Of a DNA stretch of 64,000 bases, positions 1-64,000 are shown in pieces (the stretch's first letter is position 1; every line of letters begins with the position of its first letter). Source of the DNA: Terriglobales bacterium (lineage in GTDB: Bacteria; Acidobacteriota; Terriglobia; Terriglobales; Acidobacteriaceae); contig DATHMF010000017.1 in the NCBI GenBank assembly GCA_035487355.1, forward strand, positions 1-64,000, written 5' to 3'. The notes under the pieces are model-generated. The model saw only the letters and a program-made list of their open reading frames with translations. It ran no database searches and had not been told where the DNA came from. The position numbers and the translations under genes were made by a program.

Positions 1-686
1 AGCAATGGATGTGGAAGTTCCAGCACGTTGAAGGCGCGCGTGAAATCAACCAGTTGCACGTGCCCGTGGACCGCGACGTACGCGTGGTGCTGACTTCGCA
101 GGATGTGATCCACGACTTCGCTGTGCCCGCATTTCGCCTGAAAGGTGATGTGATCCCCGGTCGCTACAGCAGCGTGTGGTTCCGTGCCACCAAGACCGGC
201 ACCTACCGGCTCTTCTGCGATCAATACTGCGGTACCTTGCACTCCGGCATGGTGGGCGAGGTGATTGTGATGAAGCCTGAAGAATACCAGCAATGGCTGT
301 CGACCCGGGCCGAAGGATCGCTGGGGCAGCAGGGTGAAAAAATTTTCCAGCAACTGGGCTGCAACACCTGCCACCGTAACGATTCCCTGGCGCGCGGCCC
401 GAACTTGGCTGGCCTTTATGGGAATCCGGTGAAGATGAAAGACGGCAGCATGGTGATCGCCGATGAGGGTTACATCCGCGAGTCCATCGTGAGTCCCAAC
501 GCAAAAATCGTCGCCGGTTTTGATTCCATCATGCCGACCTTCCAGGGGCAGATCAATGAAGACGATATGATCGCCCTGGTGTATTACATTAAGTCTTTGC
601 AGAATCAACAACCCGGAGGTCCGGTGAAAACTTCGCCGAACTCCACTGAAGTTCCGGGGGCCAATCCTCCGGTGAAGTTGCAATAA
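1..686 (+). CDS. coxB: Cytochrome c oxidase subunit II with fused cytochrome c domain (5' end outside window)
   Basis: This subunit accepts electrons at the CuA centre and passes them to subunit I of a caa3-type terminal oxidase in the cytoplasmic membrane. The reading frame is open from the first bases, and QWMWKFQ just ahead of the first ATG (9) is typical internal subunit II sequence, so the membrane anchors lie upstream of the window. CuA ligands are visible in VIHDFAVP and [14 protein letters not shown] heme c motif, CNTCH, follows about 40 residues later, with a distal Met candidate in SIMPTFQG. The tail after YYIKSLQ is Pro-rich and probably disordered. coxA starts 2 bases after the stop, so they are one operon. 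The identification is firm; only the missing 5' part is unknown. Confidence 0.96.
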
Positions 687-688
687 TT

Positions 689-2297
<1,609 letters not shown>

Positions 2298-2305
<8 letters not shown>

Positions 2306-3017
2306 TCGGAGCGTTGTAATTCACGAGTCGCCCAGGCACGAAGCTCACCACCCCATGCTGCAGCACCACTTTGACGACATGGAGCAGCAGAAAGAAGCCT
2401 CTTCCCTCGGCATGTGGATATTCCTCATCACCGAGATCATGTTCTTCGGTGGCATGTTCGCCGCTTATCTGGTCTATCGTCACTCGTACTATGATGCCTT
2501 TGTGTGGGGCAGCAGTTCTCTCAATATTATTTATGGCGGCGTCAATACTGCCGTGCTGATCTTCAGTAGCTTCACCATGGCCATGGCAGTACACTCAGCC
2601 CAGCTCGGTATGCGCAAACTGCTGATCTTCTTCCTTCTTTTGACGCTCTTGTTCGGCGGGATTTTTTTGGGCATCAAGGCAATCGAGTATCACGACAAGT
2701 ATGTTGAACATCACATCCCCGGTCATAGTTTCAATTTCGAGCCAGTGACATTGCCAGATGGCAAGCTGCATAATGTGGATCAGGCGAATGCCCAGTTATT
2801 CTTCTCACTCTACTTTGCCATGACCGGGATGCACGCCATTCACATGATCGTTGGCGCTGGCCTGTTGTCAGCTCTCATCTACATGGCTTGGCGCGGCAAG
2901 TTCAGCGCAAGTTATTACACGCCAGTTGAGAACATTGGGCTCTACTGGCACTTTGTAGATATTGTCTGGATTTTCCTGTTTCCGTTGCTTTATTTGATCA
3001 GCAGGGTACATCATTAA
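2298..3017 (+). CDS. coxC: Cytochrome c oxidase subunit III
   Basis: A structural subunit of the caa3 oxidase, 239 residues with about five membrane helices (the short bacterial form lacking the first two). Recognisable stretches are [31 protein letters not shown] and [19 protein letters not shown], the last being a family hallmark. The start is a TTG at 2298 lying inside the end of coxA. A good ribosome binding site, AGGAGG at 2286-2291, sits 6 bases ahead of it and supports this start over later ones. The overlap suggests coupled translation with coxA. Subunit IV follows 11 bases after the stop. Confidence 0.95.
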
Positions 3018-3028
3018 CCGAGCACACC

Positions 3029-3373
3029 ATGTCCCAAAATACTGAACATTCCGAACACATTGTTTCCGTCTGGTTGTATCTGGCCATTTTTGCGACTCTG
3101 CTTGTCTTCACAGGTGTGACCGCGGTCGTAGCTTTTATAGACTTAAGCGCGAATATTGGGGGCCATGTTGTTAACTTCAATCCTCTGGTCGCGCTGGCCA
3201 TCGCCATCTTCAAGGCCACGCTTGTGATCCTCTTCTTCATGCACGTCAAGTACAGCTCTCGTCTGACCAAAATTGTGGTCGGTGCGGGCGTTTTCTGGCT
3301 TCTCATCCTGCTCAGCCTCACCATGACGGATTACCTCAGCCGCAGCCTGCAGACCGCGCCGCCCATGCACTAA
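3029..3373 (+). CDS. coxD: Cytochrome c oxidase subunit IV (caa3 type)
   Basis: A small accessory membrane subunit of 114 residues with three hydrophobic helices: about residues 13-35, 47-68 with the ending FKATLVILFFMHVKYSS, and 80-100. The FKATLV..FFMHVKYS segment is characteristic of prokaryotic subunit IV of caa3/cbo oxidases. It is the last gene of the visible oxidase operon. No clear hairpin terminator was seen after its stop; a long repeat-rich gap follows. Confidence 0.9.
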   Translation: MSQNTEHSEHIVSVWLYLAIFATLLVFTGVTAVVAFIDLSANIGGHVVNFNPLVALAIAIFKATLVILFFMHVKYSSRLTKIVVGAGVFWLLILLSLTMTDYLSRSLQTAPPMH

Positions 3374-3557
3374 AGCTGTTTCGGAATTGATTTGGACAGC
3401 AAGTTCGAGAGCAGGGCTTTCAGAGGATGCGGAAAAGTCGGCTTTCTTGTCATTCCGAACACGCAGTGGAGGAATCCCTATTGTGCCGAAATTCTCTGCT
3501 TCCGCGTCCGTCAGGGGGCACGGAATTTTATCGGTGCCATAACGATGCTTGGGACTA

Positions 3558-3592
3558 CCGTGGAAGAGCACGGCTTCAGCCGCGCGTTAAGG
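3558..3592 (+). repeat. Dispersed repeat A, copy 1
   Basis: A 35-bp sequence that recurs in opposite orientation at 16880-16914 with 33 of 35 bases identical. It contains the phrase GTGGAAGAGCACGGCTTCAG. Both copies are intergenic. Confidence 0.8.
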
Positions 3593-3640
3593 ATTCCAGA
3601 ACAACGCGGGCTTTAGCCCCTGCGCCTACAACAGCGGCAC

Positions 3641-3716
3641 CACTCTGATATCAAACAGTTCATCCCGTGAAAATTGTGGGTCATAATGGTCTGACGGCAT
3701 TCAGGATGCCGCGTTG
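3641..3716 (+). repeat. Dispersed repeat B, copy 1
   Basis: About 76 bp that match the reverse complement of 58116-58190 at roughly 85% identity by eye. Shared blocks include CACTCTGATATCAAACA, ATTGTGGGTCATAAT and CTGACGGCATTCA. Both copies are intergenic and have no open frame in common. Confidence 0.8.
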
Positions 3717-3744
3717 CTCCCAGCTCTTTGAAAATTCATCGCCT

Positions 3745-3792
3745 GTAGCGCTGGCGTCCCGCCGGCTGTCGTGTGGGCATCTTGCCCACACG
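3745..3792 (+). repeat. Dispersed GC-rich palindromic repeat C, copy 1
   Basis: A 48-bp element with two adjacent hairpin-forming parts: GCTGGCGTCCCGCCGGC, then GTGTGGGCAT paired with TGCCCACAC. A second copy in the same orientation lies at 52166-52213. The paired differences keep the stem (GTGTGGGC/GCCCACAC against ATGTGGGC/GCCCACAT), so the structure rather than the exact sequence seems to be maintained. Confidence 0.8.
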
Positions 3793-4140
3793 CTTTTCGA
3801 GCTTGCCTCGGGAAGAGCCGCGCCTCCTTATTCCCAAACCCCTCGTTTTAACTACTTGAACCACTGCCGGCGCTCTCTGTATGTCATTGAATTGTAGTGG
3901 CTTATCAATGCTTGGACTACTCCAAGTAATGGGGGGTGGGGGAGTAATACTTTGAAGGAAAATGGCCGGCTGAAGGTTCTTCAGAGAATGGCTTGCTGCG
4001 GCGCACCCGCTCAGCATGACAAGCCAGAATAAAAGACTGAGTACTAAAGACTGACAACTGATGACTGAGGAATGGTGACTAAGGACTGACTCATTTAGGT
4101 CATTTTCGGGTTAAAATCGGCATATCTGGAAAGGGCTCCA

Positions 4141-4869
4141 ATGGGGACACGTAAATCGCCGCGTATTCAAAAGAACGTATCGGTACGAATTTTTGGAATG
4201 GATTCCAGCGGCAAGCCGTTCTCCTCGTCAGCCGAGACGCTGGATGTCAGCCCTTCCGGTGCGCGGTTGGTTGGCGTGTATCAATTTGAAGTTCCTGGCG
4301 AGACCATTGGCCTGGAAGTGAAAGGCAAAAAAGGACGCTTCCTCGTCGTCTGGATCGGGAAGAAAGGCTCAAAAAACGAGGGACAAATTGGCCTTCGCAG
4401 TGTTGATCCGGTAACGACCGTCTGGGAGATGACCACGCCACTCGATGTCCCGGCTCCGTTCCCCCGCACCCTTGGCAACAGCAATGCGAAGCTCGGACCA
4501 GCGCGTGCATCGGTTCCCCTCACGGTTGGGCCCAAGCCTTATGATCGCCGCGCCGCCAAACGTCTTGCCGTGAAGGCTGGCGCCAAAGTTACCCCACTCG
4601 GGCAAAAACTTGAGGGACAAAATACCGGATGGGGCATCTGCACTGACCTTAGCCGCTCCGGCTGCTACATTGAAACCGTATACCCGTTGCCGCAGGATTC
4701 CCGCCTCGAGATCACCTTGCGCCTTGAGGGAAGAGAAGTTCACGCCACCGCGGTTGTGCGCGTTTCCAAGCCGAATTGGGGCATGGGCATACAATTCCTC
4801 AAAATGAGTGATGAAGACCGCGCCTTCCTGGTTGATCTGGTTGACAACCCCGCCAAACCTCGTAAATAA
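4141..4869 (+). CDS. Tandem PilZ-domain protein
   Basis: A soluble 242-residue protein with two PilZ domains, the c-di-GMP-binding fold. The C-terminal domain (about residues 137-238) has a good ligand pattern: an Arg-rich RRAAKR start and TDLSRSGCYIE, matching DxSxxG. The N-terminal domain (about 5-95) has DVSPSGARLV, but its Arg motif is weak (RIQKNVSVRI), so it may not bind the nucleotide. A GGAAAGGG ribosome binding site precedes the ATG. It probably acts in c-di-GMP control of surface behaviour. Pilus-related genes occur elsewhere in the window, but none is adjacent. The family is clear; the target process is not. Confidence 0.88.
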   Translation: MGTRKSPRIQKNVSVRIFGMDSSGKPFSSSAETLDVSPSGARLVGVYQFEVPGETIGLEVKGKKGRFLVVWIGKKGSKNEGQIGLRSVDPVTTVWEMTTPLDVPAPFPRTLGNSNAKLGPARASVPLTVGPKPYDRRAAKRLAVKAGAKVTPLGQKLEGQNTGWGICTDLSRSGCYIETVYPLPQDSRLEITLRLEGREVHATAVVRVSKPNWGMGIQFLKMSDEDRAFLVDLVDNPAKPRK

Positions 4870-4968
4870 GTAGAACTTATTTCATAAATAGTTTTGAAAG
4901 GGCGCAGCCTGTTCAGCCGTGCCCATGAGTTCATGTCTTTCCCGTACTGGGACTTGTAGTGTGCTTTA

Positions 4969-5118
4969 CTACGCTGCCACCGTGTACTCTTCCGGGTTAT
5001 CGTCAAACACCTCTTTGCACTCCAGGGAGCAGAAGTAATAGTGTTCCCCATTCTGGCTTGACTTGAATTCGGTAATTCTTTCATCTACTTCTATTTGGCA
5101 TACAGGGTCTATGGCCAT
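4969..5118 (-). CDS. Small YHS-domain protein (49 aa)
   Basis: A very short gene reading MAIDPVCQIEVDER at the start and HYYFCSLECKEVFDDNPEEY near the end. This is a complete stand-alone YHS domain: an Asp-Pro-Val-Cys start, then a YYFC-x3-C pair and a final Phe/Pro/Tyr pattern. YHS domains are found in metal-related proteins such as copper and heavy-metal ATPases, and they probably bind a metal through these cysteines. A strong GGAGGA ribosome binding site (5122-5127) precedes the ATG. It is convergent with the PilZ gene and divergent from the small secreted protein at 5322. Its partner is unknown. Confidence 0.85.
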   Translation of the reverse strand: MAIDPVCQIEVDERITEFKSSQNGEHYYFCSLECKEVFDDNPEEYTVAA

Positions 5119-5321
5119 GGTTCCTCCATATTGAAATTCGATTGTCCCTCGCGTCGAAAGGATGGCTGCAGTTTGAGTACGTTATTTGCCTTGCCAAACT
5201 GCATTTTCTGGATAAAAATCTCTGACGCAATCCATGCCTATGCAACTTTGTTCACGGCGATGGGTTGAATAACATTAAAGCAGTTACAAAATTTCGATGA
5301 GTACTTGGAGGAAAGTTAGTT

Positions 5322-5615
5322 ATGAAGAGAACGTTGCTTTCACTTGTTACAGCAGCGGCCTTGATGGCTGCAACCACATCTCCTTTGTTGGCCCAGGGAA
5401 CGTCTGGGTCGCCAGGGGCGGCATCATCGACCGGGAGACCCGGCCACAGGGAACATCATCCTGAGATTCGCGCGGCCCTGAAACATCTGAACATGGCCAA
5501 GGCGTCTCTGCAAAAGGGCTCCAAAGATTTCAGCGGTCACCGCGAGAAGGCGCTCGATCTAACCAACCAGGCGATTCAGGAGTGCCAGCAGGCCCTGCAG
5601 TCGGACAAGCAGTAA
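5322..5615 (+). CDS. Small secreted helical protein, function unknown
   Basis: A 97-residue protein with a clear signal peptide (Lys-Arg start, hydrophobic core, likely cleavage after LLAQG). A Gly/Ser/Pro linker and a His-rich patch (HREHHPE) follow. The C-terminal half looks like an amphipathic helical hairpin, with a spacing such as AALKHLNMAKASLQKGSKDF and ALDLTNQAIQECQQAL. The ribosome binding site GGAGGAAAG is 9 bases before the ATG. Proteins of this pattern are common small exported proteins in Acidobacteria. No function can be assigned. Confidence 0.75.
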   Translation: MKRTLLSLVTAAALMAATTSPLLAQGTSGSPGAASSTGRPGHREHHPEIRAALKHLNMAKASLQKGSKDFSGHREKALDLTNQAIQECQQALQSDKQ

Positions 5616-5691
5616 CGGTGTTTGTTGAACGAGAGGGGCGGGGCATGGGGAGAAGGCAAATGCGCGCCCCTTTCTTAATTGCTGCATGGTA

Positions 5692-5713
5692 GAGACGTAG
5701 CTTGCTACGTCTC
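5692..5713. repeat. Palindromic REP-like element, copy 1
   Basis: A perfect 22-bp palindrome: arms of GAGACGTAGC and its complement around a TT centre. An identical copy lies at 14321-14342. Here it overlaps the 3' end of the minus-strand membrane protein gene and supplies its last codons and TAG stop. Such a hairpin may also act as a transcription end or mRNA-stabilising element. Confidence 0.85.
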
Positions 5714-7102
5714 ATCCAGACGATTTGTCATGAGGAAGATCAAAAAAAGAGTGCTGGGCCACACTTGAACCAGCACCCGGTTAAGAGAAGTTTCCAGGAG
5801 CCAGTTGAGCGGCACTGGCGCTGTGACGTAAACCAAAAAGTATCCAATAACCGTCAAATACAGCGTGCGCAAGCAAATCTTTTCTTCAATGCTCGCCGGT
5901 TTCTTCACTCCGGCCAGCAAGACATACAAAGCCAGGAATGGCGTTATGGTCAGGGCCCATCCGCCAAAATGCAGCACCTGGTCTGCGAATGCTTTCGCAA
6001 CCGTGCGCCAGCGGGAGATGCGCCCAAGCATCTTCAGAGCCGTTAGAAATGGGGAAGACAAATCATTGTGCCCCGCAAGGTTTAGTTTGAAATAGGCCAG
6101 CATCACCAGTACCGGCCCCAGTCCTGCTGCCAGCAGCACCAGTTGCCGCAAGTACGTGCGTATCCCTTGTTTGCGAAGCGTAGTGATCAGATGGGCCAGG
6201 AGCAGGCAAGCCAGAAACAGGCTGCCTTCATTCTTTGTCCATGCTGCGAACCCGGCGGTAGTTCCGGCCAGCACCAGCATGCTGTTGCTCTGCGCTGCCG
6301 CTCTTTCATGCAGACACAGCAATACGAGGGTGGCGAGGAAGAAGAATCCCAGAGGAACATCAGCGTACTGCGCTCCTCCCAGAACAAGAAAAAAAGACGA
6401 GGCCAGCAGAACGGTAACCGCCAGGAATCCTTGACTTCTGCTGCCCAGAACAGACAGAGATAAAAAAAGCAGCCCCACAGTAGCTGCGGTGAACAGAAAC
6501 CCAATCAGAATTGGTACCAGCGGGATATCCGCTCCTGCATAGCTCCACCCGCGTGCAACGCTGGCCGGGATAAGCAGCGGATAGTCCGTGTGCGAGATGG
6601 CTCCCTCGGCGGAAAACGCATCGCGCCAGTGTGGCCCACCCAGGAACAGGAACTTTGCCCGCAGGTTCCAGATGCCCCAGGCGTCCCATCCGCCTTGTAT
6701 GGCTCCGCGTGCAAACCAGAGAAACCCTTTTCCGGCGACGAACAGCGTAAAGAAGAACGTTATAGCTGCAACCCATTCGATCTTCGACTTCGGGTAAGGC
6801 GTGCGCCTAGTTCTAACCGGCAGAGAATCAACTTGTTGTTTTCGCCATCTGGCGCTCACCGCGAACGCTGACAAAACAAGCAGAAGTCCGATCTCGCAGC
6901 CAATCAATGCGCCTCCGGCGGTCCCAAATACTATTAACCAGAGGAAGAAAAGTAACGATGTAATTCCAAAGCCCATGCCCACGGAAAGCGAGATTATTAG
7001 CAGAAGGTCCGGCAGCAGTCGCCGCTGTCTGGGCCACAACAGGCAGGTAAAGCTGAAGCCCAAGCCCAGCGCGACCAGGATTGACATAACAATCTTGATC
7101 AC
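5705..7102 (-). CDS. Polytopic membrane protein, probable GT39/PMT-like glycosyltransferase
   Basis: A protein of about 465 residues with roughly 10-12 membrane helices. A luminal-type loop, GGWDAWGIWNLRAKF, has an acidic-aromatic pattern seen in lipid-phosphate-sugar-dependent glycosyltransferases (GT39/ArnT-like). The frame is open further upstream, but the likely start is GTG 7102, which overlaps the stop of the preceding gene, or ATG 7087. The preceding gene would otherwise be overlapped by about 120 bases. The final residues RLDET and the stop are encoded by the palindromic repeat at 5692-5713. The family assignment is moderate because the motifs are weak. Confidence 0.7.
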   Translation of the reverse strand: MIKIVMSILVALGLGFSFTCLLWPRQRRLLPDLLLIISLSVGMGFGITSLLFFLWLIVFGTAGGALIGCEIGLLLVLSAFAVSARWRKQQVDSLPVRTRRTPYPKSKIEWVAAITFFFTLFVAGKGFLWFARGAIQGGWDAWGIWNLRAKFLFLGGPHWRDAFSAEGAISHTDYPLLIPASVARGWSYAGADIPLVPILIGFLFTAATVGLLFLSLSVLGSRSQGFLAVTVLLASSFFLVLGGAQYADVPLGFFFLATLVLLCLHERAAAQSNSMLVLAGTTAGFAAWTKNEGSLFLACLLLAHLITTLRKQGIRTYLRQLVLLAAGLGPVLVMLAYFKLNLAGHNDLSSPFLTALKMLGRISRWRTVAKAFADQVLHFGGWALTITPFLALYVLLAGVKKPASIEEKICLRTLYLTVIGYFLVYVTAPVPLNWLLETSLNRVLVQVWPSTLFLIFLMTNRLDET

Positions 7103-7500
7103 CGGCCGGCATTTCTCCTGAGCAGCATCAGGCCATTCCCAAAATCTTTCAGGACTACGAACTGCTGGCTGCTGATGGAAGCCGCGGTGGAGCCGGCAGG
7201 GAAGTCTCCGATCAAAGGATCGCAATCAGCCGTGGGGCGAACCACCAGGGGAGCGAGCGCATACTGTGCCAAGAAGTAATGTTTCTTGGCATCGAACGAG
7301 TTGTCGGGGTTCGGCATATAACAGACGACCCCGCGTTGGGGGAGCATGCTCTTAATGCCATCGAAGCGGCCCAGGTAAAGATTGTCCACATCGGGCGAGT
7401 GTGATTGGTAAGTGAGTTTCAACAGTTGCCCGCTGGAGAGCAAACTGACTGCCAGCAAGCATAGTGCCCCGGCTATGCGAATAGATGACCTGAAGTTCAC
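7099..7500 (-). CDS. Exported or membrane-anchored protein of unknown function
   Basis: A 133-residue protein with one N-terminal hydrophobic segment (about 8-26) that is either a signal peptide or an anchor, followed by a soluble domain. It is not a family I recognise. Its stop overlaps the start of the downstream membrane glycosyltransferase-like gene, so the two are probably translated together. The pairing suggests an accessory or sensing role for the membrane enzyme, by context only. Confidence 0.6.
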   Translation of the reverse strand: MNFRSSIRIAGALCLLAVSLLSSGQLLKLTYQSHSPDVDNLYLGRFDGIKSMLPQRGVVCYMPNPDNSFDAKKHYFLAQYALAPLVVRPTADCDPLIGDFPAGSTAASISSQQFVVLKDFGNGLMLLRRNAGR

Positions 7501-7616
7501 CTGAAGTGTTGACCTCGTATAATCAAGACCGTCTTGTATAACACACTTCGAGCGCAGCCCCCGAGGTTTATTCAGTACGAGATCGGCGAGTTGTTTTGCG
7601 AGTATGAATCAAAAGC

Positions 7617-7653
7617 AAGGGGAGAGCAGCCTTGTTTTGGCTGCTCTCCCCTT
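7617..7653 (-). terminator. Strong hairpin terminator after the Sel1-repeat gene
   Basis: A perfect 15-bp stem (AAGGGGAGAGCAGCC and its complement) with a 7-base loop lies 13 bases past the stop of the minus-strand Sel1 gene. Read on that strand, the stem is followed by GCTTTTG, a short T-run. This fits an intrinsic terminator and separates the Sel1 gene from the gene ending at 7099. Confidence 0.75.
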
Positions 7654-7665
7654 AGATAAAATACT

Positions 7666-8784
7666 TCACTGCCGGTTCGACACATTAGCGGCAGTTTTTG
7701 GCAGAAAGCTCCAGGTTTCACCCAACTTGCTTATCGTAGGATTGGGCGGATGCTTGCTGTCCCACTCCCCTACCTGCGCTTCAACACTGGGCACCTGCTC
7801 CGGAGAAAGATGGCTGCGCAACTTCTCAAGAAATTCTTGCGTGGGCCGGCTTGACATGAGCCATCCGCTGCGCTGGGCCAAGAGTGCCCAGAAGTAGGCC
7901 TGGCTGTAGTCAGGGGCAAGACCCCTTTTGCCTGCGTACAAGTGTGCAAGGTTCATGTAGCTGTTTCCATCGCCCTTTTCTGCGGATAGCTTGTATAGTC
8001 TGATTGCCTCGTTGATGTCTTGAGGAACCCCTGCGCCTTCCTCGTACAGTACCGCCAAATTATTTTCGGCCTGCGAGTTTCCCTGGTCTACTGCTTTCCG
8101 GTACCAGCGAGCCGCTTGGGAAATATCCCGGGCTGTTCCAACTCCGGTTTCATACATTGTGCCCAGCAGAAACTCTCCCGCCGCATAGTGCTGCTTTGCC
8201 GCCTCCTGGCACCAGCGCATCGCCTCTGGCGGATTGCGCTCTACGCCCATACCGTGGAAATACAGGATTGCAAGATTGACTTGCGCGGGCGCAAACCCCT
8301 GGTTGGCTGCTTGTGTAAACCAGGTTATGCTTCCTTGCAGGTCCTGGCGGGCGCCCAATCCGTTCAGCAGCAGGTAGGCGAGATCGTACTGAGCTGGCGC
8401 ATAACCCTCTGCCGCTGCGCGCTGAAACCACTTGAAGGCCTGTTGCTCATCGCGAGGGACGCCTTCGCCCCTAACGTACAGATAACCTATCTGGGTTTGC
8501 GCCTCAAGACTGCCAAAATTCGCTGCCTTAAGGAACCACTGGGCAGCTTCGACCGGATCATGTTGCACTCCCTTGCCCAGTTGGTAGGCCCGTGCCATCT
8601 TGAGTTGGTCCTGAACATATCCAGCTTCCGCGCGGTTAAACATATGTTCAACGTGCATGTCGGCGGAAAGAGAAGAATCCTGCGCTGTCGCCAGCGCTGG
8701 AGCAAGCAGTAAAAGGATGGTTGCCGCTGCAATCTCCCGCAGCGAAGTTTGTATGATAGCTCTACTTATAATTAGGGACCGCAT
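7666..8784 (-). CDS. Exported Sel1-repeat (SLR) protein
   Basis: A protein of 372 residues with an N-terminal signal sequence (cleavage near ATAQD). About seven consecutive Sel1-like TPR repeats follow (about residues 50-300), each with the A..LG..Y..G.GV..D...A..W...AA pattern, for example AYQLGKGVQHDPVEAAQWF and GYLYVRGEGVPRDEQQAF. These helical repeats bind proteins, often in envelope or signalling complexes. The C-terminal 70 residues are not repeat-like. The gene ends at a strong hairpin. The partner is unknown. Confidence 0.85.
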   Translation of the reverse strand: MRSLIISRAIIQTSLREIAAATILLLLAPALATAQDSSLSADMHVEHMFNRAEAGYVQDQLKMARAYQLGKGVQHDPVEAAQWFLKAANFGSLEAQTQIGYLYVRGEGVPRDEQQAFKWFQRAAAEGYAPAQYDLAYLLLNGLGARQDLQGSITWFTQAANQGFAPAQVNLAILYFHGMGVERNPPEAMRWCQEAAKQHYAAGEFLLGTMYETGVGTARDISQAARWYRKAVDQGNSQAENNLAVLYEEGAGVPQDINEAIRLYKLSAEKGDGNSYMNLAHLYAGKRGLAPDYSQAYFWALLAQRSGWLMSSRPTQEFLEKLRSHLSPEQVPSVEAQVGEWDSKHPPNPTISKLGETWSFLPKTAANVSNRQ

Positions 8785-8942
8785 AGTCCACCTCCAAAAA
8801 ATTACAAAGCCGGCCAGTAACGATCACGGGACGGCCTCCGATGGTTGCGGTCAGCCGGGTTTTAGATCAACACCAGCAAATCTTGTTTCGAATCACCTCT
8901 GTGGCTTCCGGGGGGACACGGAAAGCGATTTTCAGAATCGCC

Positions 8943-9173
8943 TTAACACCAGCGAATTTTCTTGCGAATCACCTCTGCAGAAACGGGTAAGCCGTCTTGG
9001 ATGTTGATGCGCTCGATTTCTCCATGCTTTAAATCGCGGCAAAATCGAATCAGCGCCTGCCATGACGGGTGGATCTCGTTGTTGGCGCTGGCAGCATCAA
9101 CCGCCACAACCTTCGCCCGCAACGGAATCTCTTTCTTTTTATTGCCAAAATCTTCCATGTACTCGGTCTCCAT
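8943..9173 (-). CDS. Small conserved-looking hypothetical protein (76 aa)
   Basis: A short soluble protein with a charged start (GNKKKEIPL), a central SWQALIRFCRDLKHGEIERI helix-like segment, and the ending VIRKKIRWC. The composition and codon use look like a real gene. ATG 9173 has a weak ribosome binding site; the second Met, six codons in, has GGAG about 12 bases ahead of it and could be the real start. The middle resembles a small DNA- or protein-binding helix, but I do not recognise the family. Confidence 0.5.
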   Translation of the reverse strand: METEYMEDFGNKKKEIPLRAKVVAVDAASANNEIHPSWQALIRFCRDLKHGEIERINIQDGLPVSAEVIRKKIRWC

Positions 9174-9392
9174 CTACTACTCTTCTATTAACACTCGGAG
9201 GAGCTAATTTTGTCCAAAAGAAAAACTAAATGGTTGCAATCAGTTAAATTTGGGGTATATACTTAATCGTTTTTTAACATTTCAATTTATTTCGACTTCT
9301 CATTTATACAACCTGCGCTCCCTCGGTTTGGTTAACAGAGAATTAAATGTAGACAAAAATGGTTGTAGCTTTGAAAAACCTCTCGTTTTAAA

Positions 9393-9911
9393 TCAGTCTT
9401 TCTCTGCCGTCAGAAACAGGGCCAATCCCCACACCAAAACAAATGTTCCTAAACTGGCCATGAGCAGAATTGGTATCCAGCCGGCCGTGCTCGAGGTGAA
9501 AGTCCAGAGGCTATCCAGGTGGAACGCGCTTGAGTTCGAGGTGTCGTCGAGCGAAAACAGCCAGTCGGCAATCGGGTTCCATTGCCACGCTGCCAGGCCG
9601 AGTGCGGCCAGCAGTATGCTGATCAATGCAATTTTTTCTGTGACCGCAATGGGTCTGGTCATGCGCTCAACCGCCCCGCTGCGCAGGCGTAGTTCCGATC
9701 TCCACCAGAGCGTGCCCGCAGAGGCGAGTTGCGGCTTTTGCAGGGTCTCGCGCCGGGCTTGCTGCAGGGTTTGACTCACCAGCACAAGGTCATTGCAATC
9801 GGCGCAAGCGGCCACGTGCGCGAGCAATGCTGGATCGCATGCTTCGGGCCATCGTCCCTCCCGTAGTGCTGCTGCAACTTCTTTTCGTTGGGTGCAAAAA
9901 TATGACTTCAT
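9393..9911 (-). CDS. Putative anti-sigma factor with zinc-binding start and membrane helices
   Basis: A 172-residue protein whose first 50 residues hold HVAACADC, the H-x3-C-x2-C motif of zinc-finger anti-sigma (ZAS/zf-HC2) domains. Two membrane helices follow (about 92-112 and 143-165). It overlaps the ECF sigma gene upstream by 4 bases (ATGA), the classic arrangement for a sigma/anti-sigma pair. It would hold the sigma factor at the membrane until a signal releases it. The assignment rests on the motif plus context; the overall sequence is divergent. Confidence 0.8.
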   Translation of the reverse strand: MKSYFCTQRKEVAAALREGRWPEACDPALLAHVAACADCNDLVLVSQTLQQARRETLQKPQLASAGTLWWRSELRLRSGAVERMTRPIAVTEKIALISILLAALGLAAWQWNPIADWLFSLDDTSNSSAFHLDSLWTFTSSTAGWIPILLMASLGTFVLVWGLALFLTAEKD

Positions 9912-10486
9912 GTGTTTCTCCCCGGCTCGGGTGTTGCTTGCCGCAACAAGCGGGCCAGCTTCCTTCTCGCCCGGAATAGCAGGAGCCGGATGCTTGCCGC
10001 CCCCAACCCCGTGATCTGGGCGATCTCACGATGCGTGCAGCCTTCCGCGTAGGCCAGCCAGAGCAACTGCCGTTCTCGCGTATTCAGGCGTGCGAATGCG
10101 GGTCCGAGCAATGCCTGCGAATCAATGCGCTCAGAGGCGCGGTTATCTGGCGCAATCAATGCCGTTTCGGGAACGTCTTCCAGCGTTGTCGTCTGAGGCC
10201 GGCGCCAGTGGTCGCGCAATAGATTGCTTGCGATCCGGAACAAGTATCGCCGGCATGACTCTTCGTCGTCTTGCCTGCGTCCGGTGGCGCACAAAAACCG
10301 TAAGTAACTTTCCTGCAGCAGATCGTCAGCCAGAGCGGCATTGCCGGAGACGCGTGCCAGATAAGCCCATACCGCCCGCGCCGTCCGATGATAGAAGCCG
10401 GCGAATATCTCCTCATCCATGAGCGGCGCGTCCGTTTCTGCCGTATCGCGGGCGCTCGCTTGCGGAATGGCATCGTCCCAGGTCAC
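9908..10486 (-). CDS. ECF RNA polymerase sigma factor (sigma-70 family, RpoE-like)
   Basis: A protein of 192 residues with sigma region 2 (about 30-95; DDLLQESYLRFL and RYLFRIASNLLRDHWR) and region 4 (about 130-185; REIAQITGLGAASIRLLLFR, the helix-turn-helix that reads the -35 element). It directs transcription of an unknown regulon. It is second of three same-strand genes: a membrane protein lies 48 bases upstream and the anti-sigma candidate overlaps downstream. ECF operons are commonly autoregulated, but no promoter could be assigned. Confidence 0.92.
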   Translation of the reverse strand: MTWDDAIPQASARDTAETDAPLMDEEIFAGFYHRTARAVWAYLARVSGNAALADDLLQESYLRFLCATGRRQDDEESCRRYLFRIASNLLRDHWRRPQTTTLEDVPETALIAPDNRASERIDSQALLGPAFARLNTRERQLLWLAYAEGCTHREIAQITGLGAASIRLLLFRARRKLARLLRQATPEPGRNT

Positions 10487-10534
10487 AGGTCTTGTTCAAT
10501 ATATTATGGCGTCAAAGAGTCAGGGCTGTTTCAA

Positions 10535-11488
10535 TTAGTCTCTGGTGTCCACGCTCGCGCCGCCTTGGGATTGTGCCTTCCCAGGCAACAATCCCAGATG
10601 CCGGGCCAGTAGAAATGAGAGCCCTGCCGAGATCACAAACCCAAGCCCCAGCATAAGCCCCAATGTTCCGAATACCAGAAGTGGAGAAGAGGCGTCGGGA
10701 ACGCTGCCCCGCACCCAAATCAAACCCAGGCCCCCCAGAGTCAGCACCACGCCAAACTGCAAGGGGAAGAGGATCCTCCCCAGCGAACTGCCGGCATACG
10801 GTTGGAAGTTTGAAGGCAACGATACCGATTCAAGAAAGCGCTTCCCAGCTCCGCCTTGCACATAGGCCAGCAATTCTTCGTTGCTGCTGAACTTATCGAG
10901 CAGCTTGTTGCAGATATCGGTCTGCACTTTGAAGTGCCGCGACCAGCGCCGGTTTTCCAGCAGCACACGTGATATCCACAGCAGCGCGCCCAGAATGCAA
11001 ACAAAGACCAGAAAGGGCACCGCGTCTCGCATGACCTCGCGGGTATACTCCCGGTTGGGGTCGTTCACATCGAACGATACCATCCCTCGGTCGAGGCTCA
11101 ATCTCGGACCTTGTTTCCCCCTAATTCCAAAATTGCTGAATAAATAAAACTCCGGATTGCGGACGATCTCCGGATGACCCTGCAGGAACTGGACCAGTGC
11201 CGGATTAGTGCGGCCCACGTATTCCTGATCGCTGAGCAGTGACGGATCATGTGCAACCACACCGGTCAGTTTCGGGCTTATCCGCAACAGCTTGAACAGC
11301 TCTTCTCTGGTCGCCGCCAGTTCTTCATCGCTGATCGGTGCAGGGCTGGCCACGGGGGTCTGGACCTTTTCCGTAACACGGGATGCCGGCGATTGTGCCA
11401 TGATCGAAGTTGCACAGAACAACGCAATCCATAATGCCGTCCACCGGACAACTCTACCGGAAAGCCGGCGGTTTTTTTTAGTATTCAT
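10535..11488 (-). CDS. Exported/membrane protein in the ECF sigma operon, function unknown
   Basis: A 317-residue protein with a signal peptide (cleavage near IMAQS), a periplasmic N-terminal domain of about 120 residues, a membrane helix (about 155-175), a cytoplasmic segment, and two more helices at the C-terminus (about 250-300). The start is ATG 11488 with GAGGA ahead of it; the longer frame up to 11656 is unlikely. It is the first gene of the unit that includes the ECF sigma and anti-sigma factors. It could be a signal-sensing third component, by context only. Confidence 0.65.
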   Translation of the reverse strand: MNTKKNRRLSGRVVRWTALWIALFCATSIMAQSPASRVTEKVQTPVASPAPISDEELAATREELFKLLRISPKLTGVVAHDPSLLSDQEYVGRTNPALVQFLQGHPEIVRNPEFYLFSNFGIRGKQGPRLSLDRGMVSFDVNDPNREYTREVMRDAVPFLVFVCILGALLWISRVLLENRRWSRHFKVQTDICNKLLDKFSSNEELLAYVQGGAGKRFLESVSLPSNFQPYAGSSLGRILFPLQFGVVLTLGGLGLIWVRGSVPDASSPLLVFGTLGLMLGLGFVISAGLSFLLARHLGLLPGKAQSQGGASVDTRD

Positions 11489-11792
11489 CTCTGATCCTCG
11501 CTCTTTTTTGCATTTCAGTATTTTGCTTGTTTGCTGCCTATACAACGGATGAGGACGCAATTCGGTTAACAGGAAAATGAATGCCAGGAATGTTCGTTGC
11601 CCTGCGGACATCCTTTGCGGAACGCTGGCTTGCCCTATGTCTTCATTGCGTTTCAATGACTAAAACTTCCATGATTTGCATAAAGGTCAGGAGACTTGTT
11701 TCGGACGCAATTATGATTGAGTAGAGTAATCTTGTGAGTCATTCAAGACGAATACCGATCTCTCAATTCCAAAATTATCCGACTACTCAAAT
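11489..11792. other. Divergent promoter region
   Basis: About 300 bases between the ECF operon (minus) and the GH2 gene (plus), so it must hold both promoters. No confident -35/-10 pair, operator or repeat was identified. Confidence 0.5.
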
Positions 11793-14312
11793 ATGATCAC
11801 TCGCCGGGAATTCATAAAAACCACCGCACTTGCTACGGCCGCGGCCGCAGCCACGAACCACGTATCCTTTGCCCAAACTGTTCCTGCAACTGGTGCGGTT
11901 TCGCAACGTCTCTTGACCGGGTGGGAGTACTACCAGGGAAGCCTGGGCGGCATTTGGGAAGTATGGCGCGGCGGCAAGGCCATCGAAACGACTGCCTGGC
12001 AGGCGATCACCATGCCGCACTGCTTCAACGCTCGCGATGCGGTTGATCCCGATCAGTCTTACTACCAGGGCCCTGGTTGGTATCGCACCAGGTTGAAGCT
12101 GGCTCCCGACCCGTTTCCTGACGGACGCATCCTGTTGCACTTTGAAGGTGCCGGGCAGAAGAGCGAAGTCTTCGTCAATCTTGAGAGCGTTGGCCGGCAT
12201 ATTGGCGGATATGACGAGTTCGTTCTTGATATCACCGAAGCTGCAGCCAAAGTCTTGAACTCGCCTAATAATGGTAATAAAGGTTCAAATGATAGTAATA
12301 AAGATACAAATGAAGTTCCTCTCGCCGTGCGCTGTGATAACTCGCGCGATTTAGACATGATTCCCTCCATCTTCAGTGACTTTAGTCTTTACGGAGGGCT
12401 TTATCGCTACGTGAATCTGGTCTATGTGCCCGCGATTTCGCTGGAGCGAATCCACATCAGCCCCACAGTCCAGCCCAACGGCCCAGCAAAGGTTTCTATC
12501 AAGGCCCGGCTTTACAACCCTGCATCACTTACCGATCAGGTACAGCTTTCTCTTCGCGTTCTTGATCCCAAGGGTAAAGTTGTACATAGTGCCGCCCAAA
12601 AGCTCGCACCCTGGAGCGACGAGCGTGAGCTATTGGCCTTTGATATAAAGACGCCGGAATTGTGGTCGCCAAAAAATCCTGCTTTATATCATTGTGAAGT
12701 CACACTGAGCAGCACACATGGCGAAATGAACGTCACCGAGCGCTTTGGACTTCGCTTCTACGAGTTTGTTGATCACGGTCCTTTCAAGCTCAACGGTGAG
12801 CGCCTGCTGCTGCGCGGCACAACGCGCCACGAAGACCACGCAGGCCTGGGCTCCGCTATACCTGAGGAGATCACCCGCAAAGAAATACAGATGATCAAAG
12901 ATATTGGAGCGAATTTCCTCCGCCTCGGCCACTACCAGCAGTCGCGTATCGTGCTCAACCTCTGTGATGAACTTGGACTGATGGTCTGGGAAGAGCTCCC
13001 CTGGTGCCGCGGCGGAATCGGAGGCGAAGCCTTCCGGCAGCAGGCGCATAACATGCTGCGTAACATGATTGACCAGCACTATAACCACCCGGCGGTGATT
13101 ATCTGGGGCCTGGGCAACGAGGACGACTGGCCGACCGAATACCCTGAGGTGAACCAGGAAAAAATCCGCGATTTCATGACGGGACTGAACGATCTTGCCC
13201 ACAGCCTCGATCCTTCGCGCAAAACCGGAATTCGCCGCTGCCCATTTGCCAAAGACATTCCCGATATTTATTCGCCTTCGATCTGGGCAGGTTGGTATCG
13301 TGGGCGCTACACCGACTACAAGAATTTCTCAGAGACCGAGATGAAGCAGGTCAACCACTATCTGCACATGGAGTGGGGTGGCGATAACGACGCACGCCGC
13401 CACTCCGAAGATCTCGACCGCGCGCTCGCCAAGATTGACAGCGGAGCGCTGCCCACAGATCCCGCCCAACTCGACGCGCTGCTCAGCGGCGGGGTAGACG
13501 TTGCCTCGAAAAATGGCGACTGGTCAGAGACCTACATCTGCAATCTGTTCGATTGGCACCTCAAGGAGCAGGAAACCATGCCCTGGCTCACCGGCGCGGC
13601 GCAATGGATCTTCAAAGATTTTTCCACACCCGAGCGGGTGGAAAATCCGGTCCCACGCGTGAACCAAAAGGGAATGGTGGAACGCGACCTTACGCCGAAA
13701 GAAAGCTATTACGTCTTTCAATCTTATTGGACAGAAAAGCCGATGGTGCACATCTACGGCCACTCCTGGCCGGTGCGCTGGGGCGACGCCGGCGAGCAAA
13801 AGTTAGTCAAGGTTTACTCCAATTGCGAAACCGCCGAACTGTTTCTCAATGATGTCTCCTGCGGTGCGAAGAAGCGCAGCAGCCAGGATTTCCCCGCCGC
13901 CGGGCTGCGCTGGCATGCGAAATTCCAGCCGGGCAAGAACCATCTGCGGGTTATCGCCCACAAGGGCGGGAGCACGGTCAGCGATGAAATCAACTTCGAA
14001 TATCAGACCGAGAAGTGGGAGGCGCCTGCGCAGCTCGAGCTCAAGGAAGTTGGACGTCAGGGCGACACGCTCACGGTAGAAGCCCGCCTACGCGATAGCA
14101 AGGGCGTGCAGTGCCTCGACAGCCGTAGCCTGGTGCGTTTCGGACTCGATGGCGACGGCACGTTGCTCGATAATCTCGGCACATCTACCGGTTCGCGCGG
14201 ACTTGAGCTTTATAACGGCCGGGCCGTCATCAGTTTGTTGCGGAACGGCGGCAAATCGGAAGTCAGTGTGTCTTCGAAAGGCATTCCAACGGCCTTTCTG
14301 ACCGTCGAGTAG
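11793..14312 (+). CDS. Exported GH2-family glycosidase (beta-galactosidase-like)
   Basis: An enzyme of 839 residues starting TRREFIKTTALA, a Tat export signal, so it probably folds in the cytoplasm and acts in the periplasm. Domains follow the GH2 order: sugar-binding beta-sandwich (about 35-210), Ig-like domain (about 215-320), TIM barrel (about 325-640) and C-terminal beta domains. The acid/base is Glu443 in WGLGNEDDW; the nucleophile candidate is Glu527 in HMEWGG. An Asn/Gly/Ser-rich insert lies near residues 155-170. It faces the convergent GH95 gene, suggesting shared work on galactose- and fucose-bearing plant polysaccharides. Beta-galactosidase is likely, but other GH2 activities cannot be excluded. 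Confidence 0.88.
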   Translation: MITRREFIKTTALATAAAAATNHVSFAQTVPATGAVSQRLLTGWEYYQGSLGGIWEVWRGGKAIETTAWQAITMPHCFNARDAVDPDQSYYQGPGWYRTRLKLAPDPFPDGRILLHFEGAGQKSEVFVNLESVGRHIGGYDEFVLDITEAAAKVLNSPNNGNKGSNDSNKDTNEVPLAVRCDNSRDLDMIPSIFSDFSLYGGLYRYVNLVYVPAISLERIHISPTVQPNGPAKVSIKARLYNPASLTDQVQLSLRVLDPKGKVVHSAAQKLAPWSDERELLAFDIKTPELWSPKNPALYHCEVTLSSTHGEMNVTERFGLRFYEFVDHGPFKLNGERLLLRGTTRHEDHAGLGSAIPEEITRKEIQMIKDIGANFLRLGHYQQSRIVLNLCDELGLMVWEELPWCRGGIGGEAFRQQAHNMLRNMIDQHYNHPAVIIWGLGNEDDWPTEYPEVNQEKIRDFMTGLNDLAHSLDPSRKTGIRRCPFAKDIPDIYSPSIWAGWYRGRYTDYKNFSETEMKQVNHYLHMEWGGDNDARRHSEDLDRALAKIDSGALPTDPAQLDALLSGGVDVASKNGDWSETYICNLFDWHLKEQETMPWLTGAAQWIFKDFSTPERVENPVPRVNQKGMVERDLTPKESYYVFQSYWTEKPMVHIYGHSWPVRWGDAGEQKLVKVYSNCETAELFLNDVSCGAKKRSSQDFPAAGLRWHAKFQPGKNHLRVIAHKGGSTVSDEINFEYQTEKWEAPAQLELKEVGRQGDTLTVEARLRDSKGVQCLDSRSLVRFGLDGDGTLLDNLGTSTGSRGLELYNGRAVISLLRNGGKSEVSVSSKGIPTAFLTVE

Positions 14313-14320
14313 CTTAGGTA

Positions 14321-14342
14321 GAGACGTAGCTTGCTACGTCTC
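14321..14342. repeat. Palindromic REP-like element, copy 2
   Basis: Identical to the 22-bp palindrome at 5692-5713. It lies between the convergent GH2 and GH95 genes, 8 bases after the GH2 stop, where it could serve as a two-way terminator-like hairpin. Confidence 0.85.
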
Positions 14343-14363
14343 GTCTCTACGGATGATCTGCTT

Positions 14364-16796
14364 TCAGCTCCCAAACACAACAACGTAGTCTCTTCCCGCC
14401 TGAACATCCAGCAAGATATCGCCATCCTTCGCGGTTGCATAGTGAACTGATTTTCCGTTGCTGCGAATGGACGCAATCTTCTGGCCACGGGGAGGGCGCA
14501 GCTTATGCTGGCCATCTGCTGTTGCATGCAACACCGCCAGCGTCGCTTTTCCTTTCTCCCAAGCAACATCCAGGGTTATCCCGCCACGGGCGCGCAGGCC
14601 GATGAAGTGTCCATTGGCCCACTCATGCGGCAGGGCGGGCAAGAAGCTGATCTCGCCGGCGTGGCTTTGTAAAAGCATTTCCATCATTCCCGCCGGCCCG
14701 CCAAAGTTCCCGTCAATCTGGAATGGGGGATGATTATCAAACATGTTGGGCAGCGTCGAGTGACGCAGCAGCACCAGCAGACTGTCATGCGCAAGCTCAG
14801 CTTCTTCGAAGCGTGCCCAGCAGTTCAAAACCCAGGAGCGGCTCCAGCCGGTCTGACCGCCACCGTCTTGCAATCGGCGCTCGAGTGAAACCCGGGCTGC
14901 CTTCGCCAGCTCCGGAGTTCCACGCAACGTAATCTCGTTCCCCGGATACAACGCAAACAAATGTGAGATATGCCGATGACCGGGCTCAACCTCGTCATAA
15001 TCCTCTGCCCATTCCTGCAGTTGGCCATACTTGCCAATTTTTAGAGGAAGCAAACGCGTCCGCGCATCCATGAGTTTCTGCTTGAAATCGGCGTCAACCC
15101 GGAGCAACTGGCTGGCCTCGATCACGCGGCTGAACAGCGCGTAGGTAATTTCCATGTCCATCGTCGGTCCCATGCACATGCGGGCGCGCTGGCCGTCGCT
15201 GGTGCGGTAGGTGTTTTCCGGGGAAGTGGAAGGTCCGGTAACCAGGTGGCCCTTGCCATCATCCACCAGATAATCGAGCAGAAATTCCGCTGCCTCCTTC
15301 ATGATGGGATAAGCCCGGTGCGCCAAAAATTCACGGTCGCGTCCAAAATCGTAGTGCTCCCAAAGATGCAGGCTCAGCCAGGCTGCTCCCATCGGCCACA
15401 TCCCCGGACCAACGCTATCCACCGGCGCGGTGTGTCCCCAGCCATCTGTGTTGTGATGGGCCACGAAGCCACGCGCTCCGTACATCTCTTTTGCCGTCTG
15501 CCGGCCCATGGGCTGCATGTTCTCGATCAGGTCGAATAAAGGTTCGTGCATCTCGGCAAGGTTGCCGGTCTCTGAGGGCCAGTAGTTCATCTCAATATTG
15601 ATATTGATGGTGTACTTGCTGTCCCAGGGCGGCGTCATGCTGTCATTCCAGATGCCTTGCAGGTTCGCCGCCATGCTTCCGGGCCGGCTGCTCGCCATGA
15701 GCAGGTAGCGGCCAAATTGGAAGTATTGCTCTTCGAGCTGAACGTCGGTCTCGCCGCTCTGCACGCGCTTGAGCCGCTCATCGGTGGGGATATCGGTTTT
15801 ATCTTTTTCGTCCTTACTATCGAGCACCAGTTCGACCCGCCGGAAGAACTTCTCGTGGTCTGCGACATGCGCCGAACGGAGCTGATCAAAAGGCTTATCA
15901 GCGGCTTTCAGATATTGCTCGCAAGCTTCCTTAGGATCTTTGCCGCGCAGATCGGTGGCCGCGATTAATAGAAGTGTCGCACTATCGGCTCCGTCTACCT
16001 CAACTTGGTCGCCCTCAGTCTTTACCTTGCCGCCTTGCGGCACAGCACGCAGCACCGAATAGAATTTTGCGCCTACTTTTTTCTCCGTGGCATGGCGTTC
16101 GGTGTCGCGGGCAATGGCTTCACCTGACATGACCACGCGATCCGGTGCAACGGCTTCGGTCTTGCTGTCTTGCTCGCGGTTCAAGGTGGCGGAAAACGAA
16201 ACCATGCCCGGCTTATCGCACGTCTGGTGAACGACCAGCACTTGATCTACGGCAGACGAAAAAATCTCACGCGTGCAATGAGCGCCGCCTGTGCTGTAGC
16301 TGACGCGGGCTATGCCGCTGTCGAGATCAAGCTCACGCCGATAATCGCTGACATCGCTGGCAGTGGCAGCAAACTTAATCCAGAGATCTCCCAGCGGCTG
16401 ATACGGCGGTTGCCGCTTGGGAATTCCCATCATGGTATTTTCCGCCAGGGCCTGGGCCTCGAGTGGCTTGCCGGCAAAGAGCAGGCGCCGCACTTCGGGC
16501 AAATTCCTTAATGCCTCGGGATTATTGCGGTCGCGTTTCTCTCCCGCCCAGACTGTGTCTTCGTTGAGTTGGATATGTTCCGTGTCAACCTTCCCAAAGA
16601 CCATGCCGCCCAGGCGTCCGTTGCCGATAGGCAACGCTTCCACCCACTTTGTGGCCGGTTGGCGGTACCACAAAATCATTGAAGGGTTGGAAGGCGAAAT
16701 GTTGCGGGTTTCTGGAGCACTGGTTTTGTCGTTGGGTGCTGCAGAAAAAGGTAGTGCAATGCACAAAAGAAAAACTGAAGCGAATTTTCGCAACAT
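14364..16796 (-). CDS. Exported GH95-family alpha-L-fucosidase
   Basis: An enzyme of 810 residues with a signal peptide and the full GH95 layout: an N-terminal beta domain beginning WYRQPATKWVEALPIGNGRL, an (alpha/alpha)6 barrel and a C-terminal beta domain. The active-site regions known from GH95 fucosidases are present: an INIEMNYWPSE segment with two Asn, a PTMDMEI segment with the likely acid Glu, and QIDGNFGGPAG with the Asp. It removes alpha-linked fucose (or the related L-galactose) from plant glycans such as xyloglucan. It is convergent with the GH2 gene. A tandem 22-bp repeat lies upstream (16910-16953). Confidence 0.9.
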   Translation of the reverse strand: MLRKFASVFLLCIALPFSAAPNDKTSAPETRNISPSNPSMILWYRQPATKWVEALPIGNGRLGGMVFGKVDTEHIQLNEDTVWAGEKRDRNNPEALRNLPEVRRLLFAGKPLEAQALAENTMMGIPKRQPPYQPLGDLWIKFAATASDVSDYRRELDLDSGIARVSYSTGGAHCTREIFSSAVDQVLVVHQTCDKPGMVSFSATLNREQDSKTEAVAPDRVVMSGEAIARDTERHATEKKVGAKFYSVLRAVPQGGKVKTEGDQVEVDGADSATLLLIAATDLRGKDPKEACEQYLKAADKPFDQLRSAHVADHEKFFRRVELVLDSKDEKDKTDIPTDERLKRVQSGETDVQLEEQYFQFGRYLLMASSRPGSMAANLQGIWNDSMTPPWDSKYTININIEMNYWPSETGNLAEMHEPLFDLIENMQPMGRQTAKEMYGARGFVAHHNTDGWGHTAPVDSVGPGMWPMGAAWLSLHLWEHYDFGRDREFLAHRAYPIMKEAAEFLLDYLVDDGKGHLVTGPSTSPENTYRTSDGQRARMCMGPTMDMEITYALFSRVIEASQLLRVDADFKQKLMDARTRLLPLKIGKYGQLQEWAEDYDEVEPGHRHISHLFALYPGNEITLRGTPELAKAARVSLERRLQDGGGQTGWSRSWVLNCWARFEEAELAHDSLLVLLRHSTLPNMFDNHPPFQIDGNFGGPAGMMEMLLQSHAGEISFLPALPHEWANGHFIGLRARGGITLDVAWEKGKATLAVLHATADGQHKLRPPRGQKIASIRSNGKSVHYATAKDGDILLDVQAGRDYVVVFGS

Positions 16797-16879
16797 TCAT
16801 CTCTCCGTATCAGGTGAAGCAATTCCCAAATTGGTGTATGCGCGTGACGCCGAAGCTAAGCCCCGTGTTCTTTGTGATC

Positions 16880-16914
16880 CCTTAACGCACTGCTGAAGCC
16901 GTGCTCTTCCACGG
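16880..16914 (-). repeat. Dispersed repeat A, copy 2
   Basis: The partner of 3558-3592, in opposite orientation with 33 of 35 bases identical. It runs directly into the tandem 22-bp repeat upstream of the GH95 gene. Confidence 0.8.
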
Positions 16915-16953
16915 TGATGGATACAGTAATTCACGGAAATGGATACAGTAATT
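16910..16953. promoter_or_regulatory. Tandem 22-bp direct repeat upstream of GH95
   Basis: Two contiguous 22-bp units (16910-16931 and 16932-16953) differ at 2 bases; each ends in ATGGATACAGTAATT. The period is about two DNA turns, so a regulator could bind both on the same face. The site is 115-155 bases upstream of the GH95 start. The regulatory reading is inference; the repeat itself is plain in the sequence. Confidence 0.5.
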
Positions 16954-17081
16954 GTGGAATCGCTCTAATAGTTATATTCCGGCCCGCTCCAGATGTCTCA
17001 TGTGGTTTAACTGTTGAAACGGATTTCCCGCGGACGAGTGCCCGGGTTTGGGGCTTGCAGTTTGAAGCTTGCATCTGGTGC

Positions 17082-17528
17082 TTACGATGGCGGGTTTATG
17101 GAGGTCGCCCGCGTGGCCGTCTGCGGGTTTTGCAGCGATTTGTTCATCGAAGACGAACGTTGTTTCACCAATAGAGTCTGGATACTTTCCAGAAGCGAAA
17201 CGCGTTCAATGGGCTTCGTCAAGTAACCGTCGAAGCCGGCCTCAAGACCTTTTTGGCGGTCACTCTCCATGGCGTAGGCGGTCAATGCGAGCACGGGAAT
17301 TTTGTTGAAGCGCCCGTCCGCGCGCAGATGGCGCAGCACTGCGTATCCGTCGAGCCCAGGCAATTGGATATCCAGCAGTATCAAGTTCGGAGTGGTTTCT
17401 TCAATCTTCTGAAACGCATCATTGTGGTCGCGGGCCGCGATGACCTTGTATCCTGCGAGTTCCAGCATCTCCTGCACAAGTTCACGGATCAGGTTGTGGT
17501 CTTCCACAAGTAGAATGGTCTCCATCAC
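17082..17528 (-). CDS. Single-domain response regulator (CheY-like receiver)
   Basis: A 148-residue protein consisting of one receiver domain. Phosphoacceptor Asp53 lies in LILLDIQLPG, the acidic pair is near LLVEDH, and the conserved Lys105 is in GYLTKPIE. No DNA-binding output domain is present. About 30 disordered residues follow. It starts 10 bases after the hybrid kinase at 17539 ends, so it is very probably its co-transcribed phosphorelay partner. Its own target is not evident. Confidence 0.9.
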   Translation of the reverse strand: MMETILLVEDHNLIRELVQEMLELAGYKVIAARDHNDAFQKIEETTPNLILLDIQLPGLDGYAVLRHLRADGRFNKIPVLALTAYAMESDRQKGLEAGFDGYLTKPIERVSLLESIQTLLVKQRSSSMNKSLQNPQTATRATSINPPS

Positions 17529-17538
17529 GCTCCGTTTT

Positions 17539-19620
17539 CTAATTCAGCAGCACGCTATGCTGCAGTTGTGACAGCAGATCGTTTTTCCAGGAGCCCTGCC
17601 GGGGAAGCAAAGTGCTTATTTCCCGCGTTAACACGCCGAGATCGTTCTTTGAAAGTTTCTGGCCTGTGAGGATGAATATGGGAATGCCGCCCCACTTCGG
17701 GTCACTTCTTATGCGCTGCAGTATATCAAACCCTTCCATCTGTTTTGTCAGCAGGTTAATAATAAGGGCGCCAACATTGATTGTGGAAAGCAGTTGCATT
17801 GCCTCTTCGCTGGTTTGCGCGGTTTTTGTCTTATAACCTTCTGTGATGAGGGTTTCTTTCACGAAATCGAGTGTTGGCAAATCATCATCCACGACCAGGA
17901 CCCAGCCGGTTCTTTCTTCCGTGCTGGGCGGCGTGATTGCGCGCAACGATTCCACCAGCCGGGATTTTTCAAGAGGCTTAAGCAAATAGTCTGCCGCTCC
18001 GAGGGCAAATCCCAATTTCTGATGCTCCAGCACCGAGACCAGCACAATCGGGATGTGCCTGGTTTCCGGTTTTTTCTTCAGTTCTACCAGCGCTTCCAGG
18101 CCATTGCCTCCAGGCATCAGGATGTCGAGAGTAATCGCATCGGGCATCAAGATTCGCGCTTTCTCCACGGCCTCTGCCCCAGAGTGTGCCACCACGGTTA
18201 TGTAATCTTCTTCCTCCAGGGCGCGGACCATGAAGTCGCAGGCGGCATGATCATCATCCACTACCAGGACCAGGGGTTTCTCACGGCGGGGAAGAATGCC
18301 ACAGGTGAATTGATGTTTGTTGGAAGCCGCGGCCGGGCCCGGCGCAAGCGCGGGCTTTTCTGCCGGTATGGTAAAGCTGAACCGGCTTCCTGGCTGAAGC
18401 CCGCTCTCCACCCGGATTTTTCCGCCGTGCAGTTCGACCAGCCTTTTGGTGATGGAAAGTCCCAGTCCTGTGCCTTCTCTTGTTCCCTGGGTTGTTGTCC
18501 CAACCTGGCGGAATTCCTCAAAGATCACCCGCTGGTCTTCTGGACTGATGCCCACGCCTGTGTCCGTGACTAAGATGGTCGCAAACTCTTCGCCCTGTAC
18601 AACTTCCACTCCTACCCAGCCGCCCTCGGGAGTGAACTTGATCGCATTGCTCAGCAGGTTGTACAAGATTTGCCGCAGGCGGACCCGGTCGGCATAGACC
18701 TGCAAGTTTTCAGGCACGTCGTGCTCGATCTGAATATTTTTTACCATTGCCAATGCCGAGAGATTCACCAGGACCTCAGAAAGTGCTGTCTGCAGCACAC
18801 AGTTTTCCTGACGTAGCTCCATGCGTCCGGCATCGATCTTCGACATGTCGAGAACACCGTTGATAAGTTCCAGCAGATGCCGTCCGCTCTGGCGTATGTT
18901 TTCCGAAAAGCGTTTGTGTTTTGGGGTGAGGATACCGCTGCTGTCTTCGGCAAGCAGATCCGAAAATCCAATAATGGCCGTCAGCGGAGTGCGCAATTCG
19001 TGGCTCATGTTGGCCAGAAACTGGCTCTTCAGTTGATTTGCGTGTTCTGCTTCTCTCTGCCGCAACTTCAACTGTTGGTTGGTTTGGATGAGGTCTTCTT
19101 TCCTTTGCTCTGACAATTTCGCATTTTGCACCAGCAAGACCACCTGCGGAATAAGGTGGGGAAGGGCCAGCGCAGTTCCTACCGAGGCTGCTGCCGTGAC
19201 CACCTTCACCGCGCCGGACAGCCAATAAACTGGCGTCCAAAGAACAACCACTTCCATGAAATGAGTGAATCCGCAGGCAACGATAAAAGTACCAAAGGCC
19301 AGATAGACCCAGCGAAAGGGAAGGATGCCCATCTCGCGGCGCAGCCTTCTTTCCAGATAGATCAAGGTGACCGAGATCGCAACATAGGAAACCCAGATCA
19401 GCACATCGGAAACCAGGTGAAGCCCCACTAGCCTGGGATTTCGCAGATAACAGTAAACGTGCGGCAAAAAGTTGGCGGAAAACAGGTTCTTCCACCAACC
19501 CAGCGCAACCGAGAGCAAAATCATGCTTACGGCTAAAAATGCAAAACTGATGTTGATAAGGCGTGAATATTTCGCTTTCAAAGAAAATGCAGATCCAACG
19601 CCGGGATTTGCCGTGGCCAT
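17539..19620 (-). CDS. Hybrid histidine kinase with ethylene-receptor-like membrane domain
   Basis: A 693-residue sensor kinase. The N-terminal membrane part (about 20-160) resembles the ETR1 ethylene-binding domain: Asp72 and Tyr79 in one helix and Cys116-x3-His120 (ACGFTHF) in another match the ETR1 residues for copper and ethylene binding. The position of the ETR1 helix-I Pro is Ser here. Then come HisKA (His207 in SHELRTPL), the ATPase domain (about 310-420; DTGVGIS, GTGLGLSI), a normal receiver (Asp499) and a second receiver (about 572-690) with Asn622 where the phosphoacceptor Asp should be. The CheY-like gene follows by 10 bases. Ligand binding is inferred from these residues only. Confidence 0.87.
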   Translation of the reverse strand: MATANPGVGSAFSLKAKYSRLINISFAFLAVSMILLSVALGWWKNLFSANFLPHVYCYLRNPRLVGLHLVSDVLIWVSYVAISVTLIYLERRLRREMGILPFRWVYLAFGTFIVACGFTHFMEVVVLWTPVYWLSGAVKVVTAAASVGTALALPHLIPQVVLLVQNAKLSEQRKEDLIQTNQQLKLRQREAEHANQLKSQFLANMSHELRTPLTAIIGFSDLLAEDSSGILTPKHKRFSENIRQSGRHLLELINGVLDMSKIDAGRMELRQENCVLQTALSEVLVNLSALAMVKNIQIEHDVPENLQVYADRVRLRQILYNLLSNAIKFTPEGGWVGVEVVQGEEFATILVTDTGVGISPEDQRVIFEEFRQVGTTTQGTREGTGLGLSITKRLVELHGGKIRVESGLQPGSRFSFTIPAEKPALAPGPAAASNKHQFTCGILPRREKPLVLVVDDDHAACDFMVRALEEEDYITVVAHSGAEAVEKARILMPDAITLDILMPGGNGLEALVELKKKPETRHIPIVLVSVLEHQKLGFALGAADYLLKPLEKSRLVESLRAITPPSTEERTGWVLVVDDDLPTLDFVKETLITEGYKTKTAQTSEEAMQLLSTINVGALIINLLTKQMEGFDILQRIRSDPKWGGIPIFILTGQKLSKNDLGVLTREISTLLPRQGSWKNDLLSQLQHSVLLN

Positions 19621-19995
19621 GGTTAGGGTACTCCTCCTGGAGGTCGCAAATGTTTTTTACAAGTGCTTGTGATGCTTGAAGGGGGGATGAGCCTGTTGCC
19701 TAGCGTAGCATTAGTCTTTTCTAACGCAATACTATTTTCAGGCGTGTACTCGAGTATTGAAGGGGAGAGCGTTTCAGTTGCGGACGCTTGTACAGAGATA
19801 AATAGCTTCTTCCAGCTTCTCGCCGGTGTGCATCTATGTGTTCGACCCATGTAAATCAATGAGTTACAAGCTGAACGAGATAATATGTGGCTCGTCAATG
19901 TAGGCGCTCTCTTGGGGTTTTTCAAATTGGGAAAATTTCAGAATGGCACAAGAAATTAAAAAAGGTCGCATCATCGTGTGTTCTCTAGAGAGATC
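19621..19995. other. Intergenic region upstream of the hybrid kinase
   Basis: About 375 bases. It should contain the promoter for the kinase/receiver pair and the end of the M28 peptidase unit. No gene, hairpin or repeat was identified; the short open frames here have no recognisable features. Confidence 0.5.
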
Positions 19996-20868
19996 TCAGT
20001 GTTTCTGGGGTGTGCTGTCCTTACTTGGAGCTGTTGCGAGTACATCTTGGTCCAGAAACGCCAAGTAAGCGCTCACCAGGCGGTAACTCTGGAAATAGTC
20101 GTTGAAGTGGACCTCGCTGTAGTTGTCCTTAGGGCTGTGCAAGACTGAAAGTGTGGCTTGCGTCAGCGAGTGGAGCGTGATCGTCGGGACCTCGCGTTGT
20201 CTGAACGACTCTTCATCCGATTCTCCTATCTTTTCCACGTCCATTCGCGTCAGTGGTGACTTCAATGCATGTGCGATTCTCACTAGCTTGCGGATAAGCT
20301 CAGGGTCCGAATGGCTCACCCACACCTCGGTGGGGCCCAATGCCAGCGTGTCCATGCAGACCATGAGTTTGATCTTGCTTACTTGCTCCGGCGTGAGGCT
20401 GCTCACGTAAAACTTCGAGCCTACCAGCCCCATTTCTTCTCCTGCGAATGAGATGAAAAGAAAGGTGTACCTTCGCGGCTCATCTTTGAGCGCCTGGTAA
20501 AGGCTGGGCAGCATGGAGGCGCCACTCCAGTTGTCTACTACGCCATCGCCTCGGTCCACATGATCGAAGTGCGCTGCCACCACAATGATCGAGTCAGTGC
20601 TTCCCGGCAATTCGCAGATAATGTTCGGCTGCTGAAGCCCTTGCACTGGTTGCTCCGTGAGTTTGTCTCCAGTGCAGCCCGCTTCCTGGAAAAATCGCTT
20701 CAGCGTAGCCTCTCGTCGGCTGTCGTTGCCCTTGTAGCTCTTCAACCGTTCTTCTACCACTTCACGACTCACCGTTTGGAAGTGCAACTGCAGCTGTGCA
20801 GAAACTGGGATTACTCCAACCATAAGCACGCCGATCAGGCCGAACACGTCTGCCCGCAAACCTCTCAA
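19996..20868 (-). CDS. Exported M28-family zinc aminopeptidase
   Basis: A 290-residue protein with a signal peptide (about 1-24, cleavage near PVSAQ) and a peptidase M28 domain. Zinc-ligand and catalytic segments are in order: AAHFDHV (His, Asp), DNWSGASML (bridging Asp), FAGEEMGLVGS (catalytic Glu and ligand Glu), MDTLALG (Asp) and ITLHSLTQ (His). It would release N-terminal amino acids from peptides in the periplasm. It is a single gene on its strand. Confidence 0.88.
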   Translation of the reverse strand: MRGLRADVFGLIGVLMVGVIPVSAQLQLHFQTVSREVVEERLKSYKGNDSRREATLKRFFQEAGCTGDKLTEQPVQGLQQPNIICELPGSTDSIIVVAAHFDHVDRGDGVVDNWSGASMLPSLYQALKDEPRRYTFLFISFAGEEMGLVGSKFYVSSLTPEQVSKIKLMVCMDTLALGPTEVWVSHSDPELIRKLVRIAHALKSPLTRMDVEKIGESDEESFRQREVPTITLHSLTQATLSVLHSPKDNYSEVHFNDYFQSYRLVSAYLAFLDQDVLATAPSKDSTPQKH

Positions 20869-20998
20869 AATGAAAACTCCTTTTTGCTTTAGCAGTATAC
20901 GAATATAAGGATTCTAAAACGGGGTGGCTACTACTGGAAAACAAAACTACTTTTTCTCAACATTTATCCCGTGTTCGTTCGCGGTAGGTGCAGAGGGT

Positions 20999-21025
20999 TC
21001 CCCCAGACGCCAGCGGCCTGGGGGA
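20999..21025 (-). terminator. Hairpin downstream of the bactofilin gene
   Basis: An 8-bp stem (TCCCCCAG and its complement CTGGGGGA) with an 11-base loop lies about 45 bases past the bactofilin stop. No T-run follows, so it is only a possible terminator. Confidence 0.4.
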
Positions 21026-21069
21026 TCAGATTTGCTTGAAACTGGAAACTCAAAACTTGCAACTGCTTT

Positions 21070-21597
21070 TTAAGCAATTTTCATCGGCTGCTCGGCTACT
21101 TCTTTGCTTTCCGAGCCGGAGTTGATCTTTTCCCCGGATTGGCCCGCTCTGCGGACATCAATCTTACCCTTGAAGAAGGCGCCGTCTTCCACACTGATGC
21201 GTTGTGCTATTACGTCTCCGGTAAGCGCTCCCTCACTGCGGACATCCAGCCGATCGCTGGCATTCACGTTTCCAAGAATCTTGCCTTGCACAATGATTTC
21301 ACGCGCCGTGATATCGGCCGAGACCTGCCCGTTGCGGCCCACGGTCACGCGGGTTCCCGGAAGGTTGATCGAGCCTTCGACCTTGCCTTCAATGTGAAGC
21401 GATTCGGAGCCGGTGATCTCGCCCTTAATGACGAGAGATTTGCCGATGATGGCGGCCTGGTCAGTCGAAGTTGTGCTTGCGAGCGTTGTGCGGGTCGGTA
21501 CAGGTTCACTCATTGTGGTGGGGCCATTCGACATTGTTGGTTTGGAGGGGGGCGGTGGCACGCTAGCCGTGTCGGGCGAATTCGTCTGTTTCCACAT
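21070..21597 (-). CDS. Bactofilin (polymer-forming cytoskeletal protein)
   Basis: A 175-residue protein. The central bactofilin domain (about 50-150) is a run of short beta-helix repeats with the sequence rhythm G.V.G.I...G.V.IG..G.V.GDI.A..I.V.G.V.GN. An example is IIGKSLVIKGEITGSESLH; later KILGNVNASDRLDVRS and ALTGDVIAQRISVE. The flanking N- and C-terminal tails are Pro/Thr/Ser-rich, as usual. Bactofilins self-assemble into filaments at the membrane and organise cell-shape or envelope enzymes. No adjacent peptidoglycan hydrolase gene is present. Confidence 0.93.
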   Translation of the reverse strand: MWKQTNSPDTASVPPPPSKPTMSNGPTTMSEPVPTRTTLASTTSTDQAAIIGKSLVIKGEITGSESLHIEGKVEGSINLPGTRVTVGRNGQVSADITAREIIVQGKILGNVNASDRLDVRSEGALTGDVIAQRISVEDGAFFKGKIDVRRAGQSGEKINSGSESKEVAEQPMKIA

Positions 21598-21917
21598 TTT
21601 CTATTCCTCTCTCTCTGGCTGCTCCTGAGAGGCACGCTTGGGGGAGCGTCCTTACAAAGGAAGTTAATAATTTGGTTGATGTCCCACTGCTGCGACGCAG
21701 GCGATATTAGTACTACATTCACCTGCACAGTAGGTCACGGAGGTACAGCTACTATCGTGCGCTTTTTATATTTATTAATGTTTGGTTAAAACGGATGACG
21801 AGCGCAGGTGCTTCATTCGTGGTGCAACAACGAGGAAAACTGCATAAATGGGACTGACCCGAAAGCTGCCTCTGCGTTCCTCAGAGGCCTCTGCGGTTAA
21901 AGGTTTTCTGATTCCCA
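21598..21917. other. Intergenic region upstream of bactofilin, with a repeat phrase
   Basis: About 320 bases containing the bactofilin promoter region. At 21869-21900 it carries a CCTCTGCG...CTCTGCGGT phrase that matches the reverse complement of 25277-25308 at about 27 of 32 bases. No gene was seen. Confidence 0.55.
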
Positions 21918-22868
21918 TTACCGTTTGTCTGCGGCTGAAAAAACCTTGGAATGGAACTGCAGCGACGCCGGCAGGTGCTCGGCAAAGTAGCTCCAGTCGT
22001 GGCCACCCGGATAGATGTGGAACTCGTGGGGAACGCCACGCGTAACCAATATCTTATGCAGTGCCTCTGAGCCGGCCTCAAAGCCGTAGTCGTCTTCTGA
22101 GCCGCAGTCGAAGTAGATGTGCAGCCCTGTGAGGCGGCTGGTGTGGGCCAGCGTGAGCGGGCTATTGTGATCCCAGAAAACTCGATCGGGAGGCGAGCCG
22201 AATACCCTGCCCAGAATCCGCAGCACGCCATTTTGTTGCACGCCGGCGGAGCTGACCGCCGGCAGCTTCTCAATCAAGGCAGCGCTATGCGCGCTGACCG
22301 AGCCAAACAGCTCGGGATGCCGAAAGGCCAGATGCAACGCCCCATAACCGCCCATGGAAATCCCACTGATGCCGCGCGTTGCGCGTCCCGCCCGAACCCG
22401 GTAATGATTTTCAATGTAGGGCAGAAACTCCTGCACAAAAAAATCTTCATAGCGGCGGCGGCCATCGTGCGAGTTGATAAAGAAGCTGGTGTCTCCGGCG
22501 GGCGTCACGATGAGGTAGTCGCCCATCTTGCCCTGCTCCCACAGGTCTTCCGTCAAATTCCACGCCCCTGAATCCAGCAACATCTGTTCGTCGGAGCCCA
22601 GGCCGTGCAGGAAGTAGAGCACCGGATAGCGGCGTGTCTTATCTTTGTCATAGCTGGGCGGCAGAAAGACGCAGTATGCCACCTGCTGGTGCATGATCTG
22701 GCTCTGTATCGCGTGGCACTCCGCGCGTCCACTGGCATGTGCAGAGAGGGTTATGAAAAGACAGGCAACGAGGGCGCAGCAGCGGAGCGCAGCCAACTTA
22801 TGAACGAACCGGCAACTGGCGACCTGTCCCGGCGCGCCGTGGACTGGCCACCGGCGACTGCTACTCAT
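21918..22868 (-). CDS. Exported alpha/beta-hydrolase esterase (esterase D/S-formylglutathione hydrolase-like)
   Basis: A 316-residue protein with a hydrophobic export segment at about 26-46 and an esterase domain of the Esterase-D type (PF00756). The nucleophile is in GISGISMGGYGA, the acid probably in DCGSEDDYGF, and the catalytic His in PGGHDWSYF. The start overlaps the stop of the ABC permease gene by 8 bases, so it is the third gene of that operon. Family members include carbohydrate esterases and antigen-85-type acyltransferases. The operon suggests processing of an exported lipid or glycan ester. The exact N-terminus is uncertain because the export segment is preceded by about 25 polar residues. 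Confidence 0.82.
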   Translation of the reverse strand: MSSSRRWPVHGAPGQVASCRFVHKLAALRCCALVACLFITLSAHASGRAECHAIQSQIMHQQVAYCVFLPPSYDKDKTRRYPVLYFLHGLGSDEQMLLDSGAWNLTEDLWEQGKMGDYLIVTPAGDTSFFINSHDGRRRYEDFFVQEFLPYIENHYRVRAGRATRGISGISMGGYGALHLAFRHPELFGSVSAHSAALIEKLPAVSSAGVQQNGVLRILGRVFGSPPDRVFWDHNSPLTLAHTSRLTGLHIYFDCGSEDDYGFEAGSEALHKILVTRGVPHEFHIYPGGHDWSYFAEHLPASLQFHSKVFSAADKR

Positions 22869-24333
22869 ACCTTAGCGCTTCCACCGGATTAAGCTTCGCA
22901 GCCCGCGCCGCCGGATAAAGTCCCGCACCCAGGCTGACAATGACGGCGAAGGCAATCGCTCCCAGCACCAGCCACCAGGGCACGGCGAAGACGTTGGTGG
23001 GGGGCAGGTCCTGCCGCCGTAGATAAATGTTGGCGGTCACGGTGATGATCCGCCCGATCAACCAGCCCAGGCCCACGCCCAGCGTCCCGCCGAACAATCC
23101 CATTACTCCGGCTTCGACGAAGAAGAGTTGTTTCACGTCGCGGTCAGCCGCGCCCAGCGCTTTAAGAATCCCGATCTCGCGCCGCCGCTCCAGAATGGCC
23201 ATCACCAGCGTATTAATGATGCCGAGCATAGCCACTGCCAGCGCCAGGCTGCCAAAGATCCCCAGCAGCAGGTCGAACACAGCAAAGAACAGGCGCAAGT
23301 CGCGGGTGGCGTCCTGCAAGGAAAAGGCGCCAAACCCCATCTTCTTGATCGCGGCCTCGACTGCCTCCACCTGTCCCGGGCCCTCGGTCCGCACCGTCAG
23401 GTTGCTGTAAGCCGGCTTGCTCCCTGAACCGCGCAAAATATTCTGCAGGTCGTTGCCCTGCGTTGCCCTTAGCGCCTCTCCCAGCTTTTGTGGAATCAGC
23501 ACGCGCCCACTGCCCATGCCGCCAGGCCCTGCAGCCGCTTCAGTATCTATGATGCCGACGATGCGCAATGTTTTTTCTTTCGGCACAACTGAAATGCCCG
23601 GGTTGCCGGAGGGGTCGCTGCCTTCACCGCTGCCTGCAGGATCGCCGCCCGGTTGTGCGGCCAGCGCCTGGCGTTCGGCATAACGCACTACCAGCTCTTT
23701 ACCGATGAGCGAAGAAGGCTGGTCAGAGAGTTCTTTCGCGAACTCAATCTGCAAGATGGCCTCATCTGCCGAAGGGCTGGAAAAAAACGAGCCTTGCATG
23801 CCATCAAAAGAACCGTTTCCGCGTGAAGAGTCCGGTACCCCCGCCACCATGGTTGCATACGGACTGCCGTTGTAGCGCACCTCCGTAGGGAAGCGCACTT
23901 GTGGATAAACCTCTATCACACTGGGCAGGTGCTCAATCTCCTGGCGGGCACCTTCATCGAGGCGCCGGAACTCGCGTGGTCCATTCACCGCACTCGGCGT
24001 CACATCTGGCGAAGTATTGGATGATGAAGCATTCGATGTACTAGAGGAAGGTGTTGCATTGGGCTGCGCGCTGTTGGACGCCGCCGCATCCGTTCTCTCT
24101 CGCCTGCTAAACCCACGGAAGTTCATGTTTGCCCGCGACATTACGAATACCGTGTCAAACAATCCCGAGTGGGCCAGCCGCCGGTTGGCAAGCTGTTGCA
24201 GTCCCACGCCCAGGGAAAGCATGGCCACCAGCGAAGCCACACCTACGGCCACGCCCAGCGTTGTCAGCGAATTCCGCAGCAGGGATTCGCGCAGATTACG
24301 CACCGCCAATTCCGTCAGGTCGCCCGCCTTCAT
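22861..24333 (-). CDS. MacB/FtsX-type ABC transporter permease
   Basis: A 490-residue protein with the MacB/LolC layout: one N-terminal helix (about 20-45), a large periplasmic MacB-PCD domain, then three C-terminal helices (about 365-385, 410-430, 450-475). The segment LERRREIGILKALGA is the coupling helix that contacts the ATPase. Residues about 81-120 form a Ser/Asn/Thr/Pro-rich low-complexity insert, unusual for the family. Its start overlaps the end of the ATPase gene by 4 bases and its stop overlaps the esterase start. Such transporters move lipoproteins, peptides or toxins across the envelope without a classical membrane channel. Confidence 0.9.
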   Translation of the reverse strand: MKAGDLTELAVRNLRESLLRNSLTTLGVAVGVASLVAMLSLGVGLQQLANRRLAHSGLFDTVFVMSRANMNFRGFSRRERTDAAASNSAQPNATPSSSTSNASSSNTSPDVTPSAVNGPREFRRLDEGARQEIEHLPSVIEVYPQVRFPTEVRYNGSPYATMVAGVPDSSRGNGSFDGMQGSFFSSPSADEAILQIEFAKELSDQPSSLIGKELVVRYAERQALAAQPGGDPAGSGEGSDPSGNPGISVVPKEKTLRIVGIIDTEAAAGPGGMGSGRVLIPQKLGEALRATQGNDLQNILRGSGSKPAYSNLTVRTEGPGQVEAVEAAIKKMGFGAFSLQDATRDLRLFFAVFDLLLGIFGSLALAVAMLGIINTLVMAILERRREIGILKALGAADRDVKQLFFVEAGVMGLFGGTLGVGLGWLIGRIITVTANIYLRRQDLPPTNVFAVPWWLVLGAIAFAVIVSLGAGLYPAARAAKLNPVEALRYE

Positions 24334-25034
24334 GCCTTGACCCCGCTACTAATCAGTTTTCCGTCCGCCAACTCCACAATGCGATGCGAAAACTTCTCCG
24401 CCAACGGCCTCTCGTGCGTGACCATCACAATCGTCACCCCTGACTGGTTGATCTCCCGTAACAGGTTCATGATCTCAATTCCGGTTGCACTATCCAGGTT
24501 TCCGGTGGGCTCGTCTGCCAGCAGGATCGCCGGCCGGTTCACCAGCGCCCGCGCCAGCGCTGCCCGCTGCTGCTCACCGCCCGAGAGTTCGCTCGGCCTG
24601 TGGCTAAGCCGCTTTTCCAGGCGTACGCGCTCCAGCGCCTCGCGCACTCGTCCAGCGCGCTCGCCGCGCTCCACCTCGGCAAGGCGCAGCGGCAGCTCAA
24701 CGTTTTCTTCGAGCGTCATTCGGGGAAGCAGGTTAAAGGCCTGGAAAACCATGCCCACAGTGCGGCTGCGATAGCGCGCCAATTCTATTGGATTCAATTC
24801 AGAAAGGTTGCGATCATGCGCAAAGATAGCGCCTGAAGTAGGGCGGTCCAGCCCGGCCATGAGGTTTAAAAGCGTGGATTTCCCCGAGCCTGAGCTTCCC
24901 AGCAGCGCCACGAACTCGGCCGCGCCCACCTGCAACGACACCTCGTCCACCGCGCGGATAAGCGCAGACCCCATCTGGTATTGCCGCGTCACCCGTTCAG
25001 TACGCAGGGCGGCCCCGCCGTTCGTTGGCATCAT
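24330..25034 (-). CDS. ABC transporter ATP-binding protein (MacB/LolD family)
   Basis: A 234-residue ATPase with Walker A GSSGSGKST, Q-loop VFQAFNLLPRM, signature LSGGEQQRAALARAL, Walker B ILLADEPTGNLD and the switch His in MVTHE. It powers the permease encoded immediately downstream (4-base ATGA overlap). The LolD/MacB group is indicated by the AFNLLPRMTLEENVELPL segment. It is the first gene of a three-gene unit: ATPase, permease, esterase. Confidence 0.95.
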   Translation of the reverse strand: MMPTNGGAALRTERVTRQYQMGSALIRAVDEVSLQVGAAEFVALLGSSGSGKSTLLNLMAGLDRPTSGAIFAHDRNLSELNPIELARYRSRTVGMVFQAFNLLPRMTLEENVELPLRLAEVERGERAGRVREALERVRLEKRLSHRPSELSGGEQQRAALARALVNRPAILLADEPTGNLDSATGIEIMNLLREINQSGVTIVMVTHERPLAEKFSHRIVELADGKLISSGVKA

Positions 25035-25395
25035 TTACTTTCGATGTTACTACACAGATAGACGTTCCTGCGGAGGCTTCTTATGTTAAGAAACGCAAAG
25101 AAAAGTAACGGTAGAAAAGCAGTTCCCAGTTCTTGGTTGTCAGAAAAGCTCACCGCGGATAACGCGGATTTGCACGGATCGGCTTTTTGGGGGTACCCCC
25201 CTTGCTGGCTTGGGTTGCGGAAAAGAAGCCCTTAGCCTTTGGCTCTTAGCTCTTAGCTTTTAGCCAAAAACAAGAGTTCACCGCAGAGGACGCGGAGGGA
25301 CGCAGAGGCGTATATAGGCAAATCGCCCTAGCGACGGGATACTGCTCTTATGAATTTTCAAAGATCTAATGGGGCGTCATTCCTTTCTGTTTTCC
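25035..25395. other. Intergenic repeat region
   Basis: About 360 bases with no gene. It holds one arm of an inverted repeat (25107-25180), a perfect GGGGGTACCCCC palindrome near 25189, a run of TTAGC/TCTTAGCT-like micro-repeats (about 25225-25265), and a CCGCAGAGG phrase (25277-25308) that recurs at 21869-21900. Confidence 0.7.
25107..25180 (+). repeat. Inverted repeat D, left arm
   Basis: A 74-bp sequence matching the reverse complement of 26729-26803 with about 9 differences in 75 positions. It starts AACGGTAGAAAAGCAG and ends near TTGCACGGATC. The two arms enclose the zinc-finger-like gene and the direct repeats beside it. Confidence 0.85.
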
Positions 25396-26193
25396 TCAAA
25401 TCTTACGGATGTCATCCGGGCCGTACTGGGGATAGCGGGACGGCTGCGGGGGTGGCGCGGGCTTGTTGGGAACGACGACCGGGGGAAAGGGTGAACTCCC
25501 GTGCAGGATTCGTCGCTGAGACAGGGGTGCTGGTTGATTTGGTGGTGCGGCGTTTGGGCTCGCGGCAGAGTCAGTGCCGGGGCTGGTCTGCCGGGCTTGA
25601 TCAGGCCGGGCTGGGTGTTTCTCTTCTGGTTGGTTTCGCTTGCCGGGCACGGCGGAGGCGGCCACGGTGCTCTGGCCCAGAATGGTTGGCTGCGGCTTGG
25701 CGTTGTTCTGGTTCTGGTCCTGGTCTTTGTTATGGTCATCAGCGCGCCGTTCCGGGCGAGGAATCGGGGTAAAGAAGAACTTTACTTGGTCAGGACCGGT
25801 TTTTTTGGCGGCGCGGCCTTCTTCCTGGCGCTGCTCGCGCGCTTTTTCTTTCAGGACAGCGAGGACACTGTTGGCGACGTAGGTGAGGGTGCGTCCGGTG
25901 CGCAGGTCCATTTCACCACGGCAGATGTAGTTGGCGATGTCTTCCAGAAACTCGTGGATATGGGAGAGATCTTTCAGGGGCCGACGTTCGAAACCGGGCG
26001 GCAGGATGGTCTCAGGCGGACGGCTGCGGGTCTCTCCACCTTGCTTACGGGCCTGGGCTTGTTTTTCTTTCTGGCCGGGGTCGTGGAAAAAGCAATAGGG
26101 TTTGCCGGTCTGGGGATCGGCTCTACAGCCGCTGCCGTCTTGGCTGATGTGCTGGCAGCGGGGTTTGTTGCTGAACAATTCTTTGATATTCAT
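25396..26193 (-). CDS. Zinc-finger-like protein of an acidobacterial family, function unknown
   Basis: A 265-residue soluble protein. Its start has four evenly placed ligands: Cys in PRCQHIS, Cys in GSGCRAD, and Cys plus His in PYCFFHDP, a likely C-C-C-H zinc site (about 10-38). A conserved-looking helical part follows (about 60-130; ERRPLKDLSHIHEFLED and RTGRTLTYVANSVLAVLKEK). The rest (about 140-265) is Pro/Gln/Asn-rich and disordered. ATG 26193 has AGGAG upstream and is preferred over the longer frame. From memory, Acidobacteria carry many paralogues with this Cys/His start, but no role is known. The gene sits alone inside a repeat nest. Confidence 0.72.
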   Translation of the reverse strand: MNIKELFSNKPRCQHISQDGSGCRADPQTGKPYCFFHDPGQKEKQAQARKQGGETRSRPPETILPPGFERRPLKDLSHIHEFLEDIANYICRGEMDLRTGRTLTYVANSVLAVLKEKAREQRQEEGRAAKKTGPDQVKFFFTPIPRPERRADDHNKDQDQNQNNAKPQPTILGQSTVAASAVPGKRNQPEEKHPARPDQARQTSPGTDSAASPNAAPPNQPAPLSQRRILHGSSPFPPVVVPNKPAPPPQPSRYPQYGPDDIRKI

Positions 26194-26369
26194 TCTCGGG
26201 CATCTCCTTTGGATGCCTGAGACTATGATGGCCTGGATTGGGGTGGAATGAACAACATGGTGCCGTAGTGGTATCATTCTGGGACCAAAGTATTGACATT
26301 CTGGGATTTTCGATTTACGAATTGCGATTTACGATTTTCTCTCATCTATTTCCGGTGTTTTCTCCCAAG

Positions 26370-26446
26370 CGAGAGATGAAAGGCAGGAGTGAATGAGAGA
26401 ATTCCCTGTAGCGGCATGGGACGATATACATCCTCGGGGTCCTTCG
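26370..26446 (+). repeat. Direct repeat E, copy 1
   Basis: A 77-bp sequence starting CGAGAGATGAAAGG and ending TCGGGGTCCTTCG. The second copy at 26576-26654 has two single-base indels and three substitutions. Confidence 0.85.
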
Positions 26447-26575
26447 ACTTCGCCGCGAAGCGCGGCTCCGCTCAGGATGACAGAGTTAGAAATAGTTTCA
26501 GGTTTCGAGTTTCAAGTTTCAAGAACCAATGACTCTATGGTTCAATCTCACACAGGCTTGGCCGCCTGTGGGAGG

Positions 26576-26654
26576 CGAGAGATGAAAGGGCAGGAGTGAA
26601 TCGAGAGAATTCCCTGAAGCGGCATGGGACGGTATGCATCCTCGGGGTCCTTCG
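26576..26654 (+). repeat. Direct repeat E, copy 2
   Basis: A 79-bp near-copy of 26370-26446 in the same orientation, 129 bases further on. A tandem pair of CCTTCGCCCT...CTCAGGATGACAGACTAGAA phrases follows directly (about 26648-26725). Confidence 0.85.
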
Positions 26655-26728
26655 CCCTCCGGGCTCAGGATGACAGACTAGAATCGGGGTCCTTCGCCCT
26701 GCAGGCTCAGGATGACAGACTAGAAATA

Positions 26729-26803
26729 GATCCGCGCAAATCTGCGTTCATCCGCTGCGAGTTTTTCTGAGAACCGAGAACTGAGAACTGCTTTTCTACC
26801 GTT
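26729..26803 (-). repeat. Inverted repeat D, right arm
   Basis: The 75-bp partner of 25107-25180. Its end overlaps the first unit of the 16-bp tandem array at the 3' end of the pilT-like gene. Confidence 0.85.
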
Positions 26804-26859
26804 CGATAATCCTACCGTTCGATAATCCTACCGTTCGATAATCCTACCGTTCGATAATC
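26796..26859. repeat. 16-bp tandem repeat, four perfect copies, containing the pilT-like stop codon
   Basis: CTACCGTTCGATAATC is repeated four times without change (26796, 26812, 26828, 26844). The innermost copy encodes the last residues (IIER) and TAG stop of the minus-strand ATPase gene; the other three lie downstream. Because 16 is not a multiple of 3, only the first copy read can be coding. Confidence 0.95.
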
Positions 26860-28118
26860 AACTCGGGCTCGGTGGGATGGTGTGTTTCTACTTTGGGGGC
26901 GACTTTCGGCGGCGGAGCAGCTTTCGGCGCAAGCGTTTCTTTGGGGGCAAGGGTTTCAGGCTCTTGTTCGTGGTCACTAAGCTGTAAACGTAAATTCCCC
27001 GGATTCGTCGCATAAGCGAGGCCAGTGTCGAACTCCACGATTCCTTTGCGAATCATCTCTTCGATCATCTGGTCGAAGCATTGCATGCCGTCCAGGTTGC
27101 CATCCACCATGGCGTCAATCAGGCTCTTGCCTTCGCCCTCGCCTTTTTCCATGTACTCGCGTGTGCGCAGGGTAGATTTCAACATCTCGAACGCCGCCAC
27201 ACGGCCTGAGCCATCTTTGCGTGGGATAAGGCGCTGGGAGATGATCCAGCGAAAACTCTTCGATAAGCGGTTGCGAATGATGTGCTGCTCCGGCAAAGGG
27301 AAGACCCCAACAATGCGCTCCACAGTTTTTGAGGCATCCGTCGTGTGCAGCGTGGAAAGCACAAGGTGCCCGGTCTCCGCCGCTTCCATGGCAATCTCGA
27401 TGGTCTCTTTGTCGCGCATCTCGCCTACCAGGATTACCTTGGGCGCCTGGCGCAGTGCCGCTCGCAGCGCCAGCGAGAAGCTGGGGGTATCGCTGTGCAG
27501 CTCCCGCTGATGAATCGTAGAGCGCTTGTGCCGGTGGATAAACTCCACCGGGTCTTCAATCGTGATGATGTGGTATCCGTGGGTCTCGTTGATCCGGTCC
27601 ACGATGGCGGCCATAGTCGAAGATTTCCCCGAACCCGTGGGCCCTGTAACCAGAACAATGCCGTTCTTCAAGCTGGCGATTTCTCCAAGTTGCTCGGGCA
27701 GCTTCAGGTCGGCAAAGGTCGGGACATTTCTTGGGATCACCCGCATCACAATGGCATAGCTGCCGCGCTGCTTGAATATGTTGACCCGGAATCGCCCCTC
27801 TCCCGCAAGGCTGTACGAGGTGTCGCAGGAGCCCTGGTCGCGCAATGCGGTGATGGCCTGCTTGTTGCCGTTGATTAAGTCACCAGCAATGCGCTGAGTG
27901 TCTTCCGGGCTCAGCATTGGCAACTCCGCAATCTTTACCGGGACCAGTTGCCCGCGCAGCTCCACTTGCGGTGGCCGCCCCGGCGAGAAGATCAGGTCGC
28001 TGACCTGGCTGGAAACCTGCAGCATGGTCTTGAGCACTGCATTGGTAGTAATCGCCGGAGCAGCCGGGCTTGTAGGTTCGCTTGGTTCAGGGGTTGAACT
28101 GGTTACGGGTGAATCCAT
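26844..28118 (-). CDS. pilT: PilT/PilU-family twitching-motility ATPase
   Basis: A 424-residue hexameric ATPase of the pilus-retraction type. Walker A is VTGPTGSGKSS, the Asp box is near IEDPVEFIH, Walker B is ILVGEMRDKETI, and the His box is STLHTTDASKT. The N-terminal 30 residues and the C-terminal 50 residues are Pro/Ala/Glu-rich extensions. The AIRNLIRE retraction motif of PilT is not found; the equivalent region reads STLRTREYMEKGEGEGKSL and is followed by DGMQCFDQ, closer to PilU. It probably powers type IV pilus retraction or a related process. No pilus operon is adjacent. Its stop codon lies in a 16-bp tandem repeat. Confidence 0.87.
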   Translation of the reverse strand: MDSPVTSSTPEPSEPTSPAAPAITTNAVLKTMLQVSSQVSDLIFSPGRPPQVELRGQLVPVKIAELPMLSPEDTQRIAGDLINGNKQAITALRDQGSCDTSYSLAGEGRFRVNIFKQRGSYAIVMRVIPRNVPTFADLKLPEQLGEIASLKNGIVLVTGPTGSGKSSTMAAIVDRINETHGYHIITIEDPVEFIHRHKRSTIHQRELHSDTPSFSLALRAALRQAPKVILVGEMRDKETIEIAMEAAETGHLVLSTLHTTDASKTVERIVGVFPLPEQHIIRNRLSKSFRWIISQRLIPRKDGSGRVAAFEMLKSTLRTREYMEKGEGEGKSLIDAMVDGNLDGMQCFDQMIEEMIRKGIVEFDTGLAYATNPGNLRLQLSDHEQEPETLAPKETLAPKAAPPPKVAPKVETHHPTEPELIIER

Positions 28119-28184
28119 TCAGCCTCAGATTGTATCCCTGCTACTCTGAAAGCTGACAGATTACTGTAGTAATAAAACAGGCCA

Positions 28185-28232
28185 TTATTCCATTTCGGGA
28201 AAAATCGGGTAGTTTTTCCCGAAATGGAATAA
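28185..28232. terminator. Perfect 20-bp-stem hairpin between GH105 and pilT-like genes
   Basis: Arms 28185-28204 and 28213-28232 are perfect complements with an 8-base loop. The stem has five A/T pairs next to the loop and GGG/CCC in the middle. It begins 10 bases past the GH105 stop on the minus strand and is upstream of the pilT-like start. It is likely a terminator or strong structural barrier; the T-run is inside the stem rather than after it, so the mechanism is uncertain. Confidence 0.65.
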
Positions 28233-28241
28233 ATAAGAGCC

Positions 28242-29345
28242 TTACCGCAGCAGGGCTGAAGCGCACCACAAAATCGGCGCCTGGCCATGCAAATCGCCGG
28301 TGTTGCGTGCGCGGTCGAGGTAGTACTGCAGATCATTCTTTTTGTTGGTGCCTTCACATACATTGGTGACGTCGCCATCTTTGTTGATGTAACCCACCAG
28401 CCCGAGCCAGCCTTTGCGTGCTGCGGGCGCGTAAATCTTCTTATCCAGCCAGCCATTCTTGACGCCTGTGATCATGGCGAAGGTGAACATACCCGTGGAT
28501 GATGTCTCAGGCCAGGCCTCGGGGTGATCAATCAATTGACGCCACATACCGTCCTTACTCTGGTATTCGAGCAATGACTTCATCATCTTTTGGTAGCCCT
28601 GCAGGATTCGCGCACGCTTAGGATGGTTTTTGGGAAGCGACCGCAACAACTCGGCCATGCCCACAGCCACCCATCCGTTGCCACGTCCCCAGAAGAAAGG
28701 AACGTCGGGCGCATGATAAAACAATCCGTTGGGTTGCTGCAGCTTGTCCAGGTAGGAGGACATCTCCAGCGCCGCGCGGTCAATATATTTGGCGTCTCCG
28801 GTTGCGCGATAAGCCTGCACCTGCACCGCGGTAATCATGAACATGTCATCAATCCAATAGCGGGTCTGCCTGGTCAATCCATCTGGCGTTGGGTCAACCC
28901 ATTGTTTGTCGGCGAGGCCCTTGCCTAAATCGAGATACTTCTGCTGCCTGGTTTCAATGTAAAGCTCCAGCGGAACCGTGCCGAAAACCGTGGAGTCAAC
29001 ATGGTCGGGAACCGGGACCAGGTTGGATTCCTCAGCGAATAATGGGTCGAAACGCTTGATGAGCCGGGCGGTGAGGTCTTTGTCGCCACTCAATTGTGCA
29101 AAGGTCAGTGATCCGTACCACGCGCAAACCTCCGGATAAATGATATGGGCCGGCGGCGCACTCCTGCCGAAGTTCCCGTGCGGACTGGCGACAAAGCGTT
29201 CGGCCACGCGTTTGCCGACCTCTTGCGGCGAAGTTCCAGCCGGCCAATTCTTGAATTCCTTCTGCGCCGAGCTCTGCAAGCTAGCCGCCAAAATCATTGC
29301 CGCGACGGCGGCCGCTTGCATGAGTCTTCTGCACTGACGGTTCAT
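28242..29345 (-). CDS. Exported GH105-family unsaturated rhamnogalacturonyl hydrolase
   Basis: A 367-residue protein with a signal peptide (cleavage near SSAQ) and an (alpha/alpha)6-barrel GH88/GH105 domain. The catalytic-region motifs are RYWIDDMFM (Asp) and GRGNGWVAVGMAELL, with FYHA between them supplying a conserved His, as in YteR/YesR. These enzymes remove the 4,5-unsaturated uronic acid left by pectate or rhamnogalacturonan lyases. The nearby YiaK-type reductase and aldo/keto reductase genes fit uronate use. The start ATG 29345 has GGGAGAA about 11 bases upstream. Confidence 0.9.
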   Translation of the reverse strand: MNRQCRRLMQAAAVAAMILAASLQSSAQKEFKNWPAGTSPQEVGKRVAERFVASPHGNFGRSAPPAHIIYPEVCAWYGSLTFAQLSGDKDLTARLIKRFDPLFAEESNLVPVPDHVDSTVFGTVPLELYIETRQQKYLDLGKGLADKQWVDPTPDGLTRQTRYWIDDMFMITAVQVQAYRATGDAKYIDRAALEMSSYLDKLQQPNGLFYHAPDVPFFWGRGNGWVAVGMAELLRSLPKNHPKRARILQGYQKMMKSLLEYQSKDGMWRQLIDHPEAWPETSSTGMFTFAMITGVKNGWLDKKIYAPAARKGWLGLVGYINKDGDVTNVCEGTNKKNDLQYYLDRARNTGDLHGQAPILWCASALLR

Positions 29346-29650
29346 CCCAGGTTCTCCCTTTGCGGATTCATTTGATCTTCGGATTTAATTCCTGCTGCAG
29401 CGTACTCCGTTGAGAGCGTGGCTTCGCCGCCGCAATTTCCGTATACCTCATAAAGGCAAGCAAGCAATATAGCAGGTGCAATGCGATGATTGGGGTGAAA
29501 ATTGGACCAGCAGATGCACGTTCTCACTAACTTCAAGATTGCTAAACGAAACGTTTAGAATGTCCAATTTGACAAGTCCGTGCTTGCGTGAGCAGTAGTT
29601 AATGTTGGCAAATACCCAAAAAAATCAATATGAACGAAAAGGAGTATCGC
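29346..29650. other. Intergenic region with a possible LacI-type operator
   Basis: About 305 bases between the GH105 gene (minus) and a degraded small gene (plus). It contains the palindrome CTAAACGAAACGTTTAG (29542-29558). No gene was seen. Confidence 0.5.
29542..29558. promoter_or_regulatory. Possible LacI-family operator
   Basis: CTAAACG-AAA-CGTTTAG is a 7-bp inverted repeat with an AAACGTTT core, the centre-CG pattern common for LacI-family regulators of sugar genes. It lies between divergent genes, 109 bases before the start of the broken gene and about 200 bases upstream of GH105. No LacI gene is in the window, so this is inference. Confidence 0.4.
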
Positions 29651-29931
29651 ATGACCAATCGTTTTAAATACTTGGGGTTGATCCTGCTGATAGGAGCTTT
29701 CTTTGTGTTCCCCGGTTCTGCCCTATGGGCGGCGACTGAAACTTTGCTGACTTGGGCGCTGACGCGCTCGAGGTGTATTGCCGCAATCTGAAGGGTGTGA
29801 CCAAAAATGGTGCTGTGCTGCATGAAGGCTTCGACTACACTTACGACGCGCCCGCGCGCAAACTCAATGTTCCATTCAAGGGCGCGACCACATTGGTCCT
29901 CCAGGGTGCGAGCGGCATCTTTGGCCAATGA
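29651..29931 (+). pseudogene. Frameshifted small secreted protein gene
   Basis: An ATG with a good AAGGAG site starts a signal peptide (MTNRFKYLGLILLIGAFFVF, then PGSALWAA). That frame then runs into a stop after about 47 codons. Downstream, in the +2 frame, a protein-like stretch continues (ALEVYCRNLKGVTKNG, later ARKLNVPFKGATTLVLQG) and ends at the TGA at 29929. One extra base in the short T-run near 29740 would join both parts into a 93-residue exported protein. The C-terminal part looks like a beta-rich C-terminal domain seen in some glycosidases, so a remnant of a larger gene is also possible. A sequencing error cannot be excluded. Confidence 0.6.
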
Positions 29932-29977
29932 ACGACATCAAAGAAGAATATGTTTTTGAGAGGGAGGGCCTGATACC

Positions 29978-30967
29978 GTGATGAAGCTGAAGCAATTAGG
30001 TAACAGCGACATGCAGATTACGCCCCTGGGTATTGGCGCCTGGGCGATGGGCGGCGGGGGATGGCAATTCGGCTGGGGCCCACAAGATGACAACAACTCC
30101 ATTGCCGCCATCCACGCCGCCCTTGATGCCGGAATAAATTGGATAGACACCGCCGCCGTCTATGGCCTGGGGCACTCCGAAGAAGTAGTGGCCCAGGCAT
30201 TGAAGGGCCGTTCGAGGCGTCCTTATGTTTTTACGAAATGCGCGCTCATCTGGAACGAAAAAGGTGAAATTGGTCATAGCTTGAAAGCCAGTTCGGTGCG
30301 GCGCGAAGTTGAAGCCAGCCTCAAGCGTTTACAGGTTGATGTGATTGATTTGTATCAGATTCATTGGCCCGATCCTCCACAGGAAATTGAAGAGGGCTGG
30401 GAGACGATGGCCAAACTGAAGCAAGAGGGCAAAGTGCGCTGGATCGGCGTCTCCAACTTCGACGTCGAACAGATGGAACGCGCGCGCAAGATCGCTCCTA
30501 TCACCTCCTTGCAGCCTCCTTATTCCATCATTCGGCCTGATGTTGAGCGTGACATCCTACCCTATTGCGCCCGGAACCAGATCGGCGTGATTGTTTATTC
30601 GCCCATGCAGTCCGGACTTTTGAGCGGCGCCATGACCCGCAAGCGTATTGCCAACATGCCTGAAGATGACTTTCGCAAGCGCAACTCGCACTTCCAGGAG
30701 CCGGAGTTGACCCGCAATCTGGAGTTGGCCAAGTTGTTGCGCAATATCGGTGTCCGCAACCGGCGCAAGCCCGGCGAGGTCGCCATTGCCTGGACCCTGC
30801 GCCGGCCGGAGGTGACGGGAGCAATCGTAGGGATGCGTTCCCCTGAGCAGGTCAAAGGCGTGATCCGCGCGGCCGAGTTTCGCCTGGGCTCTGAAGAGAT
30901 TGCCAGAATCGAATCGTTCCTGCAATCCTGGCAAAGCAAACTTGAACCCCAGCGAAGCGCGGTTTAG
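29978..30967 (+). CDS. Aldo/keto reductase
   Basis: A 329-residue NADPH-dependent oxidoreductase with the AKR barrel. The catalytic tetrad is visible: Asp and Tyr in DTAAVYGLG, Lys in VFTKCAL and His in YQIHWPD. Cofactor-binding segments SNFDVEQM and AIVGMRSPEQV are also present. Either GTG 29978 or the next codon, ATG 29981, is the start; AGGGAGGG at 29961-29968 fits the ATG well. The substrate is probably a sugar or ketone. Its place beside GH105 and the YiaK-type gene suggests a sugar/uronate role. Confidence 0.9.
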   Translation: MMKLKQLGNSDMQITPLGIGAWAMGGGGWQFGWGPQDDNNSIAAIHAALDAGINWIDTAAVYGLGHSEEVVAQALKGRSRRPYVFTKCALIWNEKGEIGHSLKASSVRREVEASLKRLQVDVIDLYQIHWPDPPQEIEEGWETMAKLKQEGKVRWIGVSNFDVEQMERARKIAPITSLQPPYSIIRPDVERDILPYCARNQIGVIVYSPMQSGLLSGAMTRKRIANMPEDDFRKRNSHFQEPELTRNLELAKLLRNIGVRNRRKPGEVAIAWTLRRPEVTGAIVGMRSPEQVKGVIRAAEFRLGSEEIARIESFLQSWQSKLEPQRSAV

Positions 30968-30968
30968 G

Positions 30969-31159
30969 GTAGTGCGTCGTTAAAAACGAAACTTATTTTC
31001 GTGTCGTTGATTTTGCTGAATCGAGCCCAGAGCAAGTTGAAAGCTGGCCTGAAAAACCTAGATCCCTCCACTCCGCCGCGAAGCGCGGCTCCGGTCGGGA
31101 TGACAAAAGCTGCAATACTTAAACACTTATGTTGCAATCTAAATGACGCCCTACACTAG
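30969..31159. mobile_element. 191-bp MITE-like element, copy 1
   Basis: This non-coding 191-bp unit is almost identical to 32264-32454 (4 mismatches). Its ends are inverted repeats: TAGTGCGTCGTT at the left against AATGACGCCCTA at the right (10 of 12 pair). Inside are a hairpin ACGAAA...TTTCGT near the left end and a CCGCG-AAG-CGCGG hairpin in the middle. The small size, terminal inverted repeats and lack of a gene fit a miniature inverted-repeat element. No target-site duplication was recognised. Confidence 0.75.
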
Positions 31160-31242
31160 AACATTGCACAGTTGCTATAGGATTGAGGTTTAAAACTCCC
31201 TACTTCGGAGATTTAGGCATCCGGTTCTAGAAATAGATCACA

Positions 31243-32244
31243 ATGCATAGAGTCCCTTACCAGGAACTTTTCGATACTCTTCTGCGTGTCCTGCTGAAGC
31301 TGGGATTTGAATCTGAGCGTGCCCGGCTCTGCGCCCGGCTTTTCGCCGACGCGAGCCGCGACGGCGTTTACTCCCACGGCCTGAATCGTTTTCCGCGCTT
31401 TGTCCTGCAAATTCAAAATGGGACCATCAACATTCATGCCGAGCCTGAGCTCGTGGCAGCCAGCGGCTCGCTCGAACGCTGGGATGGAAAACTTGGCCCT
31501 GGTCCTCTCAATGCTTACCAGTGCATGGAAAGAGCGATCGCGCTTTCCAAGAAGCACGGTACGGGTTGCGTAGCTCTGGCCAATACCACGCACTGGATGC
31601 GTGGCGGAAACTTCGGCTGGCAGGCAGCCGACGCCGGCGTCATTGGAATTTGCTGGACCAACACCCTGCCCAACCTTCCGCCCTGGGGCGCGAGCGATCC
31701 GCGTGTGGGCAATAACCCCCTGATCATCGCGGTGCCCCGGCCCGCCGGCCACGTAGTGCTCGATATGGCCGTGTCACAGTTCTCGTACGGGGCGCTGGCT
31801 TCTTATCGCACGCGCGGTGAACTGCTTCCGGTGGACGGTGGCTTCGATACGAAAGGGCAGCTAACCCGAGATCCCGCAGCCATTGAAGCATCAAAGCGGC
31901 CCTTGCCTATTGGTTACTGGAAAGGCTCGGGTCTGGCATTGATGCTTGACCTGGTGGGGGCGCTGCTGTCAGGGGGCAAGGCCACGCATCAGATTACATC
32001 CGATCCCGACCGCGAAAGCTATCTCTCGCAGGTCTTCATCGCATTGGATCCGTCGTCTGTCGGTTCCCCTGAAGTTGCCGCCAGGATTGCCGACGAAGTC
32101 ATTGCGTACTTCAAACTGCCGCCGCACTCGGGTGGCGAGCAGGTGCGATATCCGGGTGAACAAGTACTGAAAACCCGAAGCGAGAACCTGGCCAAAGGCA
32201 TCCCGGTCGAGCCGGCGATCTGGAGCAAGGTGCAGGCGATGTAA
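31243..32244 (+). CDS. YiaK-type 2,3-diketo-L-gulonate reductase (3-dehydro-L-gulonate 2-dehydrogenase)
   Basis: A 333-residue NAD(P)H oxidoreductase of the malate/L-lactate dehydrogenase (Ldh2) family. It aligns throughout with Escherichia coli YiaK as I recall it, including GVYSHGLNRFPRF, THWMRGG.FGWQAA, IGICWTN, PPWGA, FSYG, LPVDGGFD and GYWKGSG. His in SHG is the likely catalytic base. It would reduce diketo-gulonate in L-ascorbate/L-gulonate or related uronate breakdown. It lies between two near-identical 191-bp repeats and reads in the same direction as the aldo/keto reductase. The start at 31243 has no strong ribosome binding site. Confidence 0.87.
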   Translation: MHRVPYQELFDTLLRVLLKLGFESERARLCARLFADASRDGVYSHGLNRFPRFVLQIQNGTINIHAEPELVAASGSLERWDGKLGPGPLNAYQCMERAIALSKKHGTGCVALANTTHWMRGGNFGWQAADAGVIGICWTNTLPNLPPWGASDPRVGNNPLIIAVPRPAGHVVLDMAVSQFSYGALASYRTRGELLPVDGGFDTKGQLTRDPAAIEASKRPLPIGYWKGSGLALMLDLVGALLSGGKATHQITSDPDRESYLSQVFIALDPSSVGSPEVAARIADEVIAYFKLPPHSGGEQVRYPGEQVLKTRSENLAKGIPVEPAIWSKVQAM

Positions 32245-32263
32245 GCAGTTGACAGACGCTGGT

Positions 32264-32454
32264 GTAGTGCGTCATTAAAAACGAAACTTATTTTCGTGTG
32301 GTTGATTTTGCTGAATCGAGCCCAGAGCAAGTTGAAAGCTGGCCTGAAAAACCTAGATCCCTCCACTCCGCCGCGAAGCGCGGCTCCGGTCGGGATGACA
32401 AAAGCTGCGATACTTAAACACTTATGTTGCAATCTAAATGACGCACTACACTAG
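32264..32454. mobile_element. 191-bp MITE-like element, copy 2
   Basis: The better-preserved copy: TGTAGTGCGTCATT at the left end pairs perfectly with AATGACGCACTACA at the right end. Otherwise it matches 30969-31159 at 187 of 191 positions and has the same orientation. It starts 20 bases after the YiaK-type stop. Confidence 0.8.
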
Positions 32455-32553
32455 TTACCAGTTTCCAGTTTCTAACTAAAAACCGGACTCTGACGAAGAA
32501 TATCGCGAACTGCATTAAGAACCTTTTTCCCTGCCTTGAATCCAAGTTGCTAT
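32455..32553. other. Leader region of the secretin gene
   Basis: About 100 bases between MITE-like copy 2 and the secretin start, with a TTTCCAGTTTCTAACT micro-repeat. No clear ribosome binding site precedes ATG 32554. Confidence 0.4.
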
Positions 32554-34365
32554 ATGAACCAATTCAGTGGTCGGCTGGCATTGGTTATTTGTCTGCTTAC
32601 GGCGCTCGTGCTGTGGGCCGAGTCTCCCGCTTCGCTGTACAAAAAAGGGAAAGACGCGGAGGCCGCCCAGATGTACGAAGCCGCGTACGAGCTTTACAAG
32701 CAGGCTTACGATAAAGATCCCAAGGACCTTCGCTTCCGCGTGGCCTTCGAGCGCAGCCGGTTTTATGCGGCCGCCGCGAAAGTGCATCGCGGCCAGCTTT
32801 TCCGCGATGGCGGCAGGTTAGAGGATGCGCTGGCGCAATTTGAGGCGGCTGCCGCCATTGATCCCTCGATGGATATCGCCCAGCAGGAAATCCGTCTGAC
32901 CCGCCGCATGATGGAGGAGCTCAAGCAGCAGCCGCCCTTGCAAGACGAGGTCCAATCGCAGGGGCCGCTTTCCAGCCGGTTGCAGCGCGCCCAGGGGCCG
33001 GTGGAATTGCAGGCGATCTCAGACCAGCCCATCACACTCAAGATGACCGAAGACAGCCGCATACTCTATGAGGTCATCGGCAAATATGCAGGGATCAACG
33101 TGCTGTTCGATCCGGACTTCGCGGCGCACCGCATCCACGTTGAACTGAACGGGGTTTCACTGCGGGATGCGCTCCAGATCGTGGCTTTCGAGTCCAAGAC
33201 GTTCTGGCGTCCGGTGACCCGCAACACAATTTTTGTTGCGCAGGATAATCCCACCAAACGCAGGGAACTGGAGCAGAACGTCATCAAGACCTTTTATCTT
33301 TCCAATGTCTCGCAGCCTGCAGAGTTGAATGACATTGCGGCGGCACTGCGCTCGCTCTTGCAGATTGAGCGCGTGCAGCTCATGGTCTCAAAGAACGCCA
33401 TTGCCGTGCGCGGAACTCCTGACCAGATCGCCCTGGCGGAAAAATTGATTGATGATTTCGATAAAGCTGAGCCCGAAGTGGTGGTGGATGTTGCCATCAT
33501 GCAGGTGAACCGCGACCGTAGCCGTACCCTTGGAATTACCCCTCCCCCGCTTGCAAAAATAGGGCTTACCGGTGCACAGGACCCCGCTAGCACAAGCAAC
33601 AACAGTGGCAGCAGCAACCCCTCCAGCAGTGGAGGTCTGACCTTCAATTCTTTCAAGCATCTGGGTTCGCAAAGCTACTCGGTCGCCATGTCTCCGGCAA
33701 CACTTAATTTCCTGTTCGGCGATAGTGACAGCAGGATCATACAAAGCCCCCAGGTACGGTCCGTAAACGGAGCCAAGGCTACACTAAAAATCGGCGACCG
33801 TGTTCCCATCGCCAGTGGATCGTTTACCAATCCATTGTCGGGGTCTGGCAGCTCCTTCAACCCGGTGGTGCAGACCCAATTCAGCTATCAGGATGTGGGC
33901 GTGCGAATTGAAATCACGCCTACCGTCCATGCCAACCGCGAAATTAACCTCAAAGTTTCAATGGAGATATCTTCGATTACGGGCAAAAGAACAATCGGTG
34001 ATATTGATCAGCCCACCATCGGGCAGCGCACCATCGAAAATGAAATTCGTCTTCAAGAGGGCGAAATCAATATCATGGGAGGGATCTTCGAGGATTCAGA
34101 GATCAAGAGCTGGAGCGGCCTTCCCGGATTGGGAAGAATTCCGCTGTTCCGGCATCTGTTTGCCACAGAGACCAGAGATCATAATGTTAACGAGATCCTA
34201 TTTGTGCTGATTCCTCACATCGTGCGTCGGCAGGAAATTACACCCTTAAATACGGAATCCATCGATGCCGGCACCAAAGATACGATAGAGCTGCGCCAGA
34301 GTCCGGTTCAGCCGCCGCCGGCCCAACCTCCAACGCCGTCGCAGCCGGCCCAGCAACACCAGTAA
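32554..34365 (+). CDS. TPR-containing secretin (GspD/PilQ family)
   Basis: An outer-membrane secretin of about 603 residues. It has a signal peptide (LVICLLTALVLWAES), two TPR-like helical repeats (about 25-105), an STN/N0-type domain (about 140-225), a secretin N-domain (about 230-310) and the secretin barrel (about 315-565; VGVRIEITPTVHANREINL, LPGLGRIPLFRHLF). The barrel has a Ser/Asn/Gly-rich insert near 345-360, and the tail is Pro/Gln-rich. It forms an export gate for type II secretion or type IV pili. An upstream in-frame TTG (32536) would add 6 residues. It stands alone here, far from other secretion genes. Confidence 0.88.
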   Translation: MNQFSGRLALVICLLTALVLWAESPASLYKKGKDAEAAQMYEAAYELYKQAYDKDPKDLRFRVAFERSRFYAAAAKVHRGQLFRDGGRLEDALAQFEAAAAIDPSMDIAQQEIRLTRRMMEELKQQPPLQDEVQSQGPLSSRLQRAQGPVELQAISDQPITLKMTEDSRILYEVIGKYAGINVLFDPDFAAHRIHVELNGVSLRDALQIVAFESKTFWRPVTRNTIFVAQDNPTKRRELEQNVIKTFYLSNVSQPAELNDIAAALRSLLQIERVQLMVSKNAIAVRGTPDQIALAEKLIDDFDKAEPEVVVDVAIMQVNRDRSRTLGITPPPLAKIGLTGAQDPASTSNNSGSSNPSSSGGLTFNSFKHLGSQSYSVAMSPATLNFLFGDSDSRIIQSPQVRSVNGAKATLKIGDRVPIASGSFTNPLSGSGSSFNPVVQTQFSYQDVGVRIEITPTVHANREINLKVSMEISSITGKRTIGDIDQPTIGQRTIENEIRLQEGEINIMGGIFEDSEIKSWSGLPGLGRIPLFRHLFATETRDHNVNEILFVLIPHIVRRQEITPLNTESIDAGTKDTIELRQSPVQPPPAQPPTPSQPAQQHQ

Positions 34366-34502
34366 CTTCGCCGCAGAAAGAACGCGAGTGCGCCGCACCC
34401 TGAGTGAAATCGAAGGGGTCGCGGAGCCCTTAGATTAACGGGTGAGCGCGGAGCGAGCGCCGAATAGCGCGAGCAGAGCACGAGGGCGCAGCAGCGGAGC
34501 CC
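34366..34502. repeat. Short intergenic region with an 18-bp repeated 3' end
   Basis: GCGGAGCCCTTAGATTAA occurs twice, at 34421-34438 and 34494-34511. The second copy contains the stop codon of the hybrid kinase at 34503 (minus). The region also holds GAGCGCGGAGCGAGCGCC-like GC-rich micro-repeats. No gene was seen between secretin and kinase, which are convergent. Confidence 0.75.
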
Positions 34503-36701
34503 TTAGATTAAAGCCGCGTCTAGAACTTCGCGAACTTTTTGCGCCAGCGCGTCCGGGGTAAAAGGTTTATGGATGAAAGCCAGACCTGACATCTCTTTTG
34601 GACGTAGTTCCTTGTCTACATACCCGGACATATACAGAACCTTGGTCTCCGGACGTGAAGAGGCCAGAAGCCTGGCCAACTCATGGCCACCCATTTGAGG
34701 CATCACTACATCGGTGACGATCAGGTCAATCCGCCCGCGGCTTTTCTCTGAAAGCTCCAGGGCTTCGCGGCCATCTCGAGCCAGCAGGACTGTGTAACCG
34801 CTCTTTCGCAAAACCTCGCACACCAGGGTGCGCACTCCCTCCTGGTCTTCTACAACCAGAATTGTCTCCCAGCCTCGGGCCGGGCTCGGGTTGGTGGCGC
34901 GCATCTCCGTGGAAGCGGCGCCTGCAACCCTTGGCAGGAAGAGATGAAAGGTCGTACCTTGCCCAACTGCGCTCTCCAGAATGATGTGCCCGCCCGCCTG
35001 TTCCGCGATTCCATAGACTGTCGCCAGTCCCAGTCCAGTTCCTTTGCCTTGTCCTTTGGTCGTAAAGAACGGCTCGAAAACATGCGCTTGCGTCTCCGCA
35101 TCCATGCCCGTACCCGTATCGCTTACCGTCAGCCGAACATAGGGTCCGGGTTTGTGCTTTCCGAACTCCTCTTCCAGGGTCACGTTAGCTGTTTCGAGAA
35201 ACAGCTTTCCTCCGTTGGGCATGGCGTCCCGCGAATTGATTACCAGGTTCATGAGTACTTGCTCGATCTGTGCGGGATCGGCTTGCACCAGGCCTAGCTC
35301 CGAGTCAGTCGAAATGGTTAATGCAATGTCTTCTCGCAGCAGCCGATGCAACATCTCACTCATATCCGAGAGGACATCATTCAGGCTGAGCACCTTCGGC
35401 AGAGTCACCTGCCGGCGGCCGAAGGCGAGCAGTTGCCGGATCAGTGAGCTGGCCCGGTCGCCGGCCTTGCTGATCGCGTCTACTTTCTCCAGCAGAGCAG
35501 GGTCGTTGCCGATTTCTTCCCGCAACAGATGATTACATCCGGTAATGATGGTCAGCAGGTTGTTGAAGTCGTGAGCAATTCCTCCGGCCAGCCGCCCGAC
35601 GGCTTCCATCTTTTGCGCTCGACGAAGCGTCTCCTCGGCACGCTTGCGCTCGGCCATCTCCTGACGCAGGTGCTTATTGGCTTCGGTCAGTTCAGCCGTG
35701 CGTACTGCCACCTGTTCTTCCAAAGCTACATTGGCGGCGTCGGCAATTCTTCTTGCTGTCCGTACGCGAAGGGTTTGCCAGCCCAGCAATGCGAGCACCA
35801 CTGCCAGCAGGCAGATTCCAACGCCCATGTAAAAGTTTCGTTGCCGTGCTTCGGTCAGGTAGAAGACGATCAGGGATTCGTTGCTGGGATCCATAAACGA
35901 GCGGTAGTAAATTCCTGATAGGGTTCCATCGTAGGCCATCTCGCCGATCTCCGCGCGGATGGCATCAGCCGCTCTATCGGCGCCGGGCCTTTTGTGCGTT
36001 GCCCCGATGCCGAAAAATATATTTCCCTTGGGCAGAAAGTAAAACTTAAGCTGTGCATTCTGGCACGCCTGCACTCCACGAAGATCGGCAACATCTGCCT
36101 TACTTCCTGAAATCACGCCTGCGTCTGCTTTGCCGCTGCACACTGCTTCCAGCACGCTCAGGTTAGAGGGCTGGGGTGTCAGGCGGGCGCCAGGGAAGTT
36201 GGCTCGCGCCAGCCGGCCAAAAATGGATACGTTGACGTGCCACACACTGCGTCCGGCTGTGTCTTTCGGCGTGGAAATCCCGCTCGATTCCAGGGAGATC
36301 ATCCAAAAACTTAAGTTGATCCACGGATCGGAGATATACAGAAACTTTCTGCGCTCCGGCAGGTCGCCGATCAGCGGCCACAGATCAACTTTTCCGCTGA
36401 TCAGGTTCGGCTCTGGACCTTCAGGGGCATGGACCCATTCAATGGGGATGTGCCTCCGGCGGGCGGCTTCAGTGAAGATTTCGATTGCAGGTCCGGCTGG
36501 CGATCCATCTGCTGCGAGATACTGATAAGGAGGCGCCTGCTGGTAGCCAACCCGAAACGGCTTCGACGCTCGCGCGGGATCGAGGCGCCTTTCATTGATC
36601 CACCAGGCCGCCGCGCCCACAATGATTACAAGCCCGGCCACACTCCACCACAGTCGCCAATTTCGCGAGATGCCACCTGACGGGGTTGATGCCAGTTTCA
36701 T
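34503..36701 (-). CDS. Hybrid histidine kinase with periplasmic solute-binding sensor domain
   Basis: A 732-residue sensor. A membrane helix (about 17-36) is followed by a periplasmic SBP_bac_3-type domain (about 45-270; FRVGYQQAPPYQYLAADG, GKVDLWPLIGDLPERRK, SGKADAGVISG), a second helix (about 290-312), a coiled linker, HisKA (His in GGIAHDFNNLL), the ATPase domain (DTGTGMD, GTGLGLATVYG) and a C-terminal receiver (Asp in DLIVTDVVMPQMGG, Lys in IHKPFTP). It would sense a small solute, perhaps an amino acid or organic acid. No partner regulator lies beside it. The stop codon lies in an 18-bp repeat. Confidence 0.93.
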   Translation of the reverse strand: MKLASTPSGGISRNWRLWWSVAGLVIIVGAAAWWINERRLDPARASKPFRVGYQQAPPYQYLAADGSPAGPAIEIFTEAARRRHIPIEWVHAPEGPEPNLISGKVDLWPLIGDLPERRKFLYISDPWINLSFWMISLESSGISTPKDTAGRSVWHVNVSIFGRLARANFPGARLTPQPSNLSVLEAVCSGKADAGVISGSKADVADLRGVQACQNAQLKFYFLPKGNIFFGIGATHKRPGADRAADAIRAEIGEMAYDGTLSGIYYRSFMDPSNESLIVFYLTEARQRNFYMGVGICLLAVVLALLGWQTLRVRTARRIADAANVALEEQVAVRTAELTEANKHLRQEMAERKRAEETLRRAQKMEAVGRLAGGIAHDFNNLLTIITGCNHLLREEIGNDPALLEKVDAISKAGDRASSLIRQLLAFGRRQVTLPKVLSLNDVLSDMSEMLHRLLREDIALTISTDSELGLVQADPAQIEQVLMNLVINSRDAMPNGGKLFLETANVTLEEEFGKHKPGPYVRLTVSDTGTGMDAETQAHVFEPFFTTKGQGKGTGLGLATVYGIAEQAGGHIILESAVGQGTTFHLFLPRVAGAASTEMRATNPSPARGWETILVVEDQEGVRTLVCEVLRKSGYTVLLARDGREALELSEKSRGRIDLIVTDVVMPQMGGHELARLLASSRPETKVLYMSGYVDKELRPKEMSGLAFIHKPFTPDALAQKVREVLDAALI

Positions 36702-37193
36702 CGCTGTCTTCTAACTACTGGTTCTTGGTTTTAAAGGTTTCTTCTGGGATAACACTGAAGCCAATCCTGCGTACAGAAAGAACGAGACCAGGATCCTGAG
36801 GCAGGAAATCGGAAGGAGGCTGCATCCTGGGCCGCCGCATGGCCTGCCAATCTGCTTGCAGCCAGAACCTGCAGGCTTCTTCAGCGCCGGACCTTCGTTC
36901 TTGTTGACCAATCCCAACATATTTTGGGCCCGCCACGCACGAAAGGCAAGGCCAAAGATACCCAAACAGTAAACTAAAGTACTCAAAGAACTATCCTTTA
37001 GAGCAACCGAAGCTCAGGATTGACAGCTCTGGCCTGCTTTTGAGAACTATTTCTTGATTTTCCTCCGTGTCTCCACAGCTCCGTGGTAAAAACTAAGTGA
37101 GTTTCTTTCGCCCAACAAACTGGCTTTTCCATTACGTATCTCCTGGCGCGAGGAACTGAGAACTGAGAACCGACAACTGGGAACTGTTCTTCC
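36702..37193. other. Intergenic region between the kinase and ppx genes
   Basis: About 490 bases. A CCTCCGTGTCTCC...CTCCGTGGT phrase occurs near 37063-37087. A GAACTGAGAAC-type micro-repeat (37151-37188) sits immediately before the ppx start. A possible 91-codon frame on the minus strand (36711-36986, TTG start) has no family resemblance and is not called. Confidence 0.5.
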
Positions 37194-38726
37194 ATGCCTA
37201 CCTTTGCCGCGGTTGATATTGGCTCCAATTCCGTCCGCATCAAGATTGCGCGCCTGGTGCGTCACCGCCTGGTGACGATCCACGAAGACCGCGAGGTCAC
37301 CCGTTTAGGCAAATCAGTTTTCAAGAGCGGCATCCTCACGCCCGCGGCCCTGGCGCGCACGGTTGAAGTTTTGCAGCGCTTCCATAAGGCGGCGCAAAAA
37401 ACCGGGGCACAGGTAGTACGCGTAGTGGCTACGAGTGCCTTGCGCGATGCCCGCAACGGGCGGGCGTTTATGGATTGGGTCCGCTCCGCCACCGGATGGA
37501 AGGTCGAAATCATCAGCGGACTGGAAGAAGGGCGGCTCATCCATCTGGGTTTGCTTTCCAATATGCGGCTGGGCGCCTCGCCCGTTCTGATGGTGGATTT
37601 GGGCGGCGGAAGCTGCGAACTCACTGTCTCTGCCGCCGGACACATCCTTTACACCATCAGCCTGCCCCTGGGCGCGGTGCGTCTGACGGAAGAATTTCTC
37701 AAGCACGATCCTCCCGCCCCCAAAGAGCTGCGACGCCTGCGCAGCTTTATTGAAAAAGAGATGGGCCGCACTACCCGGCGCATCCTCGCCTACAAGCCCC
37801 GCGTCATGATCGCCACCTCGGGCACGGCGGCTGCTTTGGCGGCCGTGTGCAGCGGAGTGCACAAGAGAAGTGTGCGCGAATCGGCGCAGGATGTCCCCCG
37901 CGCCAAGGCCGTCAAAATCGCCGCCAAGCTGGCCAAGATGAAAATGGCGCAGCGCACCGCGTTGGTGGGCATCGGTCCGCGCCGCGCGGAAATCGTGGTG
38001 GCCGGCGCGGTGGTCTTTGCCGAGCTGCTGGAAAAATGCCATCTGCGCGGCTTCCGCTATTCGCCGCTGGGACTGCGCGACGGCCTGCTCGCCCAGATGG
38101 CGGCAGACTACGACGTGCGCACGCGCTCGCGCAAGCAAATCGAATCTGACCGCTGGGACGCTCTGCTGGCCACCGGCAAAAACTATCGCGTGGATATGGC
38201 TTACTCGCAGCATGTGCGCAAGCTGGCGCTCGATCTTTTCCGCCACCTGCGTCCCGTGCACAATCTGCCTCAGGAGTATACCGAGTGGCTCTCGGCTGCG
38301 GCCATGCTGCATGAGGTTGGGATTTACGTTAACCGTTACGGCTGGCACCGGCACGCGCACTACATCATCGCCAACAGCGAAATCTTCGGCTACACCGCCT
38401 ACGAGCGCGCTCTCATCGCCGCCATTGCCCGCTATTTGGGAAATTCCCGCCCCGCGGCCGCCCACAAAGCCATGAAGTTGCTTCGCCCCGCCGACCGCAT
38501 TCTGGCGCACAAGGCGATTTTTCTGCTGCGCTTGGCGCGCGCGTTGAATCAAAGCCGCAGGGCCGTCGTGAGCGGCATTTCGGCCCGGATCAAAGGCGGC
38601 AAAGTTCGTCTGGTGCTTCGCACTAAAGGCACCCTGGGCGCTGAGCTGGAGTTGTGGGCCCTGGATAAAGAACGCAACTACTTCCGCGAACTCTTCGGAC
38701 GCGAACTCGAAGCTGAGCTTTCGTAA
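37194..38726 (+). CDS. ppx: Ppx/GppA exopolyphosphatase with C-terminal HD domain
   Basis: A 510-residue enzyme. The ASKHA-fold nucleotide/phosphate loops are VDIGSNSVRIKI (about 7-18) and MVDLGGGSCELTV (about 133-145); the catalytic Glu is in SGLEEGRLIHLG. The C-terminal part (about 330-470) is the HD-like domain (LSAAAMLHEVGIYVNRY). It hydrolyses terminal phosphates of polyphosphate and/or converts pppGpp to ppGpp; the two activities cannot be told apart by eye. The polyphosphate kinase gene is on the other strand about 7.7 kb away. A low-complexity GAACTG-type stretch precedes the start. Confidence 0.9.
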   Translation: MPTFAAVDIGSNSVRIKIARLVRHRLVTIHEDREVTRLGKSVFKSGILTPAALARTVEVLQRFHKAAQKTGAQVVRVVATSALRDARNGRAFMDWVRSATGWKVEIISGLEEGRLIHLGLLSNMRLGASPVLMVDLGGGSCELTVSAAGHILYTISLPLGAVRLTEEFLKHDPPAPKELRRLRSFIEKEMGRTTRRILAYKPRVMIATSGTAAALAAVCSGVHKRSVRESAQDVPRAKAVKIAAKLAKMKMAQRTALVGIGPRRAEIVVAGAVVFAELLEKCHLRGFRYSPLGLRDGLLAQMAADYDVRTRSRKQIESDRWDALLATGKNYRVDMAYSQHVRKLALDLFRHLRPVHNLPQEYTEWLSAAAMLHEVGIYVNRYGWHRHAHYIIANSEIFGYTAYERALIAAIARYLGNSRPAAAHKAMKLLRPADRILAHKAIFLLRLARALNQSRRAVVSGISARIKGGKVRLVLRTKGTLGAELELWALDKERNYFRELFGRELEAELS

Positions 38727-38832
38727 AAACTGTGCAGGAGCACAATCGTTTGTCCTTGCCGCCTCTCTTGGATATGCAAAACGTCCGCGTAAGCGAAGTT
38801 CGTACAACACCATGAGCTGTGATCTGCGTCAC

Positions 38833-38867
38833 TTGCGCAAAAGCGCAAATCGAATACACTGTATAAA
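38833..38867 (+). promoter_or_regulatory. Possible operator/promoter of the metal-efflux operon
   Basis: TTGCGC-AAAA-GCGCAA (38833-38848) is a perfect 6-bp inverted repeat. A TATAAA box lies at 38862-38867, directly before the GTG taken as the first start. This fits a regulated promoter, but the box is so near the GTG that either the real start is further on or the box is fortuitous. No experimental basis. Confidence 0.35.
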
Positions 38868-39242
38868 GTGAAACAGGTCGGCAAAGTCGTTGTTTTGTTT
38901 TCGCTGCTTTCCGTATTTGCAGCGCCGTTAATGGCTTGCCTGTTGCCCAATGGCATAGCAACAACGGAAGAACGCGAATGTTGCCGAAAAATGGCTGAAC
39001 GATGCGAAGCGATGGGAATGCCTTCTTCTCATTCGTGCTGCCGTACCACGGTTTGGGAGAGCAATCCCTATTTGGCCAGCTCTCGCGTCTCGGTTTCCAC
39101 CCAGCATCAGGTAATCTCTGCAGATCTGCCGATTGCGCATACATTCTTCTTGTTGACTCATGTTTCCCGCATCCAGTGGCTCTCCAATACGCATGCACCC
39201 CCTGAATCTCCGCCAGAAACTATTTCTATCCTGAGAATCTGA
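38868..39242 (+). CDS. Small exported Cys-rich protein preceding the cus operon
   Basis: A 124-residue protein with a signal peptide (hydrophobic to about residue 23). Six cysteines follow at 24, 38, 39, 46, 57 and 58, with nearby Met and His (ERECCRKMAERCEAMGMP, SSHSCC). This composition fits soft-metal binding. It lies 77 bases ahead of the tolC-like gene and reads the same way, so it is probably part of the metal-efflux unit, by context. The GTG start lacks a clear ribosome binding site. From memory, similar proteins stand before RND metal pumps in other Acidobacteria. Confidence 0.6.
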   Translation: MKQVGKVVVLFSLLSVFAAPLMACLLPNGIATTEERECCRKMAERCEAMGMPSSHSCCRTTVWESNPYLASSRVSVSTQHQVISADLPIAHTFFLLTHVSRIQWLSNTHAPPESPPETISILRI

Positions 39243-39319
39243 TCCTGCTTTTCGCTTTCCTTTGCAGGCGCGCGCCTTGGTGTGCCTGTGTGTCTCCGTG
39301 TTTTCCCATGGGAGGAAAG

Positions 39320-40639
39320 ATGAAAGTGCTTTTGAATCACAAAAATAAAGCAGGTATTTATTTTGCCGTTTGCCTGATGGCTGCCGCCGGCTTGCTGGCG
39401 CAACAGCCTTCTTCTGGAGCTGCCAGCGCGGAAGTTCCTGGCGCAGCTTTAGCAGCAGGGGCGACCACTCTGCTCGACTTAATAGCAGAGGCGGAAAAGA
39501 ATAATCCCGAAATTCTCGCTGCCGGCCACGGCTGGAAGGCAGCGGCAAACGCTGTTGGATCAGCTCGCGCCTTGCCCGATACGCAAGTGTCGGTGCAGTC
39601 GTTCAGCGTAGGCAGTCCGCGTCCATTCGCCGGATTCAGCCACAGTGATTTTGCTTACATCGGCTTGGGGGCATCGCAGGATATTCCTTATCCGGGCAAG
39701 CGTACGTTGCGCGGCCAGGTTGCTGAACACGAAGCGGATTCCCAGCGGGAACAAGCCGAGTCAGTGCGGCGGCAGATCATTGACAAGCTGAAGGCGTCTT
39801 ATTTTCAGCTCGCTTATCTTGAGCAGATGCTCGGCATTCTGGAGTGGAACGGCCAGGTGCTCAGTGACATTGAGAAAACCGCCGAATCCCGTTACCGCGT
39901 CGGCCAGGGCAATCAACAAGAGGTGCTGAAGGCCCAGCTTGAGCGCACGAAAATCCTGCAGGAAATTACCATGCATCATCGCGATGAAGGCCAGCTCCAG
40001 GCGCAACTCAAGCAGCTTCTTGGCCGGGCGCAGGAGTCTCACGATATTGTTGCCACGCCTCTGACGCCCCGGCCGCTGGCCTACACTGCGTCCGATCTTC
40101 TCTGGGCCGTCAAGGAACACAACCCCGATGTGCGGGCGCGGGCTGCAATGCTCGACAAAGCTGACGCGCAAATCAGTCTGGCGAAAAAAGAATTTCGCCC
40201 CGACTTCAACGTGCAGTACACGTTTGAGCGCACCGGGAGCAGCTTCCCCGCGTACTATATGGCAACCTTCGGCATCAACCTGCCCAATCGCGGCCGGCGT
40301 AAGGCGGAACTTGCCCAGGCCAGCGAGCAGCGGGAGCAGGCGAATGCAGAACTTGCCGCCGAAACCCAACGGCAAATGGCCGAAGTGCAAAGCCAATATG
40401 TGCTGGCCCAAACCTCCGCGGAGCAACTCAAGATCTACAAGGAAGGCCTGATACCACAATCGGATGCAACCTTCCATTCGGCTTTGGCTGCGTACCAATC
40501 CAACCGGCAGGACTTTGAGACCTTACTTTCTTCCTTTCGTGATCTGTTGAATCTCAATCTCGATTATCAGCGCGAATTGGCCACACACGAAGCTGCCCTC
40601 GCCCGCCTCGAAACCCTTACAGGAGTGACACTGCCATGA
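39320..40639 (+). CDS. cusC: TolC-family outer-membrane channel of a metal RND efflux system
   Basis: A protein of 439 residues with a signal peptide (cleavage near LLAQQ) and two outer-membrane-efflux repeats (about 55-235 and 255-430), rich in long Ala/Glu/Gln coiled-coil helices, for example QQEVLKAQLERTKILQEIT. It provides the exit duct of the tripartite pump. ATG 39320 is preferred to the upstream ATG because GGAGGAAAG precedes it and it begins the signal peptide. The adaptor gene overlaps its stop by 4 bases. Symbol by operon context. Confidence 0.85.
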   Translation: MKVLLNHKNKAGIYFAVCLMAAAGLLAQQPSSGAASAEVPGAALAAGATTLLDLIAEAEKNNPEILAAGHGWKAAANAVGSARALPDTQVSVQSFSVGSPRPFAGFSHSDFAYIGLGASQDIPYPGKRTLRGQVAEHEADSQREQAESVRRQIIDKLKASYFQLAYLEQMLGILEWNGQVLSDIEKTAESRYRVGQGNQQEVLKAQLERTKILQEITMHHRDEGQLQAQLKQLLGRAQESHDIVATPLTPRPLAYTASDLLWAVKEHNPDVRARAAMLDKADAQISLAKKEFRPDFNVQYTFERTGSSFPAYYMATFGINLPNRGRRKAELAQASEQREQANAELAAETQRQMAEVQSQYVLAQTSAEQLKIYKEGLIPQSDATFHSALAAYQSNRQDFETLLSSFRDLLNLNLDYQRELATHEAALARLETLTGVTLP

Positions 40640-42264
40640 ACGGAAATTTGGAAACCCGCAACCATCGGAATATGTTTTGGCGCAATGCATTTCTTGCTGC
40701 GCTCATCATTAACGCGGTACTCATTGCGGGCCTAGCTGGGCTGTGGTGGCATTCTCATCTAGCGCACCAGACCAACACTGCGGAGGCGCAGGCTGCATCA
40801 ACGCCCCCGGTGGGCGCTTCAGAAGCAGGCAACACAGCGGCGGAAGGCCCAACTCCCGCCTCAGAGCAAGCGCCACTCGCGTTGGTACAGCTTACGCCGC
40901 AGCGTATGCAAAGCATCGGCATAAAGTTCGGGACGGTTGAATACAAGAACGTAAGCGACGAAATTCGAGCAACCGGAAATGTTGAGATAGATGAGAGAAG
41001 ACTCTCTTATGTTCAGACGCGTTTCCCAGGATGGGTCCACAAAGTCTATGCCGATGCGACTTACCAATATGTTCGCAAAGGGCAGCCGCTCTTCACGATT
41101 TACAGTCCCGACCTGGTCACAACCGAACAGGAGTATTTACTGGCCCGGCAAAATCAGCAGAAACTCGAAAACAGCCAGATCGGAGAAGTTTCCAGTGGGG
41201 CCGCATCTCTCGTGAGTGCTGCACGAGAGCGGCTGGCGCAATGGGAGGTGCCGGAAAGCGAGATTTCGAAACTTGAAACCACCGGCAAGGTCATTACTGA
41301 CCTTACATTTAATTCTCCTGCCTCCGGATACATTACCGAAAAAAATGTGTTGCCCAACATGTATGTACAGCCTGAAACGAAGTTGTACACGGTGGCCGAC
41401 CTTTCCACGGTTTGGGTGTATGCCCAGGTCTTTCAAAATGATGTAGGCAAAATCCGGCCGGGCGAGCAGGCCCAGATCACTGTGGATGCATATCCGGGAA
41501 AAACGTTCAGCGGACATCTTGACCAAATCCTGCCGCAAGTGGATATGGCAACTCGCACTGTGCGCGTCCGCTTTTCGCTGGCCAATCCAGAGCTCAATCT
41601 GAAACCGGGCATGTATGTGAACGTCACGCTCAAGACTTCTATAGGAAAGCAGCTTGTTGTTCCTGCATCTGCCGTCTTCCAATCTGGCACAAAACAGGTT
41701 GTCTTTGTGGATCAGGGCGAAGGGAAGCTGGAGCCACGTGAGGTGCAAACCGGCGCCCGCGTGGGCGACCAATTCGTTGTCGTCGCAGGATTGAAAGCCA
41801 AAGAGACGATTGTCATCTCGCCCAACTTCCTGATTGACTCTGAAAGCCAGTTGCAGGCCGCAACCGGAGCATTCGTGCCTCCGCCGCCAGGGGCTGGTGG
41901 CGCTGCCGCGATGAACTCGAACGGGGCAGAGCAGAATCCCCCTCAGGCAAACATTCAACTGACTACGGACCCATCGCCTCCGCATAAAGGCAGCAATGTC
42001 TTCCGGGTGAAACTGACAAATAAGGATGGCTCACCCGTCACGGGAGCCCAGGTCACAGTTATTTTCTACATGCCTGCAATGCCCGCAATGGGAATGGCCG
42101 CAATGAAGACGTCGGTCAATTGCTCTGAAAGTGGCGGAGGCATTTATGAAGGCAAAGGCGATCTTGGTTCCGGAGGCACCTGGCAGGTCACGCTGATCGC
42201 GCATAAAAACGGCGAAACCATTGCAACCAGCCAGTTCACCCTGAATGCCGAAGGAGGAATGTAA
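40636..42264 (+). CDS. cusB: CusB/CzcB-type RND adaptor with C-terminal YtkA-like domain
   Basis: A 542-residue periplasmic adaptor anchored by one N-terminal helix (about 15-35). The CusB core (about 80-420) carries RFPGWVHKVYADATYQYVRK and QPLFTIYSPDLVTTEQEYL and the barrel segment VDMATRTVRVRFSLANPEL. The N-terminal His/Cys heavy-metal-binding domain found in many CusB proteins is absent. Instead, about residues 435-542 form a YtkA/FixH-like beta domain with a Met-rich loop (YMPAMPAMGMAAMKT) that may bind copper or silver. It overlaps the tolC-like gene by 4 bases and cusA begins 2 bases after it. Confidence 0.87.
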   Translation: MNGNLETRNHRNMFWRNAFLAALIINAVLIAGLAGLWWHSHLAHQTNTAEAQAASTPPVGASEAGNTAAEGPTPASEQAPLALVQLTPQRMQSIGIKFGTVEYKNVSDEIRATGNVEIDERRLSYVQTRFPGWVHKVYADATYQYVRKGQPLFTIYSPDLVTTEQEYLLARQNQQKLENSQIGEVSSGAASLVSAARERLAQWEVPESEISKLETTGKVITDLTFNSPASGYITEKNVLPNMYVQPETKLYTVADLSTVWVYAQVFQNDVGKIRPGEQAQITVDAYPGKTFSGHLDQILPQVDMATRTVRVRFSLANPELNLKPGMYVNVTLKTSIGKQLVVPASAVFQSGTKQVVFVDQGEGKLEPREVQTGARVGDQFVVVAGLKAKETIVISPNFLIDSESQLQAATGAFVPPPPGAGGAAAMNSNGAEQNPPQANIQLTTDPSPPHKGSNVFRVKLTNKDGSPVTGAQVTVIFYMPAMPAMGMAAMKTSVNCSESGGGIYEGKGDLGSGGTWQVTLIAHKNGETIATSQFTLNAEGGM

Positions 42265-42266
42265 CC

Positions 42267-45200
42267 ATGATCTCTCGCGTCATTGAGTGGTGTGCAAGAA
42301 ACAGATTCTTGGTATTCACCTGTGTCCTCTTGCTGGTCATGGCCGGCATCTGGTCGCTGCGGCAAGTGCCTCTGGATGCTCTGCCTGATATTTCTGACAC
42401 TCAGGTCATCCTGCACACGCGATGGGAAGGCCAGCCTCCCAACATCATCGAGGACCAGGTCACGTACCCGATTGTCACGGCATTACTGGCAGCGCCACGC
42501 GTGAAGGCGGTGCGCGCCCAGACCATGTTTGGCGACTCTTACGTTTTCGTGGTCTTTGAAGATGGCACGGACCTCTACTGGGCGCGCTCTCGCGTCCTGG
42601 AATATCTGCAGCAGATTCGCGGACGCTTGCCGGCAAACGTGAATCCCGTGATCGGCCCGGACGCCACCGGCGCAGGCTGGGTCTTCGAATACGCGCTTGT
42701 AGACCGCAGCCATCAACGCAGTCTGGCCGACCTTCGCAGCCTGCAGGAGTGGCAGCTTCGTTATCAGCTTGAAACTGTTCCGGGCGTTGCCGAAATCGCT
42801 ACCATTGGCGGATTCGTGAAGCAGTACCAGGTCAGGCTCGATCCCAACAAATTACTCGCCTATGGGGTTTCGCTCTCGCAGGTGATTGACCAGGTGAAGA
42901 GCAGCACCAACGAAGTTGGCGGGCGGGTCCTCGAACTCAGCGGAACGCAGTACATGGTTCGTGGTTTGGGCTATTTCCATTCGCTTGCCGATTTAGAAAA
43001 CGTCCCTATCAGCAGCAAGAATGGTACGCCTGTGCTGGTCAAGGATTTAGGATCCGTCTCCTTCGGACCGGATATACGCGATGGGGTGGCCGAATGGAAC
43101 GGTGAAGGTGAAACCGTGGGCGGCATCGTGGTGATGCGCGACGGCATGAATGCCTTGAATGTGATCAACGGCATCAAACAAAAGCTGCAGCAAATCAAAG
43201 GCTCTCTGCCCCCAGGTGTCGAAGTCGTCCCCGCCTATGACCGCTCAGGATTGATTGAGGATTCCATCCGCACTTTGCAACGCGACCTGCTGGAAGAAGC
43301 CGTGATCGTGAGCCTGGTGTGTATTGCATTTCTCTTTCATTTCCGCTCCGCGCTCATTCCTATTATCACGCTCCCGCTTGCTGTTTCCATGGCGTTCATT
43401 CCCATGTATTTCCTCCACGTCACCTCCAACATCATGTCACTGGGAGGCCTGGCGCTGGCCATCGGTGTACTCATTGATGCGGCCATCGTCATGGTGGAGA
43501 ACGGCCACCGGCACCTCTCCGAGCATCCCGCGAATGGCCCGGCGATGCCCGAAGCCGAGCGCCGCCGTGTTCTGATTCACGCCGCCAAACAAGTTGGGCC
43601 GCCGTTATTTTTCTCGCTCTTGATCATTGTGCTGTCATTTCTCCCGGTTTTCCTGCTGGAGGCGCAGGAAGGCCGCATGTTTCGTCCGCTGGCCTGGACG
43701 AAAACTCTGGCCGTCGGTTTCTCTTCCTTGCTGGCGGTTACCCTGGTGCCCATCCTCATGGTGATGTGGATTCGTGGCAAACTGAAACCCGAATCACAAA
43801 ACCCATTGGCCCGCATCTCCCAGGCAATCTATCTGCCCGTACTGCAATTTTGCCTGAAGTATCGCAAAACCACTTTGCTGTTGAATTTGTTGTTCCTAGT
43901 GTTAACTTTCCCTCTGGCGCTGAAACTCGGCAGCCAGTTCATGCCGCCGCTCTACGAAGGATCGTCATTGTACATGCCTACCTCGCTCCCCGGCATTGGC
44001 ATGACCCAGGCCACTGCATTGTTGCAGGAGCAAGACCGCATCATTCGTTCATTCCCCGAGGTCCAGTCTGTTTTCGGCGTAGTGGGCCGCTCCGACAGCT
44101 CCACCGACAATGCTCCTCTCGACATGTATGACACCACCGTCGTACTCAAACCCCGCGGGCAATGGCGGCCGGGCATGACCTACGAAAAACTGCTTCAAGA
44201 GATGGACCAGAAACTGCAATTTCCCGGTCTCTCGAATACCTGGACCATGCCGATTGAAAATCGTCTGGATATGGAGCTGACCGGAATCAAAACTCCAGTA
44301 GGGATGAAAATCCAGGGCCCCACGGTCGAAGGCATCCAGCAGGTGGGCGCGCAGGTTGAGCAGATACTTTCCTCCGATCCCAAGGCGCGCGCGGTTTTCG
44401 CCGAACGCGTCTCGCAGGGCTTTTACATCAACGTTGAAGTCAACCGCCCCGAGGCTGCACGTTACGGTTTGACCATTCAAGACGTGCAGCTTGCGGTCAC
44501 CTCCGGGATAGGGGGCGAAAACATCGCGGAGAATGTTGAAGGGCGAGAGCGTTATCCCATCAATGTTCGCTACGAACGGGACTTCCGTGACGACGTGGAT
44601 TCTCTGCGCCGGGTCCTGATCGCAACTCCCGCGGGTGCGCAGATTCCTATCGCGCAGGTCGCTAAAATTTCATTCTCTCGCGGGCCGGCTATGATTCGCG
44701 ATGAAGACGGCCAGCTTACCGGCTACGTCTATCTCGACCTCAATACCAAAGATTATGGCGGCTTTGTTGATGAAGCTGCCAAACTGCTCAACGCGAAGCT
44801 TAAGCTTCCCGCCGGATACACCTACCAATGGTCCGGTGAATATCAATTTGAGTTGCGCGCGCGCGAACGCCTGAAACTCATTCTGCCCGTTGTGTTCTGC
44901 GCCATCTTCCTGTTGCTTTACATGATCTTTCACTCCGTGACCGAGACCTTGGTGCTGCTCTTTCCTACGGTTTACGCAGCCAGTGGTGGGCTGCTGCTGC
45001 AATGGATCCTAGGGTACAACTTCAGTGTCGCCGTCTGGGTCGGCTATATCGCGCTGTTCGGCATCGCTGTGGAAACTGGAGTGGTCATGGTGGTGTATCT
45101 GCACGAGGCGCTTGATCAACGGCTGGCTTCAGGCCGCCCGCTCACCCGCAAAGATATAGAAGAGGCCGCGATTCATGGGGCCGTGCGGCGCCTGAGGCCC

Positions 45201-45449
45201 AAGCTGATGACTGTGACCGCCGTTCTCGCCAGCCTGGTTCCGATCCTGTGGGAGAGCGGAGTCGGTTCCGACGTGATGAAGCCCATCGCAGCGCCGATCG
45301 TCGGAGGCATGATTACTTCCACGGTCCACGTGCTCATCCTTGTCCCGGTTTTCTTTGTGATGATGAAGGAGCGCGCGCTCAGGCGGCACGATCTGCGTGC
45401 GCAGCAGGAATTACCAGCGGTTGAATGGAACGAAGGAGAAGTGCAATGA
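42267..45449 (+). CDS. cusA: CusA/CzcA heavy-metal RND efflux pump
   Basis: A 1060-residue proton-driven pump with the standard duplicated RND plan: 12 membrane helices and two large periplasmic loops. Family segments include PLDALPDISDTQVI, PGVAEIATIGGFVKQYQV, IGVLIDAAIVMVENGHRH and GVGSDVMKPIAAPIVGG. The DAAIVMVEN motif in helix IV contains the acidic proton-relay residue of heavy-metal RND pumps. The substrate is probably Cu/Ag (CusA group) but Co/Zn/Cd cannot be excluded. A 17-codon frame overlapping the stop by ATGA (45446-45499) may be a vestige of a fourth gene. Confidence 0.93.
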   Translation: MISRVIEWCARNRFLVFTCVLLLVMAGIWSLRQVPLDALPDISDTQVILHTRWEGQPPNIIEDQVTYPIVTALLAAPRVKAVRAQTMFGDSYVFVVFEDGTDLYWARSRVLEYLQQIRGRLPANVNPVIGPDATGAGWVFEYALVDRSHQRSLADLRSLQEWQLRYQLETVPGVAEIATIGGFVKQYQVRLDPNKLLAYGVSLSQVIDQVKSSTNEVGGRVLELSGTQYMVRGLGYFHSLADLENVPISSKNGTPVLVKDLGSVSFGPDIRDGVAEWNGEGETVGGIVVMRDGMNALNVINGIKQKLQQIKGSLPPGVEVVPAYDRSGLIEDSIRTLQRDLLEEAVIVSLVCIAFLFHFRSALIPIITLPLAVSMAFIPMYFLHVTSNIMSLGGLALAIGVLIDAAIVMVENGHRHLSEHPANGPAMPEAERRRVLIHAAKQVGPPLFFSLLIIVLSFLPVFLLEAQEGRMFRPLAWTKTLAVGFSSLLAVTLVPILMVMWIRGKLKPESQNPLARISQAIYLPVLQFCLKYRKTTLLLNLLFLVLTFPLALKLGSQFMPPLYEGSSLYMPTSLPGIGMTQATALLQEQDRIIRSFPEVQSVFGVVGRSDSSTDNAPLDMYDTTVVLKPRGQWRPGMTYEKLLQEMDQKLQFPGLSNTWTMPIENRLDMELTGIKTPVGMKIQGPTVEGIQQVGAQVEQILSSDPKARAVFAERVSQGFYINVEVNRPEAARYGLTIQDVQLAVTSGIGGENIAENVEGRERYPINVRYERDFRDDVDSLRRVLIATPAGAQIPIAQVAKISFSRGPAMIRDEDGQLTGYVYLDLNTKDYGGFVDEAAKLLNAKLKLPAGYTYQWSGEYQFELRARERLKLILPVVFCAIFLLLYMIFHSVTETLVLLFPTVYAASGGLLLQWILGYNFSVAVWVGYIALFGIAVETGVVMVVYLHEALDQRLASGRPLTRKDIEEAAIHGAVRRLRPKLMTVTAVLASLVPILWESGVGSDVMKPIAAPIVGGMITSTVHVLILVPVFFVMMKERALRRHDLRAQQELPAVEWNEGEVQ

Positions 45450-45618
45450 AACAGGACGTTGCGGCTTACGCCTTCCTTATGTTAGGTTATGAATCATGAG
45501 TTTTACCGCACAGAAGAACGCAAACGCTTGTTGCGCCTGTATGTGTTACGCACACGACTCTTCTGGCGCGAGGGATTGCAGGGCTGGCAAGTAAATCAAT
45601 AGCAAGCACCTGATTCAT

Positions 45619-45662
45619 ACCCACCGTCAGAAGATGATCTGGCTGGTGGGTTTTGTATTTTT
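45619..45662 (+). terminator. Terminator after the cus operon
   Basis: An ACCCACC...GGTGGGT stem (45619-45651) with an imperfect extension inside is followed by TTTTGTATTTTT. It is a good intrinsic terminator on the plus strand and ends 3 bases before the tRNA gene. Confidence 0.8.
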
Positions 45663-45664
45663 GG

Positions 45665-45741
45665 GCACGGGTGGCGAAGTGGCTTAACGCGGCGGCCTGC
45701 AAAGCCGTTATACATGGGTTCGACTCCCATCCCGTGCTCCA
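45665..45741 (+). tRNA. tRNA-Cys (GCA)
   Basis: The cloverleaf folds cleanly: acceptor stem GCACGGG with CCCGTGC, anticodon stem GCGGC with GCCGT (one G-U pair), anticodon loop CTGCAAA with GCA at 45699-45701, and T arm ATGGG-TTCGACT-CCCAT. The discriminator base is T and the CCA end is encoded. It lies directly behind the terminator of the metal-efflux operon. No attachment-site duplication or integrase was seen beside it. Confidence 0.95.
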
Positions 45742-45937
45742 TAGATTTCGAGATGGAAAAGGGATATCACAGAGACAGAGAATTGAATCATCGAGTCATT
45801 GAGTCATTTGCAAATTGGGTAATCGGGTAATTGTGTAATTGAAAATCGTCTAAAGCTCGTTTATGTCAATTGAATTGCACAATTACGCAGTTACTCAATT
45901 TTCTCTGTGGTGATTTCTAAATCCGCGGCGAAAAAAA

Positions 45938-46444
45938 CTACTTCTTAGAAGAGTTGCTCTCGCAAATGGCCCGCACAATTTTCGGCGTGATACACCACTC
46001 CAGGGTGCCGCCTTTGGAGTCGGCGTCCACTTTGGCGACTGCCCCTTTTTTAAGGTCCACTTGTGACGGCGAGCGCCGTCCAATGAGCCTTCCCAGAAAC
46101 TCGCTCAAATTAGGATTATGTCCAACCACCATAATCGCTTCATACTCGGCATATTTCTGCAGCAACTCATAGAACTCTTCCACTCCTGCTCCAGGCTTCA
46201 AACTGGGGCTCAGTTGTAGCTTGCCTTCATATCCAAGTTCATTGGAAACCAGCGCCGCGGTTTGCGCGGCCCGCTTCAAAGGGCTGGAGATCGTCAGATC
46301 CACGTGAACATTCATGGAAGCCAGCGCCCGTCCGATCATGCTGCATTGCTCAATGCCTTCTTTGTCCAGGGCCCGTTTTTCATCTTTCTTAGGATCGGTT
46401 TTGTGTTCGCCCGCGCTGGCATGCCGCAGAAAATAAATAATCAT
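45938..46444 (-). CDS. sixA: SixA-type phosphohistidine phosphatase
   Basis: A 168-residue enzyme of the histidine phosphatase superfamily. Catalytic His8 lies in YFLRHASAGE, the conserved Arg in SSPLKRAAQT, and the second His in VVGHNPNLSEFLG. It would remove phosphate from phosphohistidine in a signalling protein. It is downstream of ppk1 and overlaps its end by 4 bases (ATGA), so the two are co-translated. Since PPK1 itself forms a phosphohistidine intermediate, a functional link is plausible but not shown. Confidence 0.92.
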   Translation of the reverse strand: MIIYFLRHASAGEHKTDPKKDEKRALDKEGIEQCSMIGRALASMNVHVDLTISSPLKRAAQTAALVSNELGYEGKLQLSPSLKPGAGVEEFYELLQKYAEYEAIMVVGHNPNLSEFLGRLIGRRSPSQVDLKKGAVAKVDADSKGGTLEWCITPKIVRAICESNSSKK

Positions 46445-48663
46445 CTAGTGGCAGCCTTTCCTGAAGATAAAGAGGCCCCGCCACCGCGCTCGCTCTTCGC
46501 CGCAGCCTGCTTGACAGGGGCGCGGCTGCTTTCACGTTGCACTGGTTTTTGTGTGGCTTGCTTGCCCTCCGCCAGCGCGATCAGGAACTCCTGTGCATTG
46601 AGTTTTCCCGTCCTGCCGAGAACGCCGTTCAACAAAGTGCTCTTGCGCGATTTTTTGCGGCTTCCCTGGATGGGAACATAATCTCCATCGGGCAACAGTA
46701 TTCTGCTCTTCACACGGTCTTCCAGGTAGACTTCCAATATCTCGTGCAGCACTCGTTGCCGCAGCATGGCATCTTTCAGGGGAAACAGCACTTCCACGCG
46801 CCCATACAGATTGCGTGGCATCCAGTCGGCGCTGCCCAGGTAGATTTCCTCATCGCCTCCGTTAGCGAAGCAGTAGATGCGGCTATGCTCGAGGAACCGG
46901 CCCACAATGCTGCGCACGCGGATTCGGTCGCTCACGCCCCGCACTCCCGGTTTCAGCGCGCACCGGCCGCGCACGATCAGGTCAATTTCCACGCCTGCCT
47001 GCGAAGCGCGATAGAGCGCCTGAATGATGGTTTTATCCATCAGACCGTTCATCTTGGCGATAATGCGCGCCGGCCGCCCCTGGCGGGCGTGCTCTGCCTC
47101 GCGGGCAATGAGGTTGAGTGAGCCTTGCGCAAAATCCAGCGGAGCAACCATCAAGGGTGAATAGTTGGGGCGCTCAGCGTAGGCAGTCAGGAAGCTGAAG
47201 ACGCCGTGCATGGCGGAGGTGATATCTTCATCGGCGGTGAGCAAACTCAAATCGGTGTAGAGGCGCGCCGTGGACGAGTTGTAATTGCCCGTACCCAAGT
47301 GCCCGTAGCGCCGCGTGATGCCATCCGGATCGCGTCGCGCCACCAGTGCCAGCTTGCAATGTGTCTTGAGCCCCACCAGTCCGTGAAAAACCTGCACGCC
47401 TGCGTCTTCCAGGCTGCGCGCCCAGCGGATATTGGAAGCTTCGTCGAAGCGCGCTTTCACTTCGACTACGACGGTGACCTCTTTCTTCGCGGCGGCTTCC
47501 ATCAACGCAAGTACGATGGGTGAATCTTCGCTGGTGCGATAAAGGGTCTGCTTGATGGAAAGCACGTCCGGGTCTTCGGCGGCGGTTTCAATGAATGAGA
47601 CCACTCCGTGGAAGCTGTCAAAAGGATGGTGCAGCAAGATGTCGTGCTGCCGCAGCTCCTGAAAAATGTCGCTCGACTTGGCGTTGAGATGAAGTTCGCG
47701 CGGCACATATGACTTGAACTTCAGGTCTGGCCGGTTCGATTGCTCGTAAATGTTGAACAAGCGCGAGAGGTTCACCGGTCCATCGGTGCGGAAGATCTGC
47801 CAGGGATCGAGGTCGAAGTTAGTTTGCAGGCGGTCAATGATCTCGGGATCGGCGTCCGCGTCAATTTCCATACGCACCGCTGCGCCCTTACGGCGGTTGT
47901 GCAGTTCGGTCCGCACTGATTCCAGCAGATTGCGCGAATCTTCTTCCTGCAGATACAGGTTGCTGTTGCGGGTCACGCGAAACGCCGCGGCGGAAATAAT
48001 GTCATAGCCGCGGTACATCTTGGTTGCGTACCACGCCACCAGGTCGGCAAGAAATACGAAGTCGTTGGAGTCGCCGTTGGGCAGGTGAATCAGCCGTGGC
48101 AAGGCCCGCGGCACCGTGACCACTCCGGTGTAGGTCGCCGAAGCGCGCCGCCGTCTCTTCAGCAGGAACGCCAGGCAGAGCGCCTTGTTGATGACGCGGG
48201 GAAAGGGATGCGCCGGATCAATCGTGACCGGCGTCAGCAGCGGATCAAGTTCACGCTCGCAGTATTCTTCAACATAGGCCCGCGCTTTGGGTGTCAGTTC
48301 AGGCAATCCCAGCACGCGAATTCCTTCGCGCGCCAGCGCCGGAAGCAGTTTTACATTCCAGCATTCATGCTGGCGGCGGGCAAATTCCTGGGTCTCTTTC
48401 GCGATCAGGTCGCGCTCTGCCGTTGGACTCAGTCCATCCAGTCCCGGATCGGTGTAACCATCTTCTATACGTTGCAGCAGTCCGGCGACGCGGACTTCAA
48501 AGAACTCATCCAGGTTGCTGGCCGTAATGGCTAGAAATTTGACGCGTTCCAGGAGGGGATTGCTCTCGTCCTCGGCCTCTTCCAGCACACGGCGATTGAA
48601 GCGCAGCCACGAGGCTTCTGCGTTGAGGTAATAGTTAGGACTTTCGAGAGACGCGCGCTTCAT
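46441..48663 (-). CDS. ppk1: Polyphosphate kinase 1
   Basis: A 740-residue enzyme making polyphosphate from ATP. All parts are present: N-terminal domain (SWLRFNRRVLEEAEDESNPL at about 14-33), head domain, and two phospholipase-D-like catalytic domains. RRYGHLGTGNYNSSTARL carries a conserved His, and the nearby VKARFDEASNIRW and VGLKTHCKLALV segments are family hallmarks. The last 45 residues are a Lys/Ala/Ser-rich extension. Together with sixA (overlapping) and ppx (37194) it supports polyphosphate storage and turnover. Confidence 0.96.
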   Translation of the reverse strand: MKRASLESPNYYLNAEASWLRFNRRVLEEAEDESNPLLERVKFLAITASNLDEFFEVRVAGLLQRIEDGYTDPGLDGLSPTAERDLIAKETQEFARRQHECWNVKLLPALAREGIRVLGLPELTPKARAYVEEYCERELDPLLTPVTIDPAHPFPRVINKALCLAFLLKRRRRASATYTGVVTVPRALPRLIHLPNGDSNDFVFLADLVAWYATKMYRGYDIISAAAFRVTRNSNLYLQEEDSRNLLESVRTELHNRRKGAAVRMEIDADADPEIIDRLQTNFDLDPWQIFRTDGPVNLSRLFNIYEQSNRPDLKFKSYVPRELHLNAKSSDIFQELRQHDILLHHPFDSFHGVVSFIETAAEDPDVLSIKQTLYRTSEDSPIVLALMEAAAKKEVTVVVEVKARFDEASNIRWARSLEDAGVQVFHGLVGLKTHCKLALVARRDPDGITRRYGHLGTGNYNSSTARLYTDLSLLTADEDITSAMHGVFSFLTAYAERPNYSPLMVAPLDFAQGSLNLIAREAEHARQGRPARIIAKMNGLMDKTIIQALYRASQAGVEIDLIVRGRCALKPGVRGVSDRIRVRSIVGRFLEHSRIYCFANGGDEEIYLGSADWMPRNLYGRVEVLFPLKDAMLRQRVLHEILEVYLEDRVKSRILLPDGDYVPIQGSRKKSRKSTLLNGVLGRTGKLNAQEFLIALAEGKQATQKPVQRESSRAPVKQAAAKSERGGGASLSSGKAATR

Positions 48664-48896
48664 GTGGCTGGGTCACGACCCGATGATAGGGTCTAAATGT
48701 TAGAGGAGTATTAAATCCGCTCCCCTTTACTCTAGCAGAAAATCAGAGGTTCTGACCGCCTGAAGCCGTGCCGGGAAGAAGGCGCGCCGGTTTATCTATT
48801 GAAAATAAATGACTTACCTTGCATTATGAGCACGGCAACACTTTCCCCAGATCAACTTGAAAAACTTGGTTATTTGAGGGGAATTCAAGATGAGCT

Positions 48897-51800
48897 CTAA
48901 TCTCGCTCCCACCTCTCGCTTATGCTGCTGCTGGCGCCGCCTGCATCAGAATCACTGCTGGCCTTTTCCCAATCTTCGCGGGTGAGCGGCGTGATGCCAT
49001 CGAGTTTTTTGCCGCCAAGCGATTTATTCACCTCTGCCAGCTCCTTATTGGTGAAGGCGTCGAATTCTTTGACCACATCGTCGAGCTCGTGTTTCAGGGA
49101 ATCAACGCGCGCCACCTGATAATCGGTTGGCCGGCCCTCGTAATAGGCGACATCGCCATAGAGCTGCGTTGTTTTTTCGCGGATGCGTTCTTCGCCAGTG
49201 ATTGCACCGCCTTCTTTGGTGGCCACGATCTTCCTGCGAATCTCGTCGGCCTTTGCCGCAGCCTGGTCCAGCCGCTTGCGCAGGGCGTCGCTGACATTCA
49301 GTTTGCTGGCGCGGTCGGTGAGAGCGGTGCGCACGCTGTTGATGCGCTCCACGTCATAGCTCATGTCACCCAGCAGGTTATAGATTCGCATGGTGGTGTC
49401 GAACTGCAGCTTGCGGTCTTCTGTGTTGTAGTTGGCGCGTGCATCAAGCGAAACCGTAAGCTGAGTGGTGTAGGTATCTTTGCCCCGTGTCATTTTCACG
49501 GTATAAGTTCCGGGCAATACCCTGGGCCCCTCACTGGCTTCAAATGCGACGCTGGCCGCCGGAGGAACTTTGGGCGCTTTGAGCCGCATCACCCATTGCA
49601 CCCGGCTGATGCCGCGCCGACTGTTGGCGGGAACGGTATCCACCAGCTTGCCCTGCTGGTCGAAGATTTCAATCTTCATTTTTCCGAAGATGTGCCGCTT
49701 TTTCTGATAGTAGGTGATCTCAGCCGCATTCGGCGGGTTCTTGCCTACAAAGGTCGCGCTCCCCTCGGGCCAGCCGCCGCCCGTATCGAGCCGCTGTTGC
49801 GTGGGTTTGCCTTCCAGGAAGCCTGCATCCTGGGCCAACACTTCGGGGGTAAGTTTGCGCAGGGGTGTAATGTCGTCAATGACCCAGATTCCCCGGCCAT
49901 GCGTTGCCAGCACGAGGTCAGATTCGCGCGGCTGGACCACAATGTCGCGCACCGCAACATTGGGAAAGTCGCCGCCTTTGTATTGCGCCCACTGCTTGCC
50001 GCCGTCGAGCGAGACCCAGAGGCCGAACTCGGTGCCGGCGAAGAGCAAATTAGGAGAGGCTGTGTCTTCTTTTATTACGTGCGCATAGCCGCGCACACCG
50101 CTGTCTTTGGTGATGATGGGTGTCCACGTCTTGCCGAAGTCCGTGGTTTTGAAGACATAAGGATCCATATCACCAAACGTATGCCGGTCGAAAACCGCGT
50201 AGGCCGTAGCTTCATCGAAACGGCTGGCCTCGACCCACGTGGCCCAGGAAGCCTTGGGCAAGCCTGGCACATTGCCTACCACGTTGTTCCAGCTTTTGCC
50301 TCCATCGCTCGTGACTTGGACGTTGCCGTCGTCGGTCCCCACCCAGATAATCTGCCCGTTGCGCGGAGACTCGCTGATGGAATAGATGGTGGTGTGCATC
50401 TCGGCGGCGGAGTTATCTACGGTGATGCCGCCCGATTCTTCCTGCTTCTGCTTTTCGCGATCGTTGGTCGTGAGGTCAGGCGAGATGCGGTCCCAGGTTT
50501 GCCCGTGATCGCGGGAGCGGAAGAGAAACTGCGCCCCGATATAAATCGTGCCCTTTTCATTAGGACTCATATGGATGGGCGTGTTCCAGTTGAAACGCAG
50601 CTTGCCTTCGCCGTAGTTGGGCTGAGGTTTGATGTTGCGTGTATCCAGCGTCTTGCGGTTGATTCGTCCAATTTCTCCGCCCTGGTATTCTGCGTAGGCA
50701 TAGTCGGGGTCAGAGGGGTCGGAAAACGTCCAAAAGCCATCGCCGCCGTAGAGATTTTCCCAACGGCTGTTGCTGATTCCTCCCGGATACTCTGAGTCGC
50801 CAACCCAGGCGCTGTTGTCCTGCAAGCCGCCATACACTTGATAGGGATCTTTTGTGTCCACGCTCACGTGGTAGAACTGCGCGATGGGCAGGTTGTAGGC
50901 CTTCCACCATTTATTGCCGCTGTCATAGGAGTACCACACGCCGCCGTCGTCACCGGTGATGACGTGATTGGGGTCGTCGGGATCGATCCATACCGCATGA
51001 AAGTCACCATGGGCAGAGGCTGAGATCACGCTGAAACTCACACCGCCATCGGTGCTCTGGATGAGCTTGAGATCGGTCTTATAAATCTTGTTTTCGTCCT
51101 TGGGATCTATGGTGAGACTGGCAAAGTAAAACGGACGCCACACCATCATCTGGCTGCGGTCGCGCTCCTGCCAGGTCTTGCCGCCATCATCGGAGCGGAA
51201 CAACGCGCTGCGATTGGATTCAATCAGGGCATACACCACTTTAGGATTGGAAGGGGCCACGGTGACTGCAATGCGTCCCCAGGGTTTGGGGGGAAGTCCG
51301 GGCGCGCTTTTTTCATCCAGCTCGGCCCAGGTTGCTCCGCCGTCGGTGGTCTTAAAAAATCCGCTGCCGCTGAATGCCGTGGCATTTTCGCCACCCGAGC
51401 GGAAGGTCCAGCCTTTGCGCCGAAAGTCCCACAGGCCGGCGTAGAGAGTTTTAGAATCACGTGAATCCATGGAGATCATCGAGCAGCCGGTCGAGGCGTT
51501 CACGCCTTTAAGGACCTTCGTCCAGCTTTTGCCGCCATCCGAGGTCTTGTAGAGCCCGCGGTCGTCGCTATCGCTCCACAGCTTGCCGGGCACGCAGGCG
51601 TAAACCGTGTTGCCATCTTTGGGATCAACAACGATCTTGCTGATGCGTTCAGAATTCTTGAGGCCCATGTTGGTCCAGTTTTCGCCGCCGTCGGTGGATT
51701 TGTAGATGCCATCCCCGATGGAAACGCTGTTGCGCGTCCATGCTTCTCCCGTGCCTACCCAGAGGGTCTTGGGGGCCGACGGGTCAACGGCAATTGCGCC

Positions 51801-52103
51801 AATGGATTGCACCGGCTGCTTGTCAAACACCGGCTTGTACGTCGTTCCGCCGTTGACCGATTTCCATATGCCACCGCTGGCTGCGCCGATGTAAACCGTG
51901 AGCCGTCCATCTTCCTTCACTGCCGTCAAGGCCGACACGCGTCCGCTCATCACTGCCGAGCCGATATTGCGCGCTCCCAGGCCCGAGATGGTATCGGAAT
52001 CGAATTTCGCGGCTTCTTTCGCATCTTGCGCATTCAGAGAAACGGAGAGCAATCCGCACAGGATCGCCACCAAGATCGCGGGACACACTTTAAATCTGTT
52101 CAT
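48897..52103 (-). CDS. Large exported Asp-box (BNR/sortilin VPS10-like) repeat protein
   Basis: A 1068-residue secreted protein with a signal peptide (cleavage near SLNAQD). About ten Asp-box hairpins (S.DGG..W) follow, for example GIYKSTDGGENW, GLYKTSDGGKSW and ALFRSDDGGKTW. These form a beta-propeller of about 10 blades (residues about 35-720). A beta domain and a helical region (about 850-1040) close the protein. Such sortilin-type proteins are abundant in Acidobacteria and are often labelled glycosyl hydrolase without proof. The start at 52103 is chosen because it begins the signal peptide; the longer frame runs through dispersed repeat C. Confidence 0.87.
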   Translation of the reverse strand: MNRFKVCPAILVAILCGLLSVSLNAQDAKEAAKFDSDTISGLGARNIGSAVMSGRVSALTAVKEDGRLTVYIGAASGGIWKSVNGGTTYKPVFDKQPVQSIGAIAVDPSAPKTLWVGTGEAWTRNSVSIGDGIYKSTDGGENWTNMGLKNSERISKIVVDPKDGNTVYACVPGKLWSDSDDRGLYKTSDGGKSWTKVLKGVNASTGCSMISMDSRDSKTLYAGLWDFRRKGWTFRSGGENATAFSGSGFFKTTDGGATWAELDEKSAPGLPPKPWGRIAVTVAPSNPKVVYALIESNRSALFRSDDGGKTWQERDRSQMMVWRPFYFASLTIDPKDENKIYKTDLKLIQSTDGGVSFSVISASAHGDFHAVWIDPDDPNHVITGDDGGVWYSYDSGNKWWKAYNLPIAQFYHVSVDTKDPYQVYGGLQDNSAWVGDSEYPGGISNSRWENLYGGDGFWTFSDPSDPDYAYAEYQGGEIGRINRKTLDTRNIKPQPNYGEGKLRFNWNTPIHMSPNEKGTIYIGAQFLFRSRDHGQTWDRISPDLTTNDREKQKQEESGGITVDNSAAEMHTTIYSISESPRNGQIIWVGTDDGNVQVTSDGGKSWNNVVGNVPGLPKASWATWVEASRFDEATAYAVFDRHTFGDMDPYVFKTTDFGKTWTPIITKDSGVRGYAHVIKEDTASPNLLFAGTEFGLWVSLDGGKQWAQYKGGDFPNVAVRDIVVQPRESDLVLATHGRGIWVIDDITPLRKLTPEVLAQDAGFLEGKPTQQRLDTGGGWPEGSATFVGKNPPNAAEITYYQKKRHIFGKMKIEIFDQQGKLVDTVPANSRRGISRVQWVMRLKAPKVPPAASVAFEASEGPRVLPGTYTVKMTRGKDTYTTQLTVSLDARANYNTEDRKLQFDTTMRIYNLLGDMSYDVERINSVRTALTDRASKLNVSDALRKRLDQAAAKADEIRRKIVATKEGGAITGEERIREKTTQLYGDVAYYEGRPTDYQVARVDSLKHELDDVVKEFDAFTNKELAEVNKSLGGKKLDGITPLTREDWEKASSDSDAGGASSSISERWERD

Positions 52104-52165
52104 TGCCAATAGACCCTCACTCTCAAAATTTCTAATCTTTTTTGCATGCCAGGGACCCTGGCAGA

Positions 52166-52213
52166 GTAGCGCCGGCGTCTCGCCGGCTCTCATGTGGGCA
52201 TCCTGCCCACATG
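52166..52213 (+). repeat. Dispersed GC-rich palindromic repeat C, copy 2
   Basis: The partner of 3745-3792, same orientation. The GCCGGCGTCTCGCCGGC and ATGTGGGCAT/TGCCCACAT stems are preserved. It lies between two minus-strand genes (Asp-box protein start and LolA-like stop), so it could act as an intercistronic hairpin. Confidence 0.8.
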
Positions 52214-52237
52214 TTTCCAAAGTTCGAGCAGACACGA

Positions 52238-53011
52238 TCAATTTCCTGCTCCACTCCTGGCTGCTGTTTTGGCCGGAGCTGCCGGCAGAGCAAAACGGCC
52301 ATCATCAAGCGGCAGATTGATTTCGATTTTGTCTACGGTATATTTGGTGCGGTTGGGGTCGCCTTTTTCTCCGCCTTCAAAGGCAAACGGGAAGTAGATG
52401 CCGTTGACCTCCTCGTAATCGCCGAAATAGATCTCGGTCTCCTGGATCGCGCCGCGAATCATGCGCTGGGTTTCAATCTTCAGCTCCAGGTAGGAGTCAG
52501 TATCCAGATAGTAGTAACGGACGGTGCCATTTTTCAGCGTCAGTTTGATCTTGTAGCAGTCGGTGCCCTCGACGGGATCATGGCCAACCAATTCGGCTTG
52601 ATGGCCCTTTTCCTTGTAGTCCACAAGTTGGCCGTCTATGTCGGCATCATCGATAAGTGATTTCAAATCGTCTTCCGAGAGCAGTTGCGCATCTTTGCGG
52701 CCTTCAAAAGGAGAAACCTCCCACCCCGTCTTGCCGTCATAGGCCTGCACCTCAGCGGTGCCCTGAATAATGTTCTCTTCGCGCACCTTACCCGGCCGCT
52801 TGTTCTCCTGTACGAAAGCCGCCCGGAAGCTGCCGGAAACATATTTTCCGCTGGTGCGCATGGTCTGCACCGATTTGAGCTTCTCCATCCCGCCGTGTGC
52901 CTGGATGTTCTTGGCAATGATTTCATCCACGGTCTGGGCGCTTGCTCCCAGCGAGGCGGCAAAGCATAGCAAAGCCGCTGCGCCTATGGTCTTCAAAAAC
53001 GTTTGCAACAT
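52238..53011 (-). CDS. LolA-like outer-membrane lipoprotein-sorting type protein
   Basis: A 257-residue exported protein (signal peptide to about residue 25, ASAQT). The body is a LolA/LppX-like half-barrel: TVDEIIAKNIQAHGGMEKLK start, AYDGKTGWEV and a repeated Tyr/Glu-rich beta pattern such as VRYYYLDTDSYLELKIE. Such proteins bind lipids or carry lipoproteins in the periplasm. The C-terminus is Ala/Pro-rich. It lies upstream of the Asp-box gene with repeat C between them. Confidence 0.75.
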   Translation of the reverse strand: MLQTFLKTIGAAALLCFAASLGASAQTVDEIIAKNIQAHGGMEKLKSVQTMRTSGKYVSGSFRAAFVQENKRPGKVREENIIQGTAEVQAYDGKTGWEVSPFEGRKDAQLLSEDDLKSLIDDADIDGQLVDYKEKGHQAELVGHDPVEGTDCYKIKLTLKNGTVRYYYLDTDSYLELKIETQRMIRGAIQETEIYFGDYEEVNGIYFPFAFEGGEKGDPNRTKYTVDKIEINLPLDDGRFALPAAPAKTAARSGAGN

Positions 53012-53242
53012 CCGGGTTCTCCTTAACTGAAGTTGAAAGCTTTGATCCTATTTAACGGGGTCGGTAGCGCCGATACGAAGCGCCACTTTAAATATCTAGG
53101 AAGGCATAAAGGTTAAGTCAAACTATCATAGACGAAGCAGGGAAGAATCGGTAAGCGGGATTTTCACAGATTTTTCAGGTGCCCGCAAGCGGGACCGAAG
53201 CTAATCTGCGTCCGTATGGCGCACTATTTTGACCGGCCGCGC

Positions 53243-54313
53243 TCATTGAGGTTCGCCCGCGCCACCTGCTTCTGCCTTCATGCCAACAGCAGCGAAGATC
53301 TCTGGGCTGAACATCGTTAGTTTGACGCCACTTCTGGCGCGGATCGCCGCCTGGTTGTACTTGAGCACGAAGGCGCGTGGGTCTTTCAGAGTTTCAACCA
53401 AAGCCGCGCGCCCGAACTGCTTTTCAATCGTCGTCGCCATCTGATAGCCGACGACATACCACGGGCCGCGGAAACCAAAGAACGTATAGGCTTCGTGATC
53501 TGCGGCTTCCAGGTTCTTATAGTCACCGTGGATGATGTCGAGAAAGAACTGATTGATCTGGTCCAACTCATTGTCGGCGTTCTTTGTTTCCTGTTGCCAG
53601 CACGTCTGATCGGTTTGCGGAAAGTCAGCCACGGGAGAGACGTCGAGCGATCCGGCTGCGGCCAGCATTGCCATTCCTTCCCCGAAAGCTCCCATCCACT
53701 GGGCTACTTTGTGCGCCTCAGGGGAAAGGGTCTTGATGCGCTCTTCGTAGGCTGCAGCCAGACTCGCGAGTCCAATGTGGTGGAGCTCGTGAGCGACCGT
53801 GTTCTCGAACTGCCGCTGGGGGATTGCCGGATCGAGATAAAGAAAGATGGCGGGATCGGTGGCGGCTTCGAAGACAAAACTGTTCGTTTTTGGCTTGATC
53901 ACCGGATAGACCTTGGCGCGAATCTTTGCTTCGGGGGGAAGATAGGCGAGTGGACGCTCGGCCACGGCTGCCAGGTCAGCTTTCTTCCATTCTGCCAGCG
54001 TCTTGTGCAAGTCTGAACGCGTCGCCACCAGGTGATCGGAGAGAACGAACTTCTTAAAATCCTCATCGGTGAAGTCCCTGCGGAACGACGCTTCGCGTTT
54101 CTTCAAGCGCGTGTAAGGTTCACTGGTGAACAACCGCTTCCAGTCGTCATCAGTAACCAGTTGGTGTGCAGCGCTCTTGTCAACGATTGCGAGGACCGCT
54201 TCTGCTTCGGAGATATCGAGCGTCAAGTCAACACGGTCTCGGCTGGCGGCATGTGCGTCTGCCAGGCAGGTGCACAGGAGAGCAGCAGCAACAACAACGG
54301 CGGCTCGCAACAT
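53243..54313 (-). CDS. Exported putative zinc metallopeptidase (DUF5700-like)
   Basis: A 356-residue protein with a signal peptide (cleavage near ADAHA). The likely zinc site is VAHELHHIG, an HExxH motif in a helix at about residues 172-180, with a Glu-rich helix about 50 residues later (FGEGMAML) that may supply the third ligand. ATG 54313 is preferred over the TTG frame because it starts the signal peptide. The overall sequence resembles DUF5700-type predicted proteases, from memory. The substrate is unknown. Confidence 0.68.
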   Translation of the reverse strand: MLRAAVVVAAALLCTCLADAHAASRDRVDLTLDISEAEAVLAIVDKSAAHQLVTDDDWKRLFTSEPYTRLKKREASFRRDFTDEDFKKFVLSDHLVATRSDLHKTLAEWKKADLAAVAERPLAYLPPEAKIRAKVYPVIKPKTNSFVFEAATDPAIFLYLDPAIPQRQFENTVAHELHHIGLASLAAAYEERIKTLSPEAHKVAQWMGAFGEGMAMLAAAGSLDVSPVADFPQTDQTCWQQETKNADNELDQINQFFLDIIHGDYKNLEAADHEAYTFFGFRGPWYVVGYQMATTIEKQFGRAALVETLKDPRAFVLKYNQAAIRARSGVKLTMFSPEIFAAVGMKAEAGGAGEPQ

Positions 54314-54415
54314 AAGAGTTTCTCTCTGGGTTGGACGTAAGCTCAAAAGTTCGGTTAGCTGTTGCGCGCAGTGGTAGCGTCTTAGGTGGCCGCCTAATAT
54401 CTCCGGCTGATTCTG

Positions 54416-55696
54416 CTATTTCTGCGGTGCAGGGTCAGGAGCAGGCAGCGTACCCTTCTCCATGGTGAAAATGAATGGGTTGAGCGTATAGCTGGAGATG
54501 ACCCCGATCACGTCGGCCATGGAACCAACCGCAGGGGTGTGAAGCATGGGTTTTTGCATCACCACGTGCATGTCGGCCTTTTTGCTCTGCTGGTTCTCAT
54601 CCGTAATAGCTACGTCGAGACTGTCCTTGGTGGCAGAGATGACCATCGCGGGAATTCTGAGCCTGGCCTCGCCGTCTTTTTGCTTGGCCTGGATGCCCTG
54701 CCAGACTTTGTCGGCGGCATCCTTTCCCTGGGGGCCACAATCGCGTTGCGCGAGAATAAATTCCCAGTCGCTGAAGGAAAGCTCTTCGACTTTGTTTTTC
54801 GCAACCGCGTCGGCGGCGATGTCACAGTTGGTGGGCTTGGGCGTGATCCCAATCGGGGTTGGCGGGGCCGTCTGATTTGCCGCAGCCGCCACGAACTGGT
54901 CCCAGCCGTCTTCGCTGCCATGGTAGTGGCGGTATGAGGATTTCGCATAAGTGGTAATACCTTGGGCTGCCTGGGCGTTGTTCCGTGCTGTGGCGATATT
55001 GATGGCCTTGGCCAAATACCAGAAGCCGTTTAAATCCATCGGGTTCATCAACATATCGGAAATGCCGAGCTGATAGATATCCTGCATGTTGGAGGGATCA
55101 ATCTGAAACGATTTCAGGTAATTCGTGCGCGCCGTAGCATAGTCCTTGGCTTGAAGCGCACAAAAGCCGGCAGCTCCATCAAAAATCGTGGACATTTGCT
55201 TGCGCAACGTCTCAAAATCAGGGTCGGAGAGGCCATCCGGTTTCGGCCACACCGGCAGCGCCAGCAGCCCCTTTTGCGCATAAGCGCAACCTTCCTGGAG
55301 CGCTGCTTGTTTTCCCTGGGTGGCATGAAAACGGTCAAGCACAGTAAGGATGGCCAGGGCACGAACATTATCAGGGTTCATCCCCAGAAGTTGCTTCGCA
55401 ATGGCTTCCACCTTCTCCTGGTTATTGGCCGCCTGGTAAGCGGCCATGGCTTGCTCCAGCGCATCAATCTTCACCACGCTGTTGGGATACTGGCTTATGA
55501 AAGCCTCAAAGGCAGCCCCCTTGGCAGCAGGATCCTGTGTATTGAGGGCTGCAATATAGGAGTTGTACTCAACCGGGTCCTTGATCACCTTCTGGTTGGT
55601 GGTTGGGGCCGTCGGTGTGGGTTGGGTTTGGGCCAGCAATAGCGTTGTTCCCGCAACGGTGAGCGCAGTCAAAAGTGTGATAAATACGTTTTTCAT
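54416..55696 (-). CDS. Exported TPR-containing protein, function unknown
   Basis: A 426-residue protein with a signal peptide (cleavage near LLLAQ). Several TPR-like helical pairs lie at about 45-230 (for example FEAFISQYPNSVVKIDALEQ, AAYQAANNQEKVEAIAKQL, ARTNYLKSFQIDPSNMQDIY), followed by a C-terminal beta-type domain (about 320-410). The start ATG 55696 has AAGGAG at a good distance, so the 6-codon longer frame is not used. No partner gene is evident. Confidence 0.7.
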   Translation of the reverse strand: MKNVFITLLTALTVAGTTLLLAQTQPTPTAPTTNQKVIKDPVEYNSYIAALNTQDPAAKGAAFEAFISQYPNSVVKIDALEQAMAAYQAANNQEKVEAIAKQLLGMNPDNVRALAILTVLDRFHATQGKQAALQEGCAYAQKGLLALPVWPKPDGLSDPDFETLRKQMSTIFDGAAGFCALQAKDYATARTNYLKSFQIDPSNMQDIYQLGISDMLMNPMDLNGFWYLAKAINIATARNNAQAAQGITTYAKSSYRHYHGSEDGWDQFVAAAANQTAPPTPIGITPKPTNCDIAADAVAKNKVEELSFSDWEFILAQRDCGPQGKDAADKVWQGIQAKQKDGEARLRIPAMVISATKDSLDVAITDENQQSKKADMHVVMQKPMLHTPAVGSMADVIGVISSYTLNPFIFTMEKGTLPAPDPAPQK

Positions 55697-55978
55697 GAAA
55701 AATTGCTCCTTCATTGGCTCTAACCAGCGAGCGGGCGTAGGAAACCGCGATCTGGCATTAGATGGGGGATGCTCTATATTGCACTGGAAATCAAACTTTG
55801 GAAAGAGGGTAATCTATACATCATCTAAGGCCCCCGACGTTAACGTCCGCGTTTTGCGTCTGGGGATGTTCAGCAGCTTCTCGGCAGAACCAGCCAAGTA
55901 TTCCTGAGAACTGAGAACCGAGAACTGTTTCTGTTAACCTGATTCTTACTACCAACAGGCAGAAGGGAACGATCAAGG

Positions 55979-57838
55979 ATGGTTCTTGGCGCGCTATCAA
56001 AGCACAAATGGGAATACGCACTTGTCTCTTTGTTGCTTTTGTTGATGGCCGTGCTCTCTCTTGCCAGCTCCCGGCAGCAGTCGCCAACCTATGATGAGGT
56101 GGTCCATATCCCCTCCGGGCTCAGCTATCTGCAAAAGCAGGACACCCGCCTTAACCTTGAGCATCCGCCCTTGCTGAAAGTCATCGCGGCCGTTCCGTTG
56201 CTGTTCTCCGATGTGCATGCGAATTATAACGATCACTCATGGTGCGGCGCCGGCGGGCTCGATTGCCAATGGACCTTCGGCAAGCGCTTCTTCAGTGAAT
56301 GGAACCGCGACCCGGCACACATTGTTTTTCTTGCGCGCCTGCCCATGATCTTTCTAACCCTCTGCTTCGGGTTGGCGGTTTACCTTATGGCCCGCGCCCT
56401 CGCCGGTATGTGGGGGGCGCTGTTGAGTCTGGCAGTATTTGCCACCTCGCCTTTTTACATCGGTTATGGATCTTTGGTCATCACCGACATGGGGCTGGCG
56501 TTTTTTTGCCTTTTGACCGCCTGGCTGACCGCGAAGTTATGGGTGCGGCCCGGCTTCGCCTCTCTCCTTCAATTATCATTAGCTGCCGCTGCGGCACTGC
56601 TTTCCAAGTTTTCTGCTTTGTTGATCGCACCATCGATAGTGTTGTTGGTAGCATGGATGTGGTTTAGCGCGGCGAAAGATCGTCACAGCACACCAGGGCC
56701 GGAAGGGCCGTCATCGCGCAGCAACGGCAAGGCTTTCTCTTACCTGGCGGCCGCCGGAGTATTGACTCTTCTGCTCACCGGCGGTGTTTACTGGCTCACC
56801 TGTTTTCATAGCTCGCCGCGCGAGATCTTGAATGCCCGCAATGCTTATGTCTCCGCGGCCCGTCCGCCGGAGCGCATTCTTGCCTCGACGGCCTATTTTG
56901 TCTCGCGGCATCCCGGTTGGGAAAAACCACTGCAACCGCTCTGGCTTTATTTGGGGGGCATCGGATATCTGAATGCCGGCCTGACCCGGCCGGTGTATCT
57001 GCTGGGAAAGCTCCATGGCCACGGCGTGTGGTATTACTTTCCGGTAGTTGCTTTTTTTAAGCTCGCCCCCGGCGAAGTGCTGCTGCTCTTGCTTCTCGCA
57101 ATTCTTACCCCACTGCAGCTAAGGCGGGAACATTTAAACCAGGAGAAAACCACGGCCCTGCATTCCAGCTACATCAACCGAGTCCGCATACGTGCGTTAA
57201 TGTCATTTTTTCTGGTATTCCTCGCCGCCGCCATGCGTGCCCGGCTCAACATCGGTGTGCGGCATATTTCGGTTCCGCTTTCTATCCTGGTTGTGTTGCT
57301 GGCACTGATGATACCGCAATTGAGTGCGGTCGTCTCTCCACAAAAACAAAAGTTTGCCTTCGCCGCGGTTGCTCTCCTTGTATTTTCCTGTTTGGTCACT
57401 GCGATCGCGGCGTTTCCGCACTACATCTCCTACTACAATGATTTCCGCTTAGGCACACCCAAACAGGAGATCACCACCGATTCGAACCTCGACTGGGGAC
57501 AAACCCTCCCTGCGGTTGCAGACTTTGTGACCCAACATCATATCCAGACCATCTACGTTGATGGCTGGACCCCACTGTCACCGGCCACCTACATTCCGCA
57601 AGCAAAGCCTTGGAAATGCGATAACCCGGGAGCGGAACTCCCGCAGTGGGCAGTAGTCTCGGCAAACTTTCTGACCAAGCAGGAGCCCACGTGCATTGGA
57701 CTGATGAAATATCAGAATCAGACGCTTCCCGGAGACGCCATGGTCGTCTTCCACATTACCGACCAAACCTACGCCGAAACCCGCAAGCAATATCTGAAAG
57801 CCCATCCCAACGCAAGCGTAGCGCCGCCGGTGCGGTAA
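55979..57838 (+). CDS. GT39/PMT-family membrane glycosyltransferase
   Basis: A 619-residue protein with about 11 membrane helices. The first loop carries SPTYDEVVHIPSG, with the Asp-Glu pair of GT39/PMT enzymes, and NLEHPPLLKVIAAV, also a family hallmark. A large C-terminal soluble part (about 490-619) follows the last helices. It would move a sugar from a lipid-phosphate donor to a protein or lipid outside the cytoplasm. GAACTG-type micro-repeats lie just upstream. It is a single gene. Confidence 0.8.
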   Translation: MVLGALSKHKWEYALVSLLLLLMAVLSLASSRQQSPTYDEVVHIPSGLSYLQKQDTRLNLEHPPLLKVIAAVPLLFSDVHANYNDHSWCGAGGLDCQWTFGKRFFSEWNRDPAHIVFLARLPMIFLTLCFGLAVYLMARALAGMWGALLSLAVFATSPFYIGYGSLVITDMGLAFFCLLTAWLTAKLWVRPGFASLLQLSLAAAAALLSKFSALLIAPSIVLLVAWMWFSAAKDRHSTPGPEGPSSRSNGKAFSYLAAAGVLTLLLTGGVYWLTCFHSSPREILNARNAYVSAARPPERILASTAYFVSRHPGWEKPLQPLWLYLGGIGYLNAGLTRPVYLLGKLHGHGVWYYFPVVAFFKLAPGEVLLLLLLAILTPLQLRREHLNQEKTTALHSSYINRVRIRALMSFFLVFLAAAMRARLNIGVRHISVPLSILVVLLALMIPQLSAVVSPQKQKFAFAAVALLVFSCLVTAIAAFPHYISYYNDFRLGTPKQEITTDSNLDWGQTLPAVADFVTQHHIQTIYVDGWTPLSPATYIPQAKPWKCDNPGAELPQWAVVSANFLTKQEPTCIGLMKYQNQTLPGDAMVVFHITDQTYAETRKQYLKAHPNASVAPPVR

Positions 57839-58214
57839 ATCCGGCTTAAGGACGCAACGAGGAGCCCTCAGGCGCTTTCCTGGAGCTTGAAACTGAGAGC
57901 CGGGAGCTGTTTTCGGTCGTACCCCCACCCCACTTGCTGAAAGAGGCGGTATAGCAGCTAAGTCCCAGGCCATCAATGACATACGCCAGAAAACTAGTGT
58001 ACTAGCAGGTAGTGTCTGGCGGTGGTCTCAAATGGGCCAATTTTTAAAGATCAACGCTCACCCTATGCGCCGATTTTTCTGAGCACTGCTCTATGTTTTT
58101 TCAAAGATCTCGTACCAACGGGCATTCTGAATGCCGTCAGCCAATTATGACCCACAATCTTCGCAGAATGAAGTGTTTGATATCAGAGTGATATCAATGT
58201 GGTGAAATGGTCCT
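57839..58214. other. Intergenic region with repeat fragments
   Basis: About 375 bases between convergent genes. It contains repeat B copy 2 (58116-58190), a GGTCGTACCCCCACCCCAC phrase, and CTAGTGTACTAGCAGGTAGTG near 58001. No gene was seen. Confidence 0.6.
58116..58190 (-). repeat. Dispersed repeat B, copy 2
   Basis: The opposite-strand partner of 3641-3716. The shared blocks CTGACGGCATTCA, ATTGTGGGTCATAAT and CACTCTGATATCAAACA are in the same order. Confidence 0.8.
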
Positions 58215-59525
58215 CTATTTCTGACCCGGTCTCAACACCGAAGACTTCTCCCCACTATGAGACAGAAATAGATACACCGCGCCCAGGAACAATATCGGAT
58301 CCACCGGATGCCGGTAGCGCACATGCGTGTGCGTAATATAGAAGATAAGAGGGTAGAAGATCAGGACCGAAAGCAGGAGCCATCCTCCCGGCACTTTCTT
58401 GCGGATTGCGTGCACGCAACCCCAGAAGCCCAGCAGCGCCATCATGAACAAAAATGTCGTCCGCACAACTACGTTCGAAGGATGGACCCTGGGGTCATCC
58501 GGCGCGCCACACCAGAAGTAAGCAATTCGTTTAAGGCTTATCGCGGCAAATGTTCCCGGATGACTTCGTATAAATTCCACCGCCAACCGGCGCTTCTCAG
58601 CAATGTAAGGAATCTCGCCCATCCGTTGATATTTGTTGAGTTCAGCACTGTTCCATATGGGGTGCTTCCCTTGCACGATCAATCCATCTGCGCCGGGCTG
58701 ATTTCCTAAATACAGCTCTTCCCCAAAATTGCTGCGCAGGCCAAGGTAGTGCATGGTGATGTAATTTCTCGCGACCCAGGGCACGCATCCCAGAACAATC
58801 AGCGCGAGTACCGAAACAAGCCCGGTTTTGATTGAAGGGAAAGATCGCTGCCGCCACCAAATCCATAACAGAGAAACCGGCAAGAAGCTCAGCAGTGTCG
58901 GATTACTATTGGCAACCAACCCCCAAAGCAGACCCAGAAGTAAAAAGTGACCGATGCGCGGCTCGCGTCGCACACGGAGCGTGGCATACACCACCGCGGC
59001 CACCAGCAATGCGGAAAAACTTGTGTCCCATACCCACCGTACCGACCATTGCACGGCGTAGGGCAGCAGCGCCCAAAGCCATGCAGCTATGATCCCCGAT
59101 TTTATGCCGACCGTTTCTTTTCCAATACCAACCATCACAACCGCGGTCAGGGCGGCAAACAAACTGTTCACGGCAGTGATTACCCATGCCGAAATCGGGC
59201 TGTACACGCCAAAAACCTTGAAGACGCCGGCGAGAAGCAGGGGGTACACCGGCGTATACCACGCCGTTGGTCCGGTGGCGACTCCGAACGGAGAGCTGAA
59301 GCCATGGCCTTCAACAATGGATTGCGCAACCTCGCCAATTTCATAAGCAAAGAAAAGATGGTTCGATTGCGTGGCAGAAAACCAGGGACGAAGGCTGAAA
59401 TCCACAACGCGCACCAGAAGCGCTACAACAAAGATAGTTGTGGGAGAACAGATAAATCTTAGCAACCGGCCTGATCGGCTCGCGGCATGCTGAATATCTG
59501 CAGGCTTGCTGTCGTTTGCACTCAA
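58215..59525 (-). CDS. GT39-like polytopic membrane protein (paralogue 1)
   Basis: A 436-residue protein with about 9-10 membrane helices. A soluble first loop has YEIGEVAQSIVEGHGFSSPF and GPTAWYTPVYPLLLAGVFKV; a later loop has RSNFGEELYLGNQPGADG. It is clearly paralogous to the gene at 62145 (same order: GHGFSSPF.V.TGPTAW..P.YP.L.AGVFK.FG.YS, RSNFG.EL.LGN, HPRYRHP). Probably a lipid-dependent sugar transferase; donor and acceptor are unknown. It diverges from the spermidine-synthase-like gene. Confidence 0.72.
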   Translation of the reverse strand: MSANDSKPADIQHAASRSGRLLRFICSPTTIFVVALLVRVVDFSLRPWFSATQSNHLFFAYEIGEVAQSIVEGHGFSSPFGVATGPTAWYTPVYPLLLAGVFKVFGVYSPISAWVITAVNSLFAALTAVVMVGIGKETVGIKSGIIAAWLWALLPYAVQWSVRWVWDTSFSALLVAAVVYATLRVRREPRIGHFLLLGLLWGLVANSNPTLLSFLPVSLLWIWWRQRSFPSIKTGLVSVLALIVLGCVPWVARNYITMHYLGLRSNFGEELYLGNQPGADGLIVQGKHPIWNSAELNKYQRMGEIPYIAEKRRLAVEFIRSHPGTFAAISLKRIAYFWCGAPDDPRVHPSNVVVRTTFLFMMALLGFWGCVHAIRKKVPGGWLLLSVLIFYPLIFYITHTHVRYRHPVDPILFLGAVYLFLSHSGEKSSVLRPGQK

Positions 59526-59627
59526 AGCAGCTCTTCAAGGCAGTGAATTATATTCGGTCCAAAATTGAATGGTAGAATAACACGTCCTTCATCAATCAAG
59601 CGTTCTGCCGATTCAATCATACGAACA

Positions 59628-62093
59628 ATGCAAACAAAGCCGCAAAACCAACAAACCCAAAATAAACAAGCTGAAGTTTCCGAGATGACTTCAAAGACGA
59701 CTGCAGGCAATTCCGCGGTGAACGGTTCATTCTGGTCGCGCTCGCACGTCCTTCTTGGCGTCGCCACAGTCAGCTTTGCCATGCTTCTTTTGGAGCTGGC
59801 CTTGACCCGGTTGTTTTCTGTCGTGCTCTTCTATCACTTTGCTTTTTTGGCGATCTCTGTCGCCTTGTTGGGACTGGGCGCAGGCGGCGTCACGGCATAT
59901 CTAAAGAAAGCGCGTCTGGCGCAATATTCTCTCTCGCGGCTGGGTTGCGTGCTTTCCGTGTTGAATGCCATCGCCACGCTGGTCGTGCTGGAAATCATCT
60001 TGCACGCCCGCATTTCTTTGCGCATTACACCTGGAACGGTCTTGCGATTGACGGTGATCTATTTAGCTGCCGCCTTCGTGTTCTTCTTAAATGGAGTTCT
60101 GCTTTCAGTCGTCTTTGCCCGCGCACCTCGCCCGGTCTCCCGGCTCTACGGCGCAGACCTGCTCGGTGGCGCGCTGGCCTGCATGGCGGCGGTGCCGCTC
60201 TTAAACGTGATTGGTGCCCCCAATGCCGTGCTGGTCTCCGCTCTGGTGATGGCTTTGGCGGCATCGTTGTGGGCGCAAAGGCGCAGCGCTAAACTCGTCG
60301 CGCTGGTTTTGGGCATGGTTTTTGTTCTACTGCTGGCCGTCAATCGCGGCGAGAGAGTGCTCGATATTGTTTACTCGAAGGGAGTGCGCCGCAATCCTAA
60401 GGTTGAGTTTGTGCGCTGGAACGCGTTGTCGCGGGTTGAAGTTTTTCCCGACGAGCAGGGCAAAGGCATCCAGATTGACGGCGATGCTTACACCGCCTTA
60501 ATGGATACCGATGCAAGCGACACTGAAGATGCGTGGCAGAAAACCTGGGACACCGAAGCCGCGCCCTCCGTGGTCAGCGTGTTGCGTCCCCACGGGGCTT
60601 ACGCCATCATCGGCCCCGGCGGTGGAGTTGACGTGCTGCGTGCCGTCAGCGGAGGAAGTCCCAGCGTGACCGCCGTTGAAATCAATCCCATTATTGCCAA
60701 TTTGATCATGGGCGGCGCTTATGCGGAATACAGCCACCATCTTTATCAGCTCCCTCAAGTTCACGTCCATGTTGCCGACGGACGCGCCTGGCTTCGCAGC
60801 AGCACTGAGCAATACGACATCGTGCAGATGACCAAGGTGGATACCTGGGCCTCAACCGCCGCCGGCGCATTGGCCTTGAGTGAAAACTCGCTCTACACCA
60901 TGGAAGCGTTCCACGATTATTTTGCCCACCTGAAGCCGGATGGAATGCTGGTGGTCACCCGTTGGGATTTCGCCCAACCCCGCGAGGCCTTGCGTATCGT
61001 CGCGCAGGATATGGAAACGCTGCACGCTCTCGGGATAGCAAATCCCGCAGCACACTTGATGATTATTGCCGAAGGCGGCCTCGACCAGGATGGACAGGCC
61101 GTCGCCGTATTCGCTAAAAAAAGCCCGTTCTCTCCAGCCGAACTGCAGGCTGTGGAACAATATCTGCAAAGCCATCCCACGCTCCTGCTGCTCTATATGC
61201 CGGGGAAGCCGGAGCTGGCGCACGCGGCAACCGGAGCAGGTGCGTATGCGGCGCTGATCCAAGGCAACGATGCCTCCAGGTTTTCCGACCAGTATCCTTT
61301 TAATGTCGCGCCGGTTTACGATAACTCGCCCTTTTTCTTCTTTACCCTCAAGCCCACTGTGGCGTTGGGCCAGCTTCTGCACAGCTCGCGCGGCCGGCAA
61401 GCGTGGAAGAACAACATGGGCATCCTGGTGCTTGCTTTCTTGATCGGGCTTTCCACCGTAGCGGTGCTGGCTTTTCTCGTACTGCCCCTGCTGCTGGTCT
61501 CCGGTAAACCCAGCCGTCATCTGCTCGCGCTGATGTATTTTGTCGCCATTGGTCTGGGTTACATCATGGTTGAAATTGCGCTCATCCAGCGCTTCGTGGT
61601 TTTTCTCGGCCATCCCACCTACGCCATGACCGTGGTTGTCTTCTGCATGCTGCTCTCGAGTGGCATTGGGAGCCTGGTCTCCCGCCGCTGGTTCTCGCAG
61701 ACCGCGCGGGTCAGGCTGGCATTAATTGCGATTGCCGCCGCCGTTCTCATTTATATGTTCGTTCTGCCTGGCCTGCTCACTCAGTATGTAGGACTGCCGT
61801 TCGCAATAAGATTGGTCCTGAGCTGCGCTGCTCTTATTCCCCTGGGATTCATTATGGGAATGCCCTTTCCCACCGGACTGCGTGCTCTTAGCGAAAAAAT
61901 ATCTGCTTCTGGCGAGAACCACGCCAGCTCTTCGGAAAATATTATTGAATGGGCGTGGGCCATGAACGCCGGATCGAGTGTGCTTGGATCAGTCGTGGCT
62001 ATGGTGGTTGCCATGAGTTCCGGCTTGAATGCAGTTCTGGTCTGCGCCGCCGCGGCTTATCTTATTGCTGGATTGGTTGTACGCAGGGGATAG
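59628..62093 (+). CDS. Membrane-embedded spermidine-synthase-like protein
   Basis: About 821 residues. Membrane helices (about 35-245) precede a cytoplasmic spermidine/spermine-synthase-type Rossmann domain (about 280-500). AYAIIGPGGGVDVL is the glycine-rich loop and TAVEINPIIAN supplies the acidic residue binding the cofactor; SENSLYTMEAF follows. A second set of helices (about 590-815) ends the protein. The domain may bind decarboxylated SAM or SAM; the true product is unknown, as in other SpeE-MFS-type fusions. ATG 59628 is preferred; TTG 59565 and ATG 59685 are alternatives. It lies between the two GT39-like paralogues. Confidence 0.8.
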   Translation: MQTKPQNQQTQNKQAEVSEMTSKTTAGNSAVNGSFWSRSHVLLGVATVSFAMLLLELALTRLFSVVLFYHFAFLAISVALLGLGAGGVTAYLKKARLAQYSLSRLGCVLSVLNAIATLVVLEIILHARISLRITPGTVLRLTVIYLAAAFVFFLNGVLLSVVFARAPRPVSRLYGADLLGGALACMAAVPLLNVIGAPNAVLVSALVMALAASLWAQRRSAKLVALVLGMVFVLLLAVNRGERVLDIVYSKGVRRNPKVEFVRWNALSRVEVFPDEQGKGIQIDGDAYTALMDTDASDTEDAWQKTWDTEAAPSVVSVLRPHGAYAIIGPGGGVDVLRAVSGGSPSVTAVEINPIIANLIMGGAYAEYSHHLYQLPQVHVHVADGRAWLRSSTEQYDIVQMTKVDTWASTAAGALALSENSLYTMEAFHDYFAHLKPDGMLVVTRWDFAQPREALRIVAQDMETLHALGIANPAAHLMIIAEGGLDQDGQAVAVFAKKSPFSPAELQAVEQYLQSHPTLLLLYMPGKPELAHAATGAGAYAALIQGNDASRFSDQYPFNVAPVYDNSPFFFFTLKPTVALGQLLHSSRGRQAWKNNMGILVLAFLIGLSTVAVLAFLVLPLLLVSGKPSRHLLALMYFVAIGLGYIMVEIALIQRFVVFLGHPTYAMTVVVFCMLLSSGIGSLVSRRWFSQTARVRLALIAIAAAVLIYMFVLPGLLTQYVGLPFAIRLVLSCAALIPLGFIMGMPFPTGLRALSEKISASGENHASSSENIIEWAWAMNAGSSVLGSVVAMVVAMSSGLNAVLVCAAAAYLIAGLVVRRG

Positions 62094-62144
62094 AACTCGG
62101 TGTCTCTGTGGTGAACAAGCGCTAACCCCAGCGGTGAAAACATT

Positions 62145-63464
62145 TCATTGGGACTTAACTGCAACGGATCTCCAAACCTCTATCACGAACCAGACCCCCA
62201 GTATCATCATCTCCGGCTCAATCGGGTGCCGGTATCGCGGATGCGGGAACGTAATGTAATAAACCGCCGGATACACCAAAAGCAGCATCGCATACAAGAA
62301 CGCACCCGGTTTTTTCTGCCGGATCACCAGCCACAATCCTCCAAACGCCAGCACCGTTGAGAGCAAAAAGAAGATATAGCGACTGCGCGACAGCCCGGGA
62401 GTGCCAGATGTCCGTGGTGTGCCAAACCAGAAATAGTAGGCGCGTTTCAGCGAAAGCGTCGCAAACATCGCCGGATGCGACCGGATAAACTCCATAGCCT
62501 CATGTCCGCGCTCATGCGCATAGGCAATCTCGCCCATCCCCTGATACGCAGCAAACTCGGCTGCGTTCTGACTGGGATGCCGTTGCCACTTCCATAAACC
62601 GTCAGCATCTTCATAGTTGCCAAGCCGCAGCTCTGCGCCAAAATTGCTGCGAATGAACACGAACCTGCCAAACACCTCATAGTTGCGGATCATCCACGGT
62701 GTCACGCAGAGCACGAAGATGACAATTGCTAATGCCGCCGGGCCCATCCATTTTTTGTGTTCACGAAGACGTTGATAACATGCCCACGCCAACGCGAAAG
62801 GCAGCAGCGACAGCAGCGAAGGATTGCTAAGTGCAATCGCCCCCCAGGTAAGCCCGAAGAGCACCCACGTTTTCAGGCCGTCGGAATTTTTCAGCCGCAG
62901 CGTCAACAAAAAAACTACACTCAACAGGAAAGCGGAAAAGCTCGTCTCCCACACCCAGCGAATGGCAAAATACATGGAGTAGGGCAGCACCGCCCACAAC
63001 CATGCCGACCATAAAGCTGTTTTCTCGCCGAGAGTCTCCTTTGCGATGGAATAAATCGTCAGGCAAGTCAGGGCCGAAAATAAACTGTTGATCGCGAGCA
63101 GGACCCACGCGGATTGATAGCTGTAAATTCCGAAGATCTTGAACACACCAGCCACCAAATATGGATACAGCGGCGCAACCCACGCCGTGGGCCCGGTGTT
63201 CCCATGGAACGGAGAGCTAAAACCCTGGCCGGTCGCAACCGAGTAGGCAATCCTGCCCGTCTCCCAACCCAAGCCAAAGCTTTCCTGGTCAGGACTGGTT
63301 TTATACGTGTGCTCGGCCGTCATGACCAGCAGGCGCAGTGCCAGCGCCACCAGTGCAATAACGATCGGCCTGCGCAAGGTTTTTCTTAGAACACTGGAAG
63401 ATTGGGCCGCATGGCTGGAAGAGGCGTTAGGAGATTCAGATTCAAGTTTATTGATGGGCACCAA
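62145..63464 (-). CDS. GT39-like polytopic membrane protein (paralogue 2)
   Basis: A 439-residue protein with the same helix layout and motifs as 58215-59525, including TGQGFSSPFHGNTGPTAWVA in the first loop and FPHPRYRHPIEPEMMILG near the end. The start is TTG 63464 or GTG 63461. The stop of the oxidoreductase gene lies 1 base before it, so the two form an operon. The pair of paralogues flanks the spermidine-synthase-like gene in the same orientation, which suggests an old duplication. Confidence 0.72.
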   Translation of the reverse strand: MVPINKLESESPNASSSHAAQSSSVLRKTLRRPIVIALVALALRLLVMTAEHTYKTSPDQESFGLGWETGRIAYSVATGQGFSSPFHGNTGPTAWVAPLYPYLVAGVFKIFGIYSYQSAWVLLAINSLFSALTCLTIYSIAKETLGEKTALWSAWLWAVLPYSMYFAIRWVWETSFSAFLLSVVFLLTLRLKNSDGLKTWVLFGLTWGAIALSNPSLLSLLPFALAWACYQRLREHKKWMGPAALAIVIFVLCVTPWMIRNYEVFGRFVFIRSNFGAELRLGNYEDADGLWKWQRHPSQNAAEFAAYQGMGEIAYAHERGHEAMEFIRSHPAMFATLSLKRAYYFWFGTPRTSGTPGLSRSRYIFFLLSTVLAFGGLWLVIRQKKPGAFLYAMLLLVYPAVYYITFPHPRYRHPIEPEMMILGVWFVIEVWRSVAVKSQ

Positions 63465-63465
63465 C

Positions 63466-64000
63466 CTACGCCTTCACCTTTACTGGTTTCCCCGTGCGCG
63501 CAGCTTCATAGATGGCGCTGATGATCTGTATATCGCGCCGTCCCATCTCTCCTCCGACGGGAGTTTCGCGCCCGGTGAGGATGCAATCGGCAAAGTCATC
63601 CATATGGGCGGCCTGCTGATTGATGGGAGTGAAATTCAGCGGTCCGCGGCTGGTTTCGGCCACGATGCCGCGGTAGGTAAATGCATGTTGCTTAAATTCC
63701 ATCCAGCCCTTTGCGCCTTCAATGCGGAATTGATCGGCGGAGTGATTGAAACTTGTGACCGCATCGCATTTTGCGCCATTGGGGAATTCCATCGTCCAAC
63801 GGATGGTCTCTTCCACTTCATTGAATAGTTCGGGCTTGGTCTTCGGTTCCTCGTGCGCGGTTACGGAGACAGGCGCAACTCCATTGGCGGCCATGCATGC
63901 TCCATGCACAATGTAGATGCCGAGGTCCATCATCGGACCGCCTCCCGCCAGCTTCTTATCAATTCGCCACGCGCGTTGGCCAAAAATGAATCCGCGGTCG
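63466..64000 (-). CDS. Gfo/Idh/MocA-family oxidoreductase, 3' part (continues past window end)
   Basis: The visible C-terminal 177 residues show the alpha/beta substrate domain of the GFO/IDH/MocA family. The segment AWRIDKKLAGGGPMMDLGIY is a hallmark, with the usual Lys and Asp, and HMDDFADCILTGRETPVGGE is the conserved C-terminal helix region. The frame is open through 64000, so the NAD(P)-binding start is outside the window. Such enzymes oxidise or isomerise sugars such as glucose-fructose, inositol or UDP-sugars. It is co-directional with, and 1 base from, the GT39-like gene downstream, which suggests sugar modification for glycosylation. Confidence 0.85.
   Translation of the reverse strand, partial: DRGFIFGQRAWRIDKKLAGGGPMMDLGIYIVHGACMAANGVAPVSVTAHEEPKTKPELFNEVEETIRWTMEFPNGAKCDAVTSFNHSADQFRIEGAKGWMEFKQHAFTYRGIVAETSRGPLNFTPINQQAAHMDDFADCILTGRETPVGGEMGRRDIQIISAIYEAARTGKPVKVKA

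Follow-up and report, generated by a model that had tools for sequence, protein, structure and literature searches.

The window analysed here, a 64,000-nucleotide stretch of a Terriglobales contig from a 5.43-Mb draft genome (118 contigs, 96.6% complete), carries an aldo/keto reductase gene and, downstream of it, a gene for a YiaK-type 3-dehydro-L-gulonate 2-dehydrogenase, each of which is followed by one copy of a short repeat (Table 1). A sequence-only reading of the window had described two direct copies of about 191 bp at 30969-31159 and 32264-32454, and our comparison reproduced both the positions and the identity between them (187/191, 98%). After the element ends were set by comparison with IS630 elements, each copy measured 190 bp, and the two, in direct orientation, were identical at 185 of 190 positions, differing at element positions 2, 13, 39, 148, and 184. 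The same reading had placed exactly one YiaK-type gene between the copies and no gene inside them. The first point agrees with the assignment of the intervening gene to NCBIfam NF009750 (2.3e-130) in the Ldh_2 family, and the second with an ORF check, which gave no credible ORF in either element. As well, a promoter and terminator scan revealed nothing within the two elements.

Table 1. Features of the repeat pair and adjoining genes, in window coordinates.
Feature	Position	Strand	Remark
Aldo/keto reductase gene	29978..30967	+	copy 1 inserted in its stop codon
Left-hand TA of copy 1 (target duplication)	30965..30966		within the TAG that ends the aldo/keto reductase gene
Probable MITE, copy 1 (190 bp)	30967..31156	+	terminal repeats GGGTAGTGCGTCGTT / GTGTAGGGCGTCATT; ends by IS630 comparison
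Palindromic inner core, copy 1 (approximate)	31050..31109	+	dispersed REP-like repeat
Right-hand TA of copy 1 (target duplication)	31157..31158
yiaK-type gene, 3-dehydro-L-gulonate 2-dehydrogenase (Ldh_2 family)	31243..32244	+	between the two elements
Left dinucleotide of copy 2	32260..32261		TG; TA expected, one substitution
Probable MITE, copy 2 (190 bp)	32262..32451	+	perfect 15-bp terminal inverted repeats GTGTAGTGCGTCATT
Palindromic inner core, copy 2 (approximate)	32345..32404	+	same dispersed REP-like repeat
Right-hand TA of copy 2 (target duplication)	32452..32453		CTAG context

The terminal inverted repeats of copy 2 are perfect, as had been noted, though their length is 15 bp (GTGTAGTGCGTCATT) rather than the 14 bp first given. 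Those of copy 1 depart from this sequence by two mismatches at the left end and one at the right, and because all three terminal-repeat substitutions relative to the IS consensus fall in copy 1, its ends are the more decayed. The aldo/keto reductase gene ends in a TAG stop codon (30965-30967) inside which copy 1 begins; TA comes from the target and G is the first base of the element, and the end of the encoded protein is unchanged since this G restores the codon. The yiaK stop codon is separated from copy 2 by 17 bp. Copy 1 stands between two genes, aldo/keto reductase and yiaK, that are probably cotranscribed, and the element might influence their transcript.

Element ends and IS630-family relatives

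The two arms of the element, with the core removed, were queried across the genomes of the family, and the matches proved to be the ends of other elements in two of them, G075 and G156, where the right end of the 190-bp element matches the ends of IS copies. As these arm matches had modest E-values (2e-4 and 7e-4 per genome), the argument rests on anatomy, namely both ends, TA on both sides, and a transposase between. The IS of G156 is intact, measures 1163 bp, and reads CTA-GTGTAGTGCGTC...transposase...GACGCACTACAC-TAG (with the ends written longer, CTA-GTGTAGTGCGTCGCAAATG...GAATGACGCACTACAC-TAG); its transposase of 378 aa matches NF033545 of the IS630 family at 9.5e-86 and DDE_3 at 1e-21. 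Terminal repeats of the 15-bp GTGTAGTGCGTCATT type are also present on IS in G156 (L066, L103), L102, L095, and others, L066 and L102 being the same IS-bearing G156 sequence, just as L065 and L080 are the same G075 sequence. A transposase gene bounded by the same terminal repeats, which the sequence-only reading had proposed to look for, is thus found in full-length IS of G156 and of other genomes.

When GTDB contigs were scanned with CTAGTGTAGTGCGTCATT, 31 stretches were returned, compared with about 7.5 expected by chance according to our own estimate, which assumes even base composition. Four of them (L079, L095, L100, and L102) contain a full-length IS that encloses a related transposase and is bounded by TA on either side. 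Altogether, full-length IS630-family elements with the same ends are 1137-1163 bp long and occur in a genome of the host's family as well as in other phyla. Moreover, five MITE-sized elements of 139-286 bp carry the same kind of ends (L084, L086, L091, L098, and L100). The MITE of L084/L098 recurs on five contigs that all belong to one Ignavibacteria genome; that of L100 is likewise present on four contigs from a single Acidobacteria genome, and on L100 itself an IS630 copy is found 1.1 kb from the MITE. The TA is preceded by C at 38 of 40 ends, most of which were chosen by a pattern already including that C. Beyond the 15-bp repeat, the similarity between the MITE and the IS is weak and suggestive only, the best case being 13 of 21 positions between the right end and the 3' end of the L079 transposase. 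We abandoned the idea of an IS5-type element with a 4-bp duplication of CTAG, as the full-length IS630 elements have TA flanks. Sequence relatives of the transposase were looked for in the PDB and none were found; likewise, our literature search found no paper joining GTGTAGTG with IS630.

Since their ends and TA flanks match those of IS630 insertion sequences and of MITE-sized elements elsewhere, the 190-bp repeats are very probably copies of a non-autonomous MITE with ends of the IS630/Tc1-mariner type, as judged from sequence. The earlier proposal of a MITE was well founded in this respect, the ends and the TA/CTAG context being identical to those of full-length IS630-family insertion sequences. 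At 190 bp and without coding capacity, the element lies below the limit of about 500 bp for IS630-derived MITEs; it bears the terminal inverted repeats of full-length IS630-family IS; and it shows the TA duplication with CTAG preference, as TA/TA around copy 1 and TG/TA around copy 2. The TG in place of TA to the left of copy 2 speaks against this reading, as do the weak similarity to IS630 past the 15-bp repeat, the draft state of the assembly, and the copy number, to which we now turn.

Copy number and the partner transposase

The complete element occurs at only two places in the host genome, and the 34 further matches represent its middle part alone. The end sequence TAGTGTAGTGCGTCATT, searched with up to three mismatches, gave eight sites in the host genome and nine for the reversed control; the eight consist of the four ends of both copies (0-2 mismatches) and four sites with three mismatches. 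Further full-length copies were absent from 60 relatives, 299 other genomes of the family, and 398 other genomes of the class (overlapping sets). With two full-length copies in the host and none in several hundred other genomes, repeated mobility lacks support from copy number, and repetition within the genome, as expected of a MITE, amounts to two copies only. According to the sequence-only reading, occurrence in these two places alone would have spoken against a mobile element. This is what was found for the full-length element in the host, but the ends recur elsewhere on autonomous elements, and because they bound such elements there, the occurrence at two places does not refute mobility.

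The NF033545 profile of the IS630 family found no match in the host genome, while the same search was positive in G156, G075, and the congener G001; the L066 transposase as a query also found nothing in the host. The IS630 transposases of G001 do not have these ends within the DNA examined. Further IS ends at the edges of the host contigs were searched for and none were found, which lowers, but does not abolish, the likelihood that an IS was lost during assembly. As the host assembly holds neither an IS630 transposase nor other such ends, the element looks orphaned, that is, stranded in the present assembly. A partner transposase in the same genome is usual for IS630-derived MITEs and is not required. 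A MITE can outlive its partner, and therefore the missing transposase lowers the present mobility of the element and leaves the reading of its origin intact.

Origin of the pair and linkage of yiaK

We infer that the element was once mobilised in trans, that the pair arose by a local hop, and that the element is immobile today. Under the proposed mechanism, an IS630-family transposase would act in trans on the terminal inverted repeats of about 15 bp and excise the element, which would then be pasted into a TA, preferably within CTAG, and thereby duplicate the TA. One copy would have inserted at the TA of the aldo/keto reductase stop codon, which was presumably rebuilt by the first base of the element, and the other shortly downstream of yiaK. 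The pre-insertion sites would have read ...GCGGTTTAGAACATTG... with a single TA for copy 1 and ...GACGCTAGTTACC... (or CTGG) for copy 2.

The copies are 1295 bp apart, and the random chance of two insertions so near to each other in 5.43 Mb is about 5e-4. Local hopping is known for Tc1/mariner elements, and a local hop, the simplest account of the pair, is likely. It might instead be supposed that duplication or recombination of a DNA segment, rather than two transpositions, produced the pair, in which case the element would still be a MITE. The proximity and direct orientation of the sole two copies would fit such an origin, as would the position of copy 2 in a 276-bp interval that also contains a synteny break relative to the congener. 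However, the flanks of the copies differ right up to the element ends on both sides, so that no flanking DNA was duplicated along with the element, and local hopping of a Tc1/mariner-type element would yield an identical arrangement. Therefore, a duplicated segment is regarded as unlikely, and a tandem segmental duplication in particular was rejected on account of the differing flanks.

The sequence-only reading had also suggested that the pair could have moved yiaK. In the congener G001, an aldo/keto reductase gene (73% identical) is directly followed by yiaK (71%), with unrelated intergenic sequence and no MITE between them, and because this genome keeps the two genes together without the elements, their linkage is independent of the MITEs; that suggestion is thus unsupported. 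The G001 intergenic region does not align with that of the host, though the element is absent there. A composite unit, in which MITE, yiaK, and MITE travelled jointly and delivered yiaK to this site, would account for the same orientation of the copies, for the single gene between them, and for the break in synteny downstream of yiaK, given that the secretin gene adjoins smpB in four genomes of the family including G001. Nevertheless, the arrangement in G001, with no element between the two genes, and the presence of yiaK relatives in other, element-free genomes of the family make it very improbable; the supposed cargo is not foreign to this site in the element-free congener.

The secretin gene (window 32536-34365) adjoins smpB in G001, G010, G083, and G075, and smpB is absent from the window. 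In the host, the secretin gene comes after yiaK and copy 2, which places the synteny break within window 32244-32520. Copy 2 makes up 190 bp of this interval of about 276 bp, and a rearrangement at copy 2 is compatible with this arrangement, though not shown. Recombination between the copies could in principle delete yiaK, as had been envisaged, but no example of such a deletion was seen. The intergenic region between the aldo/keto reductase gene and yiaK of G001 (L169:5692-6010) carries other palindromes, CCCCGAAGGGG, GCCCAGCGCTTCAGCGCTGGG, and GAGTCCCGTAGGGACG; some of these motifs recur within MITEs from other phyla (L084, L100).

Finally, the idea that the repeats represent a conserved regulatory RNA or an intergenic hairpin rather than a mobile element, which could draw on the strong predicted fold of the whole plus strand (z = -4.7 against shuffles) and on the position of copy 1 between genes that are probably cotranscribed, is scarcely credible, as the fold arises from the terminal inverted repeats and the internal palindrome, three of the five differences between the copies (positions 2, 13, and 184) lie in the terminal repeats and weaken or break pairs in a non-compensatory way, the ends are those of IS630 elements in a TA/CTAG context, and no Rfam family matches the element, the sole Rfam match in the window being a tRNA.

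The palindromic core and known systems

Element positions of about 51-143 are common to other dispersed repeats, and the best-conserved part of this core, AAAAACCTAGATCCCTCCACTCCGCCGCGAAGCGCGGCTCCGGTCGGGATGACAAAAG, is palindromic and occurs at 34 other places in the host as well as in nine other genomes of the family. The GTGTAGTG ends are present on none of these 34 core copies. The CGCCGCGAAGCGCGGCTCCG phrase near 26450, taken in the sequence-only reading as a scattered piece of the element, is indeed present; however, it belongs to the dispersed palindrome, of which the MITE carries a copy, and the core copy at 26450 stands in yet another sequence context.

Several other repeats were observed. 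The cluster at window 26395-26860 comprises 57-bp direct repeats at a distance of 208 bp, a 42-bp tandem pair, CTACCGTTCGATAATC in four copies, and a palindrome of the core type whose left flank, GAGAGAATTCCCTGAAGCGGCATGGG...CTCGGGGTCC, is common to L020-L030. Inverted repeats of 54 bp (89% complementary) at 25107-25160 and 26750-26803 surround a region with an ORF (25396-26277) without a Pfam match. Long inverted repeats at 3557-3710, 16848-16915, and 58121-58203 (83 nt at 83%, 68 nt at 79%) are tens of kb apart and possibly constitute another dispersed repeat family. As well, the same core is embedded in a second MITE-like frame, bounded by ends such as TTGACATCCT...AGGATGTCAA, in L003, L004, L007 (1430-1605), L008, L010, and L017; the orientation of the core with respect to this frame is reversed in L008 (host contig C17:84705, 20 kb past the window).

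A RAYT/REP system was considered as the mover of the core and rejected, as the three Y1_Tnp genes of the host are not flanked by it; the repeat-flanked tyrosine transposase gene of REP/RAYT systems was thus not found for the core, and Y1_Tnp had no match in G034 and G035 despite their many core copies. CGTC-tagged REPs have been described without a dedicated transposase (PMC3733652). The minus strand of the core, TGTC-ATCCC...GGGAT, resembles their TGTC-variant tag followed by a stem starting with AT, whereas their stem of 8-9 bp and loop of 4-5 nt differ from the longer, interrupted stem of the core, so that membership is not established (PMC3733652).

The interiors of the five other MITE-sized elements with these ends (four types in four phyla, 139-286 bp) are built of palindromes. 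In one of them, a 139-bp MITE of Thermodesulfovibrio (L091:5362-5500), the left terminal repeat overlaps a CGTC-type REP (GTGTAGTG-CGTCATTCCCGCGAAGGCGGGAATCC), and an inverted second REP-like unit lies inside. IS630-type MITEs with GTGTAGTGCGTC ends might be speculated to spread REP-like palindromes that have no transposase of their own, a proposal that we regard as unlikely. If it were true, the overlap in L091 would link CGTC REPs to IS630-type transposases, and the carriage of palindromes inside MITEs, if general, would suggest how palindromes without a transposase, such as CGTC REPs, spread.

The 190-bp element shares with IS630/Tc1-mariner insertion sequences (IS630, ISY100) the TA target in CTAG, and with the IS of L066/L102 and L095 the terminal inverted repeats GTGTAGTGCGTCATT. 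Unlike IS630-family IS of 1137-1163 bp, which carry a transposase, it has none in its 190 bp, and the host assembly is devoid of an IS630 transposase. Mini-transposons of ISY100 with 30 bp of each end are moved into TA by the transposase alone (PMC2170065), and a preference of an IS630 transposon for TA in CTAG is indicated by the title of Tenzen & Ohtsubo 1991, as cited in PMC2170065. RUP of Streptococcus pneumoniae, whose mobilisation by IS630-Spn1 was proposed, is similarly short and non-coding, with IS630-like ends and a TA target; however, it is 107 bp long and present in 108 copies together with its partner IS in the same genome, in contrast to the two copies and no partner found here (PMC2229807). 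The MITEs around class 1 integrons in Acinetobacter likewise form a near-identical pair around cargo, which they were taken to mobilise (reviewed in PMC10969869), whereas the synteny of the congener argues against this here. MITEs mobilised by IS630-type transposases are an established kind, to which the present pair adds a new example, a clear but ordinary case of an apparently orphaned MITE pair in a genome without a transposase of the IS630 family, and it belongs to a group of IS630 elements defined by their ends, with derived MITEs across several phyla.
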